64,000 nt of DNA, taken from Candidatus Poribacteria bacterium (GTDB taxonomy: Bacteria; Poribacteria; WGA-4E; WGA-3G). This document shows positions 1-64,000 of the stretch, piece after piece (position 1 is the stretch's first letter; each line of letters opens with the position of its first letter). Where the stretch lies: contig JAPOQK010000095.1 in assembly GCA_026710795.1 (NCBI GenBank), positions 1-64,000 of the forward strand, given 5' to 3'. The position numbers and the translations under genes were made by a program. A model generated the notes under the pieces. It was not told the origin of the DNA. It ran no database searches and worked only from the letters and a program-made list of their open reading frames with translations.

Positions 1-65
1 GTCGTAAAACCCGTTAGTTTTTGGAACTTACCCGGATCATCCTTGATTTCATCATATTTGTTCAT
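1..65 (-). CDS. Probable transposase, N-terminal fragment (runs off window)
   Basis: An ATG at 65 reading leftwards gives 21 codons (beginning MNKYDEIKDDPGKF and continuing LTGFT) before the window edge. A GGAG ribosome-binding site sits about 8 bases upstream of it. This wording resembles the first residues of DDE transposases whose N-terminus reads like YEEIKDNPxxFLxLTG, which is followed by a helix-turn-helix region in that family. Only the first 21 residues are visible, so family membership is inference. If it is right, an insertion sequence ends between this gene and the neighbour at 125, but no terminal inverted repeat was recognised in the 59-base gap. Confidence 0.5.
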   Translation of the reverse strand, partial: MNKYDEIKDDPGKFQKLTGFT

Positions 66-124
66 GAGTTAATCTCCAAAGCATAATTTTCTTTATTATG
101 CCAGAAATCAACTGTAATTTAAAT

Positions 125-1525
125 TTATATAATGTCTAATGTTATGCTATCGCTGAACGGAATTTCCTCAGCTTTTCTCCATTTACTATTATTGATGTAT
201 ATCCATCTGATTGACAACGATTTTGCATCTGTTTTTCCAGCTGTATTGAGATCAAGATCAACTGAACCCCCATTTGGGAAATAGACAGCATATTCCTTTC
301 CAGGATTCGCGATCGTATATGCCTCGTTATCTTCTCTGTTAGACAACAGATCAATGTTCGGTTGACATGTAAATATGTCTATCTCGTCCGTGATCGTTCG
401 CATACTCTTGAGGTGTGCTTGTGCTATTTTGCTCAAACCAACCCCGCTGTCAGGACGATGGAACCTTGCTGATGCGAATCCGCCAAACACATTTCTCCAA
501 AACCGTTCCAATCCATCTCGTGTGCTACCGAATCGTCCTCCATCAGCACCATATATCTTGATATTATTGATAGGACGAATTGGGGAGAGTTTTGAGCGAA
601 TTTTCTGGGCGTTATCCCAATGCTTCTGGCGTTTCTGGTGGTTATTCTGAGATATATCACAAAACGAATAGGTTTCAGGATGATCAAAAGTCGCTTTATG
701 CTTATCATCAGATAAATCCCAAGGATCCCACATCTCAGTCGTTTCAACAACCCGTCCAGCTTCTGTTGCTTTCTTTTTTATATAAGTAGACCAATATTCA
801 CCCCATGCAGCTGTTACAGCAGTCTCGTTGTCCATGCAATAGAGTATATGTCCATAAGGAAGCGTCTCGTCAAGAAGTTTATCAACGAATTTCTCCTGGT
901 ATTTCAAGACAACTTCCTGATTACGTTCTTTTGGAACAGACCAGAAAAAGTTGTTTTTTGTTGCTACAGGATGACTATTGACAGAAGTAGGCAACCCCGA
1001 TTCTTCTTCGGTGTAATTGCTGTTATTATTTGGATTGAAAGGGTTAATTGCCCAAGGTTCTCGGTAATAGTTAAAGGTTGCCCATACCTCAATTTGGATG
1101 ATAATATCCATCTCATCGGTCCACTTTAGGAAGTTTCGAAAGCGGTTCCAAAATTCGTCGTTCCATTGGTTTAAGTCGTATAAGTCACCAACTTTTTTGT
1201 GTGGTGGCACATCACCTTCATCAACCCAACTCATTGTAGAACGCACATAGTTACCACCAACCGATTTCAAAAGTTCGAGATGTTCTCTGAGATTCGGTAT
1301 CTGAAATAGATTGTCCTCAACTGAACCACCGATGAGCAGAATTGGTTCGCCTTTGTATTGCCAGTAACGAGGGTTTTCACTGTAAATCTTGATTCGGTTT
1401 TTTTCCATATTATTATCCTTTTCAGCGTTGGTTTCTTTTGCTGTTATTGCACATAGTGATAAGGTTATGAAAAGAGCTAACACAAACCTACAGATTGTGA
1501 TGTGTTGCTCCAACATACTTTTCAT
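125..1525 (-). CDS. Secreted glycoside-hydrolase-like TIM-barrel protein
   Basis: A 466-residue protein with an N-terminal hydrophobic signal segment (residues about 10-30). It then has a region typical of cellulase-like/apiosidase-like barrels: PRYWQYKGEPILLIGGS near residue 52, then NYVRSTMSW, a WNDEFWNRF segment and a YCMDNETAVTAAWGEYW segment near residue 230. The DNE of the last segment is a plausible site for a catalytic acid. The C-terminus (about 400-466) looks like the beta-sandwich that often follows such barrels. An AGGAGA ribosome-binding site stands 8 bases before the ATG. The substrate cannot be told from the sequence. It is transcribed away from the ThuA-like gene at 1741, with a shared upstream region. 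Confidence 0.75.
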   Translation of the reverse strand: MKSMLEQHITICRFVLALFITLSLCAITAKETNAEKDNNMEKNRIKIYSENPRYWQYKGEPILLIGGSVEDNLFQIPNLREHLELLKSVGGNYVRSTMSWVDEGDVPPHKKVGDLYDLNQWNDEFWNRFRNFLKWTDEMDIIIQIEVWATFNYYREPWAINPFNPNNNSNYTEEESGLPTSVNSHPVATKNNFFWSVPKERNQEVVLKYQEKFVDKLLDETLPYGHILYCMDNETAVTAAWGEYWSTYIKKKATEAGRVVETTEMWDPWDLSDDKHKATFDHPETYSFCDISQNNHQKRQKHWDNAQKIRSKLSPIRPINNIKIYGADGGRFGSTRDGLERFWRNVFGGFASARFHRPDSGVGLSKIAQAHLKSMRTITDEIDIFTCQPNIDLLSNREDNEAYTIANPGKEYAVYFPNGGSVDLDLNTAGKTDAKSLSIRWIYINNSKWRKAEEIPFSDSITLDII

Positions 1526-1674
1526 CAGATTGTCTCCTGACTATAAGGTGTTATTCCATATAGGGTGGTGCATAGTTTCGCACCGACATATATTATACCA
1601 TAAGATTTTGCAGGATACAATTGCTTGCAAACAGGTAATGGAATCTTAATGGTTCTGATTATGATACTTTCAAC

Positions 1675-1703
1675 CTGACAATACTCAGAAAATGTGCTAT
1701 ACT
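1675..1703 (+). promoter_or_regulatory. Sigma70-type promoter for the ThuA-like gene
   Basis: CTGACA at 1675-1680, a 17-base spacer, then TATACT at 1698-1703, ending 37 bases before the start codon at 1741. Both hexamers are one mismatch from consensus and the spacing is optimal. Called by eye only. Confidence 0.55.
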
Positions 1704-1740
1704 GCACACATAAAATCTAATGAACTGGAGTTAATATTTG

Positions 1741-2676
1741 ATGAATAATGAATGGGTTGTATATGATGGTAATCATGGAGTTGGTAACGGCAAACATATA
1801 GTACTAATCAGCGGTGACGAAGAATATCGTTCCGAAGAAGCGTGTCCTATGTTAGGGAAGATTTTAGCCATACACCATGGTTTTCGATGCACCGTGTTAT
1901 TTGCTATTGATCCTGAAACAGGAGAAATTGACCCGAAGAATCAAACAAACATACCGGGATTACAGAATCTTGAAGAAGCGGATATGATGATCTTGCATTT
2001 ACGTTTCCGCGAACTCCCCGATGAGCAGATGAAATATATTGTAGACTATACCAACGCTGGCAAACCTGTAATGGGGTTACGCACTGCCACCCATGCATTC
2101 AACTATACCCGAAATCTGGATAGTCCTTATGCTAAATATAGTTTTAACAGTAAAGATTTTGACGGTGGATATGGTAGGCAGGTGCTCGGAGAAACGTGGA
2201 TAAATCATCACGGACACCACGGCAAAGAAAGCGCACGTGGCGTTATTGACGAGGAAAACAAAGATCACCCAATTCTTAAAGGCGTTACGGATATTTGGGG
2301 TCCCTCAGATGTTTACGGCATAAAGGAATTGACGGGAGACTCTCAAGTGTTAGTGCACGGACAGGTACTCGTTGGTATGGAACCCACAGATCCGCCAAAA
2401 CCCGATACTGCCACAATGCCGTTGGCGTGGATCAAAACCTATACTGGAGATACTGGTAACACCTCACGTGTCTTTAATACTACGATGGGTGCATCTGTTG
2501 ATTTAGAGAGCGAAGGACTTCGTCGTTTGATCGTTAACGGATGTTATTGGGGCATGGGAATGGAAGATGCCATCCCTGATGAAAGTAATGTTGATTATGT
2601 CGGTAATTATGAACCCACATTCTTCGGTTTCGGCACACATAAAAAGGGTGTAAAACCTGCGGATCATGCACTGTAG
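1741..2676 (+). CDS. ThuA-like domain protein
   Basis: A 311-residue cytosolic protein with the ThuA fold, related to class I glutamine amidotransferases. It has HIVLISGDEEYRSEEACPML near the N-terminus, a strand-loop MMILHLRFREL, a central GKPVMGLRTATHAF and a WINHHGHHGKE segment. ThuA proteins are often tied to sugar utilisation, but their reaction is not settled. The usual catalytic cysteine of glutamine amidotransferases is not evident; the nucleophile-elbow-like position reads GLRTATHAF. I chose the ATG at 1741 over a TTG three bases earlier; GGAG lies at 1727-1730. The gene has its own promoter and is followed by a clear hairpin at 2693-2730. Confidence 0.8.
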   Translation: MNNEWVVYDGNHGVGNGKHIVLISGDEEYRSEEACPMLGKILAIHHGFRCTVLFAIDPETGEIDPKNQTNIPGLQNLEEADMMILHLRFRELPDEQMKYIVDYTNAGKPVMGLRTATHAFNYTRNLDSPYAKYSFNSKDFDGGYGRQVLGETWINHHGHHGKESARGVIDEENKDHPILKGVTDIWGPSDVYGIKELTGDSQVLVHGQVLVGMEPTDPPKPDTATMPLAWIKTYTGDTGNTSRVFNTTMGASVDLESEGLRRLIVNGCYWGMGMEDAIPDESNVDYVGNYEPTFFGFGTHKKGVKPADHAL

Positions 2677-2692
2677 GTCAAATTATCTTTGT

Positions 2693-2730
2693 AAGAGTTA
2701 GATGTGCAATTCATTGCGTATCTAACTCTT
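2693..2730. terminator. Bidirectional hairpin terminator
   Basis: A perfect 11-bp stem (AAGAGTTAGAT at 2693-2703 with ATCTAACTCTT at 2720-2730) encloses a 16-base loop that can pair further (GCAA/TTGC). It lies between two convergent genes, with an AT-rich tract on both sides, and so can serve both strands. Confidence 0.75.
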
Positions 2731-2745
2731 ATTCTTTAAAATAAC

Positions 2746-3510
2746 TTACAACGACAAAATGCCACCCTCAACAAGCATCGGTGCACCCGTCATATATCGC
2801 GATTCATCAGATGCTAAATAGACCGCTGCCCAAGCAATATCAATAGGTTCACCAATTCCTAAGGGATGCATCTCATCTATTTCTTTATTTACCGTATCGG
2901 GATCCTCTTGTTGTGCAATAAATTCCTGATAAAGTTCAGTATTGATCGTACCCGGACACAGACTATTCACACGAATATTGTCCTCAGCATAACGAACTGC
3001 CATGCTCCGAGTAAGATGGACAACCGCTGCCTTAGAAGAAGTATAAGCTGGATGCATCGGAAATCCAACAAATGCTGATTCACTTCCCATATTGATAATT
3101 GAACCACCACCTGCTTTACGCATCAGTGGAATAATGGCACGTGAGACGAGATAGATACTCTTTACGTTCACAGCATATTGTCGGTCCCAATCCGATTCAG
3201 AAATATGCTCTAATTCTCCAACGACAGCGATACCAGCATTATTAAATAGGACATTGGGTGTGCCAAGTTCAGAAGTTACCTGTTGGGTTACTACTTCAAT
3301 CTGTTCGGTGTCCGTAACATCACATTTACAGAATATCGCAGTGCCGTCATTGTCCTGAATCTGTTGTGCAATCTGATTACCACGTTCATCATTCAAATCC
3401 CAGATAGCAACAGCTGCACCTTCTGCTGCAAAGATCTCAGCACTTTTTGCACCTATACCTCGTGCTGCCCCTGTTATGATTGCAATTTTATCCTTTAGTC
3501 TATTTGCCAT
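2746..3510 (-). CDS. SDR family NAD(P)-dependent oxidoreductase
   Basis: A 254-residue classical short-chain dehydrogenase. It carries the TGAARGIG cofactor loop at residues 13-20, NNAG at 90-93, and a catalytic serine in the MGSES segment near 143-145, followed by the YxxxK pair Tyr156/Lys160. The PG motif and the C-terminal GAPMLVEGG match the FabG-like classical branch. The acidic residue after beta-2 (WDLN) suggests a preference for NAD over NADP. The substrate is unknown; the length is normal. It sits 13 bases downstream of the dienelactone hydrolase gene on the same strand, so the two are probably co-transcribed. Confidence 0.9.
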   Translation of the reverse strand: MANRLKDKIAIITGAARGIGAKSAEIFAAEGAAVAIWDLNDERGNQIAQQIQDNDGTAIFCKCDVTDTEQIEVVTQQVTSELGTPNVLFNNAGIAVVGELEHISESDWDRQYAVNVKSIYLVSRAIIPLMRKAGGGSIINMGSESAFVGFPMHPAYTSSKAAVVHLTRSMAVRYAEDNIRVNSLCPGTINTELYQEFIAQQEDPDTVNKEIDEMHPLGIGEPIDIAWAAVYLASDESRYMTGAPMLVEGGILSL

Positions 3511-3523
3511 GTGTGTTCCTTAT

Positions 3524-4345
3524 CTATAATCCTCCCAAAAGCTTAACCCAGCGTTCCCATGCCGATTTGACAGCTGCTTTCTGCGTATCATTCGCATCAC
3601 CCATCATGCCACGCCGTAAGAAACCGTGTCCAACATCTTCATAAATGACAGGTTGATATGTAACCTTAGCGGCATCTGTTGCTTCTTTTGTAGCATCAAT
3701 TGTAGCATTAATTCGGTTATCGTTTTCGCCATAGAATCCGTAAACGGGCACAGAAATATTAGGTATATCTTCTGCTTTAGGGGGAGAACCGTAAAACACA
3801 AACGCTCCAACGATCTCATCAGAATGAACAGCATATTGAAATGTTCTTGCACCACCCCAACAGAAACCGGAGACAGCAACCTTATCATTCGTTGATGGGA
3901 GGTCGCTGACATATTTACGGACTGCATCAAGGTCAGTATTCACGCGCTCTTTAGAAAGGTTGCGAATCTCTCGTCGGACATCATCCCCAGATTCAAAACT
4001 ATCCGTTCCTCCACCGTCGGGTCCCATACCAGATAACAGGTCTGGACAAATAGCAACAAACCCATCCGCGGCAAGCCTATCTGCAACGAGTCGTATCCAA
4101 TCGGTTAATCCAAATATTTCGTGTATGACGATGATAGCAGTTGCGGGTTCTTTCACTTCAGGATAAACAATAAAGGCATTGACAACGTGCTCATCTGCTG
4201 CAGTAATTTTGACCCACTCGCCATGCCGTGGTGATTTTTCAAGTTCGTCTTTTATGGGGTCAGAATGACTGTCGGCATCTGCTATACTATGCGAAAATAG
4301 TCCGGTTGTTAGAATAGTTAACATTAATACATGGTAGAGTTTCAT
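3524..4345 (-). CDS. Dienelactone hydrolase family protein, exported
   Basis: A 273-residue alpha/beta hydrolase with an N-terminal signal sequence (about residues 1-22). The family triad is visible: Cys162 in GFCWGG, Asp209 in YGENDNRI and His240 in VGHGFLRRG, together with the HEIFG segment at 74-78 whose glutamate is conserved in dienelactone hydrolases. Family members cleave cyclic esters such as dienelactone; the true substrate here is not known, and an export signal is atypical for the degradative enzymes. It is the first gene of a two-gene unit with the downstream SDR oxidoreductase. Confidence 0.88.
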   Translation of the reverse strand: MKLYHVLMLTILTTGLFSHSIADADSHSDPIKDELEKSPRHGEWVKITAADEHVVNAFIVYPEVKEPATAIIVIHEIFGLTDWIRLVADRLAADGFVAICPDLLSGMGPDGGGTDSFESGDDVRREIRNLSKERVNTDLDAVRKYVSDLPSTNDKVAVSGFCWGGARTFQYAVHSDEIVGAFVFYGSPPKAEDIPNISVPVYGFYGENDNRINATIDATKEATDAAKVTYQPVIYEDVGHGFLRRGMMGDANDTQKAAVKSAWERWVKLLGGL

Positions 4346-4410
4346 GATTTCTCCTTCATCTGAGCATTCTTAAAACTATGGTAAACATTGAAATTAAAGA
4401 GACACATTTC

Positions 4411-4476
4411 TGTAGGAGCGATCTCCGAATCGCGACAAAACTCACTGATAGTCGGGAATCTGAGTTCCCTCCTACA
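4411..4476. repeat. Palindromic repeat (TGTAGGAG type)
   Basis: Two 26-base arms, 4411-4436 and 4451-4476, match as inverted repeats at 21 of 26 positions and begin with TGTAGGAG on each strand; the loop is 14 bases. The outer eight bases are perfect. It looks like a short REP/MITE-type dispersed element of the kind abundant in poribacterial genomes; no coding content. Confidence 0.75.
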
Positions 4477-4700
4477 ATGAATTATGTGGTTAATGCCAAA
4501 AACTTTAGAGTTTTTAGAGTCAATCGTAATTTTTCGGATTTTTGTATTTTGCTACAAATCCTTATCAGAACTGGATTTACGGCTTATATATGACTAAAAT
4601 AGTCAGGAATGACTCTAAAACTTTTAGATTTGGATAGTTAAGTTTGAGAAAATCTAAAACAGTGAAATGCGCTTGTCCGAACGTATATTCCTTAAGTTGA

Positions 4701-4738
4701 CACCTATGGGTTTCGCTTCGCTCTACCCCAACCTACGA
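4701..4738. repeat. Degenerate GGGTTTCGCTTCGCTCTACCC-type repeat
   Basis: The sequence around GGGTTTCGCTTCGCTCTA followed by CCCCAACCTACGA resembles a damaged copy of the palindromic class seen intact at 42498-42530. The GGG...CCC arms remain, but the left outer arm has decayed. Weaker remnants of the same word are visible near 22031-22055 and 28720-28745. Confidence 0.45.
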
Positions 4739-4767
4739 CACTATTAACGGTATTAATCAATTTGAAA

Positions 4768-5835
4768 CTACTTCTGATCTGTTTTGAGTATGATAGATTC
4801 TACGACCTTCTGTAATTCGGAAGGAGGTATTGGACCTATAAGATAGAAATGAATACCTGAACTTGACCAACGGAACACATTGTCAGAACCACGTTGATAT
4901 TTACTGATTGAAGTTTCACCAATTTTTATCACTGGTCTTTCCCTATTTCTATCACCACGATTTGATGGTCTATTTGTGGTTTCAGATTGAATATTGTCAG
5001 CGTTTTCATATATACTGAAATCCAACAAACCATCAGTATATTTTAATCGAATCGGCTGACTCCCTCTAATTTTTAGTTTATATAGACCTTCAAGTTGGAA
5101 GCCTGTAGGTAGGAACGTCGGTTGGATCGGTTTTTTCTTAAGGACTTTTTCAGCTCCAGCAAGGGTGATAGTAGGCCAGTTATGCCACGGTTCCGGTTTA
5201 ATTTCCTTTTTAACACTTTCCCATTTTGATTCCGCTGCTTTAGGTTCAAAACTTATTCGGTTATAGACAAACATATTCCGCAAAATGCCAGCAGCATCCA
5301 AATCCTCAACGCGTAAAATAACACCCTTATCACGGGAAAAATAGATATGTTTTGTGGATCTACCGGTATGTTTGGGTTTTATGATTAGGAGATCTGTCTC
5401 ATGACCAGCGACCTTTTCACCCCAATGCCTGAGTTCTAATTCATAGTTTTGTGCGATCAATTCGATTTCTTTTGTAGAAAATTGGCTTCGATGAGGTATC
5501 CATCTAAATTCTCTACCTCTCCTCCGGTCATCTCTGTTTCTGTTCCCCTGATTCCTTTCACGTCCATTTTGATCTGAAAACGTTTTTGGACCACCTACAA
5601 TGGATACAACCTTGCGATATGATTCCTCTGCTGTTCTATGAATAACTAACTCCTCCATTGTTCGAGATCCACTTGATGTGCTCAATGTTATGAGACGGAG
5701 TCCGACATAAGCAACATCACTTTCCGCTTCCGCGATACGTTTTAACGTAGCAACATCGGCAAAAAGGCAACTGGATGTCAGTAGAAAAACAAATATCGTT
5801 AAGTAGCAAATTACAAATATCGGTTTTGTTCGCAT
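4768..5835 (-). CDS. RseB/MucB-like sigma factor regulatory protein
   Basis: A 355-residue exported protein: signal sequence at about 1-26, then a LolA/RseB-like half-barrel domain (about 28-215). An Arg/Asn-rich low-complexity loop (GRERNQGNRNRDDRRRGREF) sits inside it, and a C-terminal domain (about 225-355) has FLPTGFQLEGLYKL, as in the second domain of MucB. In proteobacteria RseB binds the periplasmic part of the anti-sigma factor and shields it from proteolysis. Position supports this role: it follows the anti-sigma gene by 36 bases, which follows the ECF sigma gene. Sequence identity to RseB is low, so the match rests on domain layout plus context. Confidence 0.7.
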   Translation of the reverse strand: MRTKPIFVICYLTIFVFLLTSSCLFADVATLKRIAEAESDVAYVGLRLITLSTSSGSRTMEELVIHRTAEESYRKVVSIVGGPKTFSDQNGRERNQGNRNRDDRRRGREFRWIPHRSQFSTKEIELIAQNYELELRHWGEKVAGHETDLLIIKPKHTGRSTKHIYFSRDKGVILRVEDLDAAGILRNMFVYNRISFEPKAAESKWESVKKEIKPEPWHNWPTITLAGAEKVLKKKPIQPTFLPTGFQLEGLYKLKIRGSQPIRLKYTDGLLDFSIYENADNIQSETTNRPSNRGDRNRERPVIKIGETSISKYQRGSDNVFRWSSSGIHFYLIGPIPPSELQKVVESIILKTDQK

Positions 5836-5871
5836 AGGGTCACCTAACGTTTGAATTAACCAGATGAGACT

Positions 5872-6384
5872 TTAATCCTCAAAAAATAAATCAAGCAGTG
5901 TGTCTGTCCCTTCACCAAAATCCTCAGTGTCTGTTGCTGGAGTATTAAGAGGTGTCGCAACATTCGATTTCAACGGATTATTCGCCACCTCTTGCGTGTG
6001 AACTTCAAAATAGAAATCAAGAAGTTCATCATATTGCGGAGTTGGGGTATTTGTGAAGAAGTATAATGCCACGACGAGACAAACCGTTGAAAACGCTGTT
6101 GTCCCAACAGTGATGGGTCGAAAGACCCAACGTCTCAAGGTTGAAAGGAAATTTTCGTGTGGTGCGTTCTCTGTTTCACGGATTTTTGCTAAAACAGCGT
6201 CCTTCAAAGATGGCGCAGGGTGAACAAGTTCTGCTATTCGTCCTCGGTTTACCTTGAAATCTTCAAGCATCTCTGTACATTCTTGGCAGACACGAAGATG
6301 TTCATCCACCTTCTTACGCAGGACCGATGTCAATTCATTGTCGAAATATGCAGATAAATGCTTCTGGATACGTTGATGTTTCAT
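5872..6384 (-). CDS. Zinc-finger anti-sigma factor, membrane-anchored
   Basis: A 170-residue protein with an N-terminal ZAS (zf-HC2) domain: the H-x3-C-x2-C signature is visible in EHLRVCQECTEML near residues 28-40. One transmembrane segment follows (TVGTTAFSTVCLVVALYFF, about 93-111), then a roughly 60-residue extracytoplasmic tail rich in Thr/Asp/Asn. Such proteins hold the ECF sigma factor at the membrane until a signal triggers their release. The gene lies 81 bases downstream of the sigma gene and upstream of the RseB-like gene. Confidence 0.85.
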   Translation of the reverse strand: MKHQRIQKHLSAYFDNELTSVLRKKVDEHLRVCQECTEMLEDFKVNRGRIAELVHPAPSLKDAVLAKIRETENAPHENFLSTLRRWVFRPITVGTTAFSTVCLVVALYFFTNTPTPQYDELLDFYFEVHTQEVANNPLKSNVATPLNTPATDTEDFGEGTDTLLDLFFED

Positions 6385-6465
6385 TTTTTTTCCAATTTAC
6401 GTTTAAGTATATTGCTTAAATGTAAGGGTTAAATATACATCTACCATTATAATCAAACAAACAAT

Positions 6466-7086
6466 TTACCAATCAATGCGTTCAAGTTCTGTTCGTAATG
6501 CTTTTCGTGCTTCATGAAGTCTGGATTTGACACGACCAAGTGTGCAATTCAGTACTTCAGCTATCTCTTCATAAGAGAGTTCCCGCAATTCACGTAGAAT
6601 TAAAATTGTTCTATAACTTTCCTTTAATCTGTCAAGAGCAGCATGTAGCATTTCGCTCTGTTCTGTTCGGAGTGCTTCTTTCTCGGGTGTCACAGTGTCA
6701 AGTGGTACCCAAGGTTGCGAGTCGTCTATCTCCATTGGATCGGTTTTTCTACGTTTACGTTGGTCAATGACATTAAGACATTTATTTTTGACTATACGAT
6801 AAAGCCAGGTAGAAAAACGGGATCGGAACTGAAAGTTATCAATATTCTGCCAAACTGATAGGAACGCGTCTTGCGCTGCATCCTCTGCATCTTCATGGTG
6901 ACCAAGTATCCCGAATGCAATGTTGTAAACCCAGTGTTGGTATTGCACAACTAAGGTTCCCATTGCCGCGGTGTCTCTCTCTTGGCATCGCAAGATAAGT
7001 TCACGTTCTTGTTGGGAGTCAAATTCTTCCACTTGAGCAATTTCCGAATAGGTTTCCATATTTAAGGTATGGGAAATAACGGACAT
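6466..7086 (-). CDS. ECF-type RNA polymerase sigma factor (RpoE-like)
   Basis: A 206-residue group 4 sigma factor. Region 2 contains the DAEDAAQDAFLSVW helix and the FRSRFSTWLYRIVKNKCLN segment, which contacts the -10 element. After a short linker, region 4 has the helix-turn-helix YEEIAEVLNCTLGRVKSRLH. There is no sigma region 1.1 or 3. A GGAGGAG ribosome-binding site lies 6 bases before the ATG at 7086. As first gene of the sigma/anti-sigma/RseB-like unit it probably controls an envelope-stress regulon and its own operon; the promoter it recognises was not identified. Confidence 0.92.
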   Translation of the reverse strand: MSVISHTLNMETYSEIAQVEEFDSQQERELILRCQERDTAAMGTLVVQYQHWVYNIAFGILGHHEDAEDAAQDAFLSVWQNIDNFQFRSRFSTWLYRIVKNKCLNVIDQRKRRKTDPMEIDDSQPWVPLDTVTPEKEALRTEQSEMLHAALDRLKESYRTILILRELRELSYEEIAEVLNCTLGRVKSRLHEARKALRTELERIDW

Positions 7087-7205
7087 TTATCTCCTCCAGA
7101 AGTCAAGTCTATCTTGTGAAATCTCTCCGTATATGGGTTTAATTCTTGCCTTTAACCCGTTAGACATTATCAATACAAAAAGGTTCGTTTTCTTTTGGAG
7201 ATCCG

Positions 7206-9674
7206 TTATTTTAACTTCGTTTTGAGGTTTTGAGTCCCCGGTGTCATTTGAACAACTTGGAAAGTGCCAGTTGCATTGGGAACTCTACCGATGGCAGTAT
7301 CCTTCTGTTGTCGTTCAAATGTAATTGTGTCTATCACCTGATTACCCCGTGCGTCGGTATCAACCAGTATCACTGTTTCTCCGTTTTGCGATAATTTAAA
7401 ATTCGCATGTAATCCTTTCTCGGCTTTACCATCTTCATCTAACCATACAATTAAGTATCCACGTGGTGGAATCGTAGTATTCTTGGGAAATTTCCATTTT
7501 TTCAGGTTGTCCACCTTATCGGTTAGGTACATTCCGGTCAACAGAACGGGATTATCCGTGATATTGTGGAGTTCAAGCCAGTCTTCGTGATCTCCTTGTG
7601 GATCAACAATACTGTTGGTATTGGCAGCCATTAATTCGTTTATAACCACTGCGACTTCTTTAGACTTAAGCGGTTGAACACGGTAATGTGCTGCACCGAA
7701 CTCCGCGCGTGCTGGATAAAAAGTTGTTGTACCATGTGTATCCACAGCACTTGCTTCTACATAATAATAAACCTTCGTTCCTGCTGGATGAGCAGGTATA
7801 TTACCGACAAATTGGTTTCCACTCTTTGACATCACCGTGTGATTAAAAACCGCATGTCGGTTAGTGCTATAATATAATATAACGGAATCTGCTGCAATAA
7901 TATTATCCATTTCTGCTGAGATCTCAATAGATTGATTTGCCATTGCCGCCTGGGGTTCAGAAACAGCAGTGATCTTCGGAGTGGGTTTGTTCAATTCAGG
8001 ATGATTGAGTAGATTTTCGCGTCTTTGGGAAACAAATCGTTTATAACTCGGTGTGCGTCCTCCACGGTCGCTATCAATACTTGCCTGAAATCCGTTATAG
8101 TCGTATAGTTTTTTGTTGTCCTGCTGTACTTCTGAATCAATGAGTGAGTAGTAATCTTTGATAATCGGTTCCATCACTTCCCAATCAAGCCATTCATCTA
8201 CAACAGTCTTTACATGTGCGATATACCTTGCTTTCCATTCTGGGATACCGAGAAGACGACTAATTACTGGACGCATAGCATTGTCTGCATGTGTAACTGG
8301 AGATACCATCCCCGTTGTCAGTTCACCCCATGACCAACCGCCTGGACCTCTGCCACCTGGACCACCACCACCACGATTAGCACCAAACATAAAAGTCTCG
8401 TTGTTATCGTGCGAAATTAGGTGGATTCTTTCATTGACATCCTGATAGATAGCAAAATCTCCTCCTTTGTGGATGTAACTATCGTCATCCATAAAAACGT
8501 TTGAGACAGCAAGTTGCCACAGTGCGCGGTCAACGTTAAATCTGGATTGCAGCTCAGTCTGTAGTTTAACATCAGGAGTTTTTGAATCAAGCAATTCACA
8601 GAGTTCAATTAATTTATCATAAGGATTTTTGACATTGGCAGTTTTAAGTTGATATGTTTGCTGATATGCATCGATATCTTCACCCGTATAAGTCAATCCA
8701 CCACCACCAGGTCCTACTTTCCATCGTATTCCATCTCTTGTCCCAAACCACTCGTCCAGAAAATCTTTGTTATATTGCTGTAGGTTGATATAGACTCCCC
8801 AACTTTCACCATTAATAACCAATTTAACAAGATTCGTTTTCATGGATGGCATATAATCTCGTGCAATTTGATTGTATAGTACCTCTCGCAAAAAAGATGC
8901 ATCCCTATGTCCATTCAGCAAATTGAGTGTTTTGTAACCGTAAAGCCGTTGGCTATCATCACCGTAATCAACAGCAATATTAAAGGACTTCTTCGCGGAT
9001 TCAACAGTAAAGTAGGACGATGTGCCACGAAATCTGACACCTATCTCTGAATAAACTTTTCCATCAACTACAAGTTCGGCTGGCACATCAACATCAGTGC
9101 GATAAAATGCGTTCAATTGTGCGTACCAATCTTCATCGGGAAAGCGGAGATATAACGTTCGGAGTGTCCCTGCCTCATATAACGCGGGGGAATTTTTAGG
9201 AGTAGATGCAATACTTGATTTTATGTCATCCTGTATATCACCGGTCACGGTTCCTGCGCGTTGTTCGGGATTATATGCTTCGCCACGTGTCTCAAGTGCT
9301 GCTTTACGCTCATCACCTGTTAATTTACCATCTTCATTGGTATCAAAACGGGCGACCAGTTTTTCAGCCTGGCGTGGACCGCGTCTTCCGCCACCGGAAC
9401 GGGCAGGTGGTCCTCCACCGATACCAGGAGGTGGTCCTCCACGCATTTTCTCAATCTCTTCACGTGTGAATTTACTGCCGCTAAATGCCTCTATACCTGT
9501 GATTCGGAGCATCAATGAATTTTCTTCAGGATTAAGTTCCCCGTTACCATCAAGGTCAAACCGTTGTTGTTCTTCTGTGAGTTTGGTTGCTTTTTCCTCT
9601 TGTTGGGCATGAGCATAAGGTGTAAGTGCTACAAATACAAGTCCTATGAATACTATGAATTTAATGTATCTCAT
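7206..9674 (-). CDS. CotH kinase family protein with EF-hands and lamin-tail domain
   Basis: An 822-residue secreted protein. After a signal sequence (about 1-23) come two calcium-binding loop motifs (FDLDGNGELNPEE and FDTNEDGKLTGDE) flanking a Pro/Gly/Arg-rich stretch. Next is a CotH kinase domain (about 175-545) with VRFRGTSSY, KKSFNIAVDYG and the HDNNETFMFG segment typical of the active site. A beta-sandwich follows (about 585-660), then a C-terminal lamin-tail domain beginning VVINELMAANTNS. Known CotH proteins phosphorylate spore-coat or surface proteins; here a surface target is inference. The DUF4956 membrane-protein gene just upstream on the same strand is a recurrent partner of CotH genes. 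Confidence 0.85.
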   Translation of the reverse strand: MRYIKFIVFIGLVFVALTPYAHAQQEEKATKLTEEQQRFDLDGNGELNPEENSLMLRITGIEAFSGSKFTREEIEKMRGGPPPGIGGGPPARSGGGRRGPRQAEKLVARFDTNEDGKLTGDERKAALETRGEAYNPEQRAGTVTGDIQDDIKSSIASTPKNSPALYEAGTLRTLYLRFPDEDWYAQLNAFYRTDVDVPAELVVDGKVYSEIGVRFRGTSSYFTVESAKKSFNIAVDYGDDSQRLYGYKTLNLLNGHRDASFLREVLYNQIARDYMPSMKTNLVKLVINGESWGVYINLQQYNKDFLDEWFGTRDGIRWKVGPGGGGLTYTGEDIDAYQQTYQLKTANVKNPYDKLIELCELLDSKTPDVKLQTELQSRFNVDRALWQLAVSNVFMDDDSYIHKGGDFAIYQDVNERIHLISHDNNETFMFGANRGGGGPGGRGPGGWSWGELTTGMVSPVTHADNAMRPVISRLLGIPEWKARYIAHVKTVVDEWLDWEVMEPIIKDYYSLIDSEVQQDNKKLYDYNGFQASIDSDRGGRTPSYKRFVSQRRENLLNHPELNKPTPKITAVSEPQAAMANQSIEISAEMDNIIAADSVILYYSTNRHAVFNHTVMSKSGNQFVGNIPAHPAGTKVYYYVEASAVDTHGTTTFYPARAEFGAAHYRVQPLKSKEVAVVINELMAANTNSIVDPQGDHEDWLELHNITDNPVLLTGMYLTDKVDNLKKWKFPKNTTIPPRGYLIVWLDEDGKAEKGLHANFKLSQNGETVILVDTDARGNQVIDTITFERQQKDTAIGRVPNATGTFQVVQMTPGTQNLKTKLK

Positions 9675-9736
9675 TTAATTCTCCTTAATAATTATAATTT
9701 CAGTTTAGCAAATCTCTATACAATTTGTTCCTATTT

Positions 9737-10387
9737 TCACCCCTTATCTAATTTTACTTCAGTTATGTCATTATGTTCTGAAAGTTCATTATAAAACGCG
9801 ACCCATGCATCAGGATTTGCCAATTTAACACGAAAGTTCAACTCAATAACCTTAGACTTTTTTATGCGTTTATCAATTAAGCGTTCCTGAGTGACGTGTT
9901 TATCAAAAATATGACGATAAACTGTTTCGGATTGCTGATCGGGCAGCAGACATATTTCAAGAGCAAATTCGTTATCTTTAGCAAAATATCTATGCCATTG
10001 GTATATACAGAGAATTATGATACCGATTATGAACGTTGCAAGAATTGCTATAGCAGGACTTCCTGCACCTATAGCCATTCCAACAGCCAATGCATAAAAC
10101 ACGAAACCGATGTCACGCGGGTCTTGTATAGCTGTGCGAAAACGAATAATTGACAGTGCACCGACGAGACTGAATGCCCGTGCAATGCTATCACCGATAA
10201 CAACCATCACTACTGAAATTAACATACATAGAATGATGAGTGTATCGGTAAACGATTTTTGTGGAGTTTTTGCGTGTGTCCACTGGTAGATCAGCACAAT
10301 AAACACACTCAGTGTAAATGCAAGAAGTAATCTTAACACGTTCACACCAAGTGTGTCCAACGAAGGTAATGTAATAAATTCTAACAA
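9737..10387 (-). CDS. DUF4956 family membrane protein
   Basis: A 216-residue protein with four predicted membrane helices (about 15-37, 48-68, 95-112 and 115-135) and the family hallmark SLVGALSIIRFRTAIQDPRDI near residues 73-93. A soluble C-terminal domain of some 80 residues follows. The function is not established. The family recurs beside VTC-type polyphosphate polymerase domains and CotH proteins, which fits the CotH gene 62 bases downstream; no VTC gene is present. The two genes most likely form one transcript, with DUF4956 first. Confidence 0.82.
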   Translation of the reverse strand: MLEFITLPSLDTLGVNVLRLLLAFTLSVFIVLIYQWTHAKTPQKSFTDTLIILCMLISVVMVVIGDSIARAFSLVGALSIIRFRTAIQDPRDIGFVFYALAVGMAIGAGSPAIAILATFIIGIIILCIYQWHRYFAKDNEFALEICLLPDQQSETVYRHIFDKHVTQERLIDKRIKKSKVIELNFRVKLANPDAWVAFYNELSEHNDITEVKLDKG

Positions 10388-10420
10388 ATTCTATATTCCA
10401 AATATTAATTTAAAAATAGT

Positions 10421-10476
10421 ATATCGGTAACACTGTTTTCGGTTGCAACCAGCACACGCATCTGATTACCGAATAT
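10421..10476. terminator. Inverted repeat, possible terminator after the iron permease gene
   Basis: ATATCGGTAA at 10421-10430 pairs with TTACCGAATAT at 10466-10476 (one bulged base). The perfect palindrome GGTTGCAACC lies inside the loop. It sits in the 149-base gap downstream of the permease gene and upstream of the DUF4956 gene. There is no clean T-run on the minus strand, so it may be a regulatory hairpin rather than a terminator. Confidence 0.4.
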
Positions 10477-10536
10477 AATAATCTCACATTATATCAAAAT
10501 TAGACAAACATGTCTAAGAATTGTTGAAAAATTGTA

Positions 10537-12099
10537 TCATACTTCCTCTTTGCGGATGAGAAGACCGACAAATATTGCAGAGAAAAGTAGGATTAGGAAG
10601 GCATAAGGTGCTGCCTGTGAATACATAGCTTCACTTGTGTAATCCCATACATTCACGGCTAAGGTTTCATATTCGGCAGGACGTAAGAGGAGGGTTAACG
10701 GTAATTCTTTCATTGTAGCAAGGAAAACAAGTGCCATGGTTGTTAACATTCCGCGTATGAGAAGTGGAAATATCGATCTGAAAAATGCATGCACCGGTGT
10801 ACATCCGAGTGAACGTGCTGCTTCTTCTAAGTTAGGTGAGGCTTGATAAAGTGAACTACGTACAGGTCCTATTGCTTCGGCAAGGAAGTGCAGAATACAC
10901 GCACAGATTAACAGGATAATGGTCTGAGGACTACCCAGAAAAAGGATAATTGCTAAAGCAAATGCCAAGGGTGGAATAGCATATATGACATACGGAATGC
11001 GCGCTAAAATGTTTGAGAAACGAGAGGAATAACGCACCCCAATATATGCAAATGGTACGACCAAAATTGCACAACATACAGCGGTTGGCACAGCTATCCC
11101 CACTGAACCAACAAGTGCTTCCAATAGTCCAGCTAATGCTGATACCTCAAATGACCTGAACATCCAAAGAAATATTGTTATGGCAGGTATTGCAACAGTT
11201 GCAATAAACAGCAAACTTAAGAAGATATATCCTATACTTTTCCATTTACTAAGTGGAATTAGAGATCGATGCCGAGAAACCCCGTGTCCAGCACGATGAA
11301 GCGTTACCGATTGTAATAAACGTGTTTCAAGGAAGAGCAAACAGCCTGTGAATGTGATGAGAATCAATGCAAGCCATGATGCGTAATGATGATCAAATAC
11401 AAAATTATATTCAAAGTATAGTGCATAACTAAATGTCTCATAACGCATTAATGAGACAACACCAAAATCACCAAGTACGTGTAAACAGATGAGCAATCCT
11501 GATGCATAGAATGCAGGACGAAGTTGGGGGAGGATGACGCGTATGAATATGCTCCATTGCCGATGTCCGAGACTACGCGCAGACTCCTCAAGACCCGGGT
11601 CAAGTCCCAAGAGTGCTGAACGTAAATTTAAGAAAAGATATGGGGTGGTGTAGAATGAGAGTGCTATTAAAGCCCCCCAGTAACCACTTAGACGTGGGAT
11701 GCTTTTACCGAAAAGCGAAGCAAATATTCCGTTGTTACCACCGATTCCCAAGAGCGCATAAGCCATTACGTAGCCTGGGATAGCTAACGGTAAAGTGCAT
11801 AGTACGCTAAAGATCCGTTTTCCGCGTATATCTGCGTGTGTGGTCAACCATGCTGCAGGTGTTGCCAAAAGGATATCAAGAATAAGAACACCAATTGTCA
11901 ACAGAAATGTGTTGAAAAATAGTTTTGCATTTCGAGAACGAAACAAATTTTCTATGAGGTAACTACCCTCAACATCTATAGCATTTGCGAGTAAATAAAA
12001 TAATGGAAACAGTCCACATACACCGACAATTAATGCGGGGATGAAGAAGTACTCTCTTTGTCCAACATTCAAAAAGGTTTGTTGTTTTCTAATGACCAC
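10537..12099 (-). CDS. Iron ABC transporter, fused permease (FbpB type)
   Basis: A 520-residue membrane protein made of two tandem permease halves. Each has an EAA loop that contacts the ATPase: EESARSLGHRQWSIFIRVILP near residue 185 and EEAARSLGCTPVHAFFRSIFP near 430. About twelve transmembrane helices are apparent. This duplicated layout is typical of ferric-iron (FbpB/SfuB) permeases. A GTG start is used at 12099. The binding-protein gene lies 32 bases upstream, but no ATPase gene follows, so the ATPase must come from elsewhere in the genome. Confidence 0.85.
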   Translation of the reverse strand: MVIRKQQTFLNVGQREYFFIPALIVGVCGLFPLFYLLANAIDVEGSYLIENLFRSRNAKLFFNTFLLTIGVLILDILLATPAAWLTTHADIRGKRIFSVLCTLPLAIPGYVMAYALLGIGGNNGIFASLFGKSIPRLSGYWGALIALSFYTTPYLFLNLRSALLGLDPGLEESARSLGHRQWSIFIRVILPQLRPAFYASGLLICLHVLGDFGVVSLMRYETFSYALYFEYNFVFDHHYASWLALILITFTGCLLFLETRLLQSVTLHRAGHGVSRHRSLIPLSKWKSIGYIFLSLLFIATVAIPAITIFLWMFRSFEVSALAGLLEALVGSVGIAVPTAVCCAILVVPFAYIGVRYSSRFSNILARIPYVIYAIPPLAFALAIILFLGSPQTIILLICACILHFLAEAIGPVRSSLYQASPNLEEAARSLGCTPVHAFFRSIFPLLIRGMLTTMALVFLATMKELPLTLLLRPAEYETLAVNVWDYTSEAMYSQAAPYAFLILLFSAIFVGLLIRKEEV

Positions 12100-12131
12100 C
12101 TTGATATCTCATCAATCTGTGCGGGACAAAT

Positions 12132-13121
12132 CTATATTATCCCAACTCGACGAAGAAGTTTGATGGTGCCTTGTAAATCATCTATTTCATTTAAGTCAAA
12201 TGTAGGCACTATTTTCAGCAATTCGTCTAATGGTAATAAATTCGCGTTCGGTATCACACCTTCAGTCACTGGATATTCAAATACTTCGCTGACGAAATAC
12301 TGCTGCGCCTTTACAGAGAGGAGGTATTCAATGAACTTCAACGCAGTTTTGTCGTTATTGCTACTTTTGAGCAAACCAATACCTGCAATATTCACAAGAT
12401 TACCAGCATCGTTTGCTTTAAAGAACGTCTGTTCAACCGGATATTTTGAATTGCCTTTTTTAAAGCGGAATAGGTAGTAATGGTTCGGTAGACCGAGATC
12501 AATCTCACCGGCAGCGAGTGCTTCTATAATCGGTGTATTTTTAGGATAGGTTTTTGCCCCGTTTGCCTGCATATCACGTAACCATTTTTCTGTACGTTCC
12601 TCACCAACTTGAGCACGCATGGCAGTAACAAACGCTTGAAACGATGCGTTTAGCGGTGCCCAACCAACTTTATCTTTCCACTTCGATTGCGTTAAATCGA
12701 ACACACTTTTTGGTAGTGCTTCCATTGAAACGCGGTCAGGTGAATAAGCAATGACACGTGCTCTACCACTTGTTGCTACCCAAAAGCCATCACCGTGTCG
12801 GAATGTCTTCGGAACTTTAGTAAGGACAGATTCTGGTAGTTTGGTAAACAATCCTTTTTTACTAACTGCACCGAGTGCACCTGCGTCCTGTGCCCAAAAT
12901 AGGGATGCAGAACTTTTTTCTCCCTCAGTCATAAGTTTATTAGCTAACTGGGTTGTATTGGCGTAACTCACCTTGACTTCTATGCCAGTTTCTTTTTCAA
13001 ACTGCTGAATAATCGGATCAACGAGACTTTTACTACGTCCAGAATAGAGTGTTAACGTTTCTGCATGCACATCTCCGATGAATGCGAGTAATAGAAGGAT
13101 TGATATCAAGAATTTATACAT
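12132..13121 (-). CDS. Iron ABC transporter substrate-binding protein (FbpA type)
   Basis: A 329-residue periplasmic binding protein with a signal sequence (about 1-20). It then has LTLYSGRSKSLVDPIIQQFE, the usual start of FbpA/FutA-like iron-binding proteins. The tyrosine pair in GLPNHYYLFRFKK matches the paired tyrosines that coordinate Fe(III) in this family, and the length is normal. It is the first gene of a two-gene unit with the fused permease. I did not recognise a Fur box in the 152-base upstream gap, although a Fur-family regulator is encoded elsewhere in this window. Confidence 0.88.
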   Translation of the reverse strand: MYKFLISILLLLAFIGDVHAETLTLYSGRSKSLVDPIIQQFEKETGIEVKVSYANTTQLANKLMTEGEKSSASLFWAQDAGALGAVSKKGLFTKLPESVLTKVPKTFRHGDGFWVATSGRARVIAYSPDRVSMEALPKSVFDLTQSKWKDKVGWAPLNASFQAFVTAMRAQVGEERTEKWLRDMQANGAKTYPKNTPIIEALAAGEIDLGLPNHYYLFRFKKGNSKYPVEQTFFKANDAGNLVNIAGIGLLKSSNNDKTALKFIEYLLSVKAQQYFVSEVFEYPVTEGVIPNANLLPLDELLKIVPTFDLNEIDDLQGTIKLLRRVGII

Positions 13122-13273
13122 TATTATCTCCTTTTTTAAACAAAATTAAAACCTAAATACCCATAAAATCACGGTCTTTGGGTAACACATTTCCATAGGT
13201 AAGCATTCAAATTCTCACTTTGTTGCAAGACTAAAATAATATCAAATTGTTCAGAATTGACACAGACATCAGA

Positions 13274-14326
13274 TTAATGTTTCGGCAAGACACGCCATCG
13301 TGTATTCATTCCCGCAGTAATGTGGTCAGCTACATGGCAATGGAAAAGCCAGTTTCCCGGCGTTCTGGCAATCATATCTACAGTGACCATACTACCCGGT
13401 AACAGATCAACAACATCTGTGCGTTTCCCAGCGTTTAGGACGGTTTGCCCGTGCCAGTGTGCTGTGTGCATATCCACTTCTGTACCCAAACCCACCAGAT
13501 GCCAACGCACACTTTCGTCCTGTTGAACTTCTAAACCTTTCAAATTGCCGAAAATTAATCCGTTTATTGCATGCTTCAGATTACCCTCTTCTGCCTCTTC
13601 AGGAGATTCATAAGCTTCATGCGGTACATTCTTGGCAATTTCACGTTCATTTTCATTGAATATGAGGAATAACGTTGTAAATGACTTGTCAACATCCTTT
13701 GGACGTGGATCGTCTTTAGAACGTTCCATCCCTTTCTTCGTGACGACAATAGTTCCGATCAGTCCGTCATACACTTCTGTTACAGCATCAACATGTGAAT
13801 GATATAACCATACAATAGATGATGGGTCGTTTGGTCCTGGCGCAGCGTCCTCGTTCACCTGCCATTGATATGTAAATTTACCATTAGGCGGCACAGCACT
13901 GCCAGGTCCTTTCATATCCGCGCCTTCATTTGCTTCATCATATTGCAATCCGTGGACATGAATGCTGAGCGGTTTGTCTGCACGATTAAGAAAATGCACC
14001 TTTATACTATCACCTTCCACTGCACGTAACTGCGGTCCAAGGATACCTATCCAATCAGGTTGTTCAACTTGCGTAGTATAGGTCCCATCGGTATATTGAA
14101 TATAACGGTATTTATGATACGCAAGGACTTTACCCCAAACATCTAAACCCATTTTCGGTCGAATTAGGTTTTTACCACTCGGTGCGTAATTCCAGACAAC
14201 TTTTTCGGCAGCAATCCAGTATTCACGTGTTGCTGCCTCAACGAATGCAGCACTCAAAAGCAATAAAATGCACACACTTAATAACTCTGCCAACTTTAAT
14301 TTTATGATATTGAGACTCATGTTCAT
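13274..14326 (-). CDS. Multicopper oxidase, exported
   Basis: A 350-residue protein with a signal sequence (about 1-31) and the four copper-binding His motifs in order: SIHVHGL, WLYHSHVDAV, HTAHWHGQTV and LFHCHVADHITAGM. The last, HCHxxxH with Met after four residues, supplies the type 1 and type 3/2 ligands. At this length it fits a two-domain (small laccase or ceruloplasmin-like) oxidase, smaller than three-domain laccases. Such enzymes oxidise phenols or metal ions. The neighbouring iron-uptake genes make ferroxidase activity an attractive but unproven idea. A 258-base AT-rich gap with no visible gene precedes the restriction-modification genes. Confidence 0.88.
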   Translation of the reverse strand: MNMSLNIIKLKLAELLSVCILLLLSAAFVEAATREYWIAAEKVVWNYAPSGKNLIRPKMGLDVWGKVLAYHKYRYIQYTDGTYTTQVEQPDWIGILGPQLRAVEGDSIKVHFLNRADKPLSIHVHGLQYDEANEGADMKGPGSAVPPNGKFTYQWQVNEDAAPGPNDPSSIVWLYHSHVDAVTEVYDGLIGTIVVTKKGMERSKDDPRPKDVDKSFTTLFLIFNENEREIAKNVPHEAYESPEEAEEGNLKHAINGLIFGNLKGLEVQQDESVRWHLVGLGTEVDMHTAHWHGQTVLNAGKRTDVVDLLPGSMVTVDMIARTPGNWLFHCHVADHITAGMNTRWRVLPKH

Positions 14327-14584
14327 AACAAATTAGATTTACACTTATCCTTTAATCTATATTTGATTAATATGTAGTATAATAGCACGTACAAGAGGAT
14401 TTGTCAATTCTTTTTCATTAAGAACATGGATAAATTCCGTTAGTTACATACTTTTCAAATTTATCTTGATATTTTATAAGAAAATGTGTATATTTACTGG
14501 AAACATAACGTTAAGTTATAATGGTTTAACAACTTCTATATAATTTAATTTATCAACAATTTTTTCAGACTCAAATATAATAAT

Positions 14585-15592
14585 ATGAAAATAGATAAAA
14601 AACGGGCAAATGGTCGTTACTATACATGTGGCAACCCTTTTCAGTTAGAACCTTTCCAAAGGTGGGCGAGAGATTCTGACTTAGAACAAAAGATTGTATT
14701 AGAACCTTTTGCAGGTGCTAAGAACATACCCCAGTTGATTGATTCAACACAATTGGAGTGCAAGGAATGGATGTTTTACGACATAGAACCAGGTGCAAAA
14801 GGTATCGTACAACGTGATACACTTGCAGACTTTCCTAAAGGGTTTAATGTATGCATTACCAATCCACCATGGCTTGCTCGTAATTCCGCAACACGTCGTG
14901 GTCTACCTTATCCAGAGTCAACGAATTACGACGATCTATACAAATATGCGCTTGAGCAATGTTTAACATGTTGTTCATGGGTTGCAGCAATTATCCCCGA
15001 AGCATTCATCCGGAGTGGTCTGTTTCAAAAACGATTATGTGATTTTATTTCCTTAGTGCCGCAGAAACAACAGTCAACAAACCTGGAGAGTAAAAAAAGG
15101 AAAACATCAAGTATGTTCGAAGACACAGAACATCCTGTTGGTTTGGCACTGTTTGCCCCATCTGATACAACAGACGTTAGGGTGTGGCGCAATAATAAAT
15201 TACTGGGAAAACTTAGCGAGTTGCGACAACACCTTCCACTACCATCTTGTAATCGTAGCATTGTGTTTAATGATCCGAAAGGAAATTTGGGACTATTTGC
15301 TATAGATAATACTGTTTCTGCCTCTATACGTTTTTGTCCGCCGGCAGAATTAGGTGAATATCGCGTACGGACTCATTGCCGTTCAATTACAAAAATCGGT
15401 GTACCATGGGGTGTAGATATAGATCTATTAAACGGTCGTTTAACAACAATCCGAGAGAAAACGTATGATGTTTTTTTAACTGCCTTCAAAGGTTTACGCC
15501 GTGATGGATGTTACCGACGCCGATTAGATTGGGCTTTAGCCAGATCAATTATTGATGTAGAAAATTTACAACTTAAAATGGAACTGGAGTAG
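14585..15592 (+). CDS. Type II N6-adenine DNA methyltransferase
   Basis: A 335-residue protein. Motif X-like GRYYTCGNPF (10-19) precedes the SAM-binding motif I LEPFAGAKNI (39-48), an acidic end of strand 2 (FYDIEPG) and the catalytic motif IV TNPPW (92-96). This is the gamma-like order seen in adenine-N6 methyltransferases. A target-recognition region of about 150 residues lies C-terminal. The restriction-enzyme candidate starts four bases after the stop, so the pair reads as one type II restriction-modification operon. The recognition sequence cannot be deduced. Surrounding DNA is more AT-rich than the metabolic genes nearby, consistent with acquisition by transfer. Confidence 0.8.
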   Translation: MKIDKKRANGRYYTCGNPFQLEPFQRWARDSDLEQKIVLEPFAGAKNIPQLIDSTQLECKEWMFYDIEPGAKGIVQRDTLADFPKGFNVCITNPPWLARNSATRRGLPYPESTNYDDLYKYALEQCLTCCSWVAAIIPEAFIRSGLFQKRLCDFISLVPQKQQSTNLESKKRKTSSMFEDTEHPVGLALFAPSDTTDVRVWRNNKLLGKLSELRQHLPLPSCNRSIVFNDPKGNLGLFAIDNTVSASIRFCPPAELGEYRVRTHCRSITKIGVPWGVDIDLLNGRLTTIREKTYDVFLTAFKGLRRDGCYRRRLDWALARSIIDVENLQLKMELE

Positions 15593-15595
15593 AAA

Positions 15596-16273
15596 ATGGA
15601 CATCCTTCCACCAGACTATGACAAAGTAGAAAAAGAATTATGGATTAAACATAGATCTGAAGTTCGGGAATTATTAGCAAATCAAGATCCAGGACTTTTA
15701 CGTCGGATTCGTACATTTTGCAATCGATTTGGTCATGAAGAAGCAGAAGTTTGTGATAAAATAAACGATGATCTTATGTTTTCTCACTGTTTTGCAAAAG
15801 ATGCAGGAAAAACAGGATTCCATCAAAAAGAAGCAGCAAAATATCTATGTAAATTCCCTCATATAATTCGAGATTTCAAAACCTTAAAAGCATCTGGTAA
15901 AAAGGCAAGGTATATTGACCAAACGGGAAACATAATTACTGGAAAGAAACCAACAGGAATTAAGTCATTAGATTTTACTTGGATAGTTGGTAATACTCAT
16001 ATTAGGTGTTTTGCTGCTCATAAAGTTACCCGTGAGGCAGGTGGAGCACAAGACAATCAACGTAACGAACTTATCAACCTCCTACAAATGTTTAAACATA
16101 ACAATAATAAAAAAATAGCTTTTTTTGCAATATGTGATGGAGCATATTATGACCAGAGAACTCTATCAATGTTGCGCGAGCACGTACGTAACGAACCACC
16201 CTATAGTTTTGCATGTCCGGTTGGTGATGTCCCCCATAATGTTAGGAACCTTCTTGCAGATTTAGGTAATTGA
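15596..16273 (+). CDS. Putative type II restriction endonuclease
   Basis: A 225-residue protein with no family I can name with certainty. A PD-(D/E)xK-like core is suggested by Asp126 (KSLDFTW), then a strand ending in AHK (141-143), where His replaces the usual acidic residue. TREAGGAQDNQ (145-155) follows; a GGxQDNQ segment right after the catalytic strand recurs in several type II restriction enzymes. The methyltransferase gene ends four bases upstream, and this tight coupling is the strongest argument. Nothing else in the window would explain it, but a nuclease assignment remains inference from motif and context. Confidence 0.6.
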   Translation: MDILPPDYDKVEKELWIKHRSEVRELLANQDPGLLRRIRTFCNRFGHEEAEVCDKINDDLMFSHCFAKDAGKTGFHQKEAAKYLCKFPHIIRDFKTLKASGKKARYIDQTGNIITGKKPTGIKSLDFTWIVGNTHIRCFAAHKVTREAGGAQDNQRNELINLLQMFKHNNNKKIAFFAICDGAYYDQRTLSMLREHVRNEPPYSFACPVGDVPHNVRNLLADLGN

Positions 16274-16460
16274 TTAGATAATTACAAATGCTATGTGATT
16301 TGTAGACAGTTATTGTCTGTAATCAAAACTTCCATTCTACCAAACACATTTGCAAACTATTGTAATTTTATAAGAAAGGTTTGAAACACTTAATCAGGGC
16401 TACAATATAGTACTAATTAACACCAGCAGAAATAAAATTAATTGAAGAGGAAGCTAACCA

Positions 16461-17453
16461 ATGAAAGTCTTAATCATCGGTGGGACGGGAAATATTAGTC
16501 GCGGAATTGTGGCTGCACTGCTTGACAGAAACCACGAAGTTGTGATATTTAACCGTGGACAACATGTTGACCCACCACCAGCAGATGTCCGTGTAATTCA
16601 TGGAGACCGACAAAATCGTGACGATTTTGAAGCAAAAGTCGGTGCAGAAAACTGGGATGCAGTTATAGATATGATTAGTTTCAATGCAGATGATGCTGCG
16701 TCTGCACTGCGGGCATGTCAAGGACGCGTCGGACATTTTGTGCAGTGTTCCACCGTGATGACTTATGGACCACCATTCAGTGGGATAAATCTACCCGAAA
16801 CAGCACCATTACAAGGCACATCCGGATATGGGCTTAACAAAGTCGCTGCAGATAACTTATTATTAGAAGCACATGCACGCGACGGATTTCCTGTCACCAT
16901 TTTCAAACCGTCTTATACACACGGACCGGGAATAAATCTACACAGACAGGTGGGTGGAGATGGTAGCTGGATTGATAGATTGCGAAAAGGGAAGCCAATC
17001 CTCTCTGCTGGAGATGGATTGAATTATTTTCAATTCCTTGCATCACGTGATGCTGGAGATGCGTTTGCAGGAATACTCGGTAAGTCTGAATGTTTTGGGG
17101 AAATATACAATCTTGTTCATCCGCAGGCACGGACCTGGGATGAATGGCACCGTGCTGCTGCAGAAGCACTCGGTGTTGACATAGAAATTGTGCATGTGTC
17201 CCAAGAAACGCTTATCGCTATGGCACCGGAACGGTTTAGTGGTTTACGAGGTAACTTCGGACATACACAGATCTATAGCTACGAGAAACTTGCAGCAGCC
17301 TTACCAGAATTCAATCCGCGAATTTCAGTAACCGAAAGTGTTTCGGATAACATTGCTTGGATGGATAAACACAATCGTGTGCCAGACAGTGATTCCGATA
17401 ATTTAGAAGATAGGATAATAGAAACAATCCAAAATCTACCGCGTATACGTTAA
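16461..17453 (+). CDS. NAD-dependent epimerase/dehydratase family protein
   Basis: A 330-residue extended-SDR protein. GGTGNISRG at residues 7-15 is the nucleotide-binding loop, FNRG ends strand 2, and the YGLNK segment supplies the YxxxK active-site pair. The C-terminal half has the substrate-binding segment of sugar epimerase-like and isoflavone-reductase-like enzymes. GAGGAAG precedes the ATG. The PhyH gene starts 18 bases after the stop, so the two are probably co-transcribed. The substrate is unknown. It separates the restriction-modification pair from the primase/helicase-like gene. Confidence 0.82.
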   Translation: MKVLIIGGTGNISRGIVAALLDRNHEVVIFNRGQHVDPPPADVRVIHGDRQNRDDFEAKVGAENWDAVIDMISFNADDAASALRACQGRVGHFVQCSTVMTYGPPFSGINLPETAPLQGTSGYGLNKVAADNLLLEAHARDGFPVTIFKPSYTHGPGINLHRQVGGDGSWIDRLRKGKPILSAGDGLNYFQFLASRDAGDAFAGILGKSECFGEIYNLVHPQARTWDEWHRAAAEALGVDIEIVHVSQETLIAMAPERFSGLRGNFGHTQIYSYEKLAAALPEFNPRISVTESVSDNIAWMDKHNRVPDSDSDNLEDRIIETIQNLPRIR

Positions 17454-17471
17454 CAGAGAGGCAAATACATA

Positions 17472-18281
17472 ATGCAGATAAAATCAGCGTTAAACTCAGA
17501 AAGACTTGATCTTGTTGAACATGATTTACGCGAAGTTGGGTTTCATATCATTGAGAATGTAATTTCCGCTGAAGAGGCAGACGAAGCACGCGAAGCAATA
17601 TGGAAAATGGTTGATGAAGATATTGCTAACGGATATGACCATAGTTATGGTGATAGTAAAATACGGCGCGTCTGGGCTATTGTTGGAAAATCACCTATTT
17701 TCCGAAGATTTATTCAACATCCGACCGTGGTGGCAGTGTGGAAACGGATGCTCGGAGAGGATATGATTGCCTCCACGTTTACCGCGAATATCGTAGGACC
17801 GGGTGCCCCTGCTGGCGGTTGGCATATTGATTACCCATATTGGGCAATGCAATCACCGTTTCCATCAGGTTCTCTAACGGGACAAACGGTGTGGATGTTA
17901 GACGAATTTACCGCAGAAAACGGTGCAACTGCCTGCATTGCTGAGTCACACAAAACCCTCCGACGACCCGAACTGGGAGAAGCCGAAGGGCTTGAGATGA
18001 GTGTTGCAATCGCTCCGAAAGGTTCTATTCTATTTACTAACGGGGCAATTTGGCATCAATGTCTTCCGAATACAACTGATTCCCCGCGTGTCGGGTTACT
18101 CGGTATGTATAATCGTTCTGTTATCTATCCTCAAGAGGATATGCCTCGGCAGTTGACAGATGATGCATTAGCAGGTGAAAGTGATGTTCTGAAACAGTTA
18201 TTAGGTAGAAATATACCTTTTCGGCATCCTGACCAAGGACAGAATTGGCATAGGACAGAAACAGGTTTTCGTCATGCGTAA
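17472..18281 (+). CDS. Phytanoyl-CoA dioxygenase (PhyH) family protein
   Basis: A 269-residue Fe(II)/2-oxoglutarate-dependent oxygenase. The iron ligands are visible as HxD in GGWHIDYPYWAM (near residue 116) and a distal His in AIWHQCLPN (near 196). The Arg that binds 2-oxoglutarate follows in DSPRVGLLGMYNR. PhyH proteins are strongly expanded in Poribacteria; most have unknown substrates. Length and motif order are normal. It lies 18 bases downstream of the epimerase gene. A 266-base gap with a promoter but no other gene follows. Confidence 0.88.
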   Translation: MQIKSALNSERLDLVEHDLREVGFHIIENVISAEEADEAREAIWKMVDEDIANGYDHSYGDSKIRRVWAIVGKSPIFRRFIQHPTVVAVWKRMLGEDMIASTFTANIVGPGAPAGGWHIDYPYWAMQSPFPSGSLTGQTVWMLDEFTAENGATACIAESHKTLRRPELGEAEGLEMSVAIAPKGSILFTNGAIWHQCLPNTTDSPRVGLLGMYNRSVIYPQEDMPRQLTDDALAGESDVLKQLLGRNIPFRHPDQGQNWHRTETGFRHA

Positions 18282-18429
18282 TGAACCGTATGCTCTGAAC
18301 CAATCAATTTTTTATCTTTTTCCCTTCTCGTTTTAAAGTAAGGATAGAGCAATTCCACCTAAAGCAGAGAGACTGTGAGTAAGAAATTAAACTACACGAG
18401 AATTGAATTGCTAAGGAGTTTTTACAATA

Positions 18430-18459
18430 TTGACAAAGGAGTATTATTCATGATACACT
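18430..18459 (+). promoter_or_regulatory. Sigma70-type promoter for the primase/helicase-like gene
   Basis: TTGACA at 18430-18435, an 18-base spacer and TACACT at 18454-18459. This predicts a leader of about 80 bases before the ATG at 18548. It implies the 1,131-residue gene is transcribed independently of the epimerase/PhyH pair. Called by eye. Confidence 0.45.
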
Positions 18460-18547
18460 AATCTATATAAGTTATAGATGTATAATTTCCTTAACCCAGA
18501 AGTCTTAAACCAACATATTTTGTTCATTCATACCAAACTTTACTGTT

Positions 18548-21500
18548 ATGAAATGCTTGGAAAATCTTATTGAACGTTGTCATAGTCGGCACAAGAATCC
18601 GCTTAGACAGCGTAAAACAAAAGTAACCCCTGCCCTATATAAAGGCCTCCCTTACCATTTTACTGTCCAATGTGCGTACAAATATCTAATAAGACTCTAT
18701 GAACTTGAATTAGCGGACATTTCCTTTATGCCAATAGGACGTGCCCCTTATCACGACCGCGGTCCGAAGTTTTTCGAGGGTCAACGCTTTTTGAAACGAC
18801 AAAGTATAAATGATTGGGAATCATCTTTATGGCACAAATCGTGGGGAATACAAATATATACTGGTACACCTTCAAAACACAATAACGCGTTATGGCACGA
18901 CATTGATATAACTTATGAAACTATATGTGCTGCCCCAGACGCTGTTTATACCTGCGTTAAGGCACTCGTCAATGCTGTTGCTAACCCCTTATTGACTATA
19001 TCAAAATTCGGTGGTCTCCGCTTTTCTTGCAGAATACCGAATTATCTCCATCCGAAAGATAAGGACGCGAAGCAATATATCTATAAACATACTCCTACCT
19101 CAGAAGAGCCATACCATCGTGATGTATGCCTTGAAATCCTTGCGGATGCAGGTTATAGCCAGTGGGATGCGCGTTATGAGATATTGATTGGAAACCTGTT
19201 ACATCCCCCAATCATATCAAAGGAAGTGCTTTTTGATGCAATTGATCCTCTTCGTGATTTACTTCACGAACCAGCACCGTTGGGAGAAGATACATCGGAA
19301 GCACCACCTCAAGCTAATCCTATTGTAAATGCATACTATAGATCATTAAATCTCAATCTTGCAATACAGGCATTTGTTAAGCGAGGATTTTTATATTTAC
19401 GAGAAGAAGACAACGTTTACCACTGGACTCTTCCGGATAGCAAGATCATTGATTGTCACGTGTTATTATGGGAAGATGAAGGGATTGTGTGGGTAGAGGC
19501 AGTTACTCCTAATGCTGGGATTCCGATGGACGCGACACCTATAACAGATGTCTGGGACGACACTGGTATTTTGTCGCATTTGCAGGGAACAGGACTACCT
19601 GTAACAGATAAGGTATTGGCTATCCGTGCGGGGGATCTAAGTCCGTTGTCAATAAAACGTCCATCATCTGTACTGAACAAGTCTGAATCTAACAATAGAA
19701 TCTATAATTCACGCGAGGAAAGTTTCACTCACATGCAGCAAGCATTCAAACAAAACGCGCGGATTCTTGGACTTATTGCAGAAACTGGGGCAGGAAAGAC
19801 TTATGCCGCAGGATGCTATCTTCTCAAGGAAGGGATGATTAGTTTAGCAAGTAATACTGTGACCGCCAAAGATACTGAACAAGAATTTCAAAAACGAGGT
19901 TTGCAATCGGTTATTCATAGGAAACCTCGGAGTTATATGTGGGAACAAGTGGTGGGTATACCTGTAGCGGAACGAATGGCGACTCCCTTTCAACGCGGGA
20001 ATGTTTGTGAAGATTTGGAACGTTGTTCTAAACTTGAGCAAATGGGCGGGAATCCAGATGATAGTATATGTCCGAAGTGTCCGGTCCTAACAGAATGTCA
20101 ACTGCAAGGCTATTTGTCGCAAAAAGATAGGTTAAACAGCGCAAAGGCGCAAATATCGAGTCCAGCAAAACTTTTTCTCAACCCCACTTTCTCAGACATT
20201 GTAGATGAATTCCTTGATCAATCGGGTGGTTCAGATAGGTTGTGTATCATTGATGTAGCAGATAATTCACAACTTTTTCTTAAATGTAAAATATCAAAAT
20301 CCTCATTGGAAATATGGGAAAAGAGATGGAAAGGAAATGCATTAGGTAATTTTGCGATTGCGTTATTGAATGCGTTACAAACAAGTGATGTGCCAAATAG
20401 CAATCCTGTTAGATGTGTTCGTGCAGTAATTCAAGCATTTGAGCAGCAGGAAGAAGATCTTATCCAACAGATGTGCTTAGTCAATATATCTGGTAAAGTG
20501 GTACCACGAGAGTTTATTGATGATGTAACAGGAAATACATTAGCACATTATTCCATTGAGTTTGAAGGGGAAACTTCTGCATTTATTCCACTTGACGAAA
20601 ATACGGCAAACAGACTTATTGAACTAAATAAACAGGTTTTCCCACTCCAAGACTTTGTTGTTAACAAGAACCTAAAAATTCCAATGTCAATCACACAAGC
20701 CATTGAATTGGGTATCTTAGATATATCCACCGTAGAAAAAATCGGAGAATTGCCGAGAGCCTATCGAAATCCCAATTGGACGTTTTGGCATCAGATCAAA
20801 CGTTTTTTCGCATATTACAAGAGGGATGCCGATGCACCAATGATATGGGATCATAACAAACTGAGATTCTGGGTACCACCTGTCTTGCATCCCAAAGTCA
20901 CACGGTTAATGTTCATGTCATCAACTTTATCAGAGAGAGATTTCCAAAGAGCAATCCCAGATGAAGAGATTGAATTCCATCACATCATACCAAACAGATG
21001 GATACCAGGGAATCGTGTGTTTCAGCTTCAGTCAGATATCTATCCACGCCAAACAATTTTAAACTATAATACTGATTGGGACGTACTCGGTTTGTCTGAA
21101 ATTGGGAAACGCTTTTTTCTTGGTATTCAAGCAGAAATTGTAAGGAACCCAAACCTTAAACACGCTATCATCTCAAGTGCCCCAACATGTAAACATTTGA
21201 AGCATATTGAATCACAAGAGAATGTATGCCTCGTTACAAATTTTAAAATGTTAGATCTCATAAAAAGCACTCTTGAATCAGCAGATATTATTTGGATAGT
21301 TGGCACGCCATATTTGTCACCGGGTGTCACGTGGAGAAATGCACAGATTTTGTATGGAAACAGCGACAAACCTCTTTGTTATGAGGGAGAAGCAGAAATC
21401 GGAAATTATAAAGATGAACGTGTCTTATCTATATATCAACAAAATGTAAGTGGATTGCTCAAACATCATATTGGTCAAGTAGGACTGGACCGATTATCGA

Positions 21501-21943
21501 ACAAAACAGTCGTTTTACTTACGGGTACACCTCTGTCCGACATCACCGATAGACCTGAAACGCTGCTTTTTGATTGGGAAGATTTTGAGATTGCTGGTGG
21601 ATTAGACAAACTGGCTGAAACCATAGCCACACGCGAGCACTATGAAAAGGAAAGATCCAATTTAACTGCTGAATCTGGGAGAGATAAGGTACAACAAGTT
21701 ATGGGATGTTCAAAAGTTCATGCAAACCGAATATTGAACAAACTCAGGGGAGGGATGATTATACGTATTTCATTCCGAGAACAAATATTATCTCTCCTTG
21801 CCGAGGGGCACAAAAAGACGAGTGAACTGATAACAGCAATTGAAGGACATCCAACTTCCGTTAGAAATGAACTCAAACGACTTATAGATATTGGTGATAT
21901 AGTAAAGGTTCGACGAGGTGTGTATACACTTCCAGATGATTAG
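18548..21943 (+). CDS. Putative primase-like / iron-sulfur superfamily 2 helicase fusion protein
   Basis: A 1,131-residue protein of unnamed family. The N-terminal third resembles an archaeo-eukaryotic-type primase: GIQIYTG, an acidic LWHDIDI (near 115-121), then LTISKFGGLRFSC and RYEILIGNLLHPP. The middle has Walker A AETGAGKT (411-418) and motif Ia ASNTVTAKD. A cysteine cluster C-x5-C-x14-C-x2-C-x5-C (about 487-518) recalls the Fe-S domain of XPD/DinG helicases. A Walker B-like IIDVAD (near 566) and motif III MSSTL (near 790) follow. The C-terminus holds a helix-turn-helix and a winged helix (about 1070-1131). All domain names are my reading of motifs. It stands alone between metabolic genes, 2.3 kb from the restriction-modification pair. 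No clear ribosome-binding site precedes the ATG. Confidence 0.6.
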   Translation: MKCLENLIERCHSRHKNPLRQRKTKVTPALYKGLPYHFTVQCAYKYLIRLYELELADISFMPIGRAPYHDRGPKFFEGQRFLKRQSINDWESSLWHKSWGIQIYTGTPSKHNNALWHDIDITYETICAAPDAVYTCVKALVNAVANPLLTISKFGGLRFSCRIPNYLHPKDKDAKQYIYKHTPTSEEPYHRDVCLEILADAGYSQWDARYEILIGNLLHPPIISKEVLFDAIDPLRDLLHEPAPLGEDTSEAPPQANPIVNAYYRSLNLNLAIQAFVKRGFLYLREEDNVYHWTLPDSKIIDCHVLLWEDEGIVWVEAVTPNAGIPMDATPITDVWDDTGILSHLQGTGLPVTDKVLAIRAGDLSPLSIKRPSSVLNKSESNNRIYNSREESFTHMQQAFKQNARILGLIAETGAGKTYAAGCYLLKEGMISLASNTVTAKDTEQEFQKRGLQSVIHRKPRSYMWEQVVGIPVAERMATPFQRGNVCEDLERCSKLEQMGGNPDDSICPKCPVLTECQLQGYLSQKDRLNSAKAQISSPAKLFLNPTFSDIVDEFLDQSGGSDRLCIIDVADNSQLFLKCKISKSSLEIWEKRWKGNALGNFAIALLNALQTSDVPNSNPVRCVRAVIQAFEQQEEDLIQQMCLVNISGKVVPREFIDDVTGNTLAHYSIEFEGETSAFIPLDENTANRLIELNKQVFPLQDFVVNKNLKIPMSITQAIELGILDISTVEKIGELPRAYRNPNWTFWHQIKRFFAYYKRDADAPMIWDHNKLRFWVPPVLHPKVTRLMFMSSTLSERDFQRAIPDEEIEFHHIIPNRWIPGNRVFQLQSDIYPRQTILNYNTDWDVLGLSEIGKRFFLGIQAEIVRNPNLKHAIISSAPTCKHLKHIESQENVCLVTNFKMLDLIKSTLESADIIWIVGTPYLSPGVTWRNAQILYGNSDKPLCYEGEAEIGNYKDERVLSIYQQNVSGLLKHHIGQVGLDRLSNKTVVLLTGTPLSDITDRPETLLFDWEDFEIAGGLDKLAETIATREHYEKERSNLTAESGRDKVQQVMGCSKVHANRILNKLRGGMIIRISFREQILSLLAEGHKKTSELITAIEGHPTSVRNELKRLIDIGDIVKVRRGVYTLPDD

Positions 21944-22133
21944 AAATATATTGTGATCCACAATTATCCAAATTATTCAACGCTTATGCATTCAGTCCAT
22001 AATTTGAATTGAGTATGCTATCCCATAAGTGTCGCTTTGTTCTAACCAGCCTACAGGATAAACCCCTTCGAACACTCCTCAACTGAAGAGACTACAAATC
22101 TGAATCTGCCATATTAACGTGGTTGAAATTTGA

Positions 22134-23339
22134 TTATGTGCGATAATCGGCATTTATACGGATGTAATCGTAAGAATAATCGCAGGTCCACATCGTGATT
22201 TCAGAATCACCAGCGCGTAGGTCAATTGTAATCCGCACAGGATCGTTGTCAAACAACTGTGTGGCTTTCTTCTCGTCGTATCCTGAATCCATTCCGTTTT
22301 GGACAAGTAGATAATCTCCGAGTAAAACATCAACTTGGTAAGGGTCAAATTCGGCACCAGATTTCCCAATAGCCATCATTATCCGTCCCCAATTTGCATC
22401 GTTAGCAAATACGGCTGTTTTTACGAGCGGAGATTCCGCAACTGCGCGTGCAGCTTTTTCCGCATCAATTCTATCCTTTGCACGTTTGATTACAACTTCA
22501 ACGAGTTTAGTTGCCCCTTCTCCATCCCGCGCTAACATCTTCACCAATTCTGTACAAACAAACTGCAATCCCTCGCAAAATGCTTCATAATCCTCACCAC
22601 TGGAAGTAACTATTTTAGCATTTCCTGCGCCTCCTGTTGCCAGAATGATAACAGTATCGTTTGTGCTGCGGTCAGTATCAACGGTCAGCAAGTTATAAGT
22701 GTTATCTACAACTTGGGTCAATGCAGATTGGAGCACTTCACTATTGATACGAACATCCGTTGTTAGATAGGACAGCATTGTCGCCATGTTAGGAGCAATC
22801 ATTCCAGATCCCTTGGCGATTCCACCGATAGTCACAGTTTTTCCTCCGATCTCTATTTCCACAGCAGCGGACTTCTGGTGCGTATCCGTAGTCATAATTG
22901 CCTCAGCAGCATCATCTCCACCATCAACACTCAGTGAATTGATAGCAAGACCAATTCCGTTCTCAATTTTATCCATCGGTAATTGTTGCCCAATAACACC
23001 TGTTGAAGATACGAGCACTTCTTGTTCTGCTATGTCAAGTAGATCAGCGGTTACTGTCGCCATCCGATGAGCGTTTACCATACCATTTTCACCAGTACAG
23101 GCATTAGCATTTCCACTATTGATTACAATTGCTTGTACTGTTGGATCGCTGAGATGTTTGCGACAAACTAAAACGGGGGCAGCAGTGACACTGTTTTTGG
23201 TGAAGACACCCGCCGCAGTTGCTGGTACATCAGTAACTATCAATGCTAAATCTTTCGTATTAACTTTTTTTATACCTGTGTGTATACCTGATGCCTGCAC
23301 ACCCGGAACAGCAGTTATCCCGCCATCTATCTGTTTCAT
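22134..23339 (-). CDS. argJ: Bifunctional glutamate N-acetyltransferase/amino-acid acetyltransferase ArgJ
   Basis: A 401-residue protein matching ArgJ over its whole length. ArgJ moves the acetyl group from N-acetylornithine to glutamate in arginine biosynthesis, and bifunctional forms also use acetyl-CoA. It begins GGITAVPGVQASGI, contains INSGNANACTG and the autoproteolysis site in NMATMLSYLTTD; cleavage before this threonine makes the alpha and beta chains. GGAGNAKIV follows. The SGYDEKKAT segment near the C-terminus is also typical. No other arg gene is present in the window. Confidence 0.95.
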   Translation of the reverse strand: MKQIDGGITAVPGVQASGIHTGIKKVNTKDLALIVTDVPATAAGVFTKNSVTAAPVLVCRKHLSDPTVQAIVINSGNANACTGENGMVNAHRMATVTADLLDIAEQEVLVSSTGVIGQQLPMDKIENGIGLAINSLSVDGGDDAAEAIMTTDTHQKSAAVEIEIGGKTVTIGGIAKGSGMIAPNMATMLSYLTTDVRINSEVLQSALTQVVDNTYNLLTVDTDRSTNDTVIILATGGAGNAKIVTSSGEDYEAFCEGLQFVCTELVKMLARDGEGATKLVEVVIKRAKDRIDAEKAARAVAESPLVKTAVFANDANWGRIMMAIGKSGAEFDPYQVDVLLGDYLLVQNGMDSGYDEKKATQLFDNDPVRITIDLRAGDSEITMWTCDYSYDYIRINADYRT

Positions 23340-23427
23340 GAATTGCTCCTAAAATTAATGTAGCAGAAATTGTAATACAAAAAGGTGGAATTGTCAAATT
23401 CAAACATTAAGAAATTAGCAACAATAC

Positions 23428-23455
23428 TTGACAATAGGTTTGGAATCTGTAAAAT
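23428..23455 (+). promoter_or_regulatory. Sigma70-type promoter for the Gfo/Idh/MocA gene
   Basis: TTGACA at 23428-23433, a 16-base spacer and TAAAAT at 23450-23455, 35 bases before the start codon at 23491. Perfect -35 hexamer. Read by eye. Confidence 0.55.
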
Positions 23456-23490
23456 AGACAAACGATAATTCAATGACTGAGGAGGACAAT

Positions 23491-24492
23491 ATGGCAAAAA
23501 TTCGAATGGCACAATACGGGACGAAACACGGACACGCTCGCGGAAAACTACAGGCAATGCTTGGTAACCCAGATGTTGAGGTAGTAGGTGTATATGAACC
23601 TGATGAAGAACGACGTGCAAAACATCAAGAAAATGGCAGTTGGTCTTACGATGTGCGTTGGTATAATGATGCATCTGAGATGTTAGATGACGACTCAATC
23701 GTTGCTATTGCTTCTGAAGGAGACAATGCCGAAAGCCTAAATCAGACAGAGGATATTGTAAACGCTGGCAAACACGTATGGTATGACAAACCCGCAGGGG
23801 AAAACTGGCAACAGTGGCAAAACGTCATCAAGACGGCACAAGAAAAGTCTTTATTGGTTCAGATGGGGTATATGCTAAGGTATCATTCCAGTTTTAAGCA
23901 AGTGACCGACTGGGCAAGATCTGGATTTTTGGGGAACGTGTTTTCAGTTCGTGCACACATGTCAACAAATATATCTAAGGAGGCAAGGACACGGATTAGT
24001 CAACACATCGGTGGTATCTTCTTCGATTTAGGTGGACATGTGTTGGATCAAATTGTCTGGATGATGGGGAGACCTGAAAAGGTCACCAGTTTTCTACGCA
24101 ACGATGGTGGATCAGTTGAACCTTTCAAAGATAATACTCTTACTGTCTATGAATTTGAGAAAGGGATGGCGTTTATCACAATTTCAGCTTTGGAACCGCG
24201 TCCAATGGCACGACGGTTTGAGGTGTACGGCACCGAAGGAAGTGCTATCATCGTTGAACCGTTTGAACCGGGACATACGATTCGTCTCTGCTTACAAAGT
24301 GCTAAGGATGGCTATGCACAAGGGGAACAGATTGTCAAAATAGATGGTGAGAGTCGACAACGGTTATATGAACTGGAGCTGGATGCGTTTTTGGCGACAA
24401 TCGCAGGCACGCAACAACCTGATAGACCTGTGGAACATGAACTGTTGGTCCAGGAAACACTTTTACGCGCAACGGGTGTTATATCAAACTAA
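23491..24492 (+). CDS. Gfo/Idh/MocA family oxidoreductase
   Basis: A 333-residue NAD(P)-dependent oxidoreductase. An N-terminal Rossmann domain (MAKIRMAQYGTKHGHARGKL, then GVYEPDEERR) leads to the family DKPAGENWQQW segment. In this family the Lys of the E/DKP motif is catalytic. The C-terminal alpha/beta domain includes GGIFFDLGGHVLDQI with the substrate-site aspartate and histidine. The start chosen is the ATG at 23491, which has GGAGGAC 6 bases upstream; an in-frame ATG at 23473 lacks one. The substrate is unknown; such genes often act with ThuA-like proteins, and one lies downstream in the opposite orientation. Confidence 0.88.
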   Translation: MAKIRMAQYGTKHGHARGKLQAMLGNPDVEVVGVYEPDEERRAKHQENGSWSYDVRWYNDASEMLDDDSIVAIASEGDNAESLNQTEDIVNAGKHVWYDKPAGENWQQWQNVIKTAQEKSLLVQMGYMLRYHSSFKQVTDWARSGFLGNVFSVRAHMSTNISKEARTRISQHIGGIFFDLGGHVLDQIVWMMGRPEKVTSFLRNDGGSVEPFKDNTLTVYEFEKGMAFITISALEPRPMARRFEVYGTEGSAIIVEPFEPGHTIRLCLQSAKDGYAQGEQIVKIDGESRQRLYELELDAFLATIAGTQQPDRPVEHELLVQETLLRATGVISN

Positions 24493-24551
24493 AGTATATC
24501 TAAATGTGACGATTGGACATTGTGGTTTGTGTATGATGTAATAAATAATAT

Positions 24552-24571
24552 GGCAGGTTCAGAGACCTGCC
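24552..24571. repeat. GGCAGGT hairpin (repeat or weak terminator)
   Basis: GGCAGGT (24552-24558) pairs with ACCTGCC (24565-24571) around a six-base loop, followed by TTTACA. It lies 60 bases after the Gfo/Idh/MocA gene. It could end that transcript, but its wording also matches a dispersed poribacterial repeat type; the two roles are not exclusive. Confidence 0.45.
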
Positions 24572-24664
24572 TTTACAATAATTGGAGAAATATTACTAAC
24601 GTGAGTTCCATAAATCAAGTCGGCTGAAACTCAAAAAGTGTATTTTATAGAATCTGCAGATATT

Positions 24665-24724
24665 TTGTAGCACAATCTGTTAGATTGTGTCATATAATGC
24701 GCAAACTAAAAGTTTACGCTACAA
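24665..24724. repeat. Palindromic TTGTAGC repeat
   Basis: A 60-base imperfect palindrome whose two halves start TTGTAGC on each strand; each half has its own small inverted repeat (for example CACAATCTGTTAGATTGTG). A second, partly truncated member of the class is at 61871-61916. No coding content. Confidence 0.6.
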
Positions 24725-24750
24725 ATACAGAACCCACATTATTACTAAGG

Positions 24751-25416
24751 TTAATCTTCTAAACCACCTGTCCATTTTAGGCATCCGGTAATGTGTTCGT
24801 GGAACCACGGTTGACTCCAGAGAACGTCAGGGTGACCAAGCGCAGTATACATAACACGCCCCTTACCGTAGGTATGACACCAACCGAGAGCATAATCATT
24901 GTCATCACGGTTACCGCGTGAAACATCAATGGAATCGTTATCCAATCGCATTAACACGTGTGTATTCTCGCGTGACCAATTCTTGAACGTGTATATTTCA
25001 TCAACAACCTTGAAGTTTTCTCCGAGCATACGGGTAGAGGGATGGTCAGTATCCTCTACGATAACATTGACCTCTTCGTGCCACGGATGTCCATTGAAAT
25101 AACCACCAATCATTTCACCAAATTCTGGCCAATCGTAACAGGTATCGGTAGCATTGTGGATACCAAAGAAACCTTTTCCATTACGTACAAAATTGAGCAA
25201 TGCATCTTTTTGGGAATCATCAAATGGTAAATTACCGGTTGTTGCAAAGGCGACAACATCGTGTTTAGCTAAATTGTCTTCTGTGATACGGTCACAACGG
25301 TGAGTTGTCGTAACTCTCCAACCATTTGCAGCACCGATCTCTTTGAGTGCTACTTCGGCATTCGGTAAGTAACTATGCTCAAAACCAGCAGAATGACGTA
25401 ACATCAATATATTCAT
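24751..25416 (-). CDS. ThuA-like domain protein
   Basis: A 221-residue protein, the second ThuA-like member in the window and shorter than the one at 1741. It has MNILMLRHSAGFEHSY at the start, a CDRITEDNLAKHDVVAF strand, GKGFFGIHNATDTCYDWPEF in the middle and WCHTYGKGRVMYTALGHPD near the end, which is the characteristic ThuA terminus. Those features place it in the standard ThuA branch linked to sugar metabolism. The start at 25416 has AAGGAAA upstream; in-frame starts further out encode unlikely sequence and were rejected. The reaction is unknown. Confidence 0.85.
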   Translation of the reverse strand: MNILMLRHSAGFEHSYLPNAEVALKEIGAANGWRVTTTHRCDRITEDNLAKHDVVAFATTGNLPFDDSQKDALLNFVRNGKGFFGIHNATDTCYDWPEFGEMIGGYFNGHPWHEEVNVIVEDTDHPSTRMLGENFKVVDEIYTFKNWSRENTHVLMRLDNDSIDVSRGNRDDNDYALGWCHTYGKGRVMYTALGHPDVLWSQPWFHEHITGCLKWTGGLED

Positions 25417-25771
25417 TATATTTCCTTTCAGATATAGAAATTTGTTGGTAATTATACAAGATTTATACAAAAAAGGGAAACAGAAATGGTTCCAACAGGT
25501 TGTGTTCCTACAGTCTATATAATGCACAATAATTACGCTATGTTTCTGTTCATTGATAATTTTGGTTAGAAACAACAGATAGACACGGAAATCCGTAGTT
25601 GCTTTATACAAGCACTGCACTTATATAACACCTATGTTTGAAGTAATTACTTCTGAATGAGGAAAGTATTACAATTTACAGAAATACCGCTTAATTTAGC
25701 AAAAAGATTGGCAATTCACAAATTTACATGGCATTATTATGTAAAGACATTGTGGAGGAGGAGTAAAGAAA
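25417..25771. other. Intergenic stretch, nothing recognised
   Basis: A 355-base AT-rich gap between divergent ThuA and Mrp genes. I see no credible reading frame, RNA gene or intact repeat. A fragment near 25490-25512 (GGTTCCAACAGGTTGTGTTC) may be a decayed repeat. Confidence 0.5.
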
Positions 25772-26731
25772 TTGAAGTTTTTTAAAAAGGGTGACAAAAA
25801 CATAGAAGAGACTAAACCCGCAGCAAAACCCCACCCTGAACTACAAGTAATCAGTGGTAATGAGATTTCTGGAAAACGTCCGCAACAGCAAACACCGCAA
25901 CAGCAAACCCCACAGCAACAAGTCCCGCAACAGAACATTACGCTACCAAATATAAAGTATAAAATAGCAGTTGCAAGTGGAAAAGGAGGAGTCGGTAAGT
26001 CAACCGTTGCTACGAATTTAGCAATCTCGTTAGCGAAAAATGGAGCAGCAGTCGGATTGATGGACGCTGATGCTTATGGACCTAGCATTCCTACAATGAT
26101 GGGAATACAGGAAAAACCTGTAACTAGTCCGGAACGGAAACTAATCCCTTTGGTGCGGCATGACATAAAACTAATGTCAATTGGATTTATGGTGCCTGAA
26201 CAACAGGCGATGATCTGGCGCGGACCGATGTTACATAGTGCTATCCGCCAATTTCTCACTGATGTAGAATGGGGTGATTTGGATTACCTCATCATAGATC
26301 TCCCACCAGGTACTGGAGATGTCGCACTTACCTTAACGCAAGCTATTCCACTTACAGGGACGGTGATTGTTACAACACCACAGGATGTCGCTCTGGCAGA
26401 TGTGCGACGTGGTGTTGCTATGTTTGAACGTCTCGGTGTACCCATTTTGGGTATCATAGAAAATATGAGTTACTTCCTCTGTCCACACTGCAATGAAAAA
26501 ACTGAGATTTTCAGTGCTGATGGTGGTAAAAATACGAGTGAACGATTCGGTGTAGCATTTTTAGGTCAAATTCCTCTTGATGCTGAAGTATGCACCGCTG
26601 GAGATCTTGGTGTTCCCATCGTAGCCGGAAATCCAGAATCACCACAATCGTCGGCATTTGGAACAGTCGCAGTGGAATTAGAAAAAGTAGTTATACAGAG
26701 TGGAGAGGAAGATGAATTGACGATACTTTAG
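25772..26731 (+). CDS. Mrp/NBP35 family ATP-binding iron-sulfur carrier protein
   Basis: A 319-residue protein of the Mrp/ApbC family, P-loop ATPases that bind and deliver Fe-S clusters. The deviant Walker A GKGGVGKST is followed by LMDADAYGPSIPTMMG, LIIDLPPGTGD and the CPHC pair (in YFLCPHCNEK) that holds the bridging cluster in the dimer. The N-terminal DUF59 domain of longer homologues is missing. In its place is a linker of tandem Gln-rich units (QQQTPQ repeated). A TTG start at 25772 is chosen because GGAGGAG lies 8 bases upstream. Confidence 0.9.
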   Translation: MKFFKKGDKNIEETKPAAKPHPELQVISGNEISGKRPQQQTPQQQTPQQQVPQQNITLPNIKYKIAVASGKGGVGKSTVATNLAISLAKNGAAVGLMDADAYGPSIPTMMGIQEKPVTSPERKLIPLVRHDIKLMSIGFMVPEQQAMIWRGPMLHSAIRQFLTDVEWGDLDYLIIDLPPGTGDVALTLTQAIPLTGTVIVTTPQDVALADVRRGVAMFERLGVPILGIIENMSYFLCPHCNEKTEIFSADGGKNTSERFGVAFLGQIPLDAEVCTAGDLGVPIVAGNPESPQSSAFGTVAVELEKVVIQSGEEDELTIL

Positions 26732-26756
26732 ATTGACACACATCTACATAATTTAG

Positions 26757-26790
26757 AAAGCCATTGCTTTGGTGCAATGGCTTTTCTGTT
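26757..26790. terminator. Hairpin terminator between convergent genes
   Basis: A perfect 11-bp stem (AAAGCCATTGC at 26757-26767, GCAATGGCTTT at 26774-26784) with a six-base loop and a T-rich tail TTCTGTTT. It terminates the mrp-like gene, and its A-rich left side lets it serve the opposite strand too. Confidence 0.85.
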
Positions 26791-26836
26791 TGAAAGTATT
26801 AAGATGTTATGAGAAAAAAGCAATCACTTCATTGTT

Positions 26837-27307
26837 CTAAAGTTCTATATCCATCGCCTCAGCAATTAAACGCATTGCATGCTGAAGCAGATCCCCTTTT
26901 GTGATTAGGTCTTGAGTTGATGAATTTCCGAGGTTATTATTCAAATCTTCCAGTGGAGAGAAGCCAAAGTTTTCCATTCCTTCAATCATCCCTTCAAGAT
27001 AACCAAGTGCTGGCATTTCTAAGTCGTAGGCATCCTCTCGCATACGGTAAAACATGATGTCATCCACATAATATTTTCCATAAAGGGACGGATAACCCTC
27101 ATATCTGTCCAGAGCATTTTCATCATCTTCAGAGATTTCCCAGAGACCCCCTTTTACAGATTTGCCAGAAACTGGAATAATATCAGCATAGAACCTGAAA
27201 ACAAGTTGATACCCCTGCAATGTGAACGCGCCAAGGGGAACCGCGGTCGGACATCGCCATTGCATCTGTTTGATATTGAGATTCGATCCGTATGCAAAGT
27301 ATTTCAT
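26837..27307 (-). CDS. Gamma-glutamylcyclotransferase family protein
   Basis: A 156-residue protein with the BtrG/GGCT fold: MKYFAYGSNLN at the N-terminus is the family YGSN loop that binds the gamma-glutamyl group. The glutamate in ALDRYEGYP corresponds to the catalytic acid. The start is taken at the ATG at 27307, directly before the conserved KYFAYGSN; an in-frame TTG four codons earlier is less likely. Bacterial members act on gamma-glutamyl amines or peptides; the substrate here is unknown. Confidence 0.85.
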   Translation of the reverse strand: MKYFAYGSNLNIKQMQWRCPTAVPLGAFTLQGYQLVFRFYADIIPVSGKSVKGGLWEISEDDENALDRYEGYPSLYGKYYVDDIMFYRMREDAYDLEMPALGYLEGMIEGMENFGFSPLEDLNNNLGNSSTQDLITKGDLLQHAMRLIAEAMDIEL

Positions 27308-27400
27308 GACATGGATCAAAACTGAACATTCATTTAGATTATTCTTTTAGTATACACCGTGATAGGACACTTTACACGATATGCTACCAATGAACACAAA

Positions 27401-27547
27401 CTAAAAGAACAATAGTTCACTTTCCTCTTCCTGTGGATCATCAATTGGGTCATCTTTAGTTGGTTTGGTAGTTTTGTACCCGTAGATTTCAATTTCACGA
27501 ACTTTTGCAGGTGCTCGGAGGCGAACTGCCCCTCCTGTTGTAGAGCA
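27401..27547 (-). other. In-frame extension of the discoidin-like lipoprotein beyond its TGA
   Basis: Directly after the TGA at 27548-27550, the same frame stays open for 48 codons to a TAG at 27401-27403. It encodes GGAVRLRAPAKVREIEIYGY followed by an acidic tail. The KVREIEIYG segment is how F5/8 C (discoidin-like) domains normally end, so this looks like the missing C-terminus of the upstream gene. Confidence 0.6.
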
Positions 27548-28072
27548 TCACGTACTTCCCGAACTAACCACGGTAGCACCGATTCCACTTGTCTTTTCCC
27601 TACGTGTCAAAGCTGCATCGTCCGTTGTTCCTAAAACAGTGATACGAATTTGGTCTGTAGGATAGGAGTATAACACGGGTATAACGATGGGATTGGACCT
27701 AACACTCTGGACCTCTTTAATCATCTGCCAGTCCGTTCCGGATAGTCTACTTCCACCTTTATCCGCATAGAGTTTAAATTTCTTTATGTTATCTGAGTGG
27801 ATAACGATTCTACGGACGATCTTTTTTTCAGGTAAACTGACGATGATTTCCGGAGCAGGACCTGAACCAACGCGAGTATTGGCTTTTTTTGCGGAACTTA
27901 TTTCACCGACGGTATTGATATCACCGTCAATCATTTGCATGCTGCTTGCTTGAACACCGTCGAGTAGCGCGTAGTTTTCGCTCCATTCTTGAGGTGAAAG
28001 TAGGGCACTACATCCAGCCATACTTACCACAAAACAAGCAAGTGAAAGGAATAGGGAAAATTTATGTAACAT
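27548..28072 (-). CDS. Discoidin-like lipoprotein, ending at an in-frame TGA
   Basis: A 174-residue product with a lipoprotein signal (SMAGC, Cys21 as likely lipidation site). An F5/8 C-like beta-sandwich follows: LDGVQASSMQMIDGDINTVG, then KKIVRRIVIHSDNIKKFKLY and QIRITVLGTTDD. Such domains bind sugars or surfaces from the cell envelope. The frame stops at TGA (27548-27550) before the final strand of the domain, yet the same frame continues with the expected ending (27401-27547). So this is either a recent nonsense mutation or a recoded stop. The sequence itself cannot decide between them. Confidence 0.7.
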   Translation of the reverse strand: MLHKFSLFLSLACFVVSMAGCSALLSPQEWSENYALLDGVQASSMQMIDGDINTVGEISSAKKANTRVGSGPAPEIIVSLPEKKIVRRIVIHSDNIKKFKLYADKGGSRLSGTDWQMIKEVQSVRSNPIVIPVLYSYPTDQIRITVLGTTDDAALTRREKTSGIGATVVSSGST

Positions 28073-28639
28073 GATTACTCCTTGGGATGTATTATAAGTG
28101 TGTATTTTATTAATCTAATTCAGCAACTAACGGTTTTAATCTCTTCTCTCCAATTCTAATTGATATATTAACAAATATCCTATTTGATTGTCAAGTAAAA
28201 GACTATTTCAATCAGGATTATTTAGTTTTAGAGTTTTGATCAGATTTTGTCACAATGGAACACTGGATACCAAACTCACAATCCTGTAAATCCTGGTTCA
28301 GACAAACACAATTTAATATTCCTATAAAATACCAATATATATCCAATAAAACATTTCACTTTTTAATTTGACATACACAAAAAGATTCTATATAATTAAC
28401 ATTTGTTTAGAATATAGCATTGTATCTGTGACACGAGTTCAAATACGTTAGAAGGAAGTATAAATACAAATTCACCAAGTGTGTAGTACTCGGTTTTTGT
28501 GTCTAAAGGACTGTATATGTGTTTTCTAAGTTTCATTTCTTTCAAAATGTGAAGGTAGGTCAAGAGAAAAAAGACCAAAAAGGAGCAAATAAAAAAAAGC
28601 AAAATTCGCGTCACATTCCTTATCCTGACTGGATTTAAA

Positions 28640-28654
28640 ACGTCACAGTGACGT
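28640..28654. promoter_or_regulatory. Perfect palindrome, possible operator
   Basis: ACGTCACAGTGACGT is a perfect 7+1+7 inverted repeat. Two further GTCAC half-sites occur nearby (28611 and 28662). It resembles a dimeric regulator site, but it lies about 170 bases upstream of the -35 element of the LRR gene. Role unproven. Confidence 0.35.
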
Positions 28655-28821
28655 GCAAAAGGTCACAATTTATAGCACATATTGATAAACAATGTAACGC
28701 AAAATTAACAGGTATAGATTTCGCTTCTCTCTATATGACCTACAAGAGATTATATTGAATTGTGAAAAATATATCCGAAAAATCCGAAAACTAAACAACC
28801 CTATTATTTTCAAGGTGTATA

Positions 28822-28850
28822 TTGACTTTAAACCAATAGTAGTATATACT
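28822..28850 (+). promoter_or_regulatory. Sigma70-type promoter for the giant LRR gene
   Basis: TTGACT at 28822-28827, a 17-base spacer and TATACT at 28845-28850. The transcript would start near 28857, about 48 bases before the ATG at 28905. Confidence 0.65.
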
Positions 28851-28904
28851 TACAAGAATAATATATAAAACTAAATTAAAATAATATGTAGGTTGAGGGA
28901 AACA

Positions 28905-31900
28905 ATGAAAAACCTGTTTAATTACATAATAATCAGTTGTCTGTTGATATTAATTTCTGTCGGTATTGTTGATGCACAACAGAATCTGGCACAAGAAGCT
29001 TATGCAATATTTGAGCAGTCGTGCCTGATATGCCACGGGGAGAACGGTGCTTATACAGAGGCACTTATCATAGAACACACAGAACTCATTGATGATGGAA
29101 AAGTCCTTCCTGGAGATCCAGAAGGTTCCATATTCTATCAACGACTCATAGAAACTGATGTAGCTAAACGGATGCCTCTCGGACAACCTGCACTTGATGC
29201 TGAATCAATTGAAACGATTCGTCAATGGATTTTGGCAGGTGCTCCTGATTGGGATGCCGTTCAAAGAACAAATCCCAGTTTCATAACAACTGATACTATG
29301 CTTGAAACGATTGAGAACCACGTCAATACTCTTACACCACAAGAGAGATCGTTTGCACGCTATTTTACGCTAACACATCTCTATAACGCAGGTGAGACGA
29401 CTGAAGCACTAAATGCATATCGACGTGCACTTTCAAAACTGATTAATAGTCTATCTTGGGGACGTGAAGTTATTAAACCGCTGTCCATTGATATTGAAGA
29501 AACCGTTTACTATGTTGACCTACGCGACTATGAATGGGATGTCCGAAACGATGCGTGGACACAGATTGAGCAAGTATATCCCTACAAAATGTCGTATGAT
29601 GCACCATCACAGACACATCTCCATGAAAAACTGACGACCTTACAGCAAGAGATGAACTGTGAGGTGCCGTTTGTTCATGTGGACTGGTTTCTTGCGACTG
29701 CATCATTACCACCACTCTATCATGACATTCTTGCACTACCCACAACAGACCGAGAATTAGAGGATGAACTTAAAGTGTTTGTTGCTGCAAACCTACAAAA
29801 TGCGCCGGGAGAACGTGTTTGGCGTGCAGGGTTTAACGATTCAGGGGTTTCAAGACACAACCGGGTTGTTGAACGGCATACGTCCTCGTATGGTGCGTAT
29901 TGGAAAAGCTACGACTTTGCTGGGAGTGCGGAATCACAGAATATTTTTACCCATCCGCTTAATTTTACACACGATGGTGGCGAAATTATCTTCAACTTAC
30001 CGAATGGATTACAAGCGTATTTTTTGGTAGATAGTAACGGGAACCGGCTTGATGTAGCACCGACAGACATCGTTTCTAATCCTGCTGCGAGTGATCCTGC
30101 CGTCCGTAACGGGCTTTCGTGTATCGGGTGCCATACAGAAGGAATGAAGACATTTGAAGACGAAGTGCGTGCTGTTGTTGAACAGGCAGATAACCCACCT
30201 TTTAACAAAGCGCGTGCGTTAGACCTATATGTAGAAAAAACGGTAATGGATGACCTCGTTGACGAGGATACGCAGCGTTACAGGGAAGCACTTGAAGCGG
30301 CAGGTGGTGTGTTCGGTGGAATTGAACCGATACAACGTTTCCATGAAGCGTTTCAAGGACCTCTCAGTGCTGCACACGCTGCGTCTGCGGTTGGGTTAGA
30401 GACAGATGTATTCCTTGAAAATATTAGTAAGAATGTGAGTTTACAAAACTTATTAGGGGCACTGGTGTTAGAAAACGGTGCCATCAAACGAGACGCATGG
30501 ACATCAACTTTTCACGATGTGATTGCTGCGTTGGATTCTCTTGATAGCATTCTACCACCGGTTGTGGAACGACCAGAAATTATTTCTGGTGCTGGTGTCT
30601 ACATTCCTGATGTAAACCTCCGCGCCGCTATCGCAGAAGCACTCGGTAAAGCAGCAGGTGACGAGATTACGGTAGAGGATATGGAAAGTTTGACGAGATT
30701 TGTTGCGAATGACAAAGGCATTCAGGATTTAACAGGTGTTGAATTTGCAATAAATTTAACCTATTTTGAAATAAGACGCAATTTGGTCTCGGATATATCA
30801 CCTCTTGCTGGTTTAACCAAACTAGGGAATCTACGTGTGCAGGGTAACAATATTTCAGACATCTCATCAATCACTGATCTAGTTGACATTGGTGGTCTTG
30901 AAATATATGATAATGAGATTTCTGATATTTCACCAATAGCAGGACTAACAAACTTATATTGGCTGTCTATGACTAATAATCCAATCACAGACCTCTCACC
31001 ACTTGCAAATTTGAAAAGACTTAATGGAATTCGGTTTAATGTTGAAGATACCACTGACTTTTCACCAATAGCAGAATTAACTAACTTAGAAAGGTTTTTT
31101 CTATGGGGTGCTGGTAAACCTATCCCTGATTTGTCACCCTTAGCAAACTTACCAAAATTGAAACATGCAGATATTCGCGGTGAAGGAAAACCCGATTTGT
31201 CCCTTATTGCAAGAATTGATACTTTGGAAAGATTCGAATTTTGGGGATCGGGTGAAAACCTACCGGATCTGTCTCCTTTAGCAGAATCAAAGAATTTGAA
31301 AGAACTATGGGTTATTAATTGTGGAATCACAGATCTAACTATTATAGAGAACTTCACCGGTTTAGAGCGGTTAAATCTTGAACGGAATAGCATATCAGAT
31401 GTATCGCCATTAGCAAGATTAACAAATTTGAAATGGTTAAAACTATTAGACAATCCTATATCTGACTTCTCACCATTAGCAGAAATTTCTAAAACGACAA
31501 ATATAATTGCTGGACGTGTTGATATTAACGACAGAAACTTACGCGCAGCAATAGCCGATGCACTCGGCAAAGAGGATACAGGGGTTATATCAATTACTTT
31601 TGATGAGATGGTAACATTAACAACCCTAAGAGCAAGTAACAGAGACATTGAGGATTTAACAGGACTTGAGTCTGCAACGAATCTGACAGAAATAAGAATT
31701 GGTCATAATCCAATATCGGATCTTTCACCTCTTGCCTCTTTGACAAAATTGCGCCAAATATGGCTTCATGACACTGAAGTAGCCGACCTTTCACCCCTCG
31801 CGTCCTTGATCAATCTTGAAAAAATAGATGTCGCACATACCCGTATATCAAATCTCGCTCCATTGGCAGGCTTGAAAAATCTGAAAAAGTTAGACACCAT

Positions 31901-33941
31901 ACATTCTGAAATTTCCGACCTCTCACCCCTGGCAGGATTGACAAACTTAACAAGATTGCTCTTATATGACTGCAAAGCAACCGACCTATACCCTTTAAAA
32001 GACTTAACAAAACTGAGATGGCTCGGTTTTCCACATACCAATAATATCTCTGACTTTTCACCTTTGTCGGGATTAACAGAGTTAAGACATCTTGATCTAT
32101 TCCATACTGAAATTTCGAATCTAACTCCCTTAGCAGGTTTAGTTAATTTGGAAACGCTGATACTTAATGAAAACCGTATCGTAGATGTCTCGCCGCTTGC
32201 ATCTTTACCTAACTTAAAAAGGTTAGAACTTCAGGTGAATAACATCTCTGACTTCTCACCTTTGGATCGCATACGCGAGACTATAGAAGTATTCAACTGG
32301 TACGCCAACCCAGGATTTCCCCAAGGCGGTCCAAAAATTACAGGACCTTGGTTGTGGCTGACCTTGCCAGCAGAAAAAGGCGAAAACGTCCTTCTTACGG
32401 ACTACTTAGCAATAGCATCCAACAGTAAGGTTACAGAAGAACAGATCGCTAACCTCGGTGCCTCGGCGGGAACTATTATAGGAGAAAGTGTATGGTCCAC
32501 TGGAATGCTTGAGACATATAACGCTAATGGCTTATGGAGCAATGTGGATAACCTTGAAAGATTATTAGACCCGCAAGAGTCTATTGAATTTCGTAACGAC
32601 GAGAATTTTGTTGTCTACGGTTCTATTATTTTGTATTCTCCGAGAACACAGCAAACAAAAATATTCATAGGTGCAAGTCATCCTCGGAAAGTCTATCATA
32701 ATAGCAAGTTAGTTCACGAAGACGATGCAAACTATTCCGCAGGAGCATGGGCTTATGATTACCAAACATTTTTTCCAATCACACTGCAACAAGGAAAAAA
32801 TGTGTTTTTGGTGAAGCTTGGTCAACCGTGGAGGATTGATCTGTTGTCTCTCTTTTTCGGTTTTGAAGAAGACACAGAATATACGGTGGCACCCCCTGGT
32901 GTCGGCATCTCGTTTTCAGCAACTGAGACAAACCTCCTCGCTGGCGATACATTAACGCTGGACCTCAACGCTGAAAACATCACCGATTTAGCAGGATGGC
33001 AAACTGATATTACCTTTGACCCAAATGTGCTTGAAGCGGTTGAAGTCACCGAAGGTGATTTTCTGAAGTCAGAAGGTGGAAACACCTTCTTCCAAGGCGG
33101 TACGATTGATAACGTTACAGGGAATATTTTAACTATATTTTCGACACGGATATCTGAAAATGGTAGTAGTGGCACAGGTGCATTGCTGTCAGTGACATTC
33201 AAGGCAAAAGCAGCCGGTGAAACTCAGGTTACACTAGAAAACTTTGAGTTTATCTCTATTACCGATGACATTATTCCCACTGTTCATCCTAACATTACCA
33301 TTACTGTGGGAGAATATCCTGCTTGGGACGTAAATCAGGATGGACGTGTGAGTATTCTGGATCTCATTCTCGTAGCAAGGGATTTTGGTGCCGGAACACC
33401 TGCTAACTTGCGCACAGATGTAAATCGAGATGGGGTGATTAACATCCAAGACCTTATCATTGTGGCACAACACATGGGTGAAACGATAGATTCTGCTGCA
33501 CCTAATTTACCTGCAATAGGTCACGAGGAACTGACACCCGCAATTGTCCAAGCATGGATAAGACAAGCACAAGTCGAAGATGACGGATCGCCTGCCTTCC
33601 GACAAGGCATAGAGAACCTCCAACGACTACTCGCATCACTATTTCCTGAAAAGACTGAACTGCTTGCCAACTATCCAAACCCTTTCAATCCGGAGACGTG
33701 GATTCCATATCATCTGTCGAAACCTGCAGAGGTTACTTTGACGATTTACACTATAAATGGATCGGTTATTCGGACATTGGCGTTAGGACATCAGGCTGCG
33801 GGGATATATCAGAGTCGAAGGCGTGCGGTATATTGGAATGGTAGGAATGATGTTGGTGAGTCAGTGGCAAGTGGTGTCTATTTTTATACCCTTACTGCTG
33901 GTGATTATACTGCAACTCGAAGGATGTTAATTCTAAAATAA
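28905..33941 (+). CDS. Giant secreted cytochrome c / LRR / cohesin / dockerin protein
   Basis: A roughly 1,678-residue protein. After the signal sequence (1-24) comes a planctomycete-type cytochrome c region with haem motif CLICH at 40-44 and a second CIGCH near 405. Two internalin/SDS22-like leucine-rich arrays follow (about 565-865 and 870-1130), each opened by the same cap (NLRAAIA and ALGK). Then come a region of unknown fold, a cohesin-like domain (about 1332-1465) and a dockerin with two calcium loops, DVNQDGRVSILDL and DVNRDGVINIQDL (about 1474-1525). The C-terminal FlgD-like sorting domain starts ELLANYPNPFNPETW (about 1584-1678). The ATG at 28905 is preferred because GAGGG sits 6 bases upstream. 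It probably works at the cell surface as a binding scaffold; the redox role of the haem part is unknown. Confidence 0.88.
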   Translation: MKNLFNYIIISCLLILISVGIVDAQQNLAQEAYAIFEQSCLICHGENGAYTEALIIEHTELIDDGKVLPGDPEGSIFYQRLIETDVAKRMPLGQPALDAESIETIRQWILAGAPDWDAVQRTNPSFITTDTMLETIENHVNTLTPQERSFARYFTLTHLYNAGETTEALNAYRRALSKLINSLSWGREVIKPLSIDIEETVYYVDLRDYEWDVRNDAWTQIEQVYPYKMSYDAPSQTHLHEKLTTLQQEMNCEVPFVHVDWFLATASLPPLYHDILALPTTDRELEDELKVFVAANLQNAPGERVWRAGFNDSGVSRHNRVVERHTSSYGAYWKSYDFAGSAESQNIFTHPLNFTHDGGEIIFNLPNGLQAYFLVDSNGNRLDVAPTDIVSNPAASDPAVRNGLSCIGCHTEGMKTFEDEVRAVVEQADNPPFNKARALDLYVEKTVMDDLVDEDTQRYREALEAAGGVFGGIEPIQRFHEAFQGPLSAAHAASAVGLETDVFLENISKNVSLQNLLGALVLENGAIKRDAWTSTFHDVIAALDSLDSILPPVVERPEIISGAGVYIPDVNLRAAIAEALGKAAGDEITVEDMESLTRFVANDKGIQDLTGVEFAINLTYFEIRRNLVSDISPLAGLTKLGNLRVQGNNISDISSITDLVDIGGLEIYDNEISDISPIAGLTNLYWLSMTNNPITDLSPLANLKRLNGIRFNVEDTTDFSPIAELTNLERFFLWGAGKPIPDLSPLANLPKLKHADIRGEGKPDLSLIARIDTLERFEFWGSGENLPDLSPLAESKNLKELWVINCGITDLTIIENFTGLERLNLERNSISDVSPLARLTNLKWLKLLDNPISDFSPLAEISKTTNIIAGRVDINDRNLRAAIADALGKEDTGVISITFDEMVTLTTLRASNRDIEDLTGLESATNLTEIRIGHNPISDLSPLASLTKLRQIWLHDTEVADLSPLASLINLEKIDVAHTRISNLAPLAGLKNLKKLDTIHSEISDLSPLAGLTNLTRLLLYDCKATDLYPLKDLTKLRWLGFPHTNNISDFSPLSGLTELRHLDLFHTEISNLTPLAGLVNLETLILNENRIVDVSPLASLPNLKRLELQVNNISDFSPLDRIRETIEVFNWYANPGFPQGGPKITGPWLWLTLPAEKGENVLLTDYLAIASNSKVTEEQIANLGASAGTIIGESVWSTGMLETYNANGLWSNVDNLERLLDPQESIEFRNDENFVVYGSIILYSPRTQQTKIFIGASHPRKVYHNSKLVHEDDANYSAGAWAYDYQTFFPITLQQGKNVFLVKLGQPWRIDLLSLFFGFEEDTEYTVAPPGVGISFSATETNLLAGDTLTLDLNAENITDLAGWQTDITFDPNVLEAVEVTEGDFLKSEGGNTFFQGGTIDNVTGNILTIFSTRISENGSSGTGALLSVTFKAKAAGETQVTLENFEFISITDDIIPTVHPNITITVGEYPAWDVNQDGRVSILDLILVARDFGAGTPANLRTDVNRDGVINIQDLIIVAQHMGETIDSAAPNLPAIGHEELTPAIVQAWIRQAQVEDDGSPAFRQGIENLQRLLASLFPEKTELLANYPNPFNPETWIPYHLSKPAEVTLTIYTINGSVIRTLALGHQAAGIYQSRRRAVYWNGRNDVGESVASGVYFYTLTAGDYTATRRMLILK

Positions 33942-34098
33942 TCTTAAGAAGGCAAAATAATTAAAAAATAAACATCTATAATTGTTGCAACTATTTCACT
34001 ATTCTGTTAAACTTAGATGTGTATATAACATTGTTATGCTACTCTGTGAAAAAACTTATGTTCAGGTTGATCCATATTGTCTATGGAGGATAATTCTC

Positions 34099-34797
34099 AT
34101 GATTAAAAAATATCAATTAGTAGTATCTCTGATTCTTTGCTTGTTAATGCTGAGTGCTATTATCAGTTATGCTGTGGAAGAGTTCAAAATATCTGAATAC
34201 GGAAACGGAAAACAAATTTGGTTTGAAGCCGAACACTTCGATGAACGTGATTCGGAAAATGTATACAAATTGGGCATAGCAGAAGATGCTAAAGAACCGA
34301 CTGAAGGTGCCTATGGTGATATTGTTACAAATGTCGGTGGCGATGGATGGCTTCGCTACAATTTTGACATCAGCCATGCTGGCGGAGAAGCCGGAGATTG
34401 GCGGTTTATCGGACGGGTTATTAACCCAAACAATCAATCAGATTGGTTATGGGTATTGGGTGACGATGGAGATGAAATCCCTAAGGCTAAACCTGGGCAT
34501 TTTCAGAAAAATGTGGAAATTATTTTTGAAGAAAATACTCCAAATTGGGCGTGGGTACGAACCGGCATTTTCGGGGCAGATGGCGGCACCGTCAATAAAT
34601 TGCAAGACGGTGAAAACGTCATGATTATATATACACGTCAGAGTGCGATCTTAGTCCAATATGATGTCTTTCTATGGTCAAGCGACTTAGATTATGAACC
34701 GACAGATGAAGACTATGATAACGCAACAACCCCAAATTTACCTGTTAATCCGAAAGGTTTACTGACAACGACTTGGGGTAACCTTAAGAATCGGTAG
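34099..34797 (+). CDS. Secreted carbohydrate-binding-like protein
   Basis: A 232-residue exported protein: signal sequence (about 1-25), then IWFEAEHFDERDSENVY, which is the usual opening of CBM6/CBM35-like galactose-binding folds (beginning with an acidic FEAE segment). GDGWLRYNFDISHAGG and DWRFIGRVINPNNQSDWLW follow. No enzyme domain is attached. The start at 34099 has GGAGG 9 bases upstream; in-frame starts further left were rejected. The stop overlaps the end of the convergent Fur-type gene by 14 bases. It probably binds polysaccharide; the ligand is unknown. Confidence 0.75.
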   Translation: MIKKYQLVVSLILCLLMLSAIISYAVEEFKISEYGNGKQIWFEAEHFDERDSENVYKLGIAEDAKEPTEGAYGDIVTNVGGDGWLRYNFDISHAGGEAGDWRFIGRVINPNNQSDWLWVLGDDGDEIPKAKPGHFQKNVEIIFEENTPNWAWVRTGIFGADGGTVNKLQDGENVMIIYTRQSAILVQYDVFLWSSDLDYEPTDEDYDNATTPNLPVNPKGLLTTTWGNLKNR

Positions 34798-35269
34798 TGG
34801 TAGTTGTTTCTAATTCAGCCAGACATTCAGCACAGTGTCCGATAATCTCATTACGGAAGCGTACCGGTTTAAACTGGTGCGCTTCACACACCGCTTTTTG
34901 TAGAGCATCAATCTGTGGTTCTTTAAACTCAACGATCTGTCCGCAACGAAGACAGATAAGGTGGGCATGTTCTTTGAGTGAATGTATACTCTCGTAACGA
35001 GTGTTTTTCTGTGCGTCAATGAATTCAGTCAGTAATCCACTTTGGACAAGCAACGGAAGTGTCCGATAAATGGTTGGACGTGAAACGTTGAACCCATTTT
35101 GACGCATCTGTACCAATAGATCTTCTGTCTGAAAGTGTCCAGGGTACGCAAATACTTGGTTTAACACATCCATTCGTTTCTGAGTCAAACGCAGTCCAGA
35201 ACTCTTCAAAAAATCTTCAAACTGTTGTGTAAAATCATCAGCAGTGGTATTTTCTTCATTGGTATTCAT
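34784..35269 (-). CDS. Fur family transcriptional regulator
   Basis: A 161-residue metal-responsive repressor. The N-terminal winged helix has LRLTQKRMDVLNQVF and SRPTIYRTLPLLVQSGLL. The dimerisation domain holds EHAHLICLRCGQIVEF, with the conserved His and the first CxxC, and the second CxxC pair in GHCAECL near the end. This zinc-structural pattern is shared by Fur, Zur and PerR, so the sensed metal cannot be told. It overlaps the convergent carbohydrate-binding-like gene by 14 bases. Candidate targets in the window include the iron ABC genes near 10.5-13.1 kb, but no operator was recognised. Confidence 0.9.
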   Translation of the reverse strand: MNTNEENTTADDFTQQFEDFLKSSGLRLTQKRMDVLNQVFAYPGHFQTEDLLVQMRQNGFNVSRPTIYRTLPLLVQSGLLTEFIDAQKNTRYESIHSLKEHAHLICLRCGQIVEFKEPQIDALQKAVCEAHQFKPVRFRNEIIGHCAECLAELETTTTTDS

Positions 35270-35338
35270 CTCTTTTTACCTTATAAGGAATACAGATCTT
35301 TTGAAAATGTATATTAATGTGATAGCTGTATACGAATT

Positions 35339-36169
35339 TTATGTAAGTTCTGTGTTTGCAAAGGTTATGGTTTGTCCAGACTCAACAAGTCTGTGTTTAA
35401 TTGCAAGTTTGTAAAATAGTTCAAGACCTTCAATAAATGATTCATCCAAATCGTAATGGATGTGGTGTTGCAAGTATCTTCTACAGAGGTCTTCGGTGAA
35501 ACCGAGTTTAGGTGCTTCAACACGTGCAATTTCTGGTATTTGCTGGATCCCAAGTGTCTTAGCATCTAATAGTAGTTTCGGCACATTCCCAAGACACACG
35601 TCTGGTCTCGTGACCCAACAAGCGTAGACAAAGGGTAAACCTGTTAGTTCATGCCATTCAGTGCCAAGGTCAGCACTGTATTGAGTTGCACCGAGATTTC
35701 TGAGTGCTGCATCCCCAATGAGTAATACTGCGTCAGTTTCTGAGGAAGCAGGATCAATTGAAGGTTCACAAGGTATAAACGTTGGACTGAGTTTATATTT
35801 TTCAGCGAGTAAGATTTTTAATAGTGCAACTGACGAACGTGAACCTGTATCTAATGCGATTTGCCGAATGTCTTGTATAGGAACACGACTGAATAATTGG
35901 ATACTCAGGACGCTACCGCGAGATCCAATCGCCATATTAGGGAGGATACGGTAGCCTGCTCCTTTAGCGTTTGACCGAAAGTACTCAACTATTGGGATTA
36001 AGCCGATATCCAATTCGGCACTACTTAATTGGGTTGCAAGACGGCTTGGAACCTTGACACTTAGTGCGATCTCTTCTGTCTGAATTTGTCCATTCAAAAA
36101 GGGGTAAATAAGCGGTTTAGTATTTAAGAATGACACCGCTCCGACTCTTAAGCAGCTTTTCTGATCCAC
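35339..36169 (-). CDS. mqnA: Chorismate dehydratase MqnA (futalosine pathway)
   Basis: A 276-residue periplasmic-binding-protein-like enzyme that converts chorismate to 3-enolpyruvylbenzoate, the first step of futalosine-dependent menaquinone synthesis. LRVGAVSFLNTKPLIYPF is the family start; SAELDIGLIPIVEY and ALDTGSRSSVALLKILL follow, then LIGDAAL and TGLPFVYACWV. It uses a GTG start at 36169 and overlaps the end of the upstream mqnE by 22 bases, which indicates translational coupling. It catalyses an early step in the same pathway as mqnE. Confidence 0.93.
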   Translation of the reverse strand: MDQKSCLRVGAVSFLNTKPLIYPFLNGQIQTEEIALSVKVPSRLATQLSSAELDIGLIPIVEYFRSNAKGAGYRILPNMAIGSRGSVLSIQLFSRVPIQDIRQIALDTGSRSSVALLKILLAEKYKLSPTFIPCEPSIDPASSETDAVLLIGDAALRNLGATQYSADLGTEWHELTGLPFVYACWVTRPDVCLGNVPKLLLDAKTLGIQQIPEIARVEAPKLGFTEDLCRRYLQHHIHYDLDESFIEGLELFYKLAIKHRLVESGQTITFANTELT

Positions 36170-37284
36170 CTAATTCCCTCTCGAATGATTTCATTGTAAA
36201 GTGTGTCGCGTTCTACAGGAATATAACCAGCTTCTTCGATAAGACGTGTAAGGGCTTCTACTGATACCGCTTCCGGGGTATCAGCTCCTGCCATGTGTGT
36301 AATCTTTTCCTCTGTTACCGTGCCATCAATATCATCTGAACCGAAACTTAGAGCAATTTGTGCGGTTTTCAAACCAGTCATAATCCAATAAACTTTGATA
36401 TGCGGTATATTGTCCAGCATCAGGCGTGATACAGCAATGTTACGTAAATCGGTTAAACCTGTGGTAGAAGGCAGATATGCCATACGCGTGTTAGCAGGAT
36501 GAAAGGCAAGAGGGATAAACGTTACAAAACCACCGGACTTGTCTTGTTGTTCCCGTAGTCTTATAAGGTGGTCAACCCTGTCCTCATTAGTTTCAAGATG
36601 TCCGTAAAGCATCGTCGCGTTTGTCGGGATACCAATTCGATGTGCAATGTCGTGGATTTCAAGCCAACCCTCAGCACTCAATTTGCCGGGGCAGATTTTT
36701 TCTCGCGTCTCTTCAGCAAAAATTTCAGCACCACCACCGGGAAGTGAATCCAATCCTGCATCACGGAGTTGTGTCAATACCTCCTTAATGGACATTTTGA
36801 ATATACGTGAAAAATGATGAATCTCGACTGCTGTAAAGAATTTTAGGTGGACTTCGGGCATCCGTTCTTTGAGGCCACGGATAATCTGTAGATAATAATC
36901 AAAAGGCAATTTCGGGTGTAAGCCACCTACACTATGAATTTCGGTACATCCATGCTCTATAGAATACATGGCTTTATCTAAAAATTCATCAACACTCATC
37001 TCCCACGCGCCTTCTGTTTGCATGTTTTTTCGAGCAAAGGCACAAAAATGACATCGGGCATGAAGTATGCATACATTTGAATAATCTATATGTTGGTTGA
37101 TGTTGTAGAATGCAACATTGCCATTTATACGTTTACGTGCATGGTTCGCGATAAAACCAACCCCAGTTATATCCGTGCTTTCATACAGCGTTACCCCCTC
37201 CTCAAAAGAGAGACGTTCTTCTGTTTTTACTTTTTCATAGATGGCAGGTAACTTAGGATCGGTAATTGGACTATAGTTCTCCAT
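36148..37284 (-). CDS. mqnE: Aminodeoxyfutalosine synthase MqnE (radical SAM)
   Basis: A 378-residue radical-SAM enzyme that joins 3-enolpyruvylbenzoate with adenosine from SAM to give aminodeoxyfutalosine. VAFYNINQHIDYSNVC leads into the cluster-binding cysteines, and GCTEIHSVGGLHPKLPFDYY, GLDSLPGGGAEIF and TNATMLYGHLET are typical of the MqnE/MqnC branch. The cysteine spacing reads C-x5-C-x2-C (CILHARCHFC) rather than the usual C-x3-C-x2-C. The companion mqnA overlaps its 3' end. mqnB/C/D are not in this window. Confidence 0.9.
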   Translation of the reverse strand: MENYSPITDPKLPAIYEKVKTEERLSFEEGVTLYESTDITGVGFIANHARKRINGNVAFYNINQHIDYSNVCILHARCHFCAFARKNMQTEGAWEMSVDEFLDKAMYSIEHGCTEIHSVGGLHPKLPFDYYLQIIRGLKERMPEVHLKFFTAVEIHHFSRIFKMSIKEVLTQLRDAGLDSLPGGGAEIFAEETREKICPGKLSAEGWLEIHDIAHRIGIPTNATMLYGHLETNEDRVDHLIRLREQQDKSGGFVTFIPLAFHPANTRMAYLPSTTGLTDLRNIAVSRLMLDNIPHIKVYWIMTGLKTAQIALSFGSDDIDGTVTEEKITHMAGADTPEAVSVEALTRLIEEAGYIPVERDTLYNEIIREGIRWIRKAA

Positions 37285-37323
37285 TATTATTCCTATTGTA
37301 ATTTAATCATTTTCAAAAACTGC

Positions 37324-37353
37324 TTGACAGTATTCTCTCAGTAAAGGTATTAT
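37324..37353 (+). promoter_or_regulatory. Sigma70-type promoter for the sugar isomerase gene
   Basis: TTGACA at 37324-37329, an 18-base spacer and TATTAT at 37348-37353. It lies in the divergent gap between mqnE and the gene at 37410. Confidence 0.55.
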
Positions 37354-37409
37354 AGCATAATAACTTTTTGAAATTCAAGAGATTCTTTTGAAAGGGACAA
37401 AACTAAATC

Positions 37410-38210
37410 ATGTCAAAACTTGGACTAATTCATTACAATTATGCAGGTAAATCACTTGACGACTTTCTACAATTTACAAGTGAAACAGGGTTCGGATATG
37501 TTGAACTATCGGTTGGGGATGTCTGGAAATCGGACACTGCTGATCCAGAAAAAAACGCGGAAGCTGTTAGAGATCAGGTTGAATCTTACGGTTTGAAGGT
37601 TTCTGCGCTTGGAGCAGGAAACGATTTTGTTGTGTTAGAAGAGGATACTATCCGTGCACAAGTTGAACGGATGGAACGTATCGCGGGACTTGCAAAACGC
37701 CTTGGGGCATCAGTACTTAGGACAGAAGGTGGATCAATGAAGGATTCTGTACCTGAAAACCGTTGGGTTGAGGCGATGGCAGGATGTTTGTCGCGATGCC
37801 TTGAGTTCGCTGAACGGGATGATGTTTATCTGGCAGTGGACAACCACGGTTTGGTTACCAACGATGGTGATTTGCAAGTTGAACTGTTTGAACGAGTGGG
37901 TTTAAAACATGTCGGTGCGAATATGGACACAATGAATTATCGTTGGGCAGGACATGATTTGGAGACAGTTGGTAGGTACTATGAAATTATTGCCCCTTGG
38001 ACACTACATACGCATCTGAAAGATGGCACTGGTTCGCGCGGGAATTATCGCGGTGAAGCTCTCGGTGAAGGTGAAATTGATCTTGCCAAAGCAATTCAAT
38101 GTTTGCGTGAAGCAGATTATGATGGTGTATGGTGTTGTGAGTATGAAGGTAGAGAGAATGACGGTACCGGTCAACGGAAAAGTTTCGCTTGGATGCAGGG
38201 AAATTTGTAG
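37410..38210 (+). CDS. Sugar phosphate isomerase/epimerase family protein
   Basis: A 266-residue xylose-isomerase-like TIM barrel (AP endonuclease 2 fold). GFGYVELSVGDVW, RLGASVLRTEGG, LAVDNHGLVTNDGDL, VGANMDTMNYRW and WTLHTHLKDGTG carry the metal-binding Glu/Asp/His set in the expected order. GEGEIDLAKAI and WCCEYEGRE complete it. The family isomerises or epimerises sugars and inositols; no specific substrate is indicated. It is a stand-alone transcription unit, with its own promoter and a hairpin after the stop. Confidence 0.87.
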   Translation: MSKLGLIHYNYAGKSLDDFLQFTSETGFGYVELSVGDVWKSDTADPEKNAEAVRDQVESYGLKVSALGAGNDFVVLEEDTIRAQVERMERIAGLAKRLGASVLRTEGGSMKDSVPENRWVEAMAGCLSRCLEFAERDDVYLAVDNHGLVTNDGDLQVELFERVGLKHVGANMDTMNYRWAGHDLETVGRYYEIIAPWTLHTHLKDGTGSRGNYRGEALGEGEIDLAKAIQCLREADYDGVWCCEYEGRENDGTGQRKSFAWMQGNL

Positions 38211-38245
38211 TTCATTGAAATAAGGTATTATAGTTCCTTATTGTT

Positions 38246-38270
38246 AGCGCGCTATTTAAGCGCGCTGTTT
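38246..38270 (+). terminator. Hairpin terminator after the sugar isomerase gene
   Basis: AGCGCGCT at 38246-38253 pairs with AGCGCGCT at 38259-38266 (the word is its own reverse complement) around a five-base loop, followed by GTTT. GC-rich stem in an AT-rich setting, 36 bases after the stop. Confidence 0.75.
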
Positions 38271-38317
38271 CATTCCTGATATCAGGTCACAGAACGCTTA
38301 ACTGCGAACATTGTATA

Positions 38318-39187
38318 ATGGTAAATACCCCTCATATCATCACCTTGACAACTGATTTCGGCACAAGCGACGTGTATGTTGGTGTGATGAAAGGTGTCAT
38401 CCTAAACATTAATCCACAAGCACAGATCATTGATATTACACATGATGTTTCCCATCAAAATATCCACGAAGCTGCTTTTACTATCAATGCAGCATACCGG
38501 TACTTCCCGAAAGGTACTATTCATGTCATCGTAGTTGATCCGGGTGTTGGTAGTAATCGACAAGCGATAGTTTGTAAGACTGAAAATGCAGTTTTTGTTT
38601 GTCCTAACAATGGCGTGTTGACCTATCTACTACAGAATATAGAAACCGAAACAAATAATCATAAACCCAATGCCGTTATCATTGAAAATCCTACATACCA
38701 TCTTCCACAAGTAAGTAATACTTTCCATGGTAGGGATATATTTGCGCCTGTAGCAGCGCACTTATCACGTGGTGTGTCACTGTCGCAGATTGGAACTCCA
38801 ATCCAGAATATTGTTCAGCTTCCAATCCCTACGGTTAAAAGTGACAATGATATATTGACAGGTGAAATAATCAAAATAGACAGTTTTGGTAATTTGACAA
38901 CAAATATATCTGAAGACGTACTTACATCATTTTTGTTTTCTTCAGCACAAAATAACACTCATACAGGTGCACTGTGTAAGCATGCAGATAACATCAAATT
39001 TGAAATCAAAATTGACAGCATCTGTCTAAAGAAACTAAATAGTTCTTATGCTGAGTCTGCAGTCGGTGAACCTCTTGCAATAATCAATAGTTTTGGATTG
39101 TTAGAAATTGCCATAAATACAGGTAATGCTGAAGCGTGTTTAGGTGTAAAAATAGGTGATAATGTTGTCGTTAATAGGTCTGGTTGA
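38318..39187 (+). CDS. SAM hydroxide adenosyltransferase (DUF62 family)
   Basis: A 289-residue protein of the SAM hydrolase / chlorinase-fluorinase family. ITLTTDFGTSDVYVGVMKG at the start, the QAQIIDITHDVSHQNI segment, VIVVDPGVGSNRQ and NTFHGRDIFAPVAAHLS match the family. Most bacterial members hydrolyse S-adenosylmethionine to adenosine and methionine rather than halogenate. The trpS promoter overlaps its last codons, so trpS is likely expressed separately. The physiological role is unclear. Confidence 0.9.
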   Translation: MVNTPHIITLTTDFGTSDVYVGVMKGVILNINPQAQIIDITHDVSHQNIHEAAFTINAAYRYFPKGTIHVIVVDPGVGSNRQAIVCKTENAVFVCPNNGVLTYLLQNIETETNNHKPNAVIIENPTYHLPQVSNTFHGRDIFAPVAAHLSRGVSLSQIGTPIQNIVQLPIPTVKSDNDILTGEIIKIDSFGNLTTNISEDVLTSFLFSSAQNNTHTGALCKHADNIKFEIKIDSICLKKLNSSYAESAVGEPLAIINSFGLLEIAINTGNAEACLGVKIGDNVVVNRSG

Positions 39188-39212
39188 CATCATCGTTTCT
39201 GCAGGTTATAAT
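39184..39212 (+). promoter_or_regulatory. Consensus sigma70 promoter for trpS
   Basis: TTGACA at 39184-39189, a 17-base spacer and TATAAT at 39207-39212: a perfect consensus. The -35 box overlaps the TGA stop of the upstream gene; the trpS start is 30 bases downstream, leaving no room for an attenuator or T-box leader. Confidence 0.8.
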
Positions 39213-39241
39213 TGGTTTAGATAATATATAGGAGAATAGAA

Positions 39242-40243
39242 TTGAAACAGATTACTTTGACTGGCATCAAACCTACCGGACAGCCTCACATAGGTAACTA
39301 TCTCGGTATGATAAAACCTGCACTTGAACTCGTGAAAGACTATCAAGCACTCTATTTCATAGCAGATTACCATGCCCTTACTACCGTGAAGAATCAAAAA
39401 GAATTAGAGGAATTGACGTATCAAGCGACTGCAACATGGTTGGCATTGGGATTAAATCCTGATAAGGAAATAATTTACCGTCAATCAGATATACCGGAAG
39501 TATTTGAGTTAGCGTGGGTGTTAGCCTGTTTTACAGCAAAGGGTTTGCTCAACCGCGCACACGCATACAAAACTATAGTAGAGGACAACATTTCCGCAGG
39601 TCGCGAAGAGGATAAAGGCATAAACACAGGATTATATACTTATCCTGTGTTAATGGCAGCAGATATTTTGTTATACGGAACACACGTGGTTCCTGTAGGA
39701 CTTGACCAAAAACAACACCTCGAAATTACACGTGATGTCGCAATTTTATTTAATAAGACCTATCGTGAGGTAATGGTCGTTCCAGAAGCAGTTATTCGGA
39801 AAGATGTGATGACAATCACCGGACTTGATGGCAGAAAAATGAGCAAAAGTTATAATAATGTCATTCCGATATTTGCTCCATCAAATCAAATTCGCAAACA
39901 AGTTATGCGTATCGTGACAGATTCCAAACGTCCAGAAGAACCGAAAAATCCTGACGAATGTAATGTTTTTGCGATCTATCGGCATTTCGCGGATGAGGAA
40001 TCAGCAGATGCTAAACGACAACTTTATCTTGATGGTGGTCTCGCTTATGGGGACATGAAAAAGGAACTTTTCGAGTTGTTGGAATCTACCTTTTCCACAC
40101 AACGGGAAGAGTATAATGCCTTGATGGAAAATCGTGCTGAATTGGACAAAGTCCTTGAGAATGGTGCAGAGAAAGCACGTGATTTCGCTATTCCGATTAT
40201 GGCAAAGGTTCGCAAAGCTATCGGTATAACTGGAGTAAGATAG
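39242..40243 (+). CDS. trpS: Tryptophanyl-tRNA synthetase
   Basis: A 333-residue class I aminoacyl-tRNA synthetase that charges tRNA-Trp. TGIKPTGQPHIGNYLGMIKP contains the HIGH-type signature (HIGN), and GLDGRKMSKSYNN near residue 198 contains KMSKS. The length is normal for the bacterial short form. A TTG start at 39242 is chosen since GGAG at 39231-39234 is well placed and the conserved N-terminus begins there. It ends 11 bases before the convergent HNH gene. Confidence 0.96.
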   Translation: MKQITLTGIKPTGQPHIGNYLGMIKPALELVKDYQALYFIADYHALTTVKNQKELEELTYQATATWLALGLNPDKEIIYRQSDIPEVFELAWVLACFTAKGLLNRAHAYKTIVEDNISAGREEDKGINTGLYTYPVLMAADILLYGTHVVPVGLDQKQHLEITRDVAILFNKTYREVMVVPEAVIRKDVMTITGLDGRKMSKSYNNVIPIFAPSNQIRKQVMRIVTDSKRPEEPKNPDECNVFAIYRHFADEESADAKRQLYLDGGLAYGDMKKELFELLESTFSTQREEYNALMENRAELDKVLENGAEKARDFAIPIMAKVRKAIGITGVR

Positions 40244-40254
40244 AAAAAACCTTT

Positions 40255-40701
40255 CTATTCTCTTGAAATCAACAAAAGAGCATTGGATGAAGGATATTGA
40301 CCAAGATCCACTAATTCCTGCCGTTCTATCAATCGATCAATATGGTTAAATCCCAATATACGATCAGCAACTTCACCGATAGTTGTAAGAGTACTGATTC
40401 TTACACCATCTAATTTAAAATGATTGGTCCACAAGTCAATTCTTGGATTAAAAAAACGACTAAATTGTTCTGTTAACAAGTCAATAGAACCTATGTCACT
40501 ACCTTTGTTTCGGTTACAATATGTACACGCGTAGGCAAGGTTATGTTCCTCAGTGACTCCACCATGCTTTTCACTAATGATGTGATCCACTTGACAACCG
40601 AAATATGTACTCTCTTCGTGGATAAGACAATATTCACATACCCTCTGAGCACGTGTCTTGACTAACTTTCTTAAGGAAATGGAAACATAGGTTTTACTCA
40701 T
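40255..40701 (-). CDS. HNH endonuclease
   Basis: A 148-residue protein with an HNH nuclease domain: RVCEYCLIHEES opens a CxxC pair, CQVDHIISEKHGG gives the catalytic DHI histidine, and NLAYACTYCNRNKG supplies the second CxxC and the Asn. A C-terminal part of about 70 residues has no recognised domain. Its start overlaps the stop of the small upstream gene by four bases (ATGA), so the two are translationally coupled. The pair could be a host-defence, toxin-like or mobile unit; no DNA target is evident. Confidence 0.85.
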   Translation of the reverse strand: MSKTYVSISLRKLVKTRAQRVCEYCLIHEESTYFGCQVDHIISEKHGGVTEEHNLAYACTYCNRNKGSDIGSIDLLTEQFSRFFNPRIDLWTNHFKLDGVRISTLTTIGEVADRILGFNHIDRLIERQELVDLGQYPSSNALLLISRE

Positions 40702-40937
40702 CCTTTTATATAATGGCGCGCACGGGATTTTGCAAGACGCATCAGGTGTTCCAACTGTAGACAGTGCTCCAGTTCTGCAGTTTCATCAGATGAGAGTCCG
40801 GTTGTTTTCTCACGATGAATCAGTTCCGCCACTCGTTCTTTTGCCTTTTCAGAAGGACAAAAATCTATAAGATTTTGAGGGGTTGTTCCTGATGCTATGA
40901 AATCAATGATTTCCCTATAAATAGGTGATATGTGCAT
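40698..40937 (-). CDS. Small protein coupled to the HNH endonuclease
   Basis: An 79-residue protein, mainly helical by composition: ISPIYREIIDFIASGTTPQN, then FCPSEKAKERVAELIHRE and TAELEHCLQLEHLMRLAKSR. The ATG at 40937 has GGAGG 8 bases upstream; a longer in-frame start lacks one. No named domain was recognised. Small proteins of this type (a short helical protein with EHLMRLAK near the end) are found upstream of HNH genes in cyanobacteria and poribacteria, as I recall. A role as antitoxin or chaperone for the nuclease is a guess. Confidence 0.75.
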   Translation of the reverse strand: MHISPIYREIIDFIASGTTPQNLIDFCPSEKAKERVAELIHREKTTGLSSDETAELEHCLQLEHLMRLAKSRARHYIKG

Positions 40938-41176
40938 TAAATTATCCTCCTTATTTCTGAATAAATCTTGCTTAAAAATCAACATTTTGTGTGTAGTAGA
41001 AAATTCGCTGTTGATAATGTATGATTATAGATCCCTCGCTACTGACTCACCGTCATCATTTTACCATCCTAATATGTTGCACGAATGTAGTAGTTTACTG
41101 CAGAGATGGTAGTTTTCAAGTATACCATGAAAATTACGATTTGTTAAGTTCATCTACAAATGATATGATACTTACA

Positions 41177-42469
41177 CTACAGTATCACAAATTCCATAAG
41201 TTTATGCGCTTCACGTAATGCTGACTCTACTACCTTTGGTGTATCCGCACGGGCGAAAATGAACCCAAGATATTTGTCTCCTTCTGGTAAAGGTATTACC
41301 ACTCCGCCAATTGGAATCGTGATGTTAACTTCCTCTATACCGTTAATGTTACGCGCTTGTTTCGTGCCACGCACATTACCCAAAATGCCAGTCTTCGGAA
41401 CAGGTATCATCATAACACCAGCTGCCTGCTTTTCTCTGCTGAAAGTGTCAATTGGCTGCCCAATTGCCTGTCGGATAACCAACTCTTCCAATGACATTCC
41501 AGTACCAAATCGCAATGTGCGTGAACAGAGTCCACCAATTGTTCGGGCTGCAATTTCAATCAGATGTGCACCATTTACGTTATATCGTAATTCGGCATGC
41601 ACAGGTCCGTGTTGTAGTCCAAGAGCAGCAGAAGCCTGTACTGTTGCGGCATGTAGTTCTTCTTGAATCTCTATTGACAAGCGTGATGGTGTGATGTATA
41701 AAGTCTCCTCAAAAAATGGTCCTTCAAGCGGATCAGGTTTGTCAAATAGAGCAAGTGTTTTGAGTTCTCCATTTAATAGGATGCCCTCCAATGCCACCTC
41801 TATACCGGGGATGTAATCCTCAACGATAAGATGTTGGAGCCTCTGATTATTAGAGTCCGTTTCTCTGGATTCCTTTACGGAATGGAGGAGTTTGGTAATG
41901 CGTTCGAAAGCCTGATTAAATTGAATTGGATTATTTGCTCTAATTACACCACGGCTTGCAGAAAGTGATAACGGTTTGATCACACATGGAAAATCTATTT
42001 GTTTGCTTATTTCGGTTATATCATCGTGGACAGAAATGCGTTTGTATGTTGGAACAGGCACACCTTGTTTTGCAAGAGTTTTCCGCAAAAGGTACTTATC
42101 ACGTGTTGCTTTTGCAGAGGATATTGGGTTGTGCGGAAGTCCAAGTGCTTCAGATGCAGTAGTGGCAAGAATTGTGGTATCATCGTCTACACCCACAATT
42201 GCTGCTATCGGCTTTGTATTGGCAAATTCAGTGATGATTTCTGTTGCAGTCGTTGGATCGCGAAAGTCCAGTACCAATGTATCTTTTGGTGATAGGTCTG
42301 CAGTGGTTGCAGGTTCTTCTGATGCTATAACTACCTCAACATTAAGTTTTAATGCGGCATCAAGGAAGTCAGTGGCGCGGTAAGTTCGTGTTGGTAGGAG
42401 AAGAAGGACACGCGGCTTTTCGGCATTCACGGGGATTTTCTGTGTTGTAGGTTGGGTTTCGTCCCTCAA
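41177..42469 (-). CDS. ATP-grasp family carboxylate-amine ligase
   Basis: A protein of 417-430 residues with the ATP-grasp fold. A pre-ATP-grasp Rossmann-like part (PRVLLLLPTRTYRATDFLDA) precedes DKYLLRKTLAKQGVPVP and FPCVIKPLSLSASRGV, which form the ATP lid. The segment HGPVHAELRYNVNGAHLIEI holds the magnesium-binding Glu/Asn set. It probably joins a carboxylate to an amino group, as in peptide or amino-acid ligases. The start is uncertain: the TTG at 42469 lies inside a dispersed repeat (42447-42475), while a GTG at 42430 starts just before conserved sequence. Neither has a strong ribosome-binding site. The gene stands alone. Confidence 0.82.
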   Translation of the reverse strand: MRDETQPTTQKIPVNAEKPRVLLLLPTRTYRATDFLDAALKLNVEVVIASEEPATTADLSPKDTLVLDFRDPTTATEIITEFANTKPIAAIVGVDDDTTILATTASEALGLPHNPISSAKATRDKYLLRKTLAKQGVPVPTYKRISVHDDITEISKQIDFPCVIKPLSLSASRGVIRANNPIQFNQAFERITKLLHSVKESRETDSNNQRLQHLIVEDYIPGIEVALEGILLNGELKTLALFDKPDPLEGPFFEETLYITPSRLSIEIQEELHAATVQASAALGLQHGPVHAELRYNVNGAHLIEIAARTIGGLCSRTLRFGTGMSLEELVIRQAIGQPIDTFSREKQAAGVMMIPVPKTGILGNVRGTKQARNINGIEEVNITIPIGGVVIPLPEGDKYLGFIFARADTPKVVESALREAHKLMEFVIL

Positions 42470-42475
42470 CCCAAC
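42447..42475. repeat. GTTGGGTTTCGTCCCTCAAC palindromic repeat, copy 1
   Basis: Palindrome with GTTGGGTT and AACCCAAC arms around TCGTCCCTC. A nearly identical copy lies 23 bases further on (42498-42530). This copy overlaps the possible first codons of the ATP-grasp gene. Confidence 0.75.
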
Positions 42476-42497
42476 ATGCAGTCCTCAATTAAGCAAA

Positions 42498-42530
42498 TAG
42501 GTTGGGTTTCGTCCCTCAACCCAACCTACA
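42498..42530. repeat. GTTGGGTTTCGTCCCTCAAC palindromic repeat, copy 2
   Basis: Arms TAGGTTGGGTT (42498-42508) and AACCCAACCTA (42518-42528) are a perfect 11-bp inverted repeat around TCGTCCCTC. Same class as the copy at 42447-42475; a decayed relative is at 4701-4738. Confidence 0.8.
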
Positions 42531-42558
42531 AGACTGAAAATTCTGGTTCAGACATTAT

Positions 42559-42584
42559 TTAAGTGTGTTTGTATAAACACTTAA
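42559..42584. terminator. Hairpin after the aldolase gene
   Basis: TTAAGT-GT-GTTT (42559-42570) pairs with AAACACTTAA (42575-42584) with a two-base bulge and a GTAT loop. It begins four bases after the aldolase stop on the minus strand. AT-rich and without a T-run, so termination strength is doubtful. Confidence 0.4.
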
Positions 42585-42587
42585 GTA

Positions 42588-43538
42588 TTACTGTGTTCTA
42601 AGGTTTTTCTGATAGTCGGCATGTGCAGACTGCGGATCAGATTCACCATCCAACACACGACGTAGGCATTGCACAAAACTGATCGGATCATCTTCACCAA
42701 AAATTGTGCGTCCAAATAGGATTGCACGTCCACCATTCTGCACGACATTATGTGCCAGAGCAAAGGTGCTTCTCGCATTTTGTCGTGCTCCACCCAATGC
42801 ACCTATTACGAGAGTCGTATCAAATTGACAAAGTTCTGTCCAAACTTCCGATGTTGTGTAAGCAGTTTTGATAAAACGAGGACGTTGGTGTTTGCGGAGA
42901 TAACTCATCGTACGAACAATGGAATCGGCAACGTACATCCCACGTTTTTCTTCGTCCATTCCCGGCAATTTTACATTTGGCAAAAATACCTCTAATAGGT
43001 GGTCGAAACCCTCAATCTCACCTACAACATGCGCAAATTGCACATAAGCATGCAGCATCCTTTCGTCAACAATAGGATCGTTATTGAGTGTAATAGAATA
43101 TAATCCAAGGTTGACTCTACATTCAAGTGCAGGACCGATTAGTGATTCACAATACCGTTGCATGTCTTCTGGAAACACTGTTTGAAAAGGCATAGAAGGA
43201 CGCGATGTATATACACCGAAACGAGGATTCCAAATAGCGGTTTCCGAGTTCATACGTACAATAGGGGTGATAGGTGTGTTTTCAAATAGGTTTTCTTCAA
43301 GTGCAAGTATTTCCGAATCTGCAGGTGTCATTAAAAGACCGTCAAGTTGTCCGCCTGCGACGAGGTCACGTTGCAGCTGTAAAAATTCCGCATGAGTGCG
43401 ATAGTGCGGTTTTGGATGTTGAACTTGTCCAAGACCTTTTATTCCTGCTGAAGCCAGCGGATCCGCTGCAAAAACAAGAATGGGACTATTCCCTATCAAA
43501 TCTTCATCAGCGAGTTTCTCATATATCCTGTTGCCCAT
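42588..43538 (-). CDS. Class I aldolase family protein (DeoC/FbaB/LacD-like)
   Basis: A 316-residue TIM-barrel aldolase relative. LVFAADPLASAGIKGLG near the N-terminus, DGLLMTPADSEILAL, VNLGLYSITLNNDP and EVFLPNVKL match the DeoC/FbaB/LacD clan. The Schiff-base lysine is probable in PRFIKTAYTTS near residue 224, and VIGALGGARQNARSTFALAH forms the phosphate-binding end. The substrate is unknown. It lies downstream of priA on the same strand, but an inverted repeat at 43560-43606 separates them. Confidence 0.8.
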   Translation of the reverse strand: MGNRIYEKLADEDLIGNSPILVFAADPLASAGIKGLGQVQHPKPHYRTHAEFLQLQRDLVAGGQLDGLLMTPADSEILALEENLFENTPITPIVRMNSETAIWNPRFGVYTSRPSMPFQTVFPEDMQRYCESLIGPALECRVNLGLYSITLNNDPIVDERMLHAYVQFAHVVGEIEGFDHLLEVFLPNVKLPGMDEEKRGMYVADSIVRTMSYLRKHQRPRFIKTAYTTSEVWTELCQFDTTLVIGALGGARQNARSTFALAHNVVQNGGRAILFGRTIFGEDDPISFVQCLRRVLDGESDPQSAHADYQKNLRTQ

Positions 43539-43559
43539 ATAAAATAATTCCTTATGTAT

Positions 43560-43606
43560 AGTGTGAGGAATACCAGATCAGATAAGTTATTGTCTGTCCT
43601 CACACT
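43560..43606. terminator. Inverted repeat between priA and the aldolase gene
   Basis: AGTGTGAGGA (43560-43569) and TCCTCACACT (43597-43606) are perfect 10-base arms with a 27-base loop. It starts 17 bases after the priA stop on the minus strand and ends 22 bases before the aldolase start. No T-run; could be a terminator, attenuator or a repressor site for the aldolase gene. Confidence 0.45.
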
Positions 43607-43622
43607 TATGGTTTAGTTAAGA

Positions 43623-46139
43623 TTACAAAGTATTTGTTGGATCAATATCTATAACAAACTCAATCACGTTCGATTTAATTTCTTTCGGACGTTCATCGTT
43701 AAAAAGTTGAAGTAGTTCACAGATTTTATCTACATTTTGACATCGGAGTAGGAAACGCCAACGATACTTACCATCTATTTTTGAAAGAGGCGCGGGTGCT
43801 GGACCTAAGATTTTTACCTCTGGAAACCGGTCAGTTTGTAGAGTTTCAAGATATTCACGGACAGCATGGGAAGTATCTTTTACTTCATTTTCATATTCAC
43901 CACGGAGCAGAAGGGTTGCGACATGGCTATATGGAGGGTATAGTAAGGTATTTCGTTCTTTTACCTCTTTTTCATAGAAACCGATGTAATCATGTTGTTT
44001 TACAGCAGTGATACAGTAGTGGTCTGGCAAATATGTTTGAATGATTACCTCTCCTGGAGTTTCTGCGCGTCCTGAACGACCGGCAACTTGTGTGAGGAGA
44101 CTAAAAGTTTGTTCACTCGCACGGAAATCCGGTAAATTCAAGGCAGTATCCGCAACAACAACCCCAACTAAGCTTACATTTGGAAAATCTAATCCTTTTG
44201 AGACCATCTGGGTACCGATGAGTATATCAATTTCCTGACGTTCAAATGCTTCCAATATTTGTTGATGTGCGTTTTTTCGGGAAGTCGTATCAGCGTCAAA
44301 TCTCTGCACCTTCGCCTTAGGATACGATTTAACCACTTCCAATTCTACAGTTTCAGTGCCGAATCCCTTACGCCCAAAATAGTCAATTACAGTTCCGTTA
44401 CAGTCAGGACATGAAGGATGCGTATCGCGCTTATGCCCACAATGATGGCAAACCAGTTGCTTAGTTTCAAAGTGAAAGGTCAAGGAAATTGAGCAATTCA
44501 AACATCTCTCTACATACCCACAAGTACGACAGAATACATACTTTGAATACCCACGTCTGTTTAAAAACAATATAGTTTGTTCTTGCTTTTCTAACCTTTC
44601 TGTAATAGCGTTTCTGAGATGTTCGGAGAAGATAGTACGGTTGCCTTTTTTTAGTTCATTTCTCATATCAACAATATGAACTTCAGGCATTTTTCTATCC
44701 ATCACGCGATTTGGTAATTTTAGTAGTTTATATGTGTCATTTTTTGCGTGAAAAAAACTCTCAAGTGATGGAGTTGCACTACCAAGAACTAATGGACAGT
44801 TGGAAAGTTCCGAACGCTTCTGTGCTACCTCCCGCGCATGATAACGGGGAGCGGTATCTGATTTATACGAATCGGAATGTTCCTCATCAATAATCAGTAT
44901 ACCGAGTTGTTTAACCGGTGCGAAGATGGCAGAACGAGGTCCTATGACTATATCCGCCTCACCTTTTTGGATACGATGCCATTGGTCAAAACGTTCACCA
45001 TCGCTTAGACGACTGTGGAGTAGAGCAACACGTTCACCAAAACGTCCTATAAACCGTGATGCCGTTTGTGGTGTTAGTGAGATCTCTGGAACAAGAACGA
45101 TAACGGATTTTCCCTTTCCAAGAACGTGGGCAATAGCCTGCATATAAACTTCCGTTTTACCGCTACCAGTTACACCATGTAGAAGGAAATTGTGTTTTGA
45201 TTCGTCTTCGGACTGAAGTACATTTAGTATTGCCGATAATGCTTCTGATTGAGGAGGATTTAACGCATAAGGTTGTGTAGGTGCAACTGGTTGGTAACTT
45301 AACGGATTGCGTATTGCTGCTGAACGTGTGATTTTAATGAAACCACGTCTTTCCAGAGTGCGAAGTAGTGAAGTACTTGCTTTTACCTGTTTTGTAAGTT
45401 CTGAAATGGTTAATGGTATACCTTCGTCAAGTAGAATTTGAAGAATTTCGGCATGTTTTATTCCAGCTGCGTGAGGGACACGACTTTTCTGGCTATCAGT
45501 CGACTTTTCATATCCGTCACTACCGGTCATCAGTTCGGCAATCTCATTCTTTATTTCAGTAGGTGGCAGTGCCAATTCAGCGATATTTGTAAACTGGGAT
45601 GTAGCTTTAGGTTTGTGACTGACGATTTCTTCAACCACACCTTTTTGTTTAAGAGCAGTAATTTTTGGACGGAGACTTGCATAGGTCACACCAAGACGTC
45701 GAACAAGTTGATTCGGTGTTAGTTCACCCTCAGCTTCCAATACAGCAACTATCTTTTTTGGCACTTTTCCTATCGGAGGAGTGTATTCAGGACACAATCG
45801 AACCAGTTTCTGCTTCTGATTCCGTATTGCTGCAGGTACAGCACAAAAGAGTGCGTTACCCCATGAAGTTAGGTAGTAGTCTGACATCCATTTGGTGAGT
45901 GTCAGTAATTCCTCAGAATATGTTGGGACAACATCAAGGCATTCAGATATGTTCTTGATCTTGTCTACAGATAATTCAGTTTCATCAATTCGTTCTACCA
46001 CAACACCTTCCTGAGCATTTCCGTGAAAAGAGGTAAGTACCCGCATGCCGGGTTGTACGATTGTATCCAAGTGTGGAGGGACAGAATAAGTGAACAGTCG
46101 GTTGACTGCGATAGGGAAAGCAACGTTTGCGTAACTCAT
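43623..46139 (-). CDS. priA: Primosomal protein N' (PriA helicase)
   Basis: An 838-residue replication-restart helicase. The N-terminal 3'-end-binding domain starts SYANVAFPIAVNRLFTYSVP. The helicase core has LLHGVTGSGKTEVY (Walker A), LIIDEEHSDSYKSD (Walker B DEEH) and LVLGSATPSLES (motif III). The zinc-binding insertion has the cysteine pairs CRTCGYVERCLNC and CHHCGHKRDTHPSCPDC, and the QVAGRSGRAETPGEV motif follows. About 100 extra residues precede the helicase core, including winged-helix-like segments. The ATG at 46139 is chosen; an upstream in-frame TTG is poorer. It reloads the replisome at stalled forks. Confidence 0.95.
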   Translation of the reverse strand: MSYANVAFPIAVNRLFTYSVPPHLDTIVQPGMRVLTSFHGNAQEGVVVERIDETELSVDKIKNISECLDVVPTYSEELLTLTKWMSDYYLTSWGNALFCAVPAAIRNQKQKLVRLCPEYTPPIGKVPKKIVAVLEAEGELTPNQLVRRLGVTYASLRPKITALKQKGVVEEIVSHKPKATSQFTNIAELALPPTEIKNEIAELMTGSDGYEKSTDSQKSRVPHAAGIKHAEILQILLDEGIPLTISELTKQVKASTSLLRTLERRGFIKITRSAAIRNPLSYQPVAPTQPYALNPPQSEALSAILNVLQSEDESKHNFLLHGVTGSGKTEVYMQAIAHVLGKGKSVIVLVPEISLTPQTASRFIGRFGERVALLHSRLSDGERFDQWHRIQKGEADIVIGPRSAIFAPVKQLGILIIDEEHSDSYKSDTAPRYHAREVAQKRSELSNCPLVLGSATPSLESFFHAKNDTYKLLKLPNRVMDRKMPEVHIVDMRNELKKGNRTIFSEHLRNAITERLEKQEQTILFLNRRGYSKYVFCRTCGYVERCLNCSISLTFHFETKQLVCHHCGHKRDTHPSCPDCNGTVIDYFGRKGFGTETVELEVVKSYPKAKVQRFDADTTSRKNAHQQILEAFERQEIDILIGTQMVSKGLDFPNVSLVGVVVADTALNLPDFRASEQTFSLLTQVAGRSGRAETPGEVIIQTYLPDHYCITAVKQHDYIGFYEKEVKERNTLLYPPYSHVATLLLRGEYENEVKDTSHAVREYLETLQTDRFPEVKILGPAPAPLSKIDGKYRWRFLLRCQNVDKICELLQLFNDERPKEIKSNVIEFVIDIDPTNTL

Positions 46140-46200
46140 TTTCTTATTCTTTCCAATCAACGGTTGGTTTCGTCTGGCAACAGAAGTTACAATTTAAGAG

Positions 46201-46905
46201 TTAATTTCCTTTTAAAAATTCCATTACCTGTTGCATATCTTCCCAAACTTCACGTTTGGCAGTTTGGTTCCTAAGCAGATATGCAGGATGAAAGGTCGGC
46301 ATAATTACAGGTGCATTCTCGCTATGTGTAGTGAGTGCATATTCATGAAACTTTCCACGTAGTGCAGAAATACTTGTATTTGTATCAAGCAACATTTTAG
46401 CTGCGAAACTACCAAGTGCAACAATCACCTTCGGTTGAATTAATGTAATTTGTCTTAACAGGTATGGACTACAAGTTTCTACTTCATCTGGTGCAGGATT
46501 TCTGTTACCGGGCGGACGACATTTTAGCACGTTGGCGATGTAGATGTCCTCGCGCGTAAAATCCATCGCCTTAATTATATCTGTGAGTAATTTTCCTGCT
46601 CTACCGACAAAAGGTTCCCCCTGTCTGTCTTCATCCGCACCGGGTGCTTCACCGACAAACATCAGGTCAGCATTTGGGTTACCCACACCAAAAACGACAG
46701 TATTGCGTCCTTCATGTAATCCACATTTGACACAACTTTGAGCATCTATGTTAAGTGCAGATAGGTCTAAGTCAGCGTATTTCTGTTCCGGTTCTGATTC
46801 GTTTATTTCTGCTTCAAAAAGACCGAATTCAAGTTGTTCCACCACGTATTCCCTCACAGTTGCTACAATGTGTAGTAATTCATCTCTCGGGTCACTGCTA
46901 TCCAT
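46201..46905 (-). CDS. Type 4 (Fe-S) uracil-DNA glycosylase
   Basis: A 234-residue base-excision-repair enzyme of UDG family 4. [20 protein letters not shown] supplies the first two cluster cysteines; [19 protein letters not shown] is motif 1; [20 protein letters not shown] carries the third cysteine and CSPYLLRQI the fourth; [12 protein letters not shown] is the second active-site motif. About 55 N-terminal residues with no recognised domain precede the first cysteines. It lies 20 bases downstream of rseP and 61 bases upstream of priA, all on the minus strand, so co-transcription is likely. Confidence 0.92.
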
Positions 46906-46924
46906 GGGTTTCTCTTACAATTGT

Positions 46925-48631
46925 TTAGTTTCGCAATTTATCAAATAGGGTTAGGCTGTCAAACCAAGTAATATATAAGGCCAGTGCGATGATAAGGACA
47001 AAACTAACTTGCTGAATTATTGCTTGTGCTTTCAGTGGCAACGGACGTCCCCGTAGTTTTTCCACAGCAAAAAATAGAAGGTGTCCTCCATCTGCAATTG
47101 GAAGTGGTAAAAGATTAACTATTGCGAGATTTATGCTAATAAAACCGATGAAAAAGAGAATAGTGGATACACTAACGCTTGCGAACATTCGACTTGTCAC
47201 ATCAGCAATACCTATGGGACCTGAAAGATATCTCGGAGACACTTCCCCACCTATTAATTGTTTTAATGTTCTGGTAATGGATGTGAGAGTAAGCCAAGTG
47301 GTTTCACACCCTTTCCAGAATGCAGAAAAGAAATTGAACTCAGGTAGCGGAGGTCGATCTAAGCTCATTCCGCTTAGATAGGTCGTCCATCTAATGCCAT
47401 AAAAAGTATTTTCTTCATCCTTTTTGGATCTTTCCGCAGGTGAAATTGTAAACGATTTTTCAGTTCCATCCCGAAGAAAACCAAGTGAGATAGGGGAATC
47501 CCCTACTTTTTCGAGTTCGGTATAGAGCGTCGTGCTATCTACAGATGTTCCGTTGATACTTACCAGTACATCTCTGTCCTTAATCCCTGCCTTTGCCGCA
47601 GTACTCTTCTTTTGTACAAAAGTTGTTATCTGCCAAGTGACAGGCAAATCAAATGTAAGTTTTTCAACAGTATCTTTCTCAACACTCCTGCGTATACCAA
47701 GTTCAAGAGAACCTTGTTTTTGATTAATTTGATTGTAATATGCTTGGTATGGTTGACCACGCCAGTCAATTTGAGGGTGCCAAATCCCTGGATTAAATAC
47801 CGGAACGGTATACAATTTCTGTCCATTGATGGTTTCAATCTGATCTCCAACTATTATCCCTGCCTGTGTTGCCAAACTTCCTTCAATAACATCGGAAACG
47901 AAAACATCATTCGTTTCAGTAACCCTTATCTGACCTGAACTACCTCTCAAATTAACAATTGCCTCTGGTATTACTGTTAGTGTTTCCAATTTATCATCCC
48001 GTTTCACTACGAATTCTAATTCCTCTTCAGGATTTGTGAGTATCTTTGTCTGGAATATATTCCAGTTAGTTATTGGCGTGTCATCAATAGAAACTATTGT
48101 GTCACCGGGCATGACACCACCAACACCAGCAGGACCATCATCATCAAGCATTCCTATCTGTACAGATTGCTGTTTTTCGTGGAATGATTGTCCTGTTAGA
48201 CGACTAATAAGACCCGCGGAGTCAGCATCAAGACCCACACCAAAAACAAACCAATATGTCAATATACCGAACAATAGGTTCACAGCAGGACCCGCAATCA
48301 CAACATAAGCGCGTTTGCCAAGTGAAGCACTCGCAAATTCTCCTTCAGCCCCTGTTTGTTCGCTTGGATTCTCACCCTCCATTTGTACGTATCCACCAAA
48401 TGGTAGTAGAGATAATTTGTATAGTGTTTCTCCATGTGTAAATCCAACAATTTTTGGACCAAAGCCGAGTGAAAATGCAATTACTTTAATCCCAGACCGT
48501 TTTGCAGCAAGAAAATGTCCGAGTTCATGGATAAAAATTAGAAAGCCAAGTGGAATTATAGCAAGTAGTATCGCTTTGATAGTAGGGAATATAGAAAGTA
48601 TAATTTCGGTTATAGGTTGGAAGAATTCCAT
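46925..48631 (-). CDS. rseP: RIP metalloprotease RseP (site-2 protease)
   Basis: A 568-residue intramembrane zinc protease. HELGH at residues 35-39 in the first membrane segment and the C-terminal NLLPLPIADGGHLLFF (third zinc ligand; ADG in place of the usual LDG) form the active site. At least two PDZ domains lie between (about 165-390), with ATQAGIIVGDQIETING and AAKAGIKDRDVLVSING. It cleaves membrane-bound anti-sigma factors in regulated proteolysis, so the anti-sigma at 5872 is a plausible substrate in the same cell. The dxr gene lies 62 bases upstream on the same strand. Confidence 0.93.
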   Translation of the reverse strand: MEFFQPITEIILSIFPTIKAILLAIIPLGFLIFIHELGHFLAAKRSGIKVIAFSLGFGPKIVGFTHGETLYKLSLLPFGGYVQMEGENPSEQTGAEGEFASASLGKRAYVVIAGPAVNLLFGILTYWFVFGVGLDADSAGLISRLTGQSFHEKQQSVQIGMLDDDGPAGVGGVMPGDTIVSIDDTPITNWNIFQTKILTNPEEELEFVVKRDDKLETLTVIPEAIVNLRGSSGQIRVTETNDVFVSDVIEGSLATQAGIIVGDQIETINGQKLYTVPVFNPGIWHPQIDWRGQPYQAYYNQINQKQGSLELGIRRSVEKDTVEKLTFDLPVTWQITTFVQKKSTAAKAGIKDRDVLVSINGTSVDSTTLYTELEKVGDSPISLGFLRDGTEKSFTISPAERSKKDEENTFYGIRWTTYLSGMSLDRPPLPEFNFFSAFWKGCETTWLTLTSITRTLKQLIGGEVSPRYLSGPIGIADVTSRMFASVSVSTILFFIGFISINLAIVNLLPLPIADGGHLLFFAVEKLRGRPLPLKAQAIIQQVSFVLIIALALYITWFDSLTLFDKLRN

Positions 48632-48693
48632 TTTATCTCCTATCGTATGACTGCAGAGTTATGTATATTCTAATGTATATTGTTATATGTGAA

Positions 48694-49860
48694 TTACACC
48701 AAAGCACTAATGGTAGAACGTGTTGTTGATTTTGCCCATTTGTCTACTTCAAGGATATCTTCAAGTGAAGGCTCTGAGATCACATCATGTTTGTCCATAA
48801 CACTCTGCAAAATAGTTGGAATATCCATAAATCCAATCCGTTCATCAAGAAAAGCATTTACGACAATTTCATCTGCGCTACTCAGAACAACAGGAAGTGT
48901 GCCTCCAACCTCTGCGGCGGTATACGCAAGTGATATACAAGGGAACTTATCTTTATCAACCGGTTCAAAATGCAACGTGCGTGATTCACGTAAATCTAAA
49001 CGTGTAACGGGGGTTGATAGTCTGTGGGGATATGTCAAAGCATACTGTATCATAATTCGCATATCCGTAGGACCAAGCTGGGCAAGCGTTGAACCGTCTG
49101 TCCATTCAACCATTGAGTGGACAATGCTTTCTCTGTGAACAACAATGTCTATTTTATCAAGTTCAATATCAAACAACCATTTTGCCTCAATTACTTCCAA
49201 TCCTTTGTTCATCATGGTTGCTGAATCAATCGTTATTTTTGCTCCCATATCCCAATTGGGATGGTTTAGTGCTTGTTGTGGTGTTACATTGTAGAGTTCA
49301 TCTTTTGGAACATCACGAAATGGACCACCAGATGCAGTTAATAATAACTGATGTATTTCAGATTGTTTGTCGCGCGCACCTTCTAAGCATTGGAAGATTG
49401 CGCTCATTTCACCATCAATGGGGATTAAGTTAACGCCGTTCCTTTGGACCGCCTCCATGACTATAGGTCCGCACATCACCATTACCTCTTTATTGACAAA
49501 GGCGATATCTTTTCCTGCGTTGATAGCAGCAAGCGTTGGTAATAATCCGGCACTGCCACCCATCCCGTCTAATACTTGTTCGGCTTCAGTAATTGTGGCT
49601 ACTGCAAGGATTCCCTCATTTCCAGATAGGACTTCGGTGTCTTTGATATCCCGTAATCTATCACGAAGACAATTGGCTGCGTCAGAGTCATTTAGTGCTG
49701 CTAACCTTGGACGATAATGTCTAATCTGTTGTTCAAGGGTATCAACATCTTTGTTTGCAGCAAGAGCAACAACCTTGAATTCATCGCAATGTGTATCAAC
49801 AACATCAAGGGTGTTTTTCCCAATAGAACCAGTACTACCTAAAATAACTATGTGCTTCAT
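48694..49860 (-). CDS. dxr: 1-deoxy-D-xylulose-5-phosphate reductoisomerase
   Basis: A 388-residue enzyme of the non-mevalonate (MEP) isoprenoid pathway that turns DXP into MEP using NADPH. The cofactor loop GSTGSIGKNT is at 8-17; NKEVMVMCG, IPIDGEMSAIFQCLEG (metal-binding Asp/Glu), TASGGPFRD and NHPNWDMGAKITIDSATMMN cover the active site. The EAKWLFDIELDKIDIVVHRESIVHSM segment is canonical. It sits in the usual cdsA-dxr-rseP order, though 125 bases separate it from cdsA. Confidence 0.96.
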   Translation of the reverse strand: MKHIVILGSTGSIGKNTLDVVDTHCDEFKVVALAANKDVDTLEQQIRHYRPRLAALNDSDAANCLRDRLRDIKDTEVLSGNEGILAVATITEAEQVLDGMGGSAGLLPTLAAINAGKDIAFVNKEVMVMCGPIVMEAVQRNGVNLIPIDGEMSAIFQCLEGARDKQSEIHQLLLTASGGPFRDVPKDELYNVTPQQALNHPNWDMGAKITIDSATMMNKGLEVIEAKWLFDIELDKIDIVVHRESIVHSMVEWTDGSTLAQLGPTDMRIMIQYALTYPHRLSTPVTRLDLRESRTLHFEPVDKDKFPCISLAYTAAEVGGTLPVVLSSADEIVVNAFLDERIGFMDIPTILQSVMDKHDVISEPSLEDILEVDKWAKSTTRSTISALV

Positions 49861-49985
49861 GTGAATTGATTATGGGCGCAGTGCAAAAGCAGTGCGTTTG
49901 TATGTAGACAAGTTCTATAGATTGTGTTTGTAAACGCTATACTATTGGTATAAATGAAAATCCAACCAGCCTCTACTCGTTTGAA

Positions 49986-50840
49986 CTATATGAAATTGAA
50001 AAATCCTGCGAACTCAATATAGTAATATAGGACAGGAGTACTAAATATTAAACTATCACATCTATCAAGAAAACCGCCGTGACCAGGGATAACATCCCCT
50101 GAATCCTTGACACCAATAGTCCGTTTCATGAGCGATACGCTCAAATCACCGAGTGGACCCAGAACACTCAATAGTAAACCTATGATGGCGGCGTTTAATA
50201 GCGAAAGTGTTTGATTTAAGAAAATAAGACTGAACACTATACTGATTATGGTTCCAACCACTATCCCAGCAATGGTTCCTTCCACCGTTTTACGCGGACT
50301 AATCTGTGAAATTAGCTTATGTTTGCCGACCGCTCTACCAATTAGATAAGCCCCAGTATCGCTACACCAAACCGTACCAATGAGTAGGAAGATAAGGTGC
50401 ATACCGATGTTATCAATTTTTCGTAGCAAAATACAGTGATAACCAAATACCCAACCGATAGTCAGAATACCTGTAAGTTTTAGAGTGACTGTGAGTAACT
50501 CTCCTGCAACTTCTCCCCGATAAATGCTTGACGTGAAAGCATATATAAACACAATAAGGATGTAACTGAACATAAACAGAGATATTTTTGCAGGTTCAAT
50601 CAGCGTATCCAAGAACTGCGTATCCAAGAAAAACCCGCATAAGCAAAATCCTACCGTAAGAATGGATGGGGTAATTGGATTTATTTTTTCGCTGAGGTGT
50701 TGAGATAGTCTGCAGTATTCAACCTGCATCATCAGAGCAGCGGCGGAAACGAGGAGCAGGTAAAACCAATGTCCCAAGTAAATAATCAATAGGACAAGCG
50801 GAACCAGAACAACAACACTCAAGGTTCTCCGCCAAAACAT
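49986..50840 (-). CDS. cdsA: Phosphatidate cytidylyltransferase
   Basis: A 284-residue membrane enzyme making CDP-diacylglycerol for phospholipid synthesis. About seven to eight membrane helices are visible, and the PROSITE-type signature matches in SLMKRTIGVKDSGDVIPGHG followed by GFLDR, with GTVWCSDTGAYLIGRAVGKH earlier. The N-terminal MFWRRTLSVVVLVPLVLLII is typical. It starts two bases after the frr stop. The uppS gene, which usually sits between frr and cdsA, is absent here. Confidence 0.94.
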   Translation of the reverse strand: MFWRRTLSVVVLVPLVLLIIYLGHWFYLLLVSAAALMMQVEYCRLSQHLSEKINPITPSILTVGFCLCGFFLDTQFLDTLIEPAKISLFMFSYILIVFIYAFTSSIYRGEVAGELLTVTLKLTGILTIGWVFGYHCILLRKIDNIGMHLIFLLIGTVWCSDTGAYLIGRAVGKHKLISQISPRKTVEGTIAGIVVGTIISIVFSLIFLNQTLSLLNAAIIGLLLSVLGPLGDLSVSLMKRTIGVKDSGDVIPGHGGFLDRCDSLIFSTPVLYYYIEFAGFFNFI

Positions 50841-50842
50841 AA

Positions 50843-51430
50843 TTAGTTCTCTAAAAGTTCAGTTTCTTTGGCATCGGCTAAATCATTAATTTGGTTTACA
50901 TAAGTATCAGTTAAATTCTGGACCGGATCAGAATCACTGCGACTACCCTTTTTATCGCCACCTCTACCTTTGCTTCTCCTGCTACCGGAACCAGTATCAC
51001 TACCTTCCGATTTGCGGATAGCATCATTTGCATCACGACGTATGTTGCGAATTGCAACTTTACCTTCCTCAGCTAATTTTTTTACCAGTTTGGTAAGTTC
51101 CACACGTCGTTCGGTGGTTAATTCAGGCACCTGAATCCGTATAAGGCTACCATCGTTACTGGTAGCTAACCCTAAATCAGATTGTGCAATCGCTTTTTCT
51201 ATTTCCGTAATTAATGTCTTATCCCAAGGTTGGATAACAAGTTGACGTGGTTCAGGTACTGTAATTGTTCCAACTTGGTTTAATGGAGTCTTACTACCGT
51301 AATAGTTAATCGTCACTTGGTCTAACAAGGCTGTGGTAGCACGACCCGTTTGAATGTGTGATAATTTAGTAATAGTTGACTCAACTGATTTTTTCATGCG
51401 TGATTCAGCATCTTGCAATACTTCTTGCAT
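50843..51430 (-). CDS. frr: Ribosome recycling factor
   Basis: A 195-residue RRF, which with EF-G splits post-termination ribosomes. RMKKSVESTITKLSHIQTGR, the YYGSKTPLNQVGTITVPEPR segment and KVAIRNIRRDANDAI match the three-helix and beta/alpha/beta parts. Residues 141-168 are an unusual low-complexity Gly/Ser/Arg/Lys/Asp insert in the hinge before the last helix (the normal segment there is an ordered acidic helix), which makes the protein about ten residues longer than usual. It follows tsf directly; the pyrH gene normally found between them is missing. Confidence 0.95.
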   Translation of the reverse strand: MQEVLQDAESRMKKSVESTITKLSHIQTGRATTALLDQVTINYYGSKTPLNQVGTITVPEPRQLVIQPWDKTLITEIEKAIAQSDLGLATSNDGSLIRIQVPELTTERRVELTKLVKKLAEEGKVAIRNIRRDANDAIRKSEGSDTGSGSRRSKGRGGDKKGSRSDSDPVQNLTDTYVNQINDLADAKETELLEN

Positions 51431-51495
51431 CTGAATTCCCTTTTCCTTTCTGTTTGACAGATTCTGATGTAAGCTGTGCTGTTAATAATTATATT

Positions 51496-52089
51496 TTACT
51501 GACCGAGGACAAACAGGACAAAGCGTTTCACAACAATATTCTCACCGAGTTGTGCAATGGCATCTTTGACAAGGTCCTCAATAGTTTTATCGGCATCTCG
51601 AATATAAGGTTGTTTTAGTAGACAGGCTTCCGAGTAAAATTTAGAAATCCGTCCATCAACAATTTTATCAACAATATGGTCAGGTTTACCTTCTTGTAAT
51701 GCCTGTTTTTTCAAAATAGCTTTTTCAGCTTCCAGTTCCTCATCTGGTACTTCATCTTCGTTGACATATTTAGGTTTTGCAGCTGCGACTTGCATAGCGA
51801 TTTCTGTTGCTAATTTCTGAAACTGCTCAGTACGTGCCACAAAGTCTGTCTCACAATTCAACTCAACTAATGTACCAACACGGTTACCGGGATGGATATA
51901 TGATAGGATAAGTCCTTCTTCTGTTGCACGTCCACCCTTAACTTCAGAAGCGCGCAAGCCTTGCTCGCGCAATTTCTTAATTGCGGTATCAATATCACCA
52001 TCCGTTTCAGTTAAGGCTTTTTTGCAGTCCATAATTCCAGCACCAGTGCGTGAACGTAATTCACTGACCATTTTTGCTGTAATTGCCAT
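51496..52089 (-). CDS. tsf: Translation elongation factor Ts
   Basis: A 197-residue guanine-nucleotide exchange factor for EF-Tu. The signatures LRSRTGAGIMDCKKALTE (near 11-28) and LVELNCETDFVARTEQF (near 73-89) are clear. It is the short form (near 200 residues, as in Thermus) rather than the roughly 280-residue form of E. coli, so the second core subdomain is missing. It follows rpsB with a 165-base gap that includes a long inverted repeat. Confidence 0.95.
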   Translation of the reverse strand: MAITAKMVSELRSRTGAGIMDCKKALTETDGDIDTAIKKLREQGLRASEVKGGRATEEGLILSYIHPGNRVGTLVELNCETDFVARTEQFQKLATEIAMQVAAAKPKYVNEDEVPDEELEAEKAILKKQALQEGKPDHIVDKIVDGRISKFYSEACLLKQPYIRDADKTIEDLVKDAIAQLGENIVVKRFVLFVLGQ

Positions 52090-52117
52090 GTTACCTCCAA
52101 ATTAAATTCATTTTATT

Positions 52118-52164
52118 GGTGCCAGATGTTATCAAACAAATGACAATATAGCTTTTCTGGCACC
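52118..52164. promoter_or_regulatory. Intercistronic hairpin between rpsB and tsf
   Basis: GGTGCCAGA (52118-52126) and TCTGGCACC (52156-52164) are perfect 9-base arms with a 29-base loop in the rpsB-tsf gap. Attenuating hairpins between these genes are known in E. coli; here the minus-strand tail is AATAAAA rather than a T-run, so partial attenuation or RNA processing is more likely than full termination. Confidence 0.5.
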
Positions 52165-52254
52165 GCCTTTTTACTTTTAAATTATAGACTATCTATCTTT
52201 TATTAATATTATGTTTACCAATTTGAAAATAGTCCAGAACGTTAAATTCTGTGA

Positions 52255-53142
52255 TTAACGTTGCCTACGAGTTCTTCTTTTTGGACGAGGTGGACGTACT
52301 TGACGTTGTTCTCCATCACCGATAGCCTCGGGTTCAGCTGAAAGCTGTTCAGTATCAACGATCTCTGCTGTCTGCTCTTCGTGCCGTTCAGTTTCAGCTA
52401 CTTTATCAACCTGATTATCTTCAGTCTGAACTTTTTCTTCCTCAACCTGTTCACCTTCTAATGCATCGCCACGTCCCTGAATTACTGATTCCGCTAAGAC
52501 AGTGCAGATTAACCGGATTGAACGGATTGCATCATCATTACCTGGAATAGGAAGATCAATAGGATCAGGATCACAGTTTGTATCTACAATTGCGATTATT
52601 GGTATACCGAGTTTGTTCGCTTCAGCAATAGCAGTGTGTTCTTTGCGTGTATCCGTAACAATAACGACTTCGGGGAGGACAGACATCTCTTTGATACCTG
52701 TTAGGTTATTTGACAATTTTCCTTGTTCGCGTCTGAGTCGAATTACCTCTTTTTTGGGGCGTTTATCAATTTCACCACTTGTTTCTTCTGACTCAAGTGC
52801 TTCTAACCTACTGATACTTTGCCGGATTGTCTGGAAATTCGTTAACATGCCTCCGAGCCAACGGTGGTTGACATAATACATGCTACAACGCATTGCTTCC
52901 TCAAGAACTGCTTCTTGAGATTGTCTTTTCGTTCCTACAAAAAGAACAGAACCGCCTTGTGTTGCGATATTCTTAACATATTCCACTGCAGTTTCAAGCA
53001 TTGAAAGTGTCTTCTGCAAATCAATAATATAGATTCCATTACGCTCAGCGAAGATATACTCCGCCATCTTTGGGTTCCAACGTCGTGTTTGGTGTCCAAA
53101 GTGCACTCCACATTCAAGGAGTTCCTTCATTGTTACTGACAA
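52255..53142 (-). CDS. rpsB: 30S ribosomal protein S2
   Basis: A 295-residue S2 with the canonical start [20 protein letters not shown] and the [17 protein letters not shown] and [16 protein letters not shown] segments. The first 225 residues match ordinary S2. A 70-residue Glu/Gln-rich tail ending in [12 protein letters not shown] is an extension beyond the usual length. The TTG at 53142 is taken as start because AGGAGG lies 6 bases upstream and homologues share the extra MSV residues; the ATG at 53130 is too far from it. It heads the rpsB-tsf-frr-cdsA operon. Confidence 0.95.
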
Positions 53143-53300
53143 AAATAACCTCCTGGGTTAGAAGGAGTCCAATGACTCCCAGTTGGGTTTATACGTCCAC
53201 CTCCTTCATATCTGCATCAGACTCTCATGACGAGAGAACCCTCCGTGCAAATCTGGAGGTGTGTATCTATGTTAACTCTGTTTTTTGATATGGTCAAATT
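53143..53300 (-). promoter_or_regulatory. Structured 5' leader of rpsB
   Basis: About 157 bases of untranslated leader contain several hairpins: CCTCC/GGAGG at 53240-53259, CTCTC/GAGAG at 53222-53236, and a nested CTGGG/CCCAG with GGAGTC/GACTCC at 53153-53182 next to the ribosome-binding site. The ribosome-binding site itself (CCTCC on plus at 53149-53153) abuts this last stem. The layout fits feedback control by a ribosomal protein such as S2, but no known leader class was recognised. Confidence 0.45.
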
Positions 53301-53306
53301 GTGTTA

Positions 53307-53335
53307 ATTATACCACGTTTCTATAGGGCATGCAA
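53307..53335 (-). promoter_or_regulatory. Extended -10 promoter for rpsB
   Basis: On the minus strand TTGCAT (53335-53330), a 17-base spacer and TATAAT (53312-53307), with TGG before the -10 box forming an extended -10 motif. Transcription would start near 53300. Confidence 0.65.
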
Positions 53336-53422
53336 CTATTTTTTATATCTTAAACTGGCTGTAAAATCATTTCTCAACCTCAATTCTATCTAAACGTCTA
53401 TCAGAAAATATGGAGTCCAAAA

Positions 53423-54496
53423 ATGCAGAAATTAATTGAGCAAGTTGCAGCACATTTTAATACAAATTTATCTGAGATTAAAGTCGAGCCGATACTACAT
53501 GGCACGTTACATAAACCTAACGTATACCGTCTAAGAATCGGAACAGACAGTTTCCTGCTCAAGAAGCATGATATTACGGTCTCAGTGACCGAAACAGGTT
53601 TCACTCCATTTCATATAGAGAGATATACAATATCAACGCTGAACGATGGCGGTTTACGTGTGCCACGAATGATATGGGAATCTGAAGTACATAATGCGTT
53701 ATTGTTAGTATGGTGTGGGGATCAGACACTTGATACTATTGCACAGAGCAATTCTGTGGCAAACCTTACCTCTACTCTAAACACAATTCTACTTCAACTG
53801 TGCAGATTTGAATCTTTTTTTGCTGAAAACAGAATACAATTCCAACCCTATCATTTTCACTTTAATCACAAGAAGACTTTAGAACTTCTCCTTGAACGGG
53901 GAAGAAAAACAATTGGCTACATACAACATCTGAGTAAGACTCCACACTCCACCTCACATAAGAAACGACTTGATGCAGCTTGGACTATTTTTGCCAATCG
54001 GTTGCTTGAAGCAACACCTACATTGGGTAGTCTTGACTATCAAGCACACAATATAGTTATTGATGAGGACATACCGACCTTCATAGATTTTACGAGTATT
54101 GGGTGGGATTGGCAAGAAAGACGGTTAGTACAGTACTTTAACAGCATCGGTGCAAATCAGGAAGGTGCAAACTTCGTTTCACTGTTGAACCGTGAATTGG
54201 TTGAAACATACGCAGAATGGGTAGTCCAGAATCGTGAAAAAACGAATGTTACTAACGTAGCTGCACGAGTAGATGGTCATCATCTCCTTTTATATCTAAC
54301 TGTTGTCCACAGGATTTTGGAAGCGGTTGCAAGACCTGAGGAATCTGAAAATCAAACTCTGATGCAAGCATGGGGAGATATGCGATTAAGATTTCAACAC
54401 GCCATTTCTCTAATCGTTAACACTGATTTGAGCGATGATGAATATATAAACCTAATTCGTGAGATGATAGGGGAATTTCAAGCAACCGTTTCGTAG
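53423..54496 (+). CDS. Phosphotransferase (APH-like) family protein
   Basis: A 357-residue protein with an aminoglycoside-phosphotransferase/choline-kinase-like fold. A small N-lobe (residues 1-110) carries HGTLHKPNVYRLRIG and a Lys pair (FLLKKHD) that may hold ATP. The C-lobe has SLDYQAHNIVIDEDIPTFID, in which LDYQxxN stands in place of the usual HGDxxxxN, followed by FIDFTSIG (the metal-binding DF). The replaced His-Gly weakens the case for kinase activity, but the Asp and Asn remain. The target is unknown. It is transcribed divergently from rpsB. Confidence 0.7.
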   Translation: MQKLIEQVAAHFNTNLSEIKVEPILHGTLHKPNVYRLRIGTDSFLLKKHDITVSVTETGFTPFHIERYTISTLNDGGLRVPRMIWESEVHNALLLVWCGDQTLDTIAQSNSVANLTSTLNTILLQLCRFESFFAENRIQFQPYHFHFNHKKTLELLLERGRKTIGYIQHLSKTPHSTSHKKRLDAAWTIFANRLLEATPTLGSLDYQAHNIVIDEDIPTFIDFTSIGWDWQERRLVQYFNSIGANQEGANFVSLLNRELVETYAEWVVQNREKTNVTNVAARVDGHHLLLYLTVVHRILEAVARPEESENQTLMQAWGDMRLRFQHAISLIVNTDLSDDEYINLIREMIGEFQATVS

Positions 54497-54504
54497 TAGG
54501 AATC

Positions 54505-54915
54505 CTACTCATCAGGGACAATTGTCTGCCCAAGATTTGTCAGAAACTCCTCTATTTCCGGGGTTGAAGGTTTTACTTTTTCTGATGATAATCCAGGATT
54601 ATGAAATTTATCTTGATATGATTTTAGCATATCATATAACAATTTCAGTTCAATTTGCCTATTACCAATGGCAACAAGAACTGTCTCAAATTGTGTTTCA
54701 ACATCTTCTTGTGGGATGCCATCAGGACGGTTTTTTAAAATCAGTCTTTCTGTGCCATTTAAAGCACGTCCTGCTGTCCAGTACTTCAAACCTTCAGTTC
54801 CACCAACTTGGTTGAAGAGTATTACACCAATACCGGCAATAACAATCAGAATTATCAACAAAAAAATAAGAACTCTACGGTAACAACCGCTAATCTTTTG
54901 TGCAATGAGTGACAT
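54505..54915 (-). CDS. Small single-pass membrane protein, unknown
   Basis: A 136-residue protein with one membrane segment (VLIFLLIILIVIAGIGVILF, about 15-34) and a C-terminal region outside, mostly helical by composition (ETQFETVLVAIGNRQIELKL, YDMLKSYQDKF). No family was recognised. The gene starts two bases after the amidohydrolase stop and is probably translated from the same transcript, which supports it being real. Function unknown. Confidence 0.7.
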   Translation of the reverse strand: MSLIAQKISGCYRRVLIFLLIILIVIAGIGVILFNQVGGTEGLKYWTAGRALNGTERLILKNRPDGIPQEDVETQFETVLVAIGNRQIELKLLYDMLKSYQDKFHNPGLSSEKVKPSTPEIEEFLTNLGQTIVPDE

Positions 54916-54917
54916 CT

Positions 54918-56036
54918 TTATATAATCTTCCCTTCACGAATAGTAAAAGTAGCATTAATCTTCTGAGAGCCTATAAATTTTGTATCGTGTGCATCGTAAT
55001 ACTCAAATTCACCATCAAGCACTTCAAATACTGCAACATCAGCGGTTGTTCCAATTTTTAGATTACCAAGTTGTTTTTCGCGTTTGATTGCTTTAGCAGC
55101 ATTCACAGTTGCCTTTTCAATGACTTCTTCAAACGAAAGACCAAGATGCATCAGTTTTGACAATGTTGTAGGTAGGTCATAAACGGGACCGTCAATATTA
55201 CCTGTGTGTAGATCAGTGCTGATAACATCAGAAATAAAACCTTGTTCCATCGCTCGCTGTGCGACTTCGTAGCGGAAACTCCCCGCACCATGTCCAACAT
55301 CAAATATCACACCATCTTGTTGTGCTTGCCAAGCTTCAGGGATTATTTTACCTTTATCGTCAATGATGTTGTCACCATTTCCTTGAAAGCAGTGTGTAAT
55401 CACATCTCCCGGTCTCATCAACTCCAAAACATCTGGAAGTGGGACTCCCGATCCGATATGACACATTACAGGTGTTCCTGCGTGTTCGGCTGCTCTGATA
55501 GCAAGTTTCAGCGGCTCTACACCGTTATCACCTACTTGCATTTTTCCTTGTCGCACTTTTACTCCAACTGTAATGTCCCGATTAGTTAATAATGTGTCAG
55601 CAACACGATCCGGATCAGCGTAAGCAAGGTCATGCATTTCTCCAACAGGACCATATACGAGTCCAATACCGGAAATATGGATATAGTTTAGGATATTCGT
55701 TTTTGCCGGTTCCGCAATGAATTCTCGGAATCCAGGGAAAGTTGCCCAACTTGCACTACCAGCGTCAACAATAGTCGTAGTGCCTGAAGTAGGACATACA
55801 TTGTCTGCCTTTATTCCCCATGTTGTAACACCATAATAAACATGCGTATGTATATCAATCAATCCAGGTGTGACGTATTGGTTTTTGACAGAAATGGTCT
55901 GTTTAGCATCTGTCTTTGGAATATCGTGATTGATCGCAGCAATGACTCCATCGGATATAGCGACATCACGAATCGCATTCAATCCTTGGACAGGGTCAAT
56001 GACAGTACCACCTTTGAGTAGAATATCGTATTTCAC
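54918..56036 (-). CDS. Amidohydrolase/deacetylase family metallohydrolase
   Basis: A 372-residue protein of the dihydroorotase-like amidohydrolase clan. The metal ligands can be followed: DIHTHVY (HxH), the Lys in VGVKVRQGKM, MCHIG, THCFQGNG and STDLHTGNID (Asp). PGLIDIHTH and the ending of FTIREGKII frame the domain. The subfamily is that of EF_0837/AHA_3915-like deacetylases; the substrate is unknown. It is three bases downstream of queE and two bases upstream of the small membrane protein, so all three form one operon. A link to queuosine-type metabolism is possible but unproven. Confidence 0.88.
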   Translation of the reverse strand: MKYDILLKGGTVIDPVQGLNAIRDVAISDGVIAAINHDIPKTDAKQTISVKNQYVTPGLIDIHTHVYYGVTTWGIKADNVCPTSGTTTIVDAGSASWATFPGFREFIAEPAKTNILNYIHISGIGLVYGPVGEMHDLAYADPDRVADTLLTNRDITVGVKVRQGKMQVGDNGVEPLKLAIRAAEHAGTPVMCHIGSGVPLPDVLELMRPGDVITHCFQGNGDNIIDDKGKIIPEAWQAQQDGVIFDVGHGAGSFRYEVAQRAMEQGFISDVISTDLHTGNIDGPVYDLPTTLSKLMHLGLSFEEVIEKATVNAAKAIKREKQLGNLKIGTTADVAVFEVLDGEFEYYDAHDTKFIGSQKINATFTIREGKII

Positions 56037-56039
56037 TTG

Positions 56040-56720
56040 TTAAACACCACGTTTTTCCCCCCAAATATCAACATGGACACGCGGTGAGAAACGATATCCA
56101 TTTTCTTTACAGAGTTCAACTAACCATTCCTGTTTCTCATGTAATACATGGGAGGTTTTACCTTGGGGCATCAACATGATTATTTCAGGTGAGATTTCAA
56201 TATCTTCTTGTAATGTCTTTATTTCTGCAAGATCTTCGGGTGTGTCTACAACAAACTTCACTTGGCATGTATAGGTGTCTATAAACTTACGTATGACTTC
56301 AGGTCGGATACGTTCACGTTCGTGTCGTATAAAGAATCTATTGTCTTCTGAGGGATTTGAATTACGCAACTTAGGACTCATTGAAATTAAATGTGCCGCT
56401 ACATTTGCGTAGACCGTTGCATTCGTTTCAATCGTGATATGATGTCCTCGTTGTTCTAATTCATGACAAAGTGCTATCAATTCCTTTGTTTGAATAAATG
56501 GTTCACCTCCAGTGATAACGACATGCTTGCATCCAAATTGTGTTATTGCGTCAACACTTTCAGCAATAGTAATGTCCTTATTTTCAGGTGTCCAGGATGT
56601 GTAAGGAGTATCACACCACGTACATCTCAGGTTGCAATAACTTGTTCGGAAGAAAACAGATGGAACCCCTATCAACATTCCCTCACCCTGAATTGTATGG
56701 AACAATTCACTGTATTTCAT
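56040..56720 (-). CDS. queE: 7-carboxy-7-deazaguanine synthase QueE
   Basis: A 226-residue radical-SAM enzyme making CDG, the base of queuosine and other 7-deazapurines. MKYSELFHTIQGEGMLIGVP is the family start; SYCNLRCTWCDTPYTSW gives the cluster cysteines (C-x3-C-x2-C); HVVITGGEPF, TIETNATVY, and VKFVVDTPEDL follow. The ATG at 56720 is chosen, with GAGG upstream; a GTG four codons earlier is possible. No queC, queD or queF occurs in the window. It heads the operon with the amidohydrolase and small membrane protein. Confidence 0.92.
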   Translation of the reverse strand: MKYSELFHTIQGEGMLIGVPSVFFRTSYCNLRCTWCDTPYTSWTPENKDITIAESVDAITQFGCKHVVITGGEPFIQTKELIALCHELEQRGHHITIETNATVYANVAAHLISMSPKLRNSNPSEDNRFFIRHERERIRPEVIRKFIDTYTCQVKFVVDTPEDLAEIKTLQEDIEISPEIIMLMPQGKTSHVLHEKQEWLVELCKENGYRFSPRVHVDIWGEKRGV

Positions 56721-56774
56721 AGGGTGCCTCACTGTTTAGGATTCAGAACAAGAGATATTTTCTAAAAAACACAC

Positions 56775-57146
56775 TTATGCTTCAATGAGTTCTATCTGAA
56801 CGTTATCTGGACCCTTGAAAAATGCCATCATCAGTCCTGAAGGTTTTAGGTCTTCAAGTTCGGCACCTTTTTCCTGTAACTCAGCAACAGCAGTATCAAG
56901 GTCTTCTACTGTAAAAGCGAGTTGATAGACTCCCCAACGCGGGTTACCACTGGTAGGTTCAACATCCATATCACCAAATTTGGGTGAAAGGAAGATGTTT
57001 TCACCTCCAATTTCCATTCGCACAATCTTTAAACCTCGCACCTCGACGGTATCGGTAACCTTACCGTCAAACATCTTCTCATAATATTCGACTGCACCGT
57101 CAAGGTCTTCACATCTAAGATGAATATGATGAAATGTATATGCCAT
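56775..57146 (-). CDS. VOC (glyoxalase/bleomycin resistance) family protein
   Basis: A 123-residue protein of the vicinal-oxygen-chelate fold: TFHHIHLRCEDLDGAVEYYE opens the first beta-alpha-beta unit with a metal-type His, and WGVYQLAFTVEDLDTAVAEL opens the second; VQIELIEA ends it. The metal ligands of glyoxalase are only partly kept. AAAGGAG precedes the ATG at 57146 by 8 bases; a longer upstream in-frame start is not believable. It stands 55 bases upstream of queE on the same strand. Substrate unknown. Confidence 0.83.
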   Translation of the reverse strand: MAYTFHHIHLRCEDLDGAVEYYEKMFDGKVTDTVEVRGLKIVRMEIGGENIFLSPKFGDMDVEPTSGNPRWGVYQLAFTVEDLDTAVAELQEKGAELEDLKPSGLMMAFFKGPDNVQIELIEA

Positions 57147-57348
57147 AATTTGACTCCTTTTGATAAATAATAATATATTTCCTGGAACCCATTCTATTAT
57201 AAATATTTTATTCGCAAGTTTCTTTGAACAATTACGTCCCTGCAAAGACGTGTCATATATTGCCAATTTACCTTTATAATATACCTTGTTTAGGATAAAA
57301 TAATCAACTCAATTTGGATCATGCTAACTGTACACTTCGGGATACTAC

Positions 57349-59244
57349 CTAATCTACCTGTATAGACTGGATATCCCAAAGCAGCATAGTTCCATCATCA
57401 CTACCACTCGCGAGTGTCTTACCATCCGGACTAAACACAATACTATAAATACTACCCGTATGTCCACTTAACTTCAATAAGGGGTTGTATGTTTTCTTAT
57501 CCCATAGCTGCACAGTACCAAACCAGTCTCCACATGCAAATGTCTTTCCATCGGGACTAAACGCTATGACGGTTAAATTTTCCATATCATCTTCGATTTT
57601 GCGTAGATGTTGACCTGTTTTTACATCCCAAAAATGTGCTACATTAGGGAGTTCCTGTTTATCACTCGTACATGCGATTGTCTTTCCATCTCTACTAAAT
57701 GCTACATTATTACGCCAATAACTTTTTACCTTCAATGTATGTAGACGTTCACCAGTTATCACATCCCATAAACATAGGGTATTGTCTGTACTATAACTCG
57801 CGAGTGTGTTTCCATCCGGACTGAATGCCAGACTATGTACAATATCTGTATGTCCATTCAAAATCTGAATAAGTGTCCCTGTCCGTACTGCCCAAAGGAT
57901 TACATTGCCGTTATCACTTCCACCTGCAAGCATAAAACCATCAGGACTAAATTTAATACTATAGATGCTACTCGAATCTCCAGTGAATGTATTAACAACA
58001 GTTTCTGTTTGGATATCCCACATATTTACAGTGTTGTCTATACTACCACTGGCAATCAACTTTCCATCGGGACTAATAACGGCAGTAATGAACCGACGCA
58101 TGGGCGTTGTAGGAATCCTATGTTTTTCTCCTGTCTCGATATCCCATAAATGGACAGTACTGAAACCACTCACGCTCGTCAACATAGCACCGTCAGGACT
58201 GAATGCTACGCTTGACATGCTATCAGTATGTCCTGGTATTGTTAAAAAGGATGCCCCTTTTTGTGTATCCCAAAGACGAAGGGTACCATCATAACTGACG
58301 CTCGCTAAAGTCCTTTCCTGAGGACTGAACGCAATATGCATAATATAGTTCGTGTGTTCAGTGAGTGTCTTTAGAGATTCTCCCGTCTCAACATCCCATA
58401 AACGAATGGTTTTGTCCCAACTCGAACTCGCAATCATCTTCCCATCAGCACTGTAAGCGACACTATGAACACCCTCCGTATGTCCTGTAAATGTACGTAT
58501 CGGTTCCCATGTTTGTGTATCCCACAAACGCAAGGTCTTATCATGATTACCACTTATGAACCTCTTTCCATCTGTGCTGAACGCTACACTACAGACATGT
58601 GTCGTATGTCCTTTTAGTGTGCGAATCAGCACACCGGTTTGCACATCCCACAAACGAAGGGTTTTGTCATCACTACCACTCACCAATGTCTGTCCGTCCG
58701 GACTAAACGCCAAAGAAGAGAGCATATCCGTATGTCCTTTAAGTGTGTGGATCTGTGTTCCAGTTTGCACATCCCAAAGACGCACGGTATCGCCATTACT
58801 CCCACTTGCAATTGTTTTCCCATCTGGACTGAATTCAACACAACCAACAAGTTGCGTATGTCCTTTAAGTGTGTGAATCTGTTTTCCTGTCTGCACATCC
58901 CAAAGACCTACGGTATGGTCACCGTTGGCACTTGCTATTGTCAAGCCATCCGGACTAAACGATACACCAAATACCCCATCAGTATTCCCTGCAAATAGGT
59001 TAACTGTTCTACCGGTTTGCGCGTCGTAGATCCAAATTCCAATGCTACTCGCTGCTGCTAAAAGCGTCATATCGGGAGAGAATGTAATGTAATGTAATGT
59101 GCCTTTACCAAGACGAGTTTTCGCTCCATCAGGTAAATGCCATTTCGTAGTGTCCTGTGCAAAAGTATATATGACAATAGTATGCATGGTAAACATGATG
59201 ACGACAATAGAAAACAGGACTATTTTCAAAATAATGTTTCTCAT
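57349..59244 (-). CDS. Secreted WD40 repeat protein (second of a tandem pair)
   Basis: A 631-residue exported protein: signal sequence (about 1-30), the shared start TTKWHLPDGAKTRLGKG, then about fourteen WD40 units of some 42 residues each, with LASGSDDGTMLLWDIQ as a typical ending. This is enough for two seven-bladed propellers. It carries no enzyme domain. It lies 37 bases downstream of a 622-residue paralogue with the same N-terminal wording, so the pair arose by tandem duplication and is probably one operon. It likely provides protein-protein contacts in the periplasm or on the surface. Partner unknown. Confidence 0.9.
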   Translation of the reverse strand: MRNIILKIVLFSIVVIMFTMHTIVIYTFAQDTTKWHLPDGAKTRLGKGTLHYITFSPDMTLLAAASSIGIWIYDAQTGRTVNLFAGNTDGVFGVSFSPDGLTIASANGDHTVGLWDVQTGKQIHTLKGHTQLVGCVEFSPDGKTIASGSNGDTVRLWDVQTGTQIHTLKGHTDMLSSLAFSPDGQTLVSGSDDKTLRLWDVQTGVLIRTLKGHTTHVCSVAFSTDGKRFISGNHDKTLRLWDTQTWEPIRTFTGHTEGVHSVAYSADGKMIASSSWDKTIRLWDVETGESLKTLTEHTNYIMHIAFSPQERTLASVSYDGTLRLWDTQKGASFLTIPGHTDSMSSVAFSPDGAMLTSVSGFSTVHLWDIETGEKHRIPTTPMRRFITAVISPDGKLIASGSIDNTVNMWDIQTETVVNTFTGDSSSIYSIKFSPDGFMLAGGSDNGNVILWAVRTGTLIQILNGHTDIVHSLAFSPDGNTLASYSTDNTLCLWDVITGERLHTLKVKSYWRNNVAFSRDGKTIACTSDKQELPNVAHFWDVKTGQHLRKIEDDMENLTVIAFSPDGKTFACGDWFGTVQLWDKKTYNPLLKLSGHTGSIYSIVFSPDGKTLASGSDDGTMLLWDIQSIQVD

Positions 59245-59281
59245 TTTATTCTCCTCATAAGATTATATACATACCATGTGT

Positions 59282-61150
59282 TTATTCCATAGCATCAGGT
59301 TTAGGTTCCCAAAGCAGCACGCTGCCATCCATACTCCCGCTTGCCAGTGTCTTCCCATCCGGACTAAATGTAATACTATAGACACCGTTGGTATGACCTG
59401 TTAACGTCAAAATAGGAATGTATGTTTGTGCATCCCACAACAGGACGGCACCTTCATAACCACCACTTGCGAGAATTTTTCCATCTGGACTATACGCAAT
59501 TGTGCTTAACAGATTCATTTCATCACTGATTTTCTGGATATGTGTACCGGTTCGCACATCCCAAAAATGAACAGATGCGTCACCACTCACACTTGCGAGA
59601 GTCTTCCCATTCGGACTGAACACTACACTATCCACGCATTGCATATCTGCTTTCAACGTTTGAAGATGTTCACCGGTAATCGCATCCCACAAAATTGCAG
59701 TTTTGTCTCTACTTCCACTTGCGATCATTTTTCCATCTGGGCTGAACGCTACACTAACGACACCATCCGTATGTCCTTTCAATGTCTGAATATGTGTGCC
59801 TGTCTGTGCAGCCCATACCAACACAGAATTATCTCTACTTCCAGCTGCAAGCATAAAACCATCTGGACTGTACACAACACTATAGATACTATCCGCATTC
59901 CCAGTTAACGTTTTTAAATGGGTGGCTGTCTGAATATCCTGTAGACGAACGGTACCATCTAAACTTCCACTTGCGAGAGTCTTTCCATCCGGACTGAAAA
60001 CGACACTATCTAACGCACGTGTATGCTCTGTGAGAACTTGAAGGGGTGTCTTTGTCTTTAGATCCCATAAGCGGATTTTTTTGTACCCACTTATACCCGC
60101 CAACATAGTACTATTTGGACTAAACACCAAACTCGTCATACCATCTGTATGTCCTTCTATTGTCAGGAAGGATTTACCAGCTTGGGTATTCCACAGACGA
60201 ACGGTACCATCAGAACTACCACTCGCAAAATTAGAACCATCCGTATTAAATACTACGTTTCCAACAGAATCTGAATGCTCTGAGAGTGTTTGAGTTGACG
60301 CACCTGTCTGTAAATTCCAAAAACGAATGCTTTTGTCTCCACTTGTACTCACCAATGTAGAACCATCTGGACTGAAAACGACACTATTAACACGGCTTGT
60401 ATGTCCTGTGAGTGTTTGAATAGAAGTACCAGTCGGCACATCCCACAATCGTACAGTTTTATCAAAACTCGCACTTGCAACCGTCTTACCATCTGGACTA
60501 AACGTTATGTAATTAACAGCATTCGTGTGTCCTGTGAGTGTTTGAGTAGAATCCCCTGTCTTCACATCCCAAAAACGAATAGTATTGTCGGTACTACCAC
60601 TTAACACTTTCTGTCCGTTTGGACTAAACGCTACGCTCAGGACCCAGTTTGTATGTCCTATCAAAGTTTGAATATGTTCTCCTGTTTGTGCATCCCATAG
60701 ACATACGGTTTTGTCAAAACTCGCACTTGCAACCGTCTTACCATCTGGACTGAAAACTACACTATTGACACTATTTGTATGATTAGTTAATGTCCTGAGA
60801 AGATTCCCTGTCAAGGCATCCCACAGATGGACGGTTTTGTCTCCACTGCCACTTGCTATAGTCTTACCATCTGGACTGAACGCTACACTGCTGACACTAT
60901 ATGTATGTCCTATGAGTAAGTCAAGTGCTTCCCCTGTCTTTGCGTCATATAACCAAATTCCTATACCACTTGCAACTGCTAATCGCTTCCCATCAGGTGA
61001 GTACGATATATCGTAAATATTGCCTTTGCCGATGCGTGCTTTCGCACCATCAGGTAAATGCCATTTTGTAGTGTCCTGTGCAAAAGTATTCGGTACAATA
61101 GCAAATACTACAAACCAAAAAGTTACAATTGATAACAATACTTTTTTCAT
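59282..61150 (-). CDS. Secreted WD40 repeat protein (first of a tandem pair)
   Basis: A 622-residue exported protein with a signal sequence (about 1-24), the segment TTKWHLPDGAKARIGKGNIY and then about fourteen WD40 units (repeating VAFSPDGKTIASGSGDKTVH, DGTVRLWDIQ-like strands). The repeats are very similar to each other, for example VVFSPDGKTVASASFDKTV occurs more than once. This suggests recent expansion or ongoing gene conversion. Together with the paralogue 37 bases downstream it forms one transcription unit. Function: scaffold by inference. Confidence 0.9.
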   Translation of the reverse strand: MKKVLLSIVTFWFVVFAIVPNTFAQDTTKWHLPDGAKARIGKGNIYDISYSPDGKRLAVASGIGIWLYDAKTGEALDLLIGHTYSVSSVAFSPDGKTIASGSGDKTVHLWDALTGNLLRTLTNHTNSVNSVVFSPDGKTVASASFDKTVCLWDAQTGEHIQTLIGHTNWVLSVAFSPNGQKVLSGSTDNTIRFWDVKTGDSTQTLTGHTNAVNYITFSPDGKTVASASFDKTVRLWDVPTGTSIQTLTGHTSRVNSVVFSPDGSTLVSTSGDKSIRFWNLQTGASTQTLSEHSDSVGNVVFNTDGSNFASGSSDGTVRLWNTQAGKSFLTIEGHTDGMTSLVFSPNSTMLAGISGYKKIRLWDLKTKTPLQVLTEHTRALDSVVFSPDGKTLASGSLDGTVRLQDIQTATHLKTLTGNADSIYSVVYSPDGFMLAAGSRDNSVLVWAAQTGTHIQTLKGHTDGVVSVAFSPDGKMIASGSRDKTAILWDAITGEHLQTLKADMQCVDSVVFSPNGKTLASVSGDASVHFWDVRTGTHIQKISDEMNLLSTIAYSPDGKILASGGYEGAVLLWDAQTYIPILTLTGHTNGVYSITFSPDGKTLASGSMDGSVLLWEPKPDAME

Positions 61151-61370
61151 TGGAAAGCGTGTCCTTTAGTTATAAAAATTAATTTATATAGAATTGATGG
61201 CAAAGTTGAGTATTATCCCTGTGGTAGGCGAGTTGCCATTCTGTAGGGTGTGTAAAGTTTTTTGCCTAAAGACAGGAATGAAAACACCATGTACAAGACT
61301 TCGGACATTATATTTGACTGTGAATTGTTTATGTTTATCTTGTAATTTCATTGGATTTTTTTCCGTATAA

Positions 61371-61509
61371 AAAGGTTACCGTTTTGTGTCTAAGTTCTGC
61401 ATAACGGTAACTTTTGGTATTTTTCACTGGTTTTAGTTCCTGTCTGGGTTTATGGGTTGTTTTCACCGGTTTTTTTTTGAATGTAAAAAAAAGAAAAACG
61501 GTAACCTTT
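61371..61509. other. Structured element A (three covarying arms around a conserved core)
   Basis: Arm 1 AAAGGTTACCGTTTT (61371-61385) is the exact reverse complement of arm 3 AAAACGGTAACCTTT (61495-61509). It also pairs with arm 2 AACGGTAACTTTT (61403-61415) with one bulged G. A 29-base core lies at 61444-61472. Arm 1 can thus form either a local hairpin or a long stem around the core. Element B at 62039 has the same layout and core but different arm sequence. Confidence 0.7.
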
Positions 61510-61673
61510 GTTCTGCTTGATTCTTGTCTGTTTTTGAATTGTCTAATATAACTCAAGTTGCTACATAATGTAGCATAATCTGTATGAAGATTAATTAAAT
61601 ATATAGGTAATTCCTTGATCAAATTATGTTCGGTTTCTAAATCGCATAATTGGCACTATTTTCTTGTGTCTAA

Positions 61674-61785
61674 TACACCTTTCGCCCCTCTGGGGCTTGG
61701 GAGGGTGTTCACTAACGTTTGCTATATACCTTTCGCCTCTCCGAGGCTATCGTAAATGCCTCTCAGCAGAGGTGCGAAAGGTGTA
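61674..61785. repeat. TACACCTTTCGCC inverted repeat pair
   Basis: Arms at 61674-61692 and 61767-61785 match as inverted repeats at 18 of 19 positions (TACACCTTTCGC). A third, slightly changed copy starts near 61727. Not coding; a dispersed palindromic element by appearance. Confidence 0.65.
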
Positions 61786-61870
61786 TCTCGTGTATAATGC
61801 ATCAGTTTGCTTACATAATGCGCCTACCAAGTACCAATAAAAATTACCCAATTAACAAGTTAATCTTCAT

Positions 61871-61916
61871 TTAGATTGTGTCCGAATAGACACAAACTAA
61901 CAGTTTGTGCTACAAA
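61871..61916. repeat. TTGTAGC palindromic repeat, truncated copy
   Basis: The right half (CACAAACTAACAGTTTGTG followed by CTACAA) is intact and matches the class of the element at 24665-24724; the left half is shortened to TTAGATTGTGTC. Confidence 0.5.
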
Positions 61917-61968
61917 AAGAGCCATTATATATTAGAAATGGTATAATATTCTATTGGAGGTCGTTTCG

Positions 61969-62017
61969 ACAGAATGTAAGATATCGGAGGTCGCTTTGCT
62001 CGCTCCGACCTACGAAT
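61969..62017. repeat. 49-base direct repeat, copy 1
   Basis: Begins ACAGAATGTAAGAT and ends CTCCGACCTACGAAT. It matches the copy at 62207-62255 at all but two positions. Contains a small internal inverted repeat (AGGTCG/CGACCT). It sits 21 bases upstream of structured element B. Confidence 0.8.
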
Positions 62018-62038
62018 CGTAGTATTTCCTCCGTTTAA

Positions 62039-62176
62039 AAAAGATACAGTTTTGTGCCTTTTTTCACATGACTGTATCTTTACTGTGTTGTGGTCTGGTT
62101 GTTGTACCAGACTGGGTTTGTGGGTTGTTTTCACCGGTTTACTGTGTAAAAAAGAACTTGAAAAACTGTATCTTTT
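62039..62176. other. Structured element B (three covarying arms around a conserved core)
   Basis: Arm 1 AAAAGATACAGTTTT (62039-62053) is the exact reverse complement of arm 3 AAAACTGTATCTTTT (62162-62176). Its AAAGATACAGT part pairs perfectly with arm 2 ACTGTATCTTT (62071-62081). The 29-base core (62112-62140) differs from that of element A at one base, and the arm 1-to-core distance is identical (73 bases). A further GTCTGGT/ACCAGAC hairpin (62093-62112) is specific to B. It is flanked by the 49-base direct repeats. Confidence 0.7.
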
Positions 62177-62206
62177 GTTTTTGGCTATTTGTCGTAGGTA
62201 GGTTCT

Positions 62207-62255
62207 ACAGAATGTAAGATGTTGGAGGTCGCTTTGCTCGCTCCGACCTACGAAT
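62207..62255. repeat. 49-base direct repeat, copy 2
   Basis: Same 49-base unit as at 61969-62017 with two differences; it starts 30 bases after element B. Copies 1 and 2 are in the same orientation. Confidence 0.8.
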
Positions 62256-62480
62256 ACGGTTATGTTGGGTTTGTATGTGGTTTTGTTTTTCATAGTGATA
62301 GTATTATAGCACGTGTTGTTGAGGGTTGGAAGGGGTTGTGGATTTTGGAACAATATATATCCAATATGTTTTATGTAGTTTTCAGTTTTCAGTTTTTTCA
62401 GAATCAAGAAAATAAGCATGCAAGCATGAAAGCTGGTTTAGTTGATGCAAAAATTATACACACCCCATTTTATAACCACA

Positions 62481-62510
62481 TTGACAACACCATCTGAATG
62501 GTGTTATTAT
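62481..62510 (+). promoter_or_regulatory. Promoter with palindromic operator in its spacer
   Basis: TTGACA at 62481-62486, an 18-base spacer and TATTAT at 62505-62510. The perfect inverted repeat AACACCAT-ctga-ATGGTGTT (62486-62505) fills the space between the two boxes, overlapping both by one base. The start codon of the heparinase-like gene is 36 bases downstream. A repressor or MerR-like activator bound there would control the gene directly. Confidence 0.6.
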
Positions 62511-62546
62511 ATCACATACAATTATGGTAGTCAAGAGAGCAACAAT

Positions 62547-64000
62547 ATGTCAATAGATGAATATACGACAGTTCAAACCGAACATGTTGCGATGTTAGCA
62601 TCAGAACTTGCAAAACGAGAGATACCAATAATTGACCAATTTGAACCGATTGCAGATTTTGAAGAACTCATCACATTTGCAGAAGCAAACCCTACACCAA
62701 TTGAATATAGTGACCAACACCGTGCATGGCAACTTGAATCAGTTGCAGCACGCGTTATTGAGGTTCTCGGTATTGCAGCGCATGAAACACTTTACAAACC
62801 AGCATGGGAACCGTTGGCAAGAATACTATTAGATCATATTGAGTATTTATATACTTTTCCTGAAGCACCGACAGCACGTGAGCGGTTGGCAGCCGGGAGT
62901 GCGTTGGCATTAGCAGGTAGCGTCTGTTCTATATTACCACAATCTGAACTATGGAGATTGGCTGGATTTGGACGTATTGCTGCAAACCTCACTGAAGTTA
63001 ACCCAACTTCTACAGATACACATATAATTCAACCAATAGATTCAGCATTTTTGCTTGCAAGTAACCTCAACCTACCAATTCTGGGTTCAGCGAAAAAATG
63101 CTATAATTCAGTCCTTAATCGCAATTTTACGTTTCAGAATCAAATAGAGTTTCCGTTAAGTGATGAAGCCATCTTAGGTTATCTCAATCTGGAATATGAC
63201 GGATTAGAAGATGTCCACTCTGCTGTTATGAGGGGGGACAACACGGCTGCAATGTCTGCATATACAACCTATCGTAAAGAGTATATCAAGCACTTTGACG
63301 GTATCCTATATTTGGCAAAAACGGATACAATTAATGCAACAAAATTATATCTGGAATGTTTGCTAAAATTGTCCATTTATCCTACACCATCTATTTTAGC
63401 GACAGCAGAAATTGGTATTGCTGCGCTTCTCTTCCCTGAATTTCGTATTAGTGCACAACTCCTCATATTGGCATCTCGTCGATATAAGTGGATAGTTAAT
63501 GCCTACTTTTACCCGGATGGTTTTCATAAAGACATATTACTGCGTTCACAAGTAGAAGCAATTACCGATTTTTCAAGATTTCTAACAGTTTTTGATAGGG
63601 TTAAGGAGACTTGGCAATTTGAATGTGTTGATGAACTACAGAATTTATTAGAGAAGTTGGAAAAAGCATGCATCTATATTTGTCAACCAGATAAATCTTT
63701 TCCACCTTTCGGTGCTAATTTCCTTGACAATACAGATGTTATTGAACTGCGGAATATCACTAATTTTAATCGGGATAATAGTGAGTTGCAGACATTATCA
63801 TACGCACTACCTTATACTGGTTACTATGTAATGAGAGATAGTTGTGAACCTGACGCACAATATCTCTGTTTTGATAGTGGACCAATCGATAATAAAGGTT
63901 ATGATGATAAGTTGAGTTTCGTGTTATTCGCACATGGAAGACAACTAATTAAGCACAACTATGGAAGTAAAGAAGAGAATGAATCCAGTACAGCAAGCGA
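62547..64000 (+). CDS. Heparinase II/III-like protein, partial (3' end outside window)
   Basis: An open frame from the ATG at 62547 runs to the window edge (484 complete codons). The N-terminal part is an alpha-helical toroid typical of heparinase II/III and PL15/PL17-like lyases (RLAAGSALALAGSVCSILPQ, ASRRYKWIVNAYFY). The start of the beta-domain (about 400-475) has LPYTGYYVMRDSCEPDAQYL, then CFDSGPIDNKGYDDKLSFVL and FAHGRQLIKHNYG. In active lyases this place reads GxxGHGHxDxLSF; here the histidines are replaced, so catalysis is doubtful. There is no signal sequence at the N-terminus. An operator-bearing promoter lies directly upstream. Confidence 0.8.
   Translation, partial: MSIDEYTTVQTEHVAMLASELAKREIPIIDQFEPIADFEELITFAEANPTPIEYSDQHRAWQLESVAARVIEVLGIAAHETLYKPAWEPLARILLDHIEYLYTFPEAPTARERLAAGSALALAGSVCSILPQSELWRLAGFGRIAANLTEVNPTSTDTHIIQPIDSAFLLASNLNLPILGSAKKCYNSVLNRNFTFQNQIEFPLSDEAILGYLNLEYDGLEDVHSAVMRGDNTAAMSAYTTYRKEYIKHFDGILYLAKTDTINATKLYLECLLKLSIYPTPSILATAEIGIAALLFPEFRISAQLLILASRRYKWIVNAYFYPDGFHKDILLRSQVEAITDFSRFLTVFDRVKETWQFECVDELQNLLEKLEKACIYICQPDKSFPPFGANFLDNTDVIELRNITNFNRDNSELQTLSYALPYTGYYVMRDSCEPDAQYLCFDSGPIDNKGYDDKLSFVLFAHGRQLIKHNYGSKEENESSTAS

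Follow-up and report, generated by a model that had tools for sequence, protein, structure and literature searches.

Two Modules with a Shared Core and Three Matching Arms

The window, that is, the whole 64,000-nucleotide stretch of poribacterial DNA analyzed here, contains two related modules, A and B, which both precede a gene start on the minus strand. Their arms are named a, b and c in the order in which they are read on that strand. The features of the region are as follows.

61184–61351, minus: 55-aa ORF with the decayed start of gene X; only the first codons are X-like (MKLQDKHKQFTVKY...), and the ORF runs out across the left end of the probable transposon
61237–61245: left copy of an imperfect 9-bp target duplication (CATTCTGTA), 7/9 identical to 62466–62474
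61246–62465: probable non-autonomous inverted-repeat transposon, 1,220 bp, with both modules inside, delimited by its inverted ends and the homology limits of copies in the source genome
61246–61262, plus: left inverted end, GGGTGTGTAAAGTTTTT
61371–61385, minus: module A arm c (arm 1 of the earlier note)
61400–61415, minus: module A arm b (arm 2 of the earlier note)
61444–61472, minus: module A core
61495–61509, minus: module A arm a (arm 3 of the earlier note)
62027–62033, minus: module B ribosome-site-like CGGAGGA, followed by a hairpin repeat in place of the lost X start codon
62039–62053, minus: module B arm c
62065–62081, minus: module B arm b
62112–62140, minus: module B core
62162–62176, minus: module B arm a
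62285–62308, minus: promoter-like box, TATAATAC then CACTATGAAAAAC
62449–62465, minus: right inverted end (GGGTGTGTATAATTTTT on the minus strand), an imperfect inverse of the left end
62466–62474: right copy of the imperfect target duplication (CATTTTATA), 7/9 against the left copy

Arms and inverted ends were taken from the inverted-repeat listing, and cores from core matches in the window and the genome. Module A is 139 bp and module B 138 bp long, with three matching arms each. The modules are offset by 668 bases, the distance from arm 1 to the core is 73 bases in both, and the two cores (61444–61472 and 62112–62140) are identical at 28 of 29 bases; these values reproduce to the base the twin elements described in the earlier note. 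The two alternative pairings reported there are likewise present. Specifically, arms 1 and 3 form a perfect 15-bp inverted repeat in both copies (61371–61385/61495–61509 and 62039–62053/62162–62176), and arms 1 and 2 form hairpins of 16 and 17 nt (modules A and B) that are 88% complementary.

With up to three mismatches allowed, the core was found twice in the window against 0.00 expected, and the source genome (4.70 Mb) holds 8 exact and 77 near copies against 0 for a reversed control pattern. The modules are therefore not chance occurrences. Twenty-four of the 77 copies start less than 500 bases from a contig start. Modules were read at 30 of the 77 near-core loci, where arm types A (GGTTACCG) and B (GATACAG) are frequent alongside further types; in all 8 distinct pairs among these loci the B module comes second, 261–668 bases after a non-B module.

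On the minus strand each unit runs arm a, core, arm b, arm c, ribosome site, ATG and forms the 5′ leader of an orphan gene that we call X. Both modules lead into a ribosome-site-like stretch, and module A continues into ATGAAATTAC..., the start of X. In the window X has decayed to a few codons; it is intact in related genomes. The earlier view that the arms are non-coding holds insofar as they belong to a leader, but intact relatives have a conserved protein-coding gene immediately after them. The box at 62285–62308, which recurs upstream of arm a in leaders of genomes G008, G014 and G010, may act as a promoter, judging from its sequence.

Other repeats occur in the same region. A hairpin repeat, GGAGGTCGCTTTGCTCGCTCCGACC, flanks module B in two copies that are 92% alike (61958–62017 and 62196–62255); it occupies the expected site of the module B X start and is also found near other copies in the source genome. 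Between modules A and B lies an inverted repeat (ATACACCTTTCGCC..., 61673–61786), with a related stretch (73%) in L092. The minus-strand interval 57349–61150 encodes two adjacent paralogous repeat proteins of 631 and 622 aa, presumably of the WD40 type.

A Probable Non-autonomous Transposon Carries Both Modules

The two modules had been described as separate units. Their anatomy is exact, but they are not free-standing: both lie within one pair of inverted ends at 61246–62465, which probably delimits a non-autonomous transposon. The ends (GGGTGTGTAAAG..., 61246–61262 and 62449–62465) are 88% complementary, giving the interval the terminal inverted repeats of a MITE-like transposon, and with up to two mismatches the end sequence has 64 matches in the genome against 4 for the reversed pattern. 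The left homology limit of 11 loci in the source genome falls at 61244–61249. Four of 13 distinct copies (L001/L012, L002, L025 and L027) extend rightward to 62465–62471. In the other nine, homology ends at 62389–62415, near the upstream boundary of the X leader and before the right inverted end, so the copies need not all be the same transposon.

The target duplication is perfect (9/9) in sister copy L025 (882 bp) and 7/9 in the window; L027 and four 175-bp relatives in G009 have none. These 175-bp elements have the same inverted ends and stand beside X genes (L096, 9845–10019; L097, 8778–8952 and 10014–10188; L098, 8151–8325), on both sides of X in L097; the inverted ends therefore also occur without leaders. 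The window copy contains no transposase-sized ORF. PF00872, which we take to be the IS256-type transposase and which was the sole transposase family searched, gave 0 matches in the source genome. The carrier would have moved by transposition.

X Is an Unnamed Poribacterial Gene under Purifying Selection

A 56-aa piece of X gave 64 matches in the source genome and found longer open genes in relatives. With a profile built from eight intact X proteins, 41 of the 84 genomes of the phylum, belonging to 2 of its 21 genera, gave matches to X or relatives at E ≤ 1e-5, a count that includes fragments and a distant paralogue. All 19 X loci from the named collection are poribacterial. The family is unnamed, and our searches met members only in Poribacteria. 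In all 15 pairs with more than 60% identity dN/dS was 0.22–0.39, and X is thus under purifying selection.

The closest family found was DUF2280 (PF10045), which 10 of 14 X proteins matched at E ≤ 0.01 (best 3.7e-6); scores of 15.0–22.5 bits lie below the curated Pfam cut-off of 24 in all five proteins with scores listed. The first 36 residues of X resemble the DUF2280 N terminus; in protein P0002 the best DUF2280 stretch is residues 57–125, not the N terminus. Two short N-terminal helices are predicted at residues 5–16 and 21–31, in a model with mean pLDDT 79.9 and pTM 0.51. Other identities were rejected. Seven NCBIfam families were each matched by one of 14 members, PADLOC gave two such single-member matches to defense systems, matches to PHROGs and Pfam were weak, no PDB sequence matched, and the best Foldseek E value was 4.3. 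As to a phage origin, viral contigs yielded 105 pattern matches with no relative among them, and one X protein had no match in phage records. Among literature titles on DUF2280/terminase and on Poribacteria inverted-repeat transposons, none was about this element.

The distant paralogue, in the second genus (L172–L181), has TGTTCA... repeats of its own upstream, and in the loci inspected lies near a gene that is presumably SecA-like. In G079, a relative of the window gene at 62546+ (MSIDEYTTVQTEH...) adjoins two tandem X genes (L089, 6493–8643).

The Arms of a Leader Change in Concert

Most intact X genes are preceded by arm a, a conserved core (AAACCC(T/A)TA...ACTGGG), one or more arms b, arm c, a ribosome site and ATG; this architecture does not show at L161, L164 and L165, nor in one leader each of L162 and L163. 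From 84 leaders, 68 were kept after the L172–L181 paralogue loci and leaders shorter than 200 nt were dropped, and 60 after near-identical ones were dropped. Perfect 8-mer partners of the c window lie in the b region of the same leader in 31 of the 60 cases, compared with 5.1% for the b regions of other leaders, and in the a region of the same leader in 29 of 60, compared with 9.0%. Neither figure was reached in 5,000 permutations. Concerted change of the arms, noted earlier for the twin modules, is therefore general over the leaders. About half of the leaders miss this strict 8-mer mark; displaced start codons or different layouts in some of them are part of the reason.

Close relatives illustrate the change. 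In G015, L072 carries CTTACC and L145 CGTACC in all four b/c half-sites, with arm a being CGTACC in both. In G008, L157 and L159 are 85% identical over 446 bases, yet differ at all three arms. The core, by contrast, is stable: AAACCC and the later TA are conserved at 78–98% per position in the 46 of 60 leaders that match a preset pattern with up to two mismatches, figures that are overstated since they rest on these matches. Thus, different X lineages use different half-site sequences, and whole arm sets differ together from copy to copy.

Matching arms could also arise without selection, by template switching or gene conversion between nearby repeats. The b/c palindromes are near-perfect and closely spaced, and the window copies lack an intact X, as such homogenization would allow, but arm a, about 100 nt off, also matches in 29/60 leaders and the architecture recurs in two genera. 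We consider this explanation very improbable.

The Arms Resemble DNA Half-Sites More than a Folded RNA

The arms might instead belong to a structured leader RNA, in which arm a or b pairs with c to form alternative hairpins by the ribosome site, acting as an attenuator or translational operator of X. Several features are as such an RNA would have them: arm c lies directly before the ribosome site, the promoter-like box is about 250 nt upstream, the arms covary over 60 leaders, and the minus-strand RNA of the two modules folds better than shuffles (z of −2.9 and −5.8). However, the plus strand folds about as well (z of −3.2 and −4.0), because inverted repeats must fold similarly on both strands.

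A selected RNA helix should favor G-U pairs. With equal mismatch penalties, the stems comprised 1,302 Watson–Crick, 14 G-U, 28 A-C and 44 other pairs, chance a/c stems included. In b/c stems only, there were 9 G-U against 10 A-C pairs in self stems and 27 against 30 in non-self controls. G-U is thus not preferred over A-C, and pairing is not kept through G-U as well as Watson–Crick changes. Rfam gave 0 matches at E ≤ 1 in 61000–62700.

Spacing points the same way. The distances between direct half-sites are 10–12, 20–23, 31–33 or 51–52 in 37 of 39 cases; five of the 39 come from words other than the arms (L035, L163, L050, L160 and L169), and both misfits are among these five. The direct-repeat periodicity, R(10.5) = 0.77, was reached by 0 of 20,000 jittered sets, and with one entry per word R was 0.76 (35 distances). 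The half-sites are therefore repeated at helical-turn spacing as in an operator array, although duplication of 21-bp units could mimic this phasing. At least three copies of one 7-mer occur in 23/60 leaders (shuffle mean 0.05), and 6/60 have four or more sites. Such four-site arrays sit poorly with alternative hairpins, as do the many inverted repeats with only 2 nt between their halves. Moreover, arm a is not always coupled to the others: in L085, L088 and L166 its class is not that of b/c, and L064, L069, L070 and L072 also have a differing arm a.

The lack of G-U preference, the spacing, the uncoupled arm a and the folding of both strands thus lead us to prefer half-sites of a putative DNA-binding protein over a folded RNA, which we regard as improbable. 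The earlier note had argued that base pairing, and not a protein, is selected. This is not supported, since repeated sites of one protein would also change together, and the pair counts and the ∼10.5-bp spacing oppose it. Likewise, of its alternatives, a structured RNA or mobile DNA, the second is supported, in that the modules sit between the inverted ends at 61246–62465 in what looks like mobile DNA, and the first is not. More generally, concerted change at three sites alone is no proof of RNA pairing, and counts of G-U against A-C together with spacing periodicity can separate the RNA and DNA readings.

X and Its Leader Seem to Travel Together

Two genes that we take from their sequences to be cas3-like and cas4-like are separated by 19–33 bases in five inspected genomes (cas3-like genes 77–85% identical in three, about 51% in two). 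In G004, 896 bases lie between them, consisting of leader, X and a short tail and starting close to arm a. Loci from 20 of the 25 matched genomes were compared, and one of them has X at this spot. In G016, X comes after the stop codon of the cas3-like gene, with the cas4-like gene elsewhere. Two of 14 genomes, with some of the contigs truncated, have X upstream of an rfaE-like gene as well. From these insertion sites, leader and ORF seem to travel as a unit. At L101, L182 and L091, in two genomes, X with its leader directly follows a cas3-like gene.

Such insertions would also be expected if the arms were transposition signals, with X as a transposase or helper, arms and core as the end acted on, and N-terminal-only copies as non-autonomous derivatives. 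This explanation would account for the repeated units of promoter-like box, leader and about 20–30 X codons in G008 and G014, and for the many copies in the source genome and G009. We nevertheless judge it unlikely: X matched no transposase family or fold, and 12 of 20 X regions lack a GGGTGTGTAAAG-type end (≤1 mismatch) within 2.5 kb.

A Putative Autoregulator of X

The reading that we favor, with a rough probability of 0.57, is that the arms are DNA half-sites of an autoregulator, likeliest X itself, that represses X, and that the leaders in the window were captured by a small inverted-repeat transposon. The half-sites, direct and inverted and in phase with the helix, would be occupied by the DNA-binding autoregulator to switch X off. 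The candidate is X, through its DUF2280-like first 36 residues with two short predicted helices. Half-sites specific to each lineage would explain why the sites within one leader change as a set. The two leaders of the window, A and B, whose half-sites differ, would have been captured by the transposon and persist as passengers or relics, with X cut to a few codons.

Genes other than X mostly differ across 20 X regions (four sets share neighbors), which makes X the natural candidate binder. We compared typed half-sites with X proteins for the 26 leaders with intact X. Half-site similarity correlated with X similarity both in the C-terminal part (Mantel rho 0.45, 0/2000 permutations) and in residues 1–36 (rho 0.30, 1/2000). 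The partial Mantel correlation of the N-terminal part given the C-terminal part was 0.07, a value that does not favor specificity residing in the N-terminal helices. Residue 21 of X is R in 11/11 TACC-type, L in 9/9 TGTTACA-type and P in 4/4 TGTTACG leaders, the other types making up 2/26; this match between residue and half-site class (24/24 in the three main classes) is confounded by phylogeny. Also counted against our favored reading is the only near-full-length X match of the source genome (C97), whose half-sites, TGTACC, differ from those of the window modules.

More tentatively, X with its leader could be a self-contained, transferable "address" cassette: a DNA-binding gene with a private operator array, all of whose half-sites are quickly re-coded together, preventing cross-regulation between sisters. 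On this account, leaders 85–90% alike in one genome would already differ at all b/c sites, as they do. The insertion between the cas3-like and cas4-like genes hints that the cassette can bring host operons under its control. If the autoregulator reading is true, the 26 intact genes, with ten types of half-site and proteins to match, would be a natural series for studying protein–DNA specificity, in which concerted change of specificity at several sites could be measured.

Comparison with Known Systems

The carrier resembles MITE-like non-autonomous transposons in its short inverted ends, its many copies, the lack of a transposase-sized internal ORF and the perfect 9-bp duplication in L025. It differs in carrying two leaders of an orphan gene, and the duplication is imperfect or missing in other copies. 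Riboswitches, attenuators and retron RNA share the leader position, and alternative pairings can be drawn, but X leaders have neither a G-U preference nor an Rfam match, and their spacing is DNA-like. With DUF2280, X shares matches in most of its proteins, at scores below the cut-off wherever listed. Autoregulated helix–turn–helix genes with repeated operators in their leaders include lambda cosB/Nu1, plasmid partition genes and toxin–antitoxin regulators. X leaders are like these in having half-site arrays downstream of a promoter-like box and upstream of the start codon, and X in its predicted short N-terminal helices; by contrast, X is an orphan whose binding is putative, and its half-sites vary between lineages while the core stays constant.
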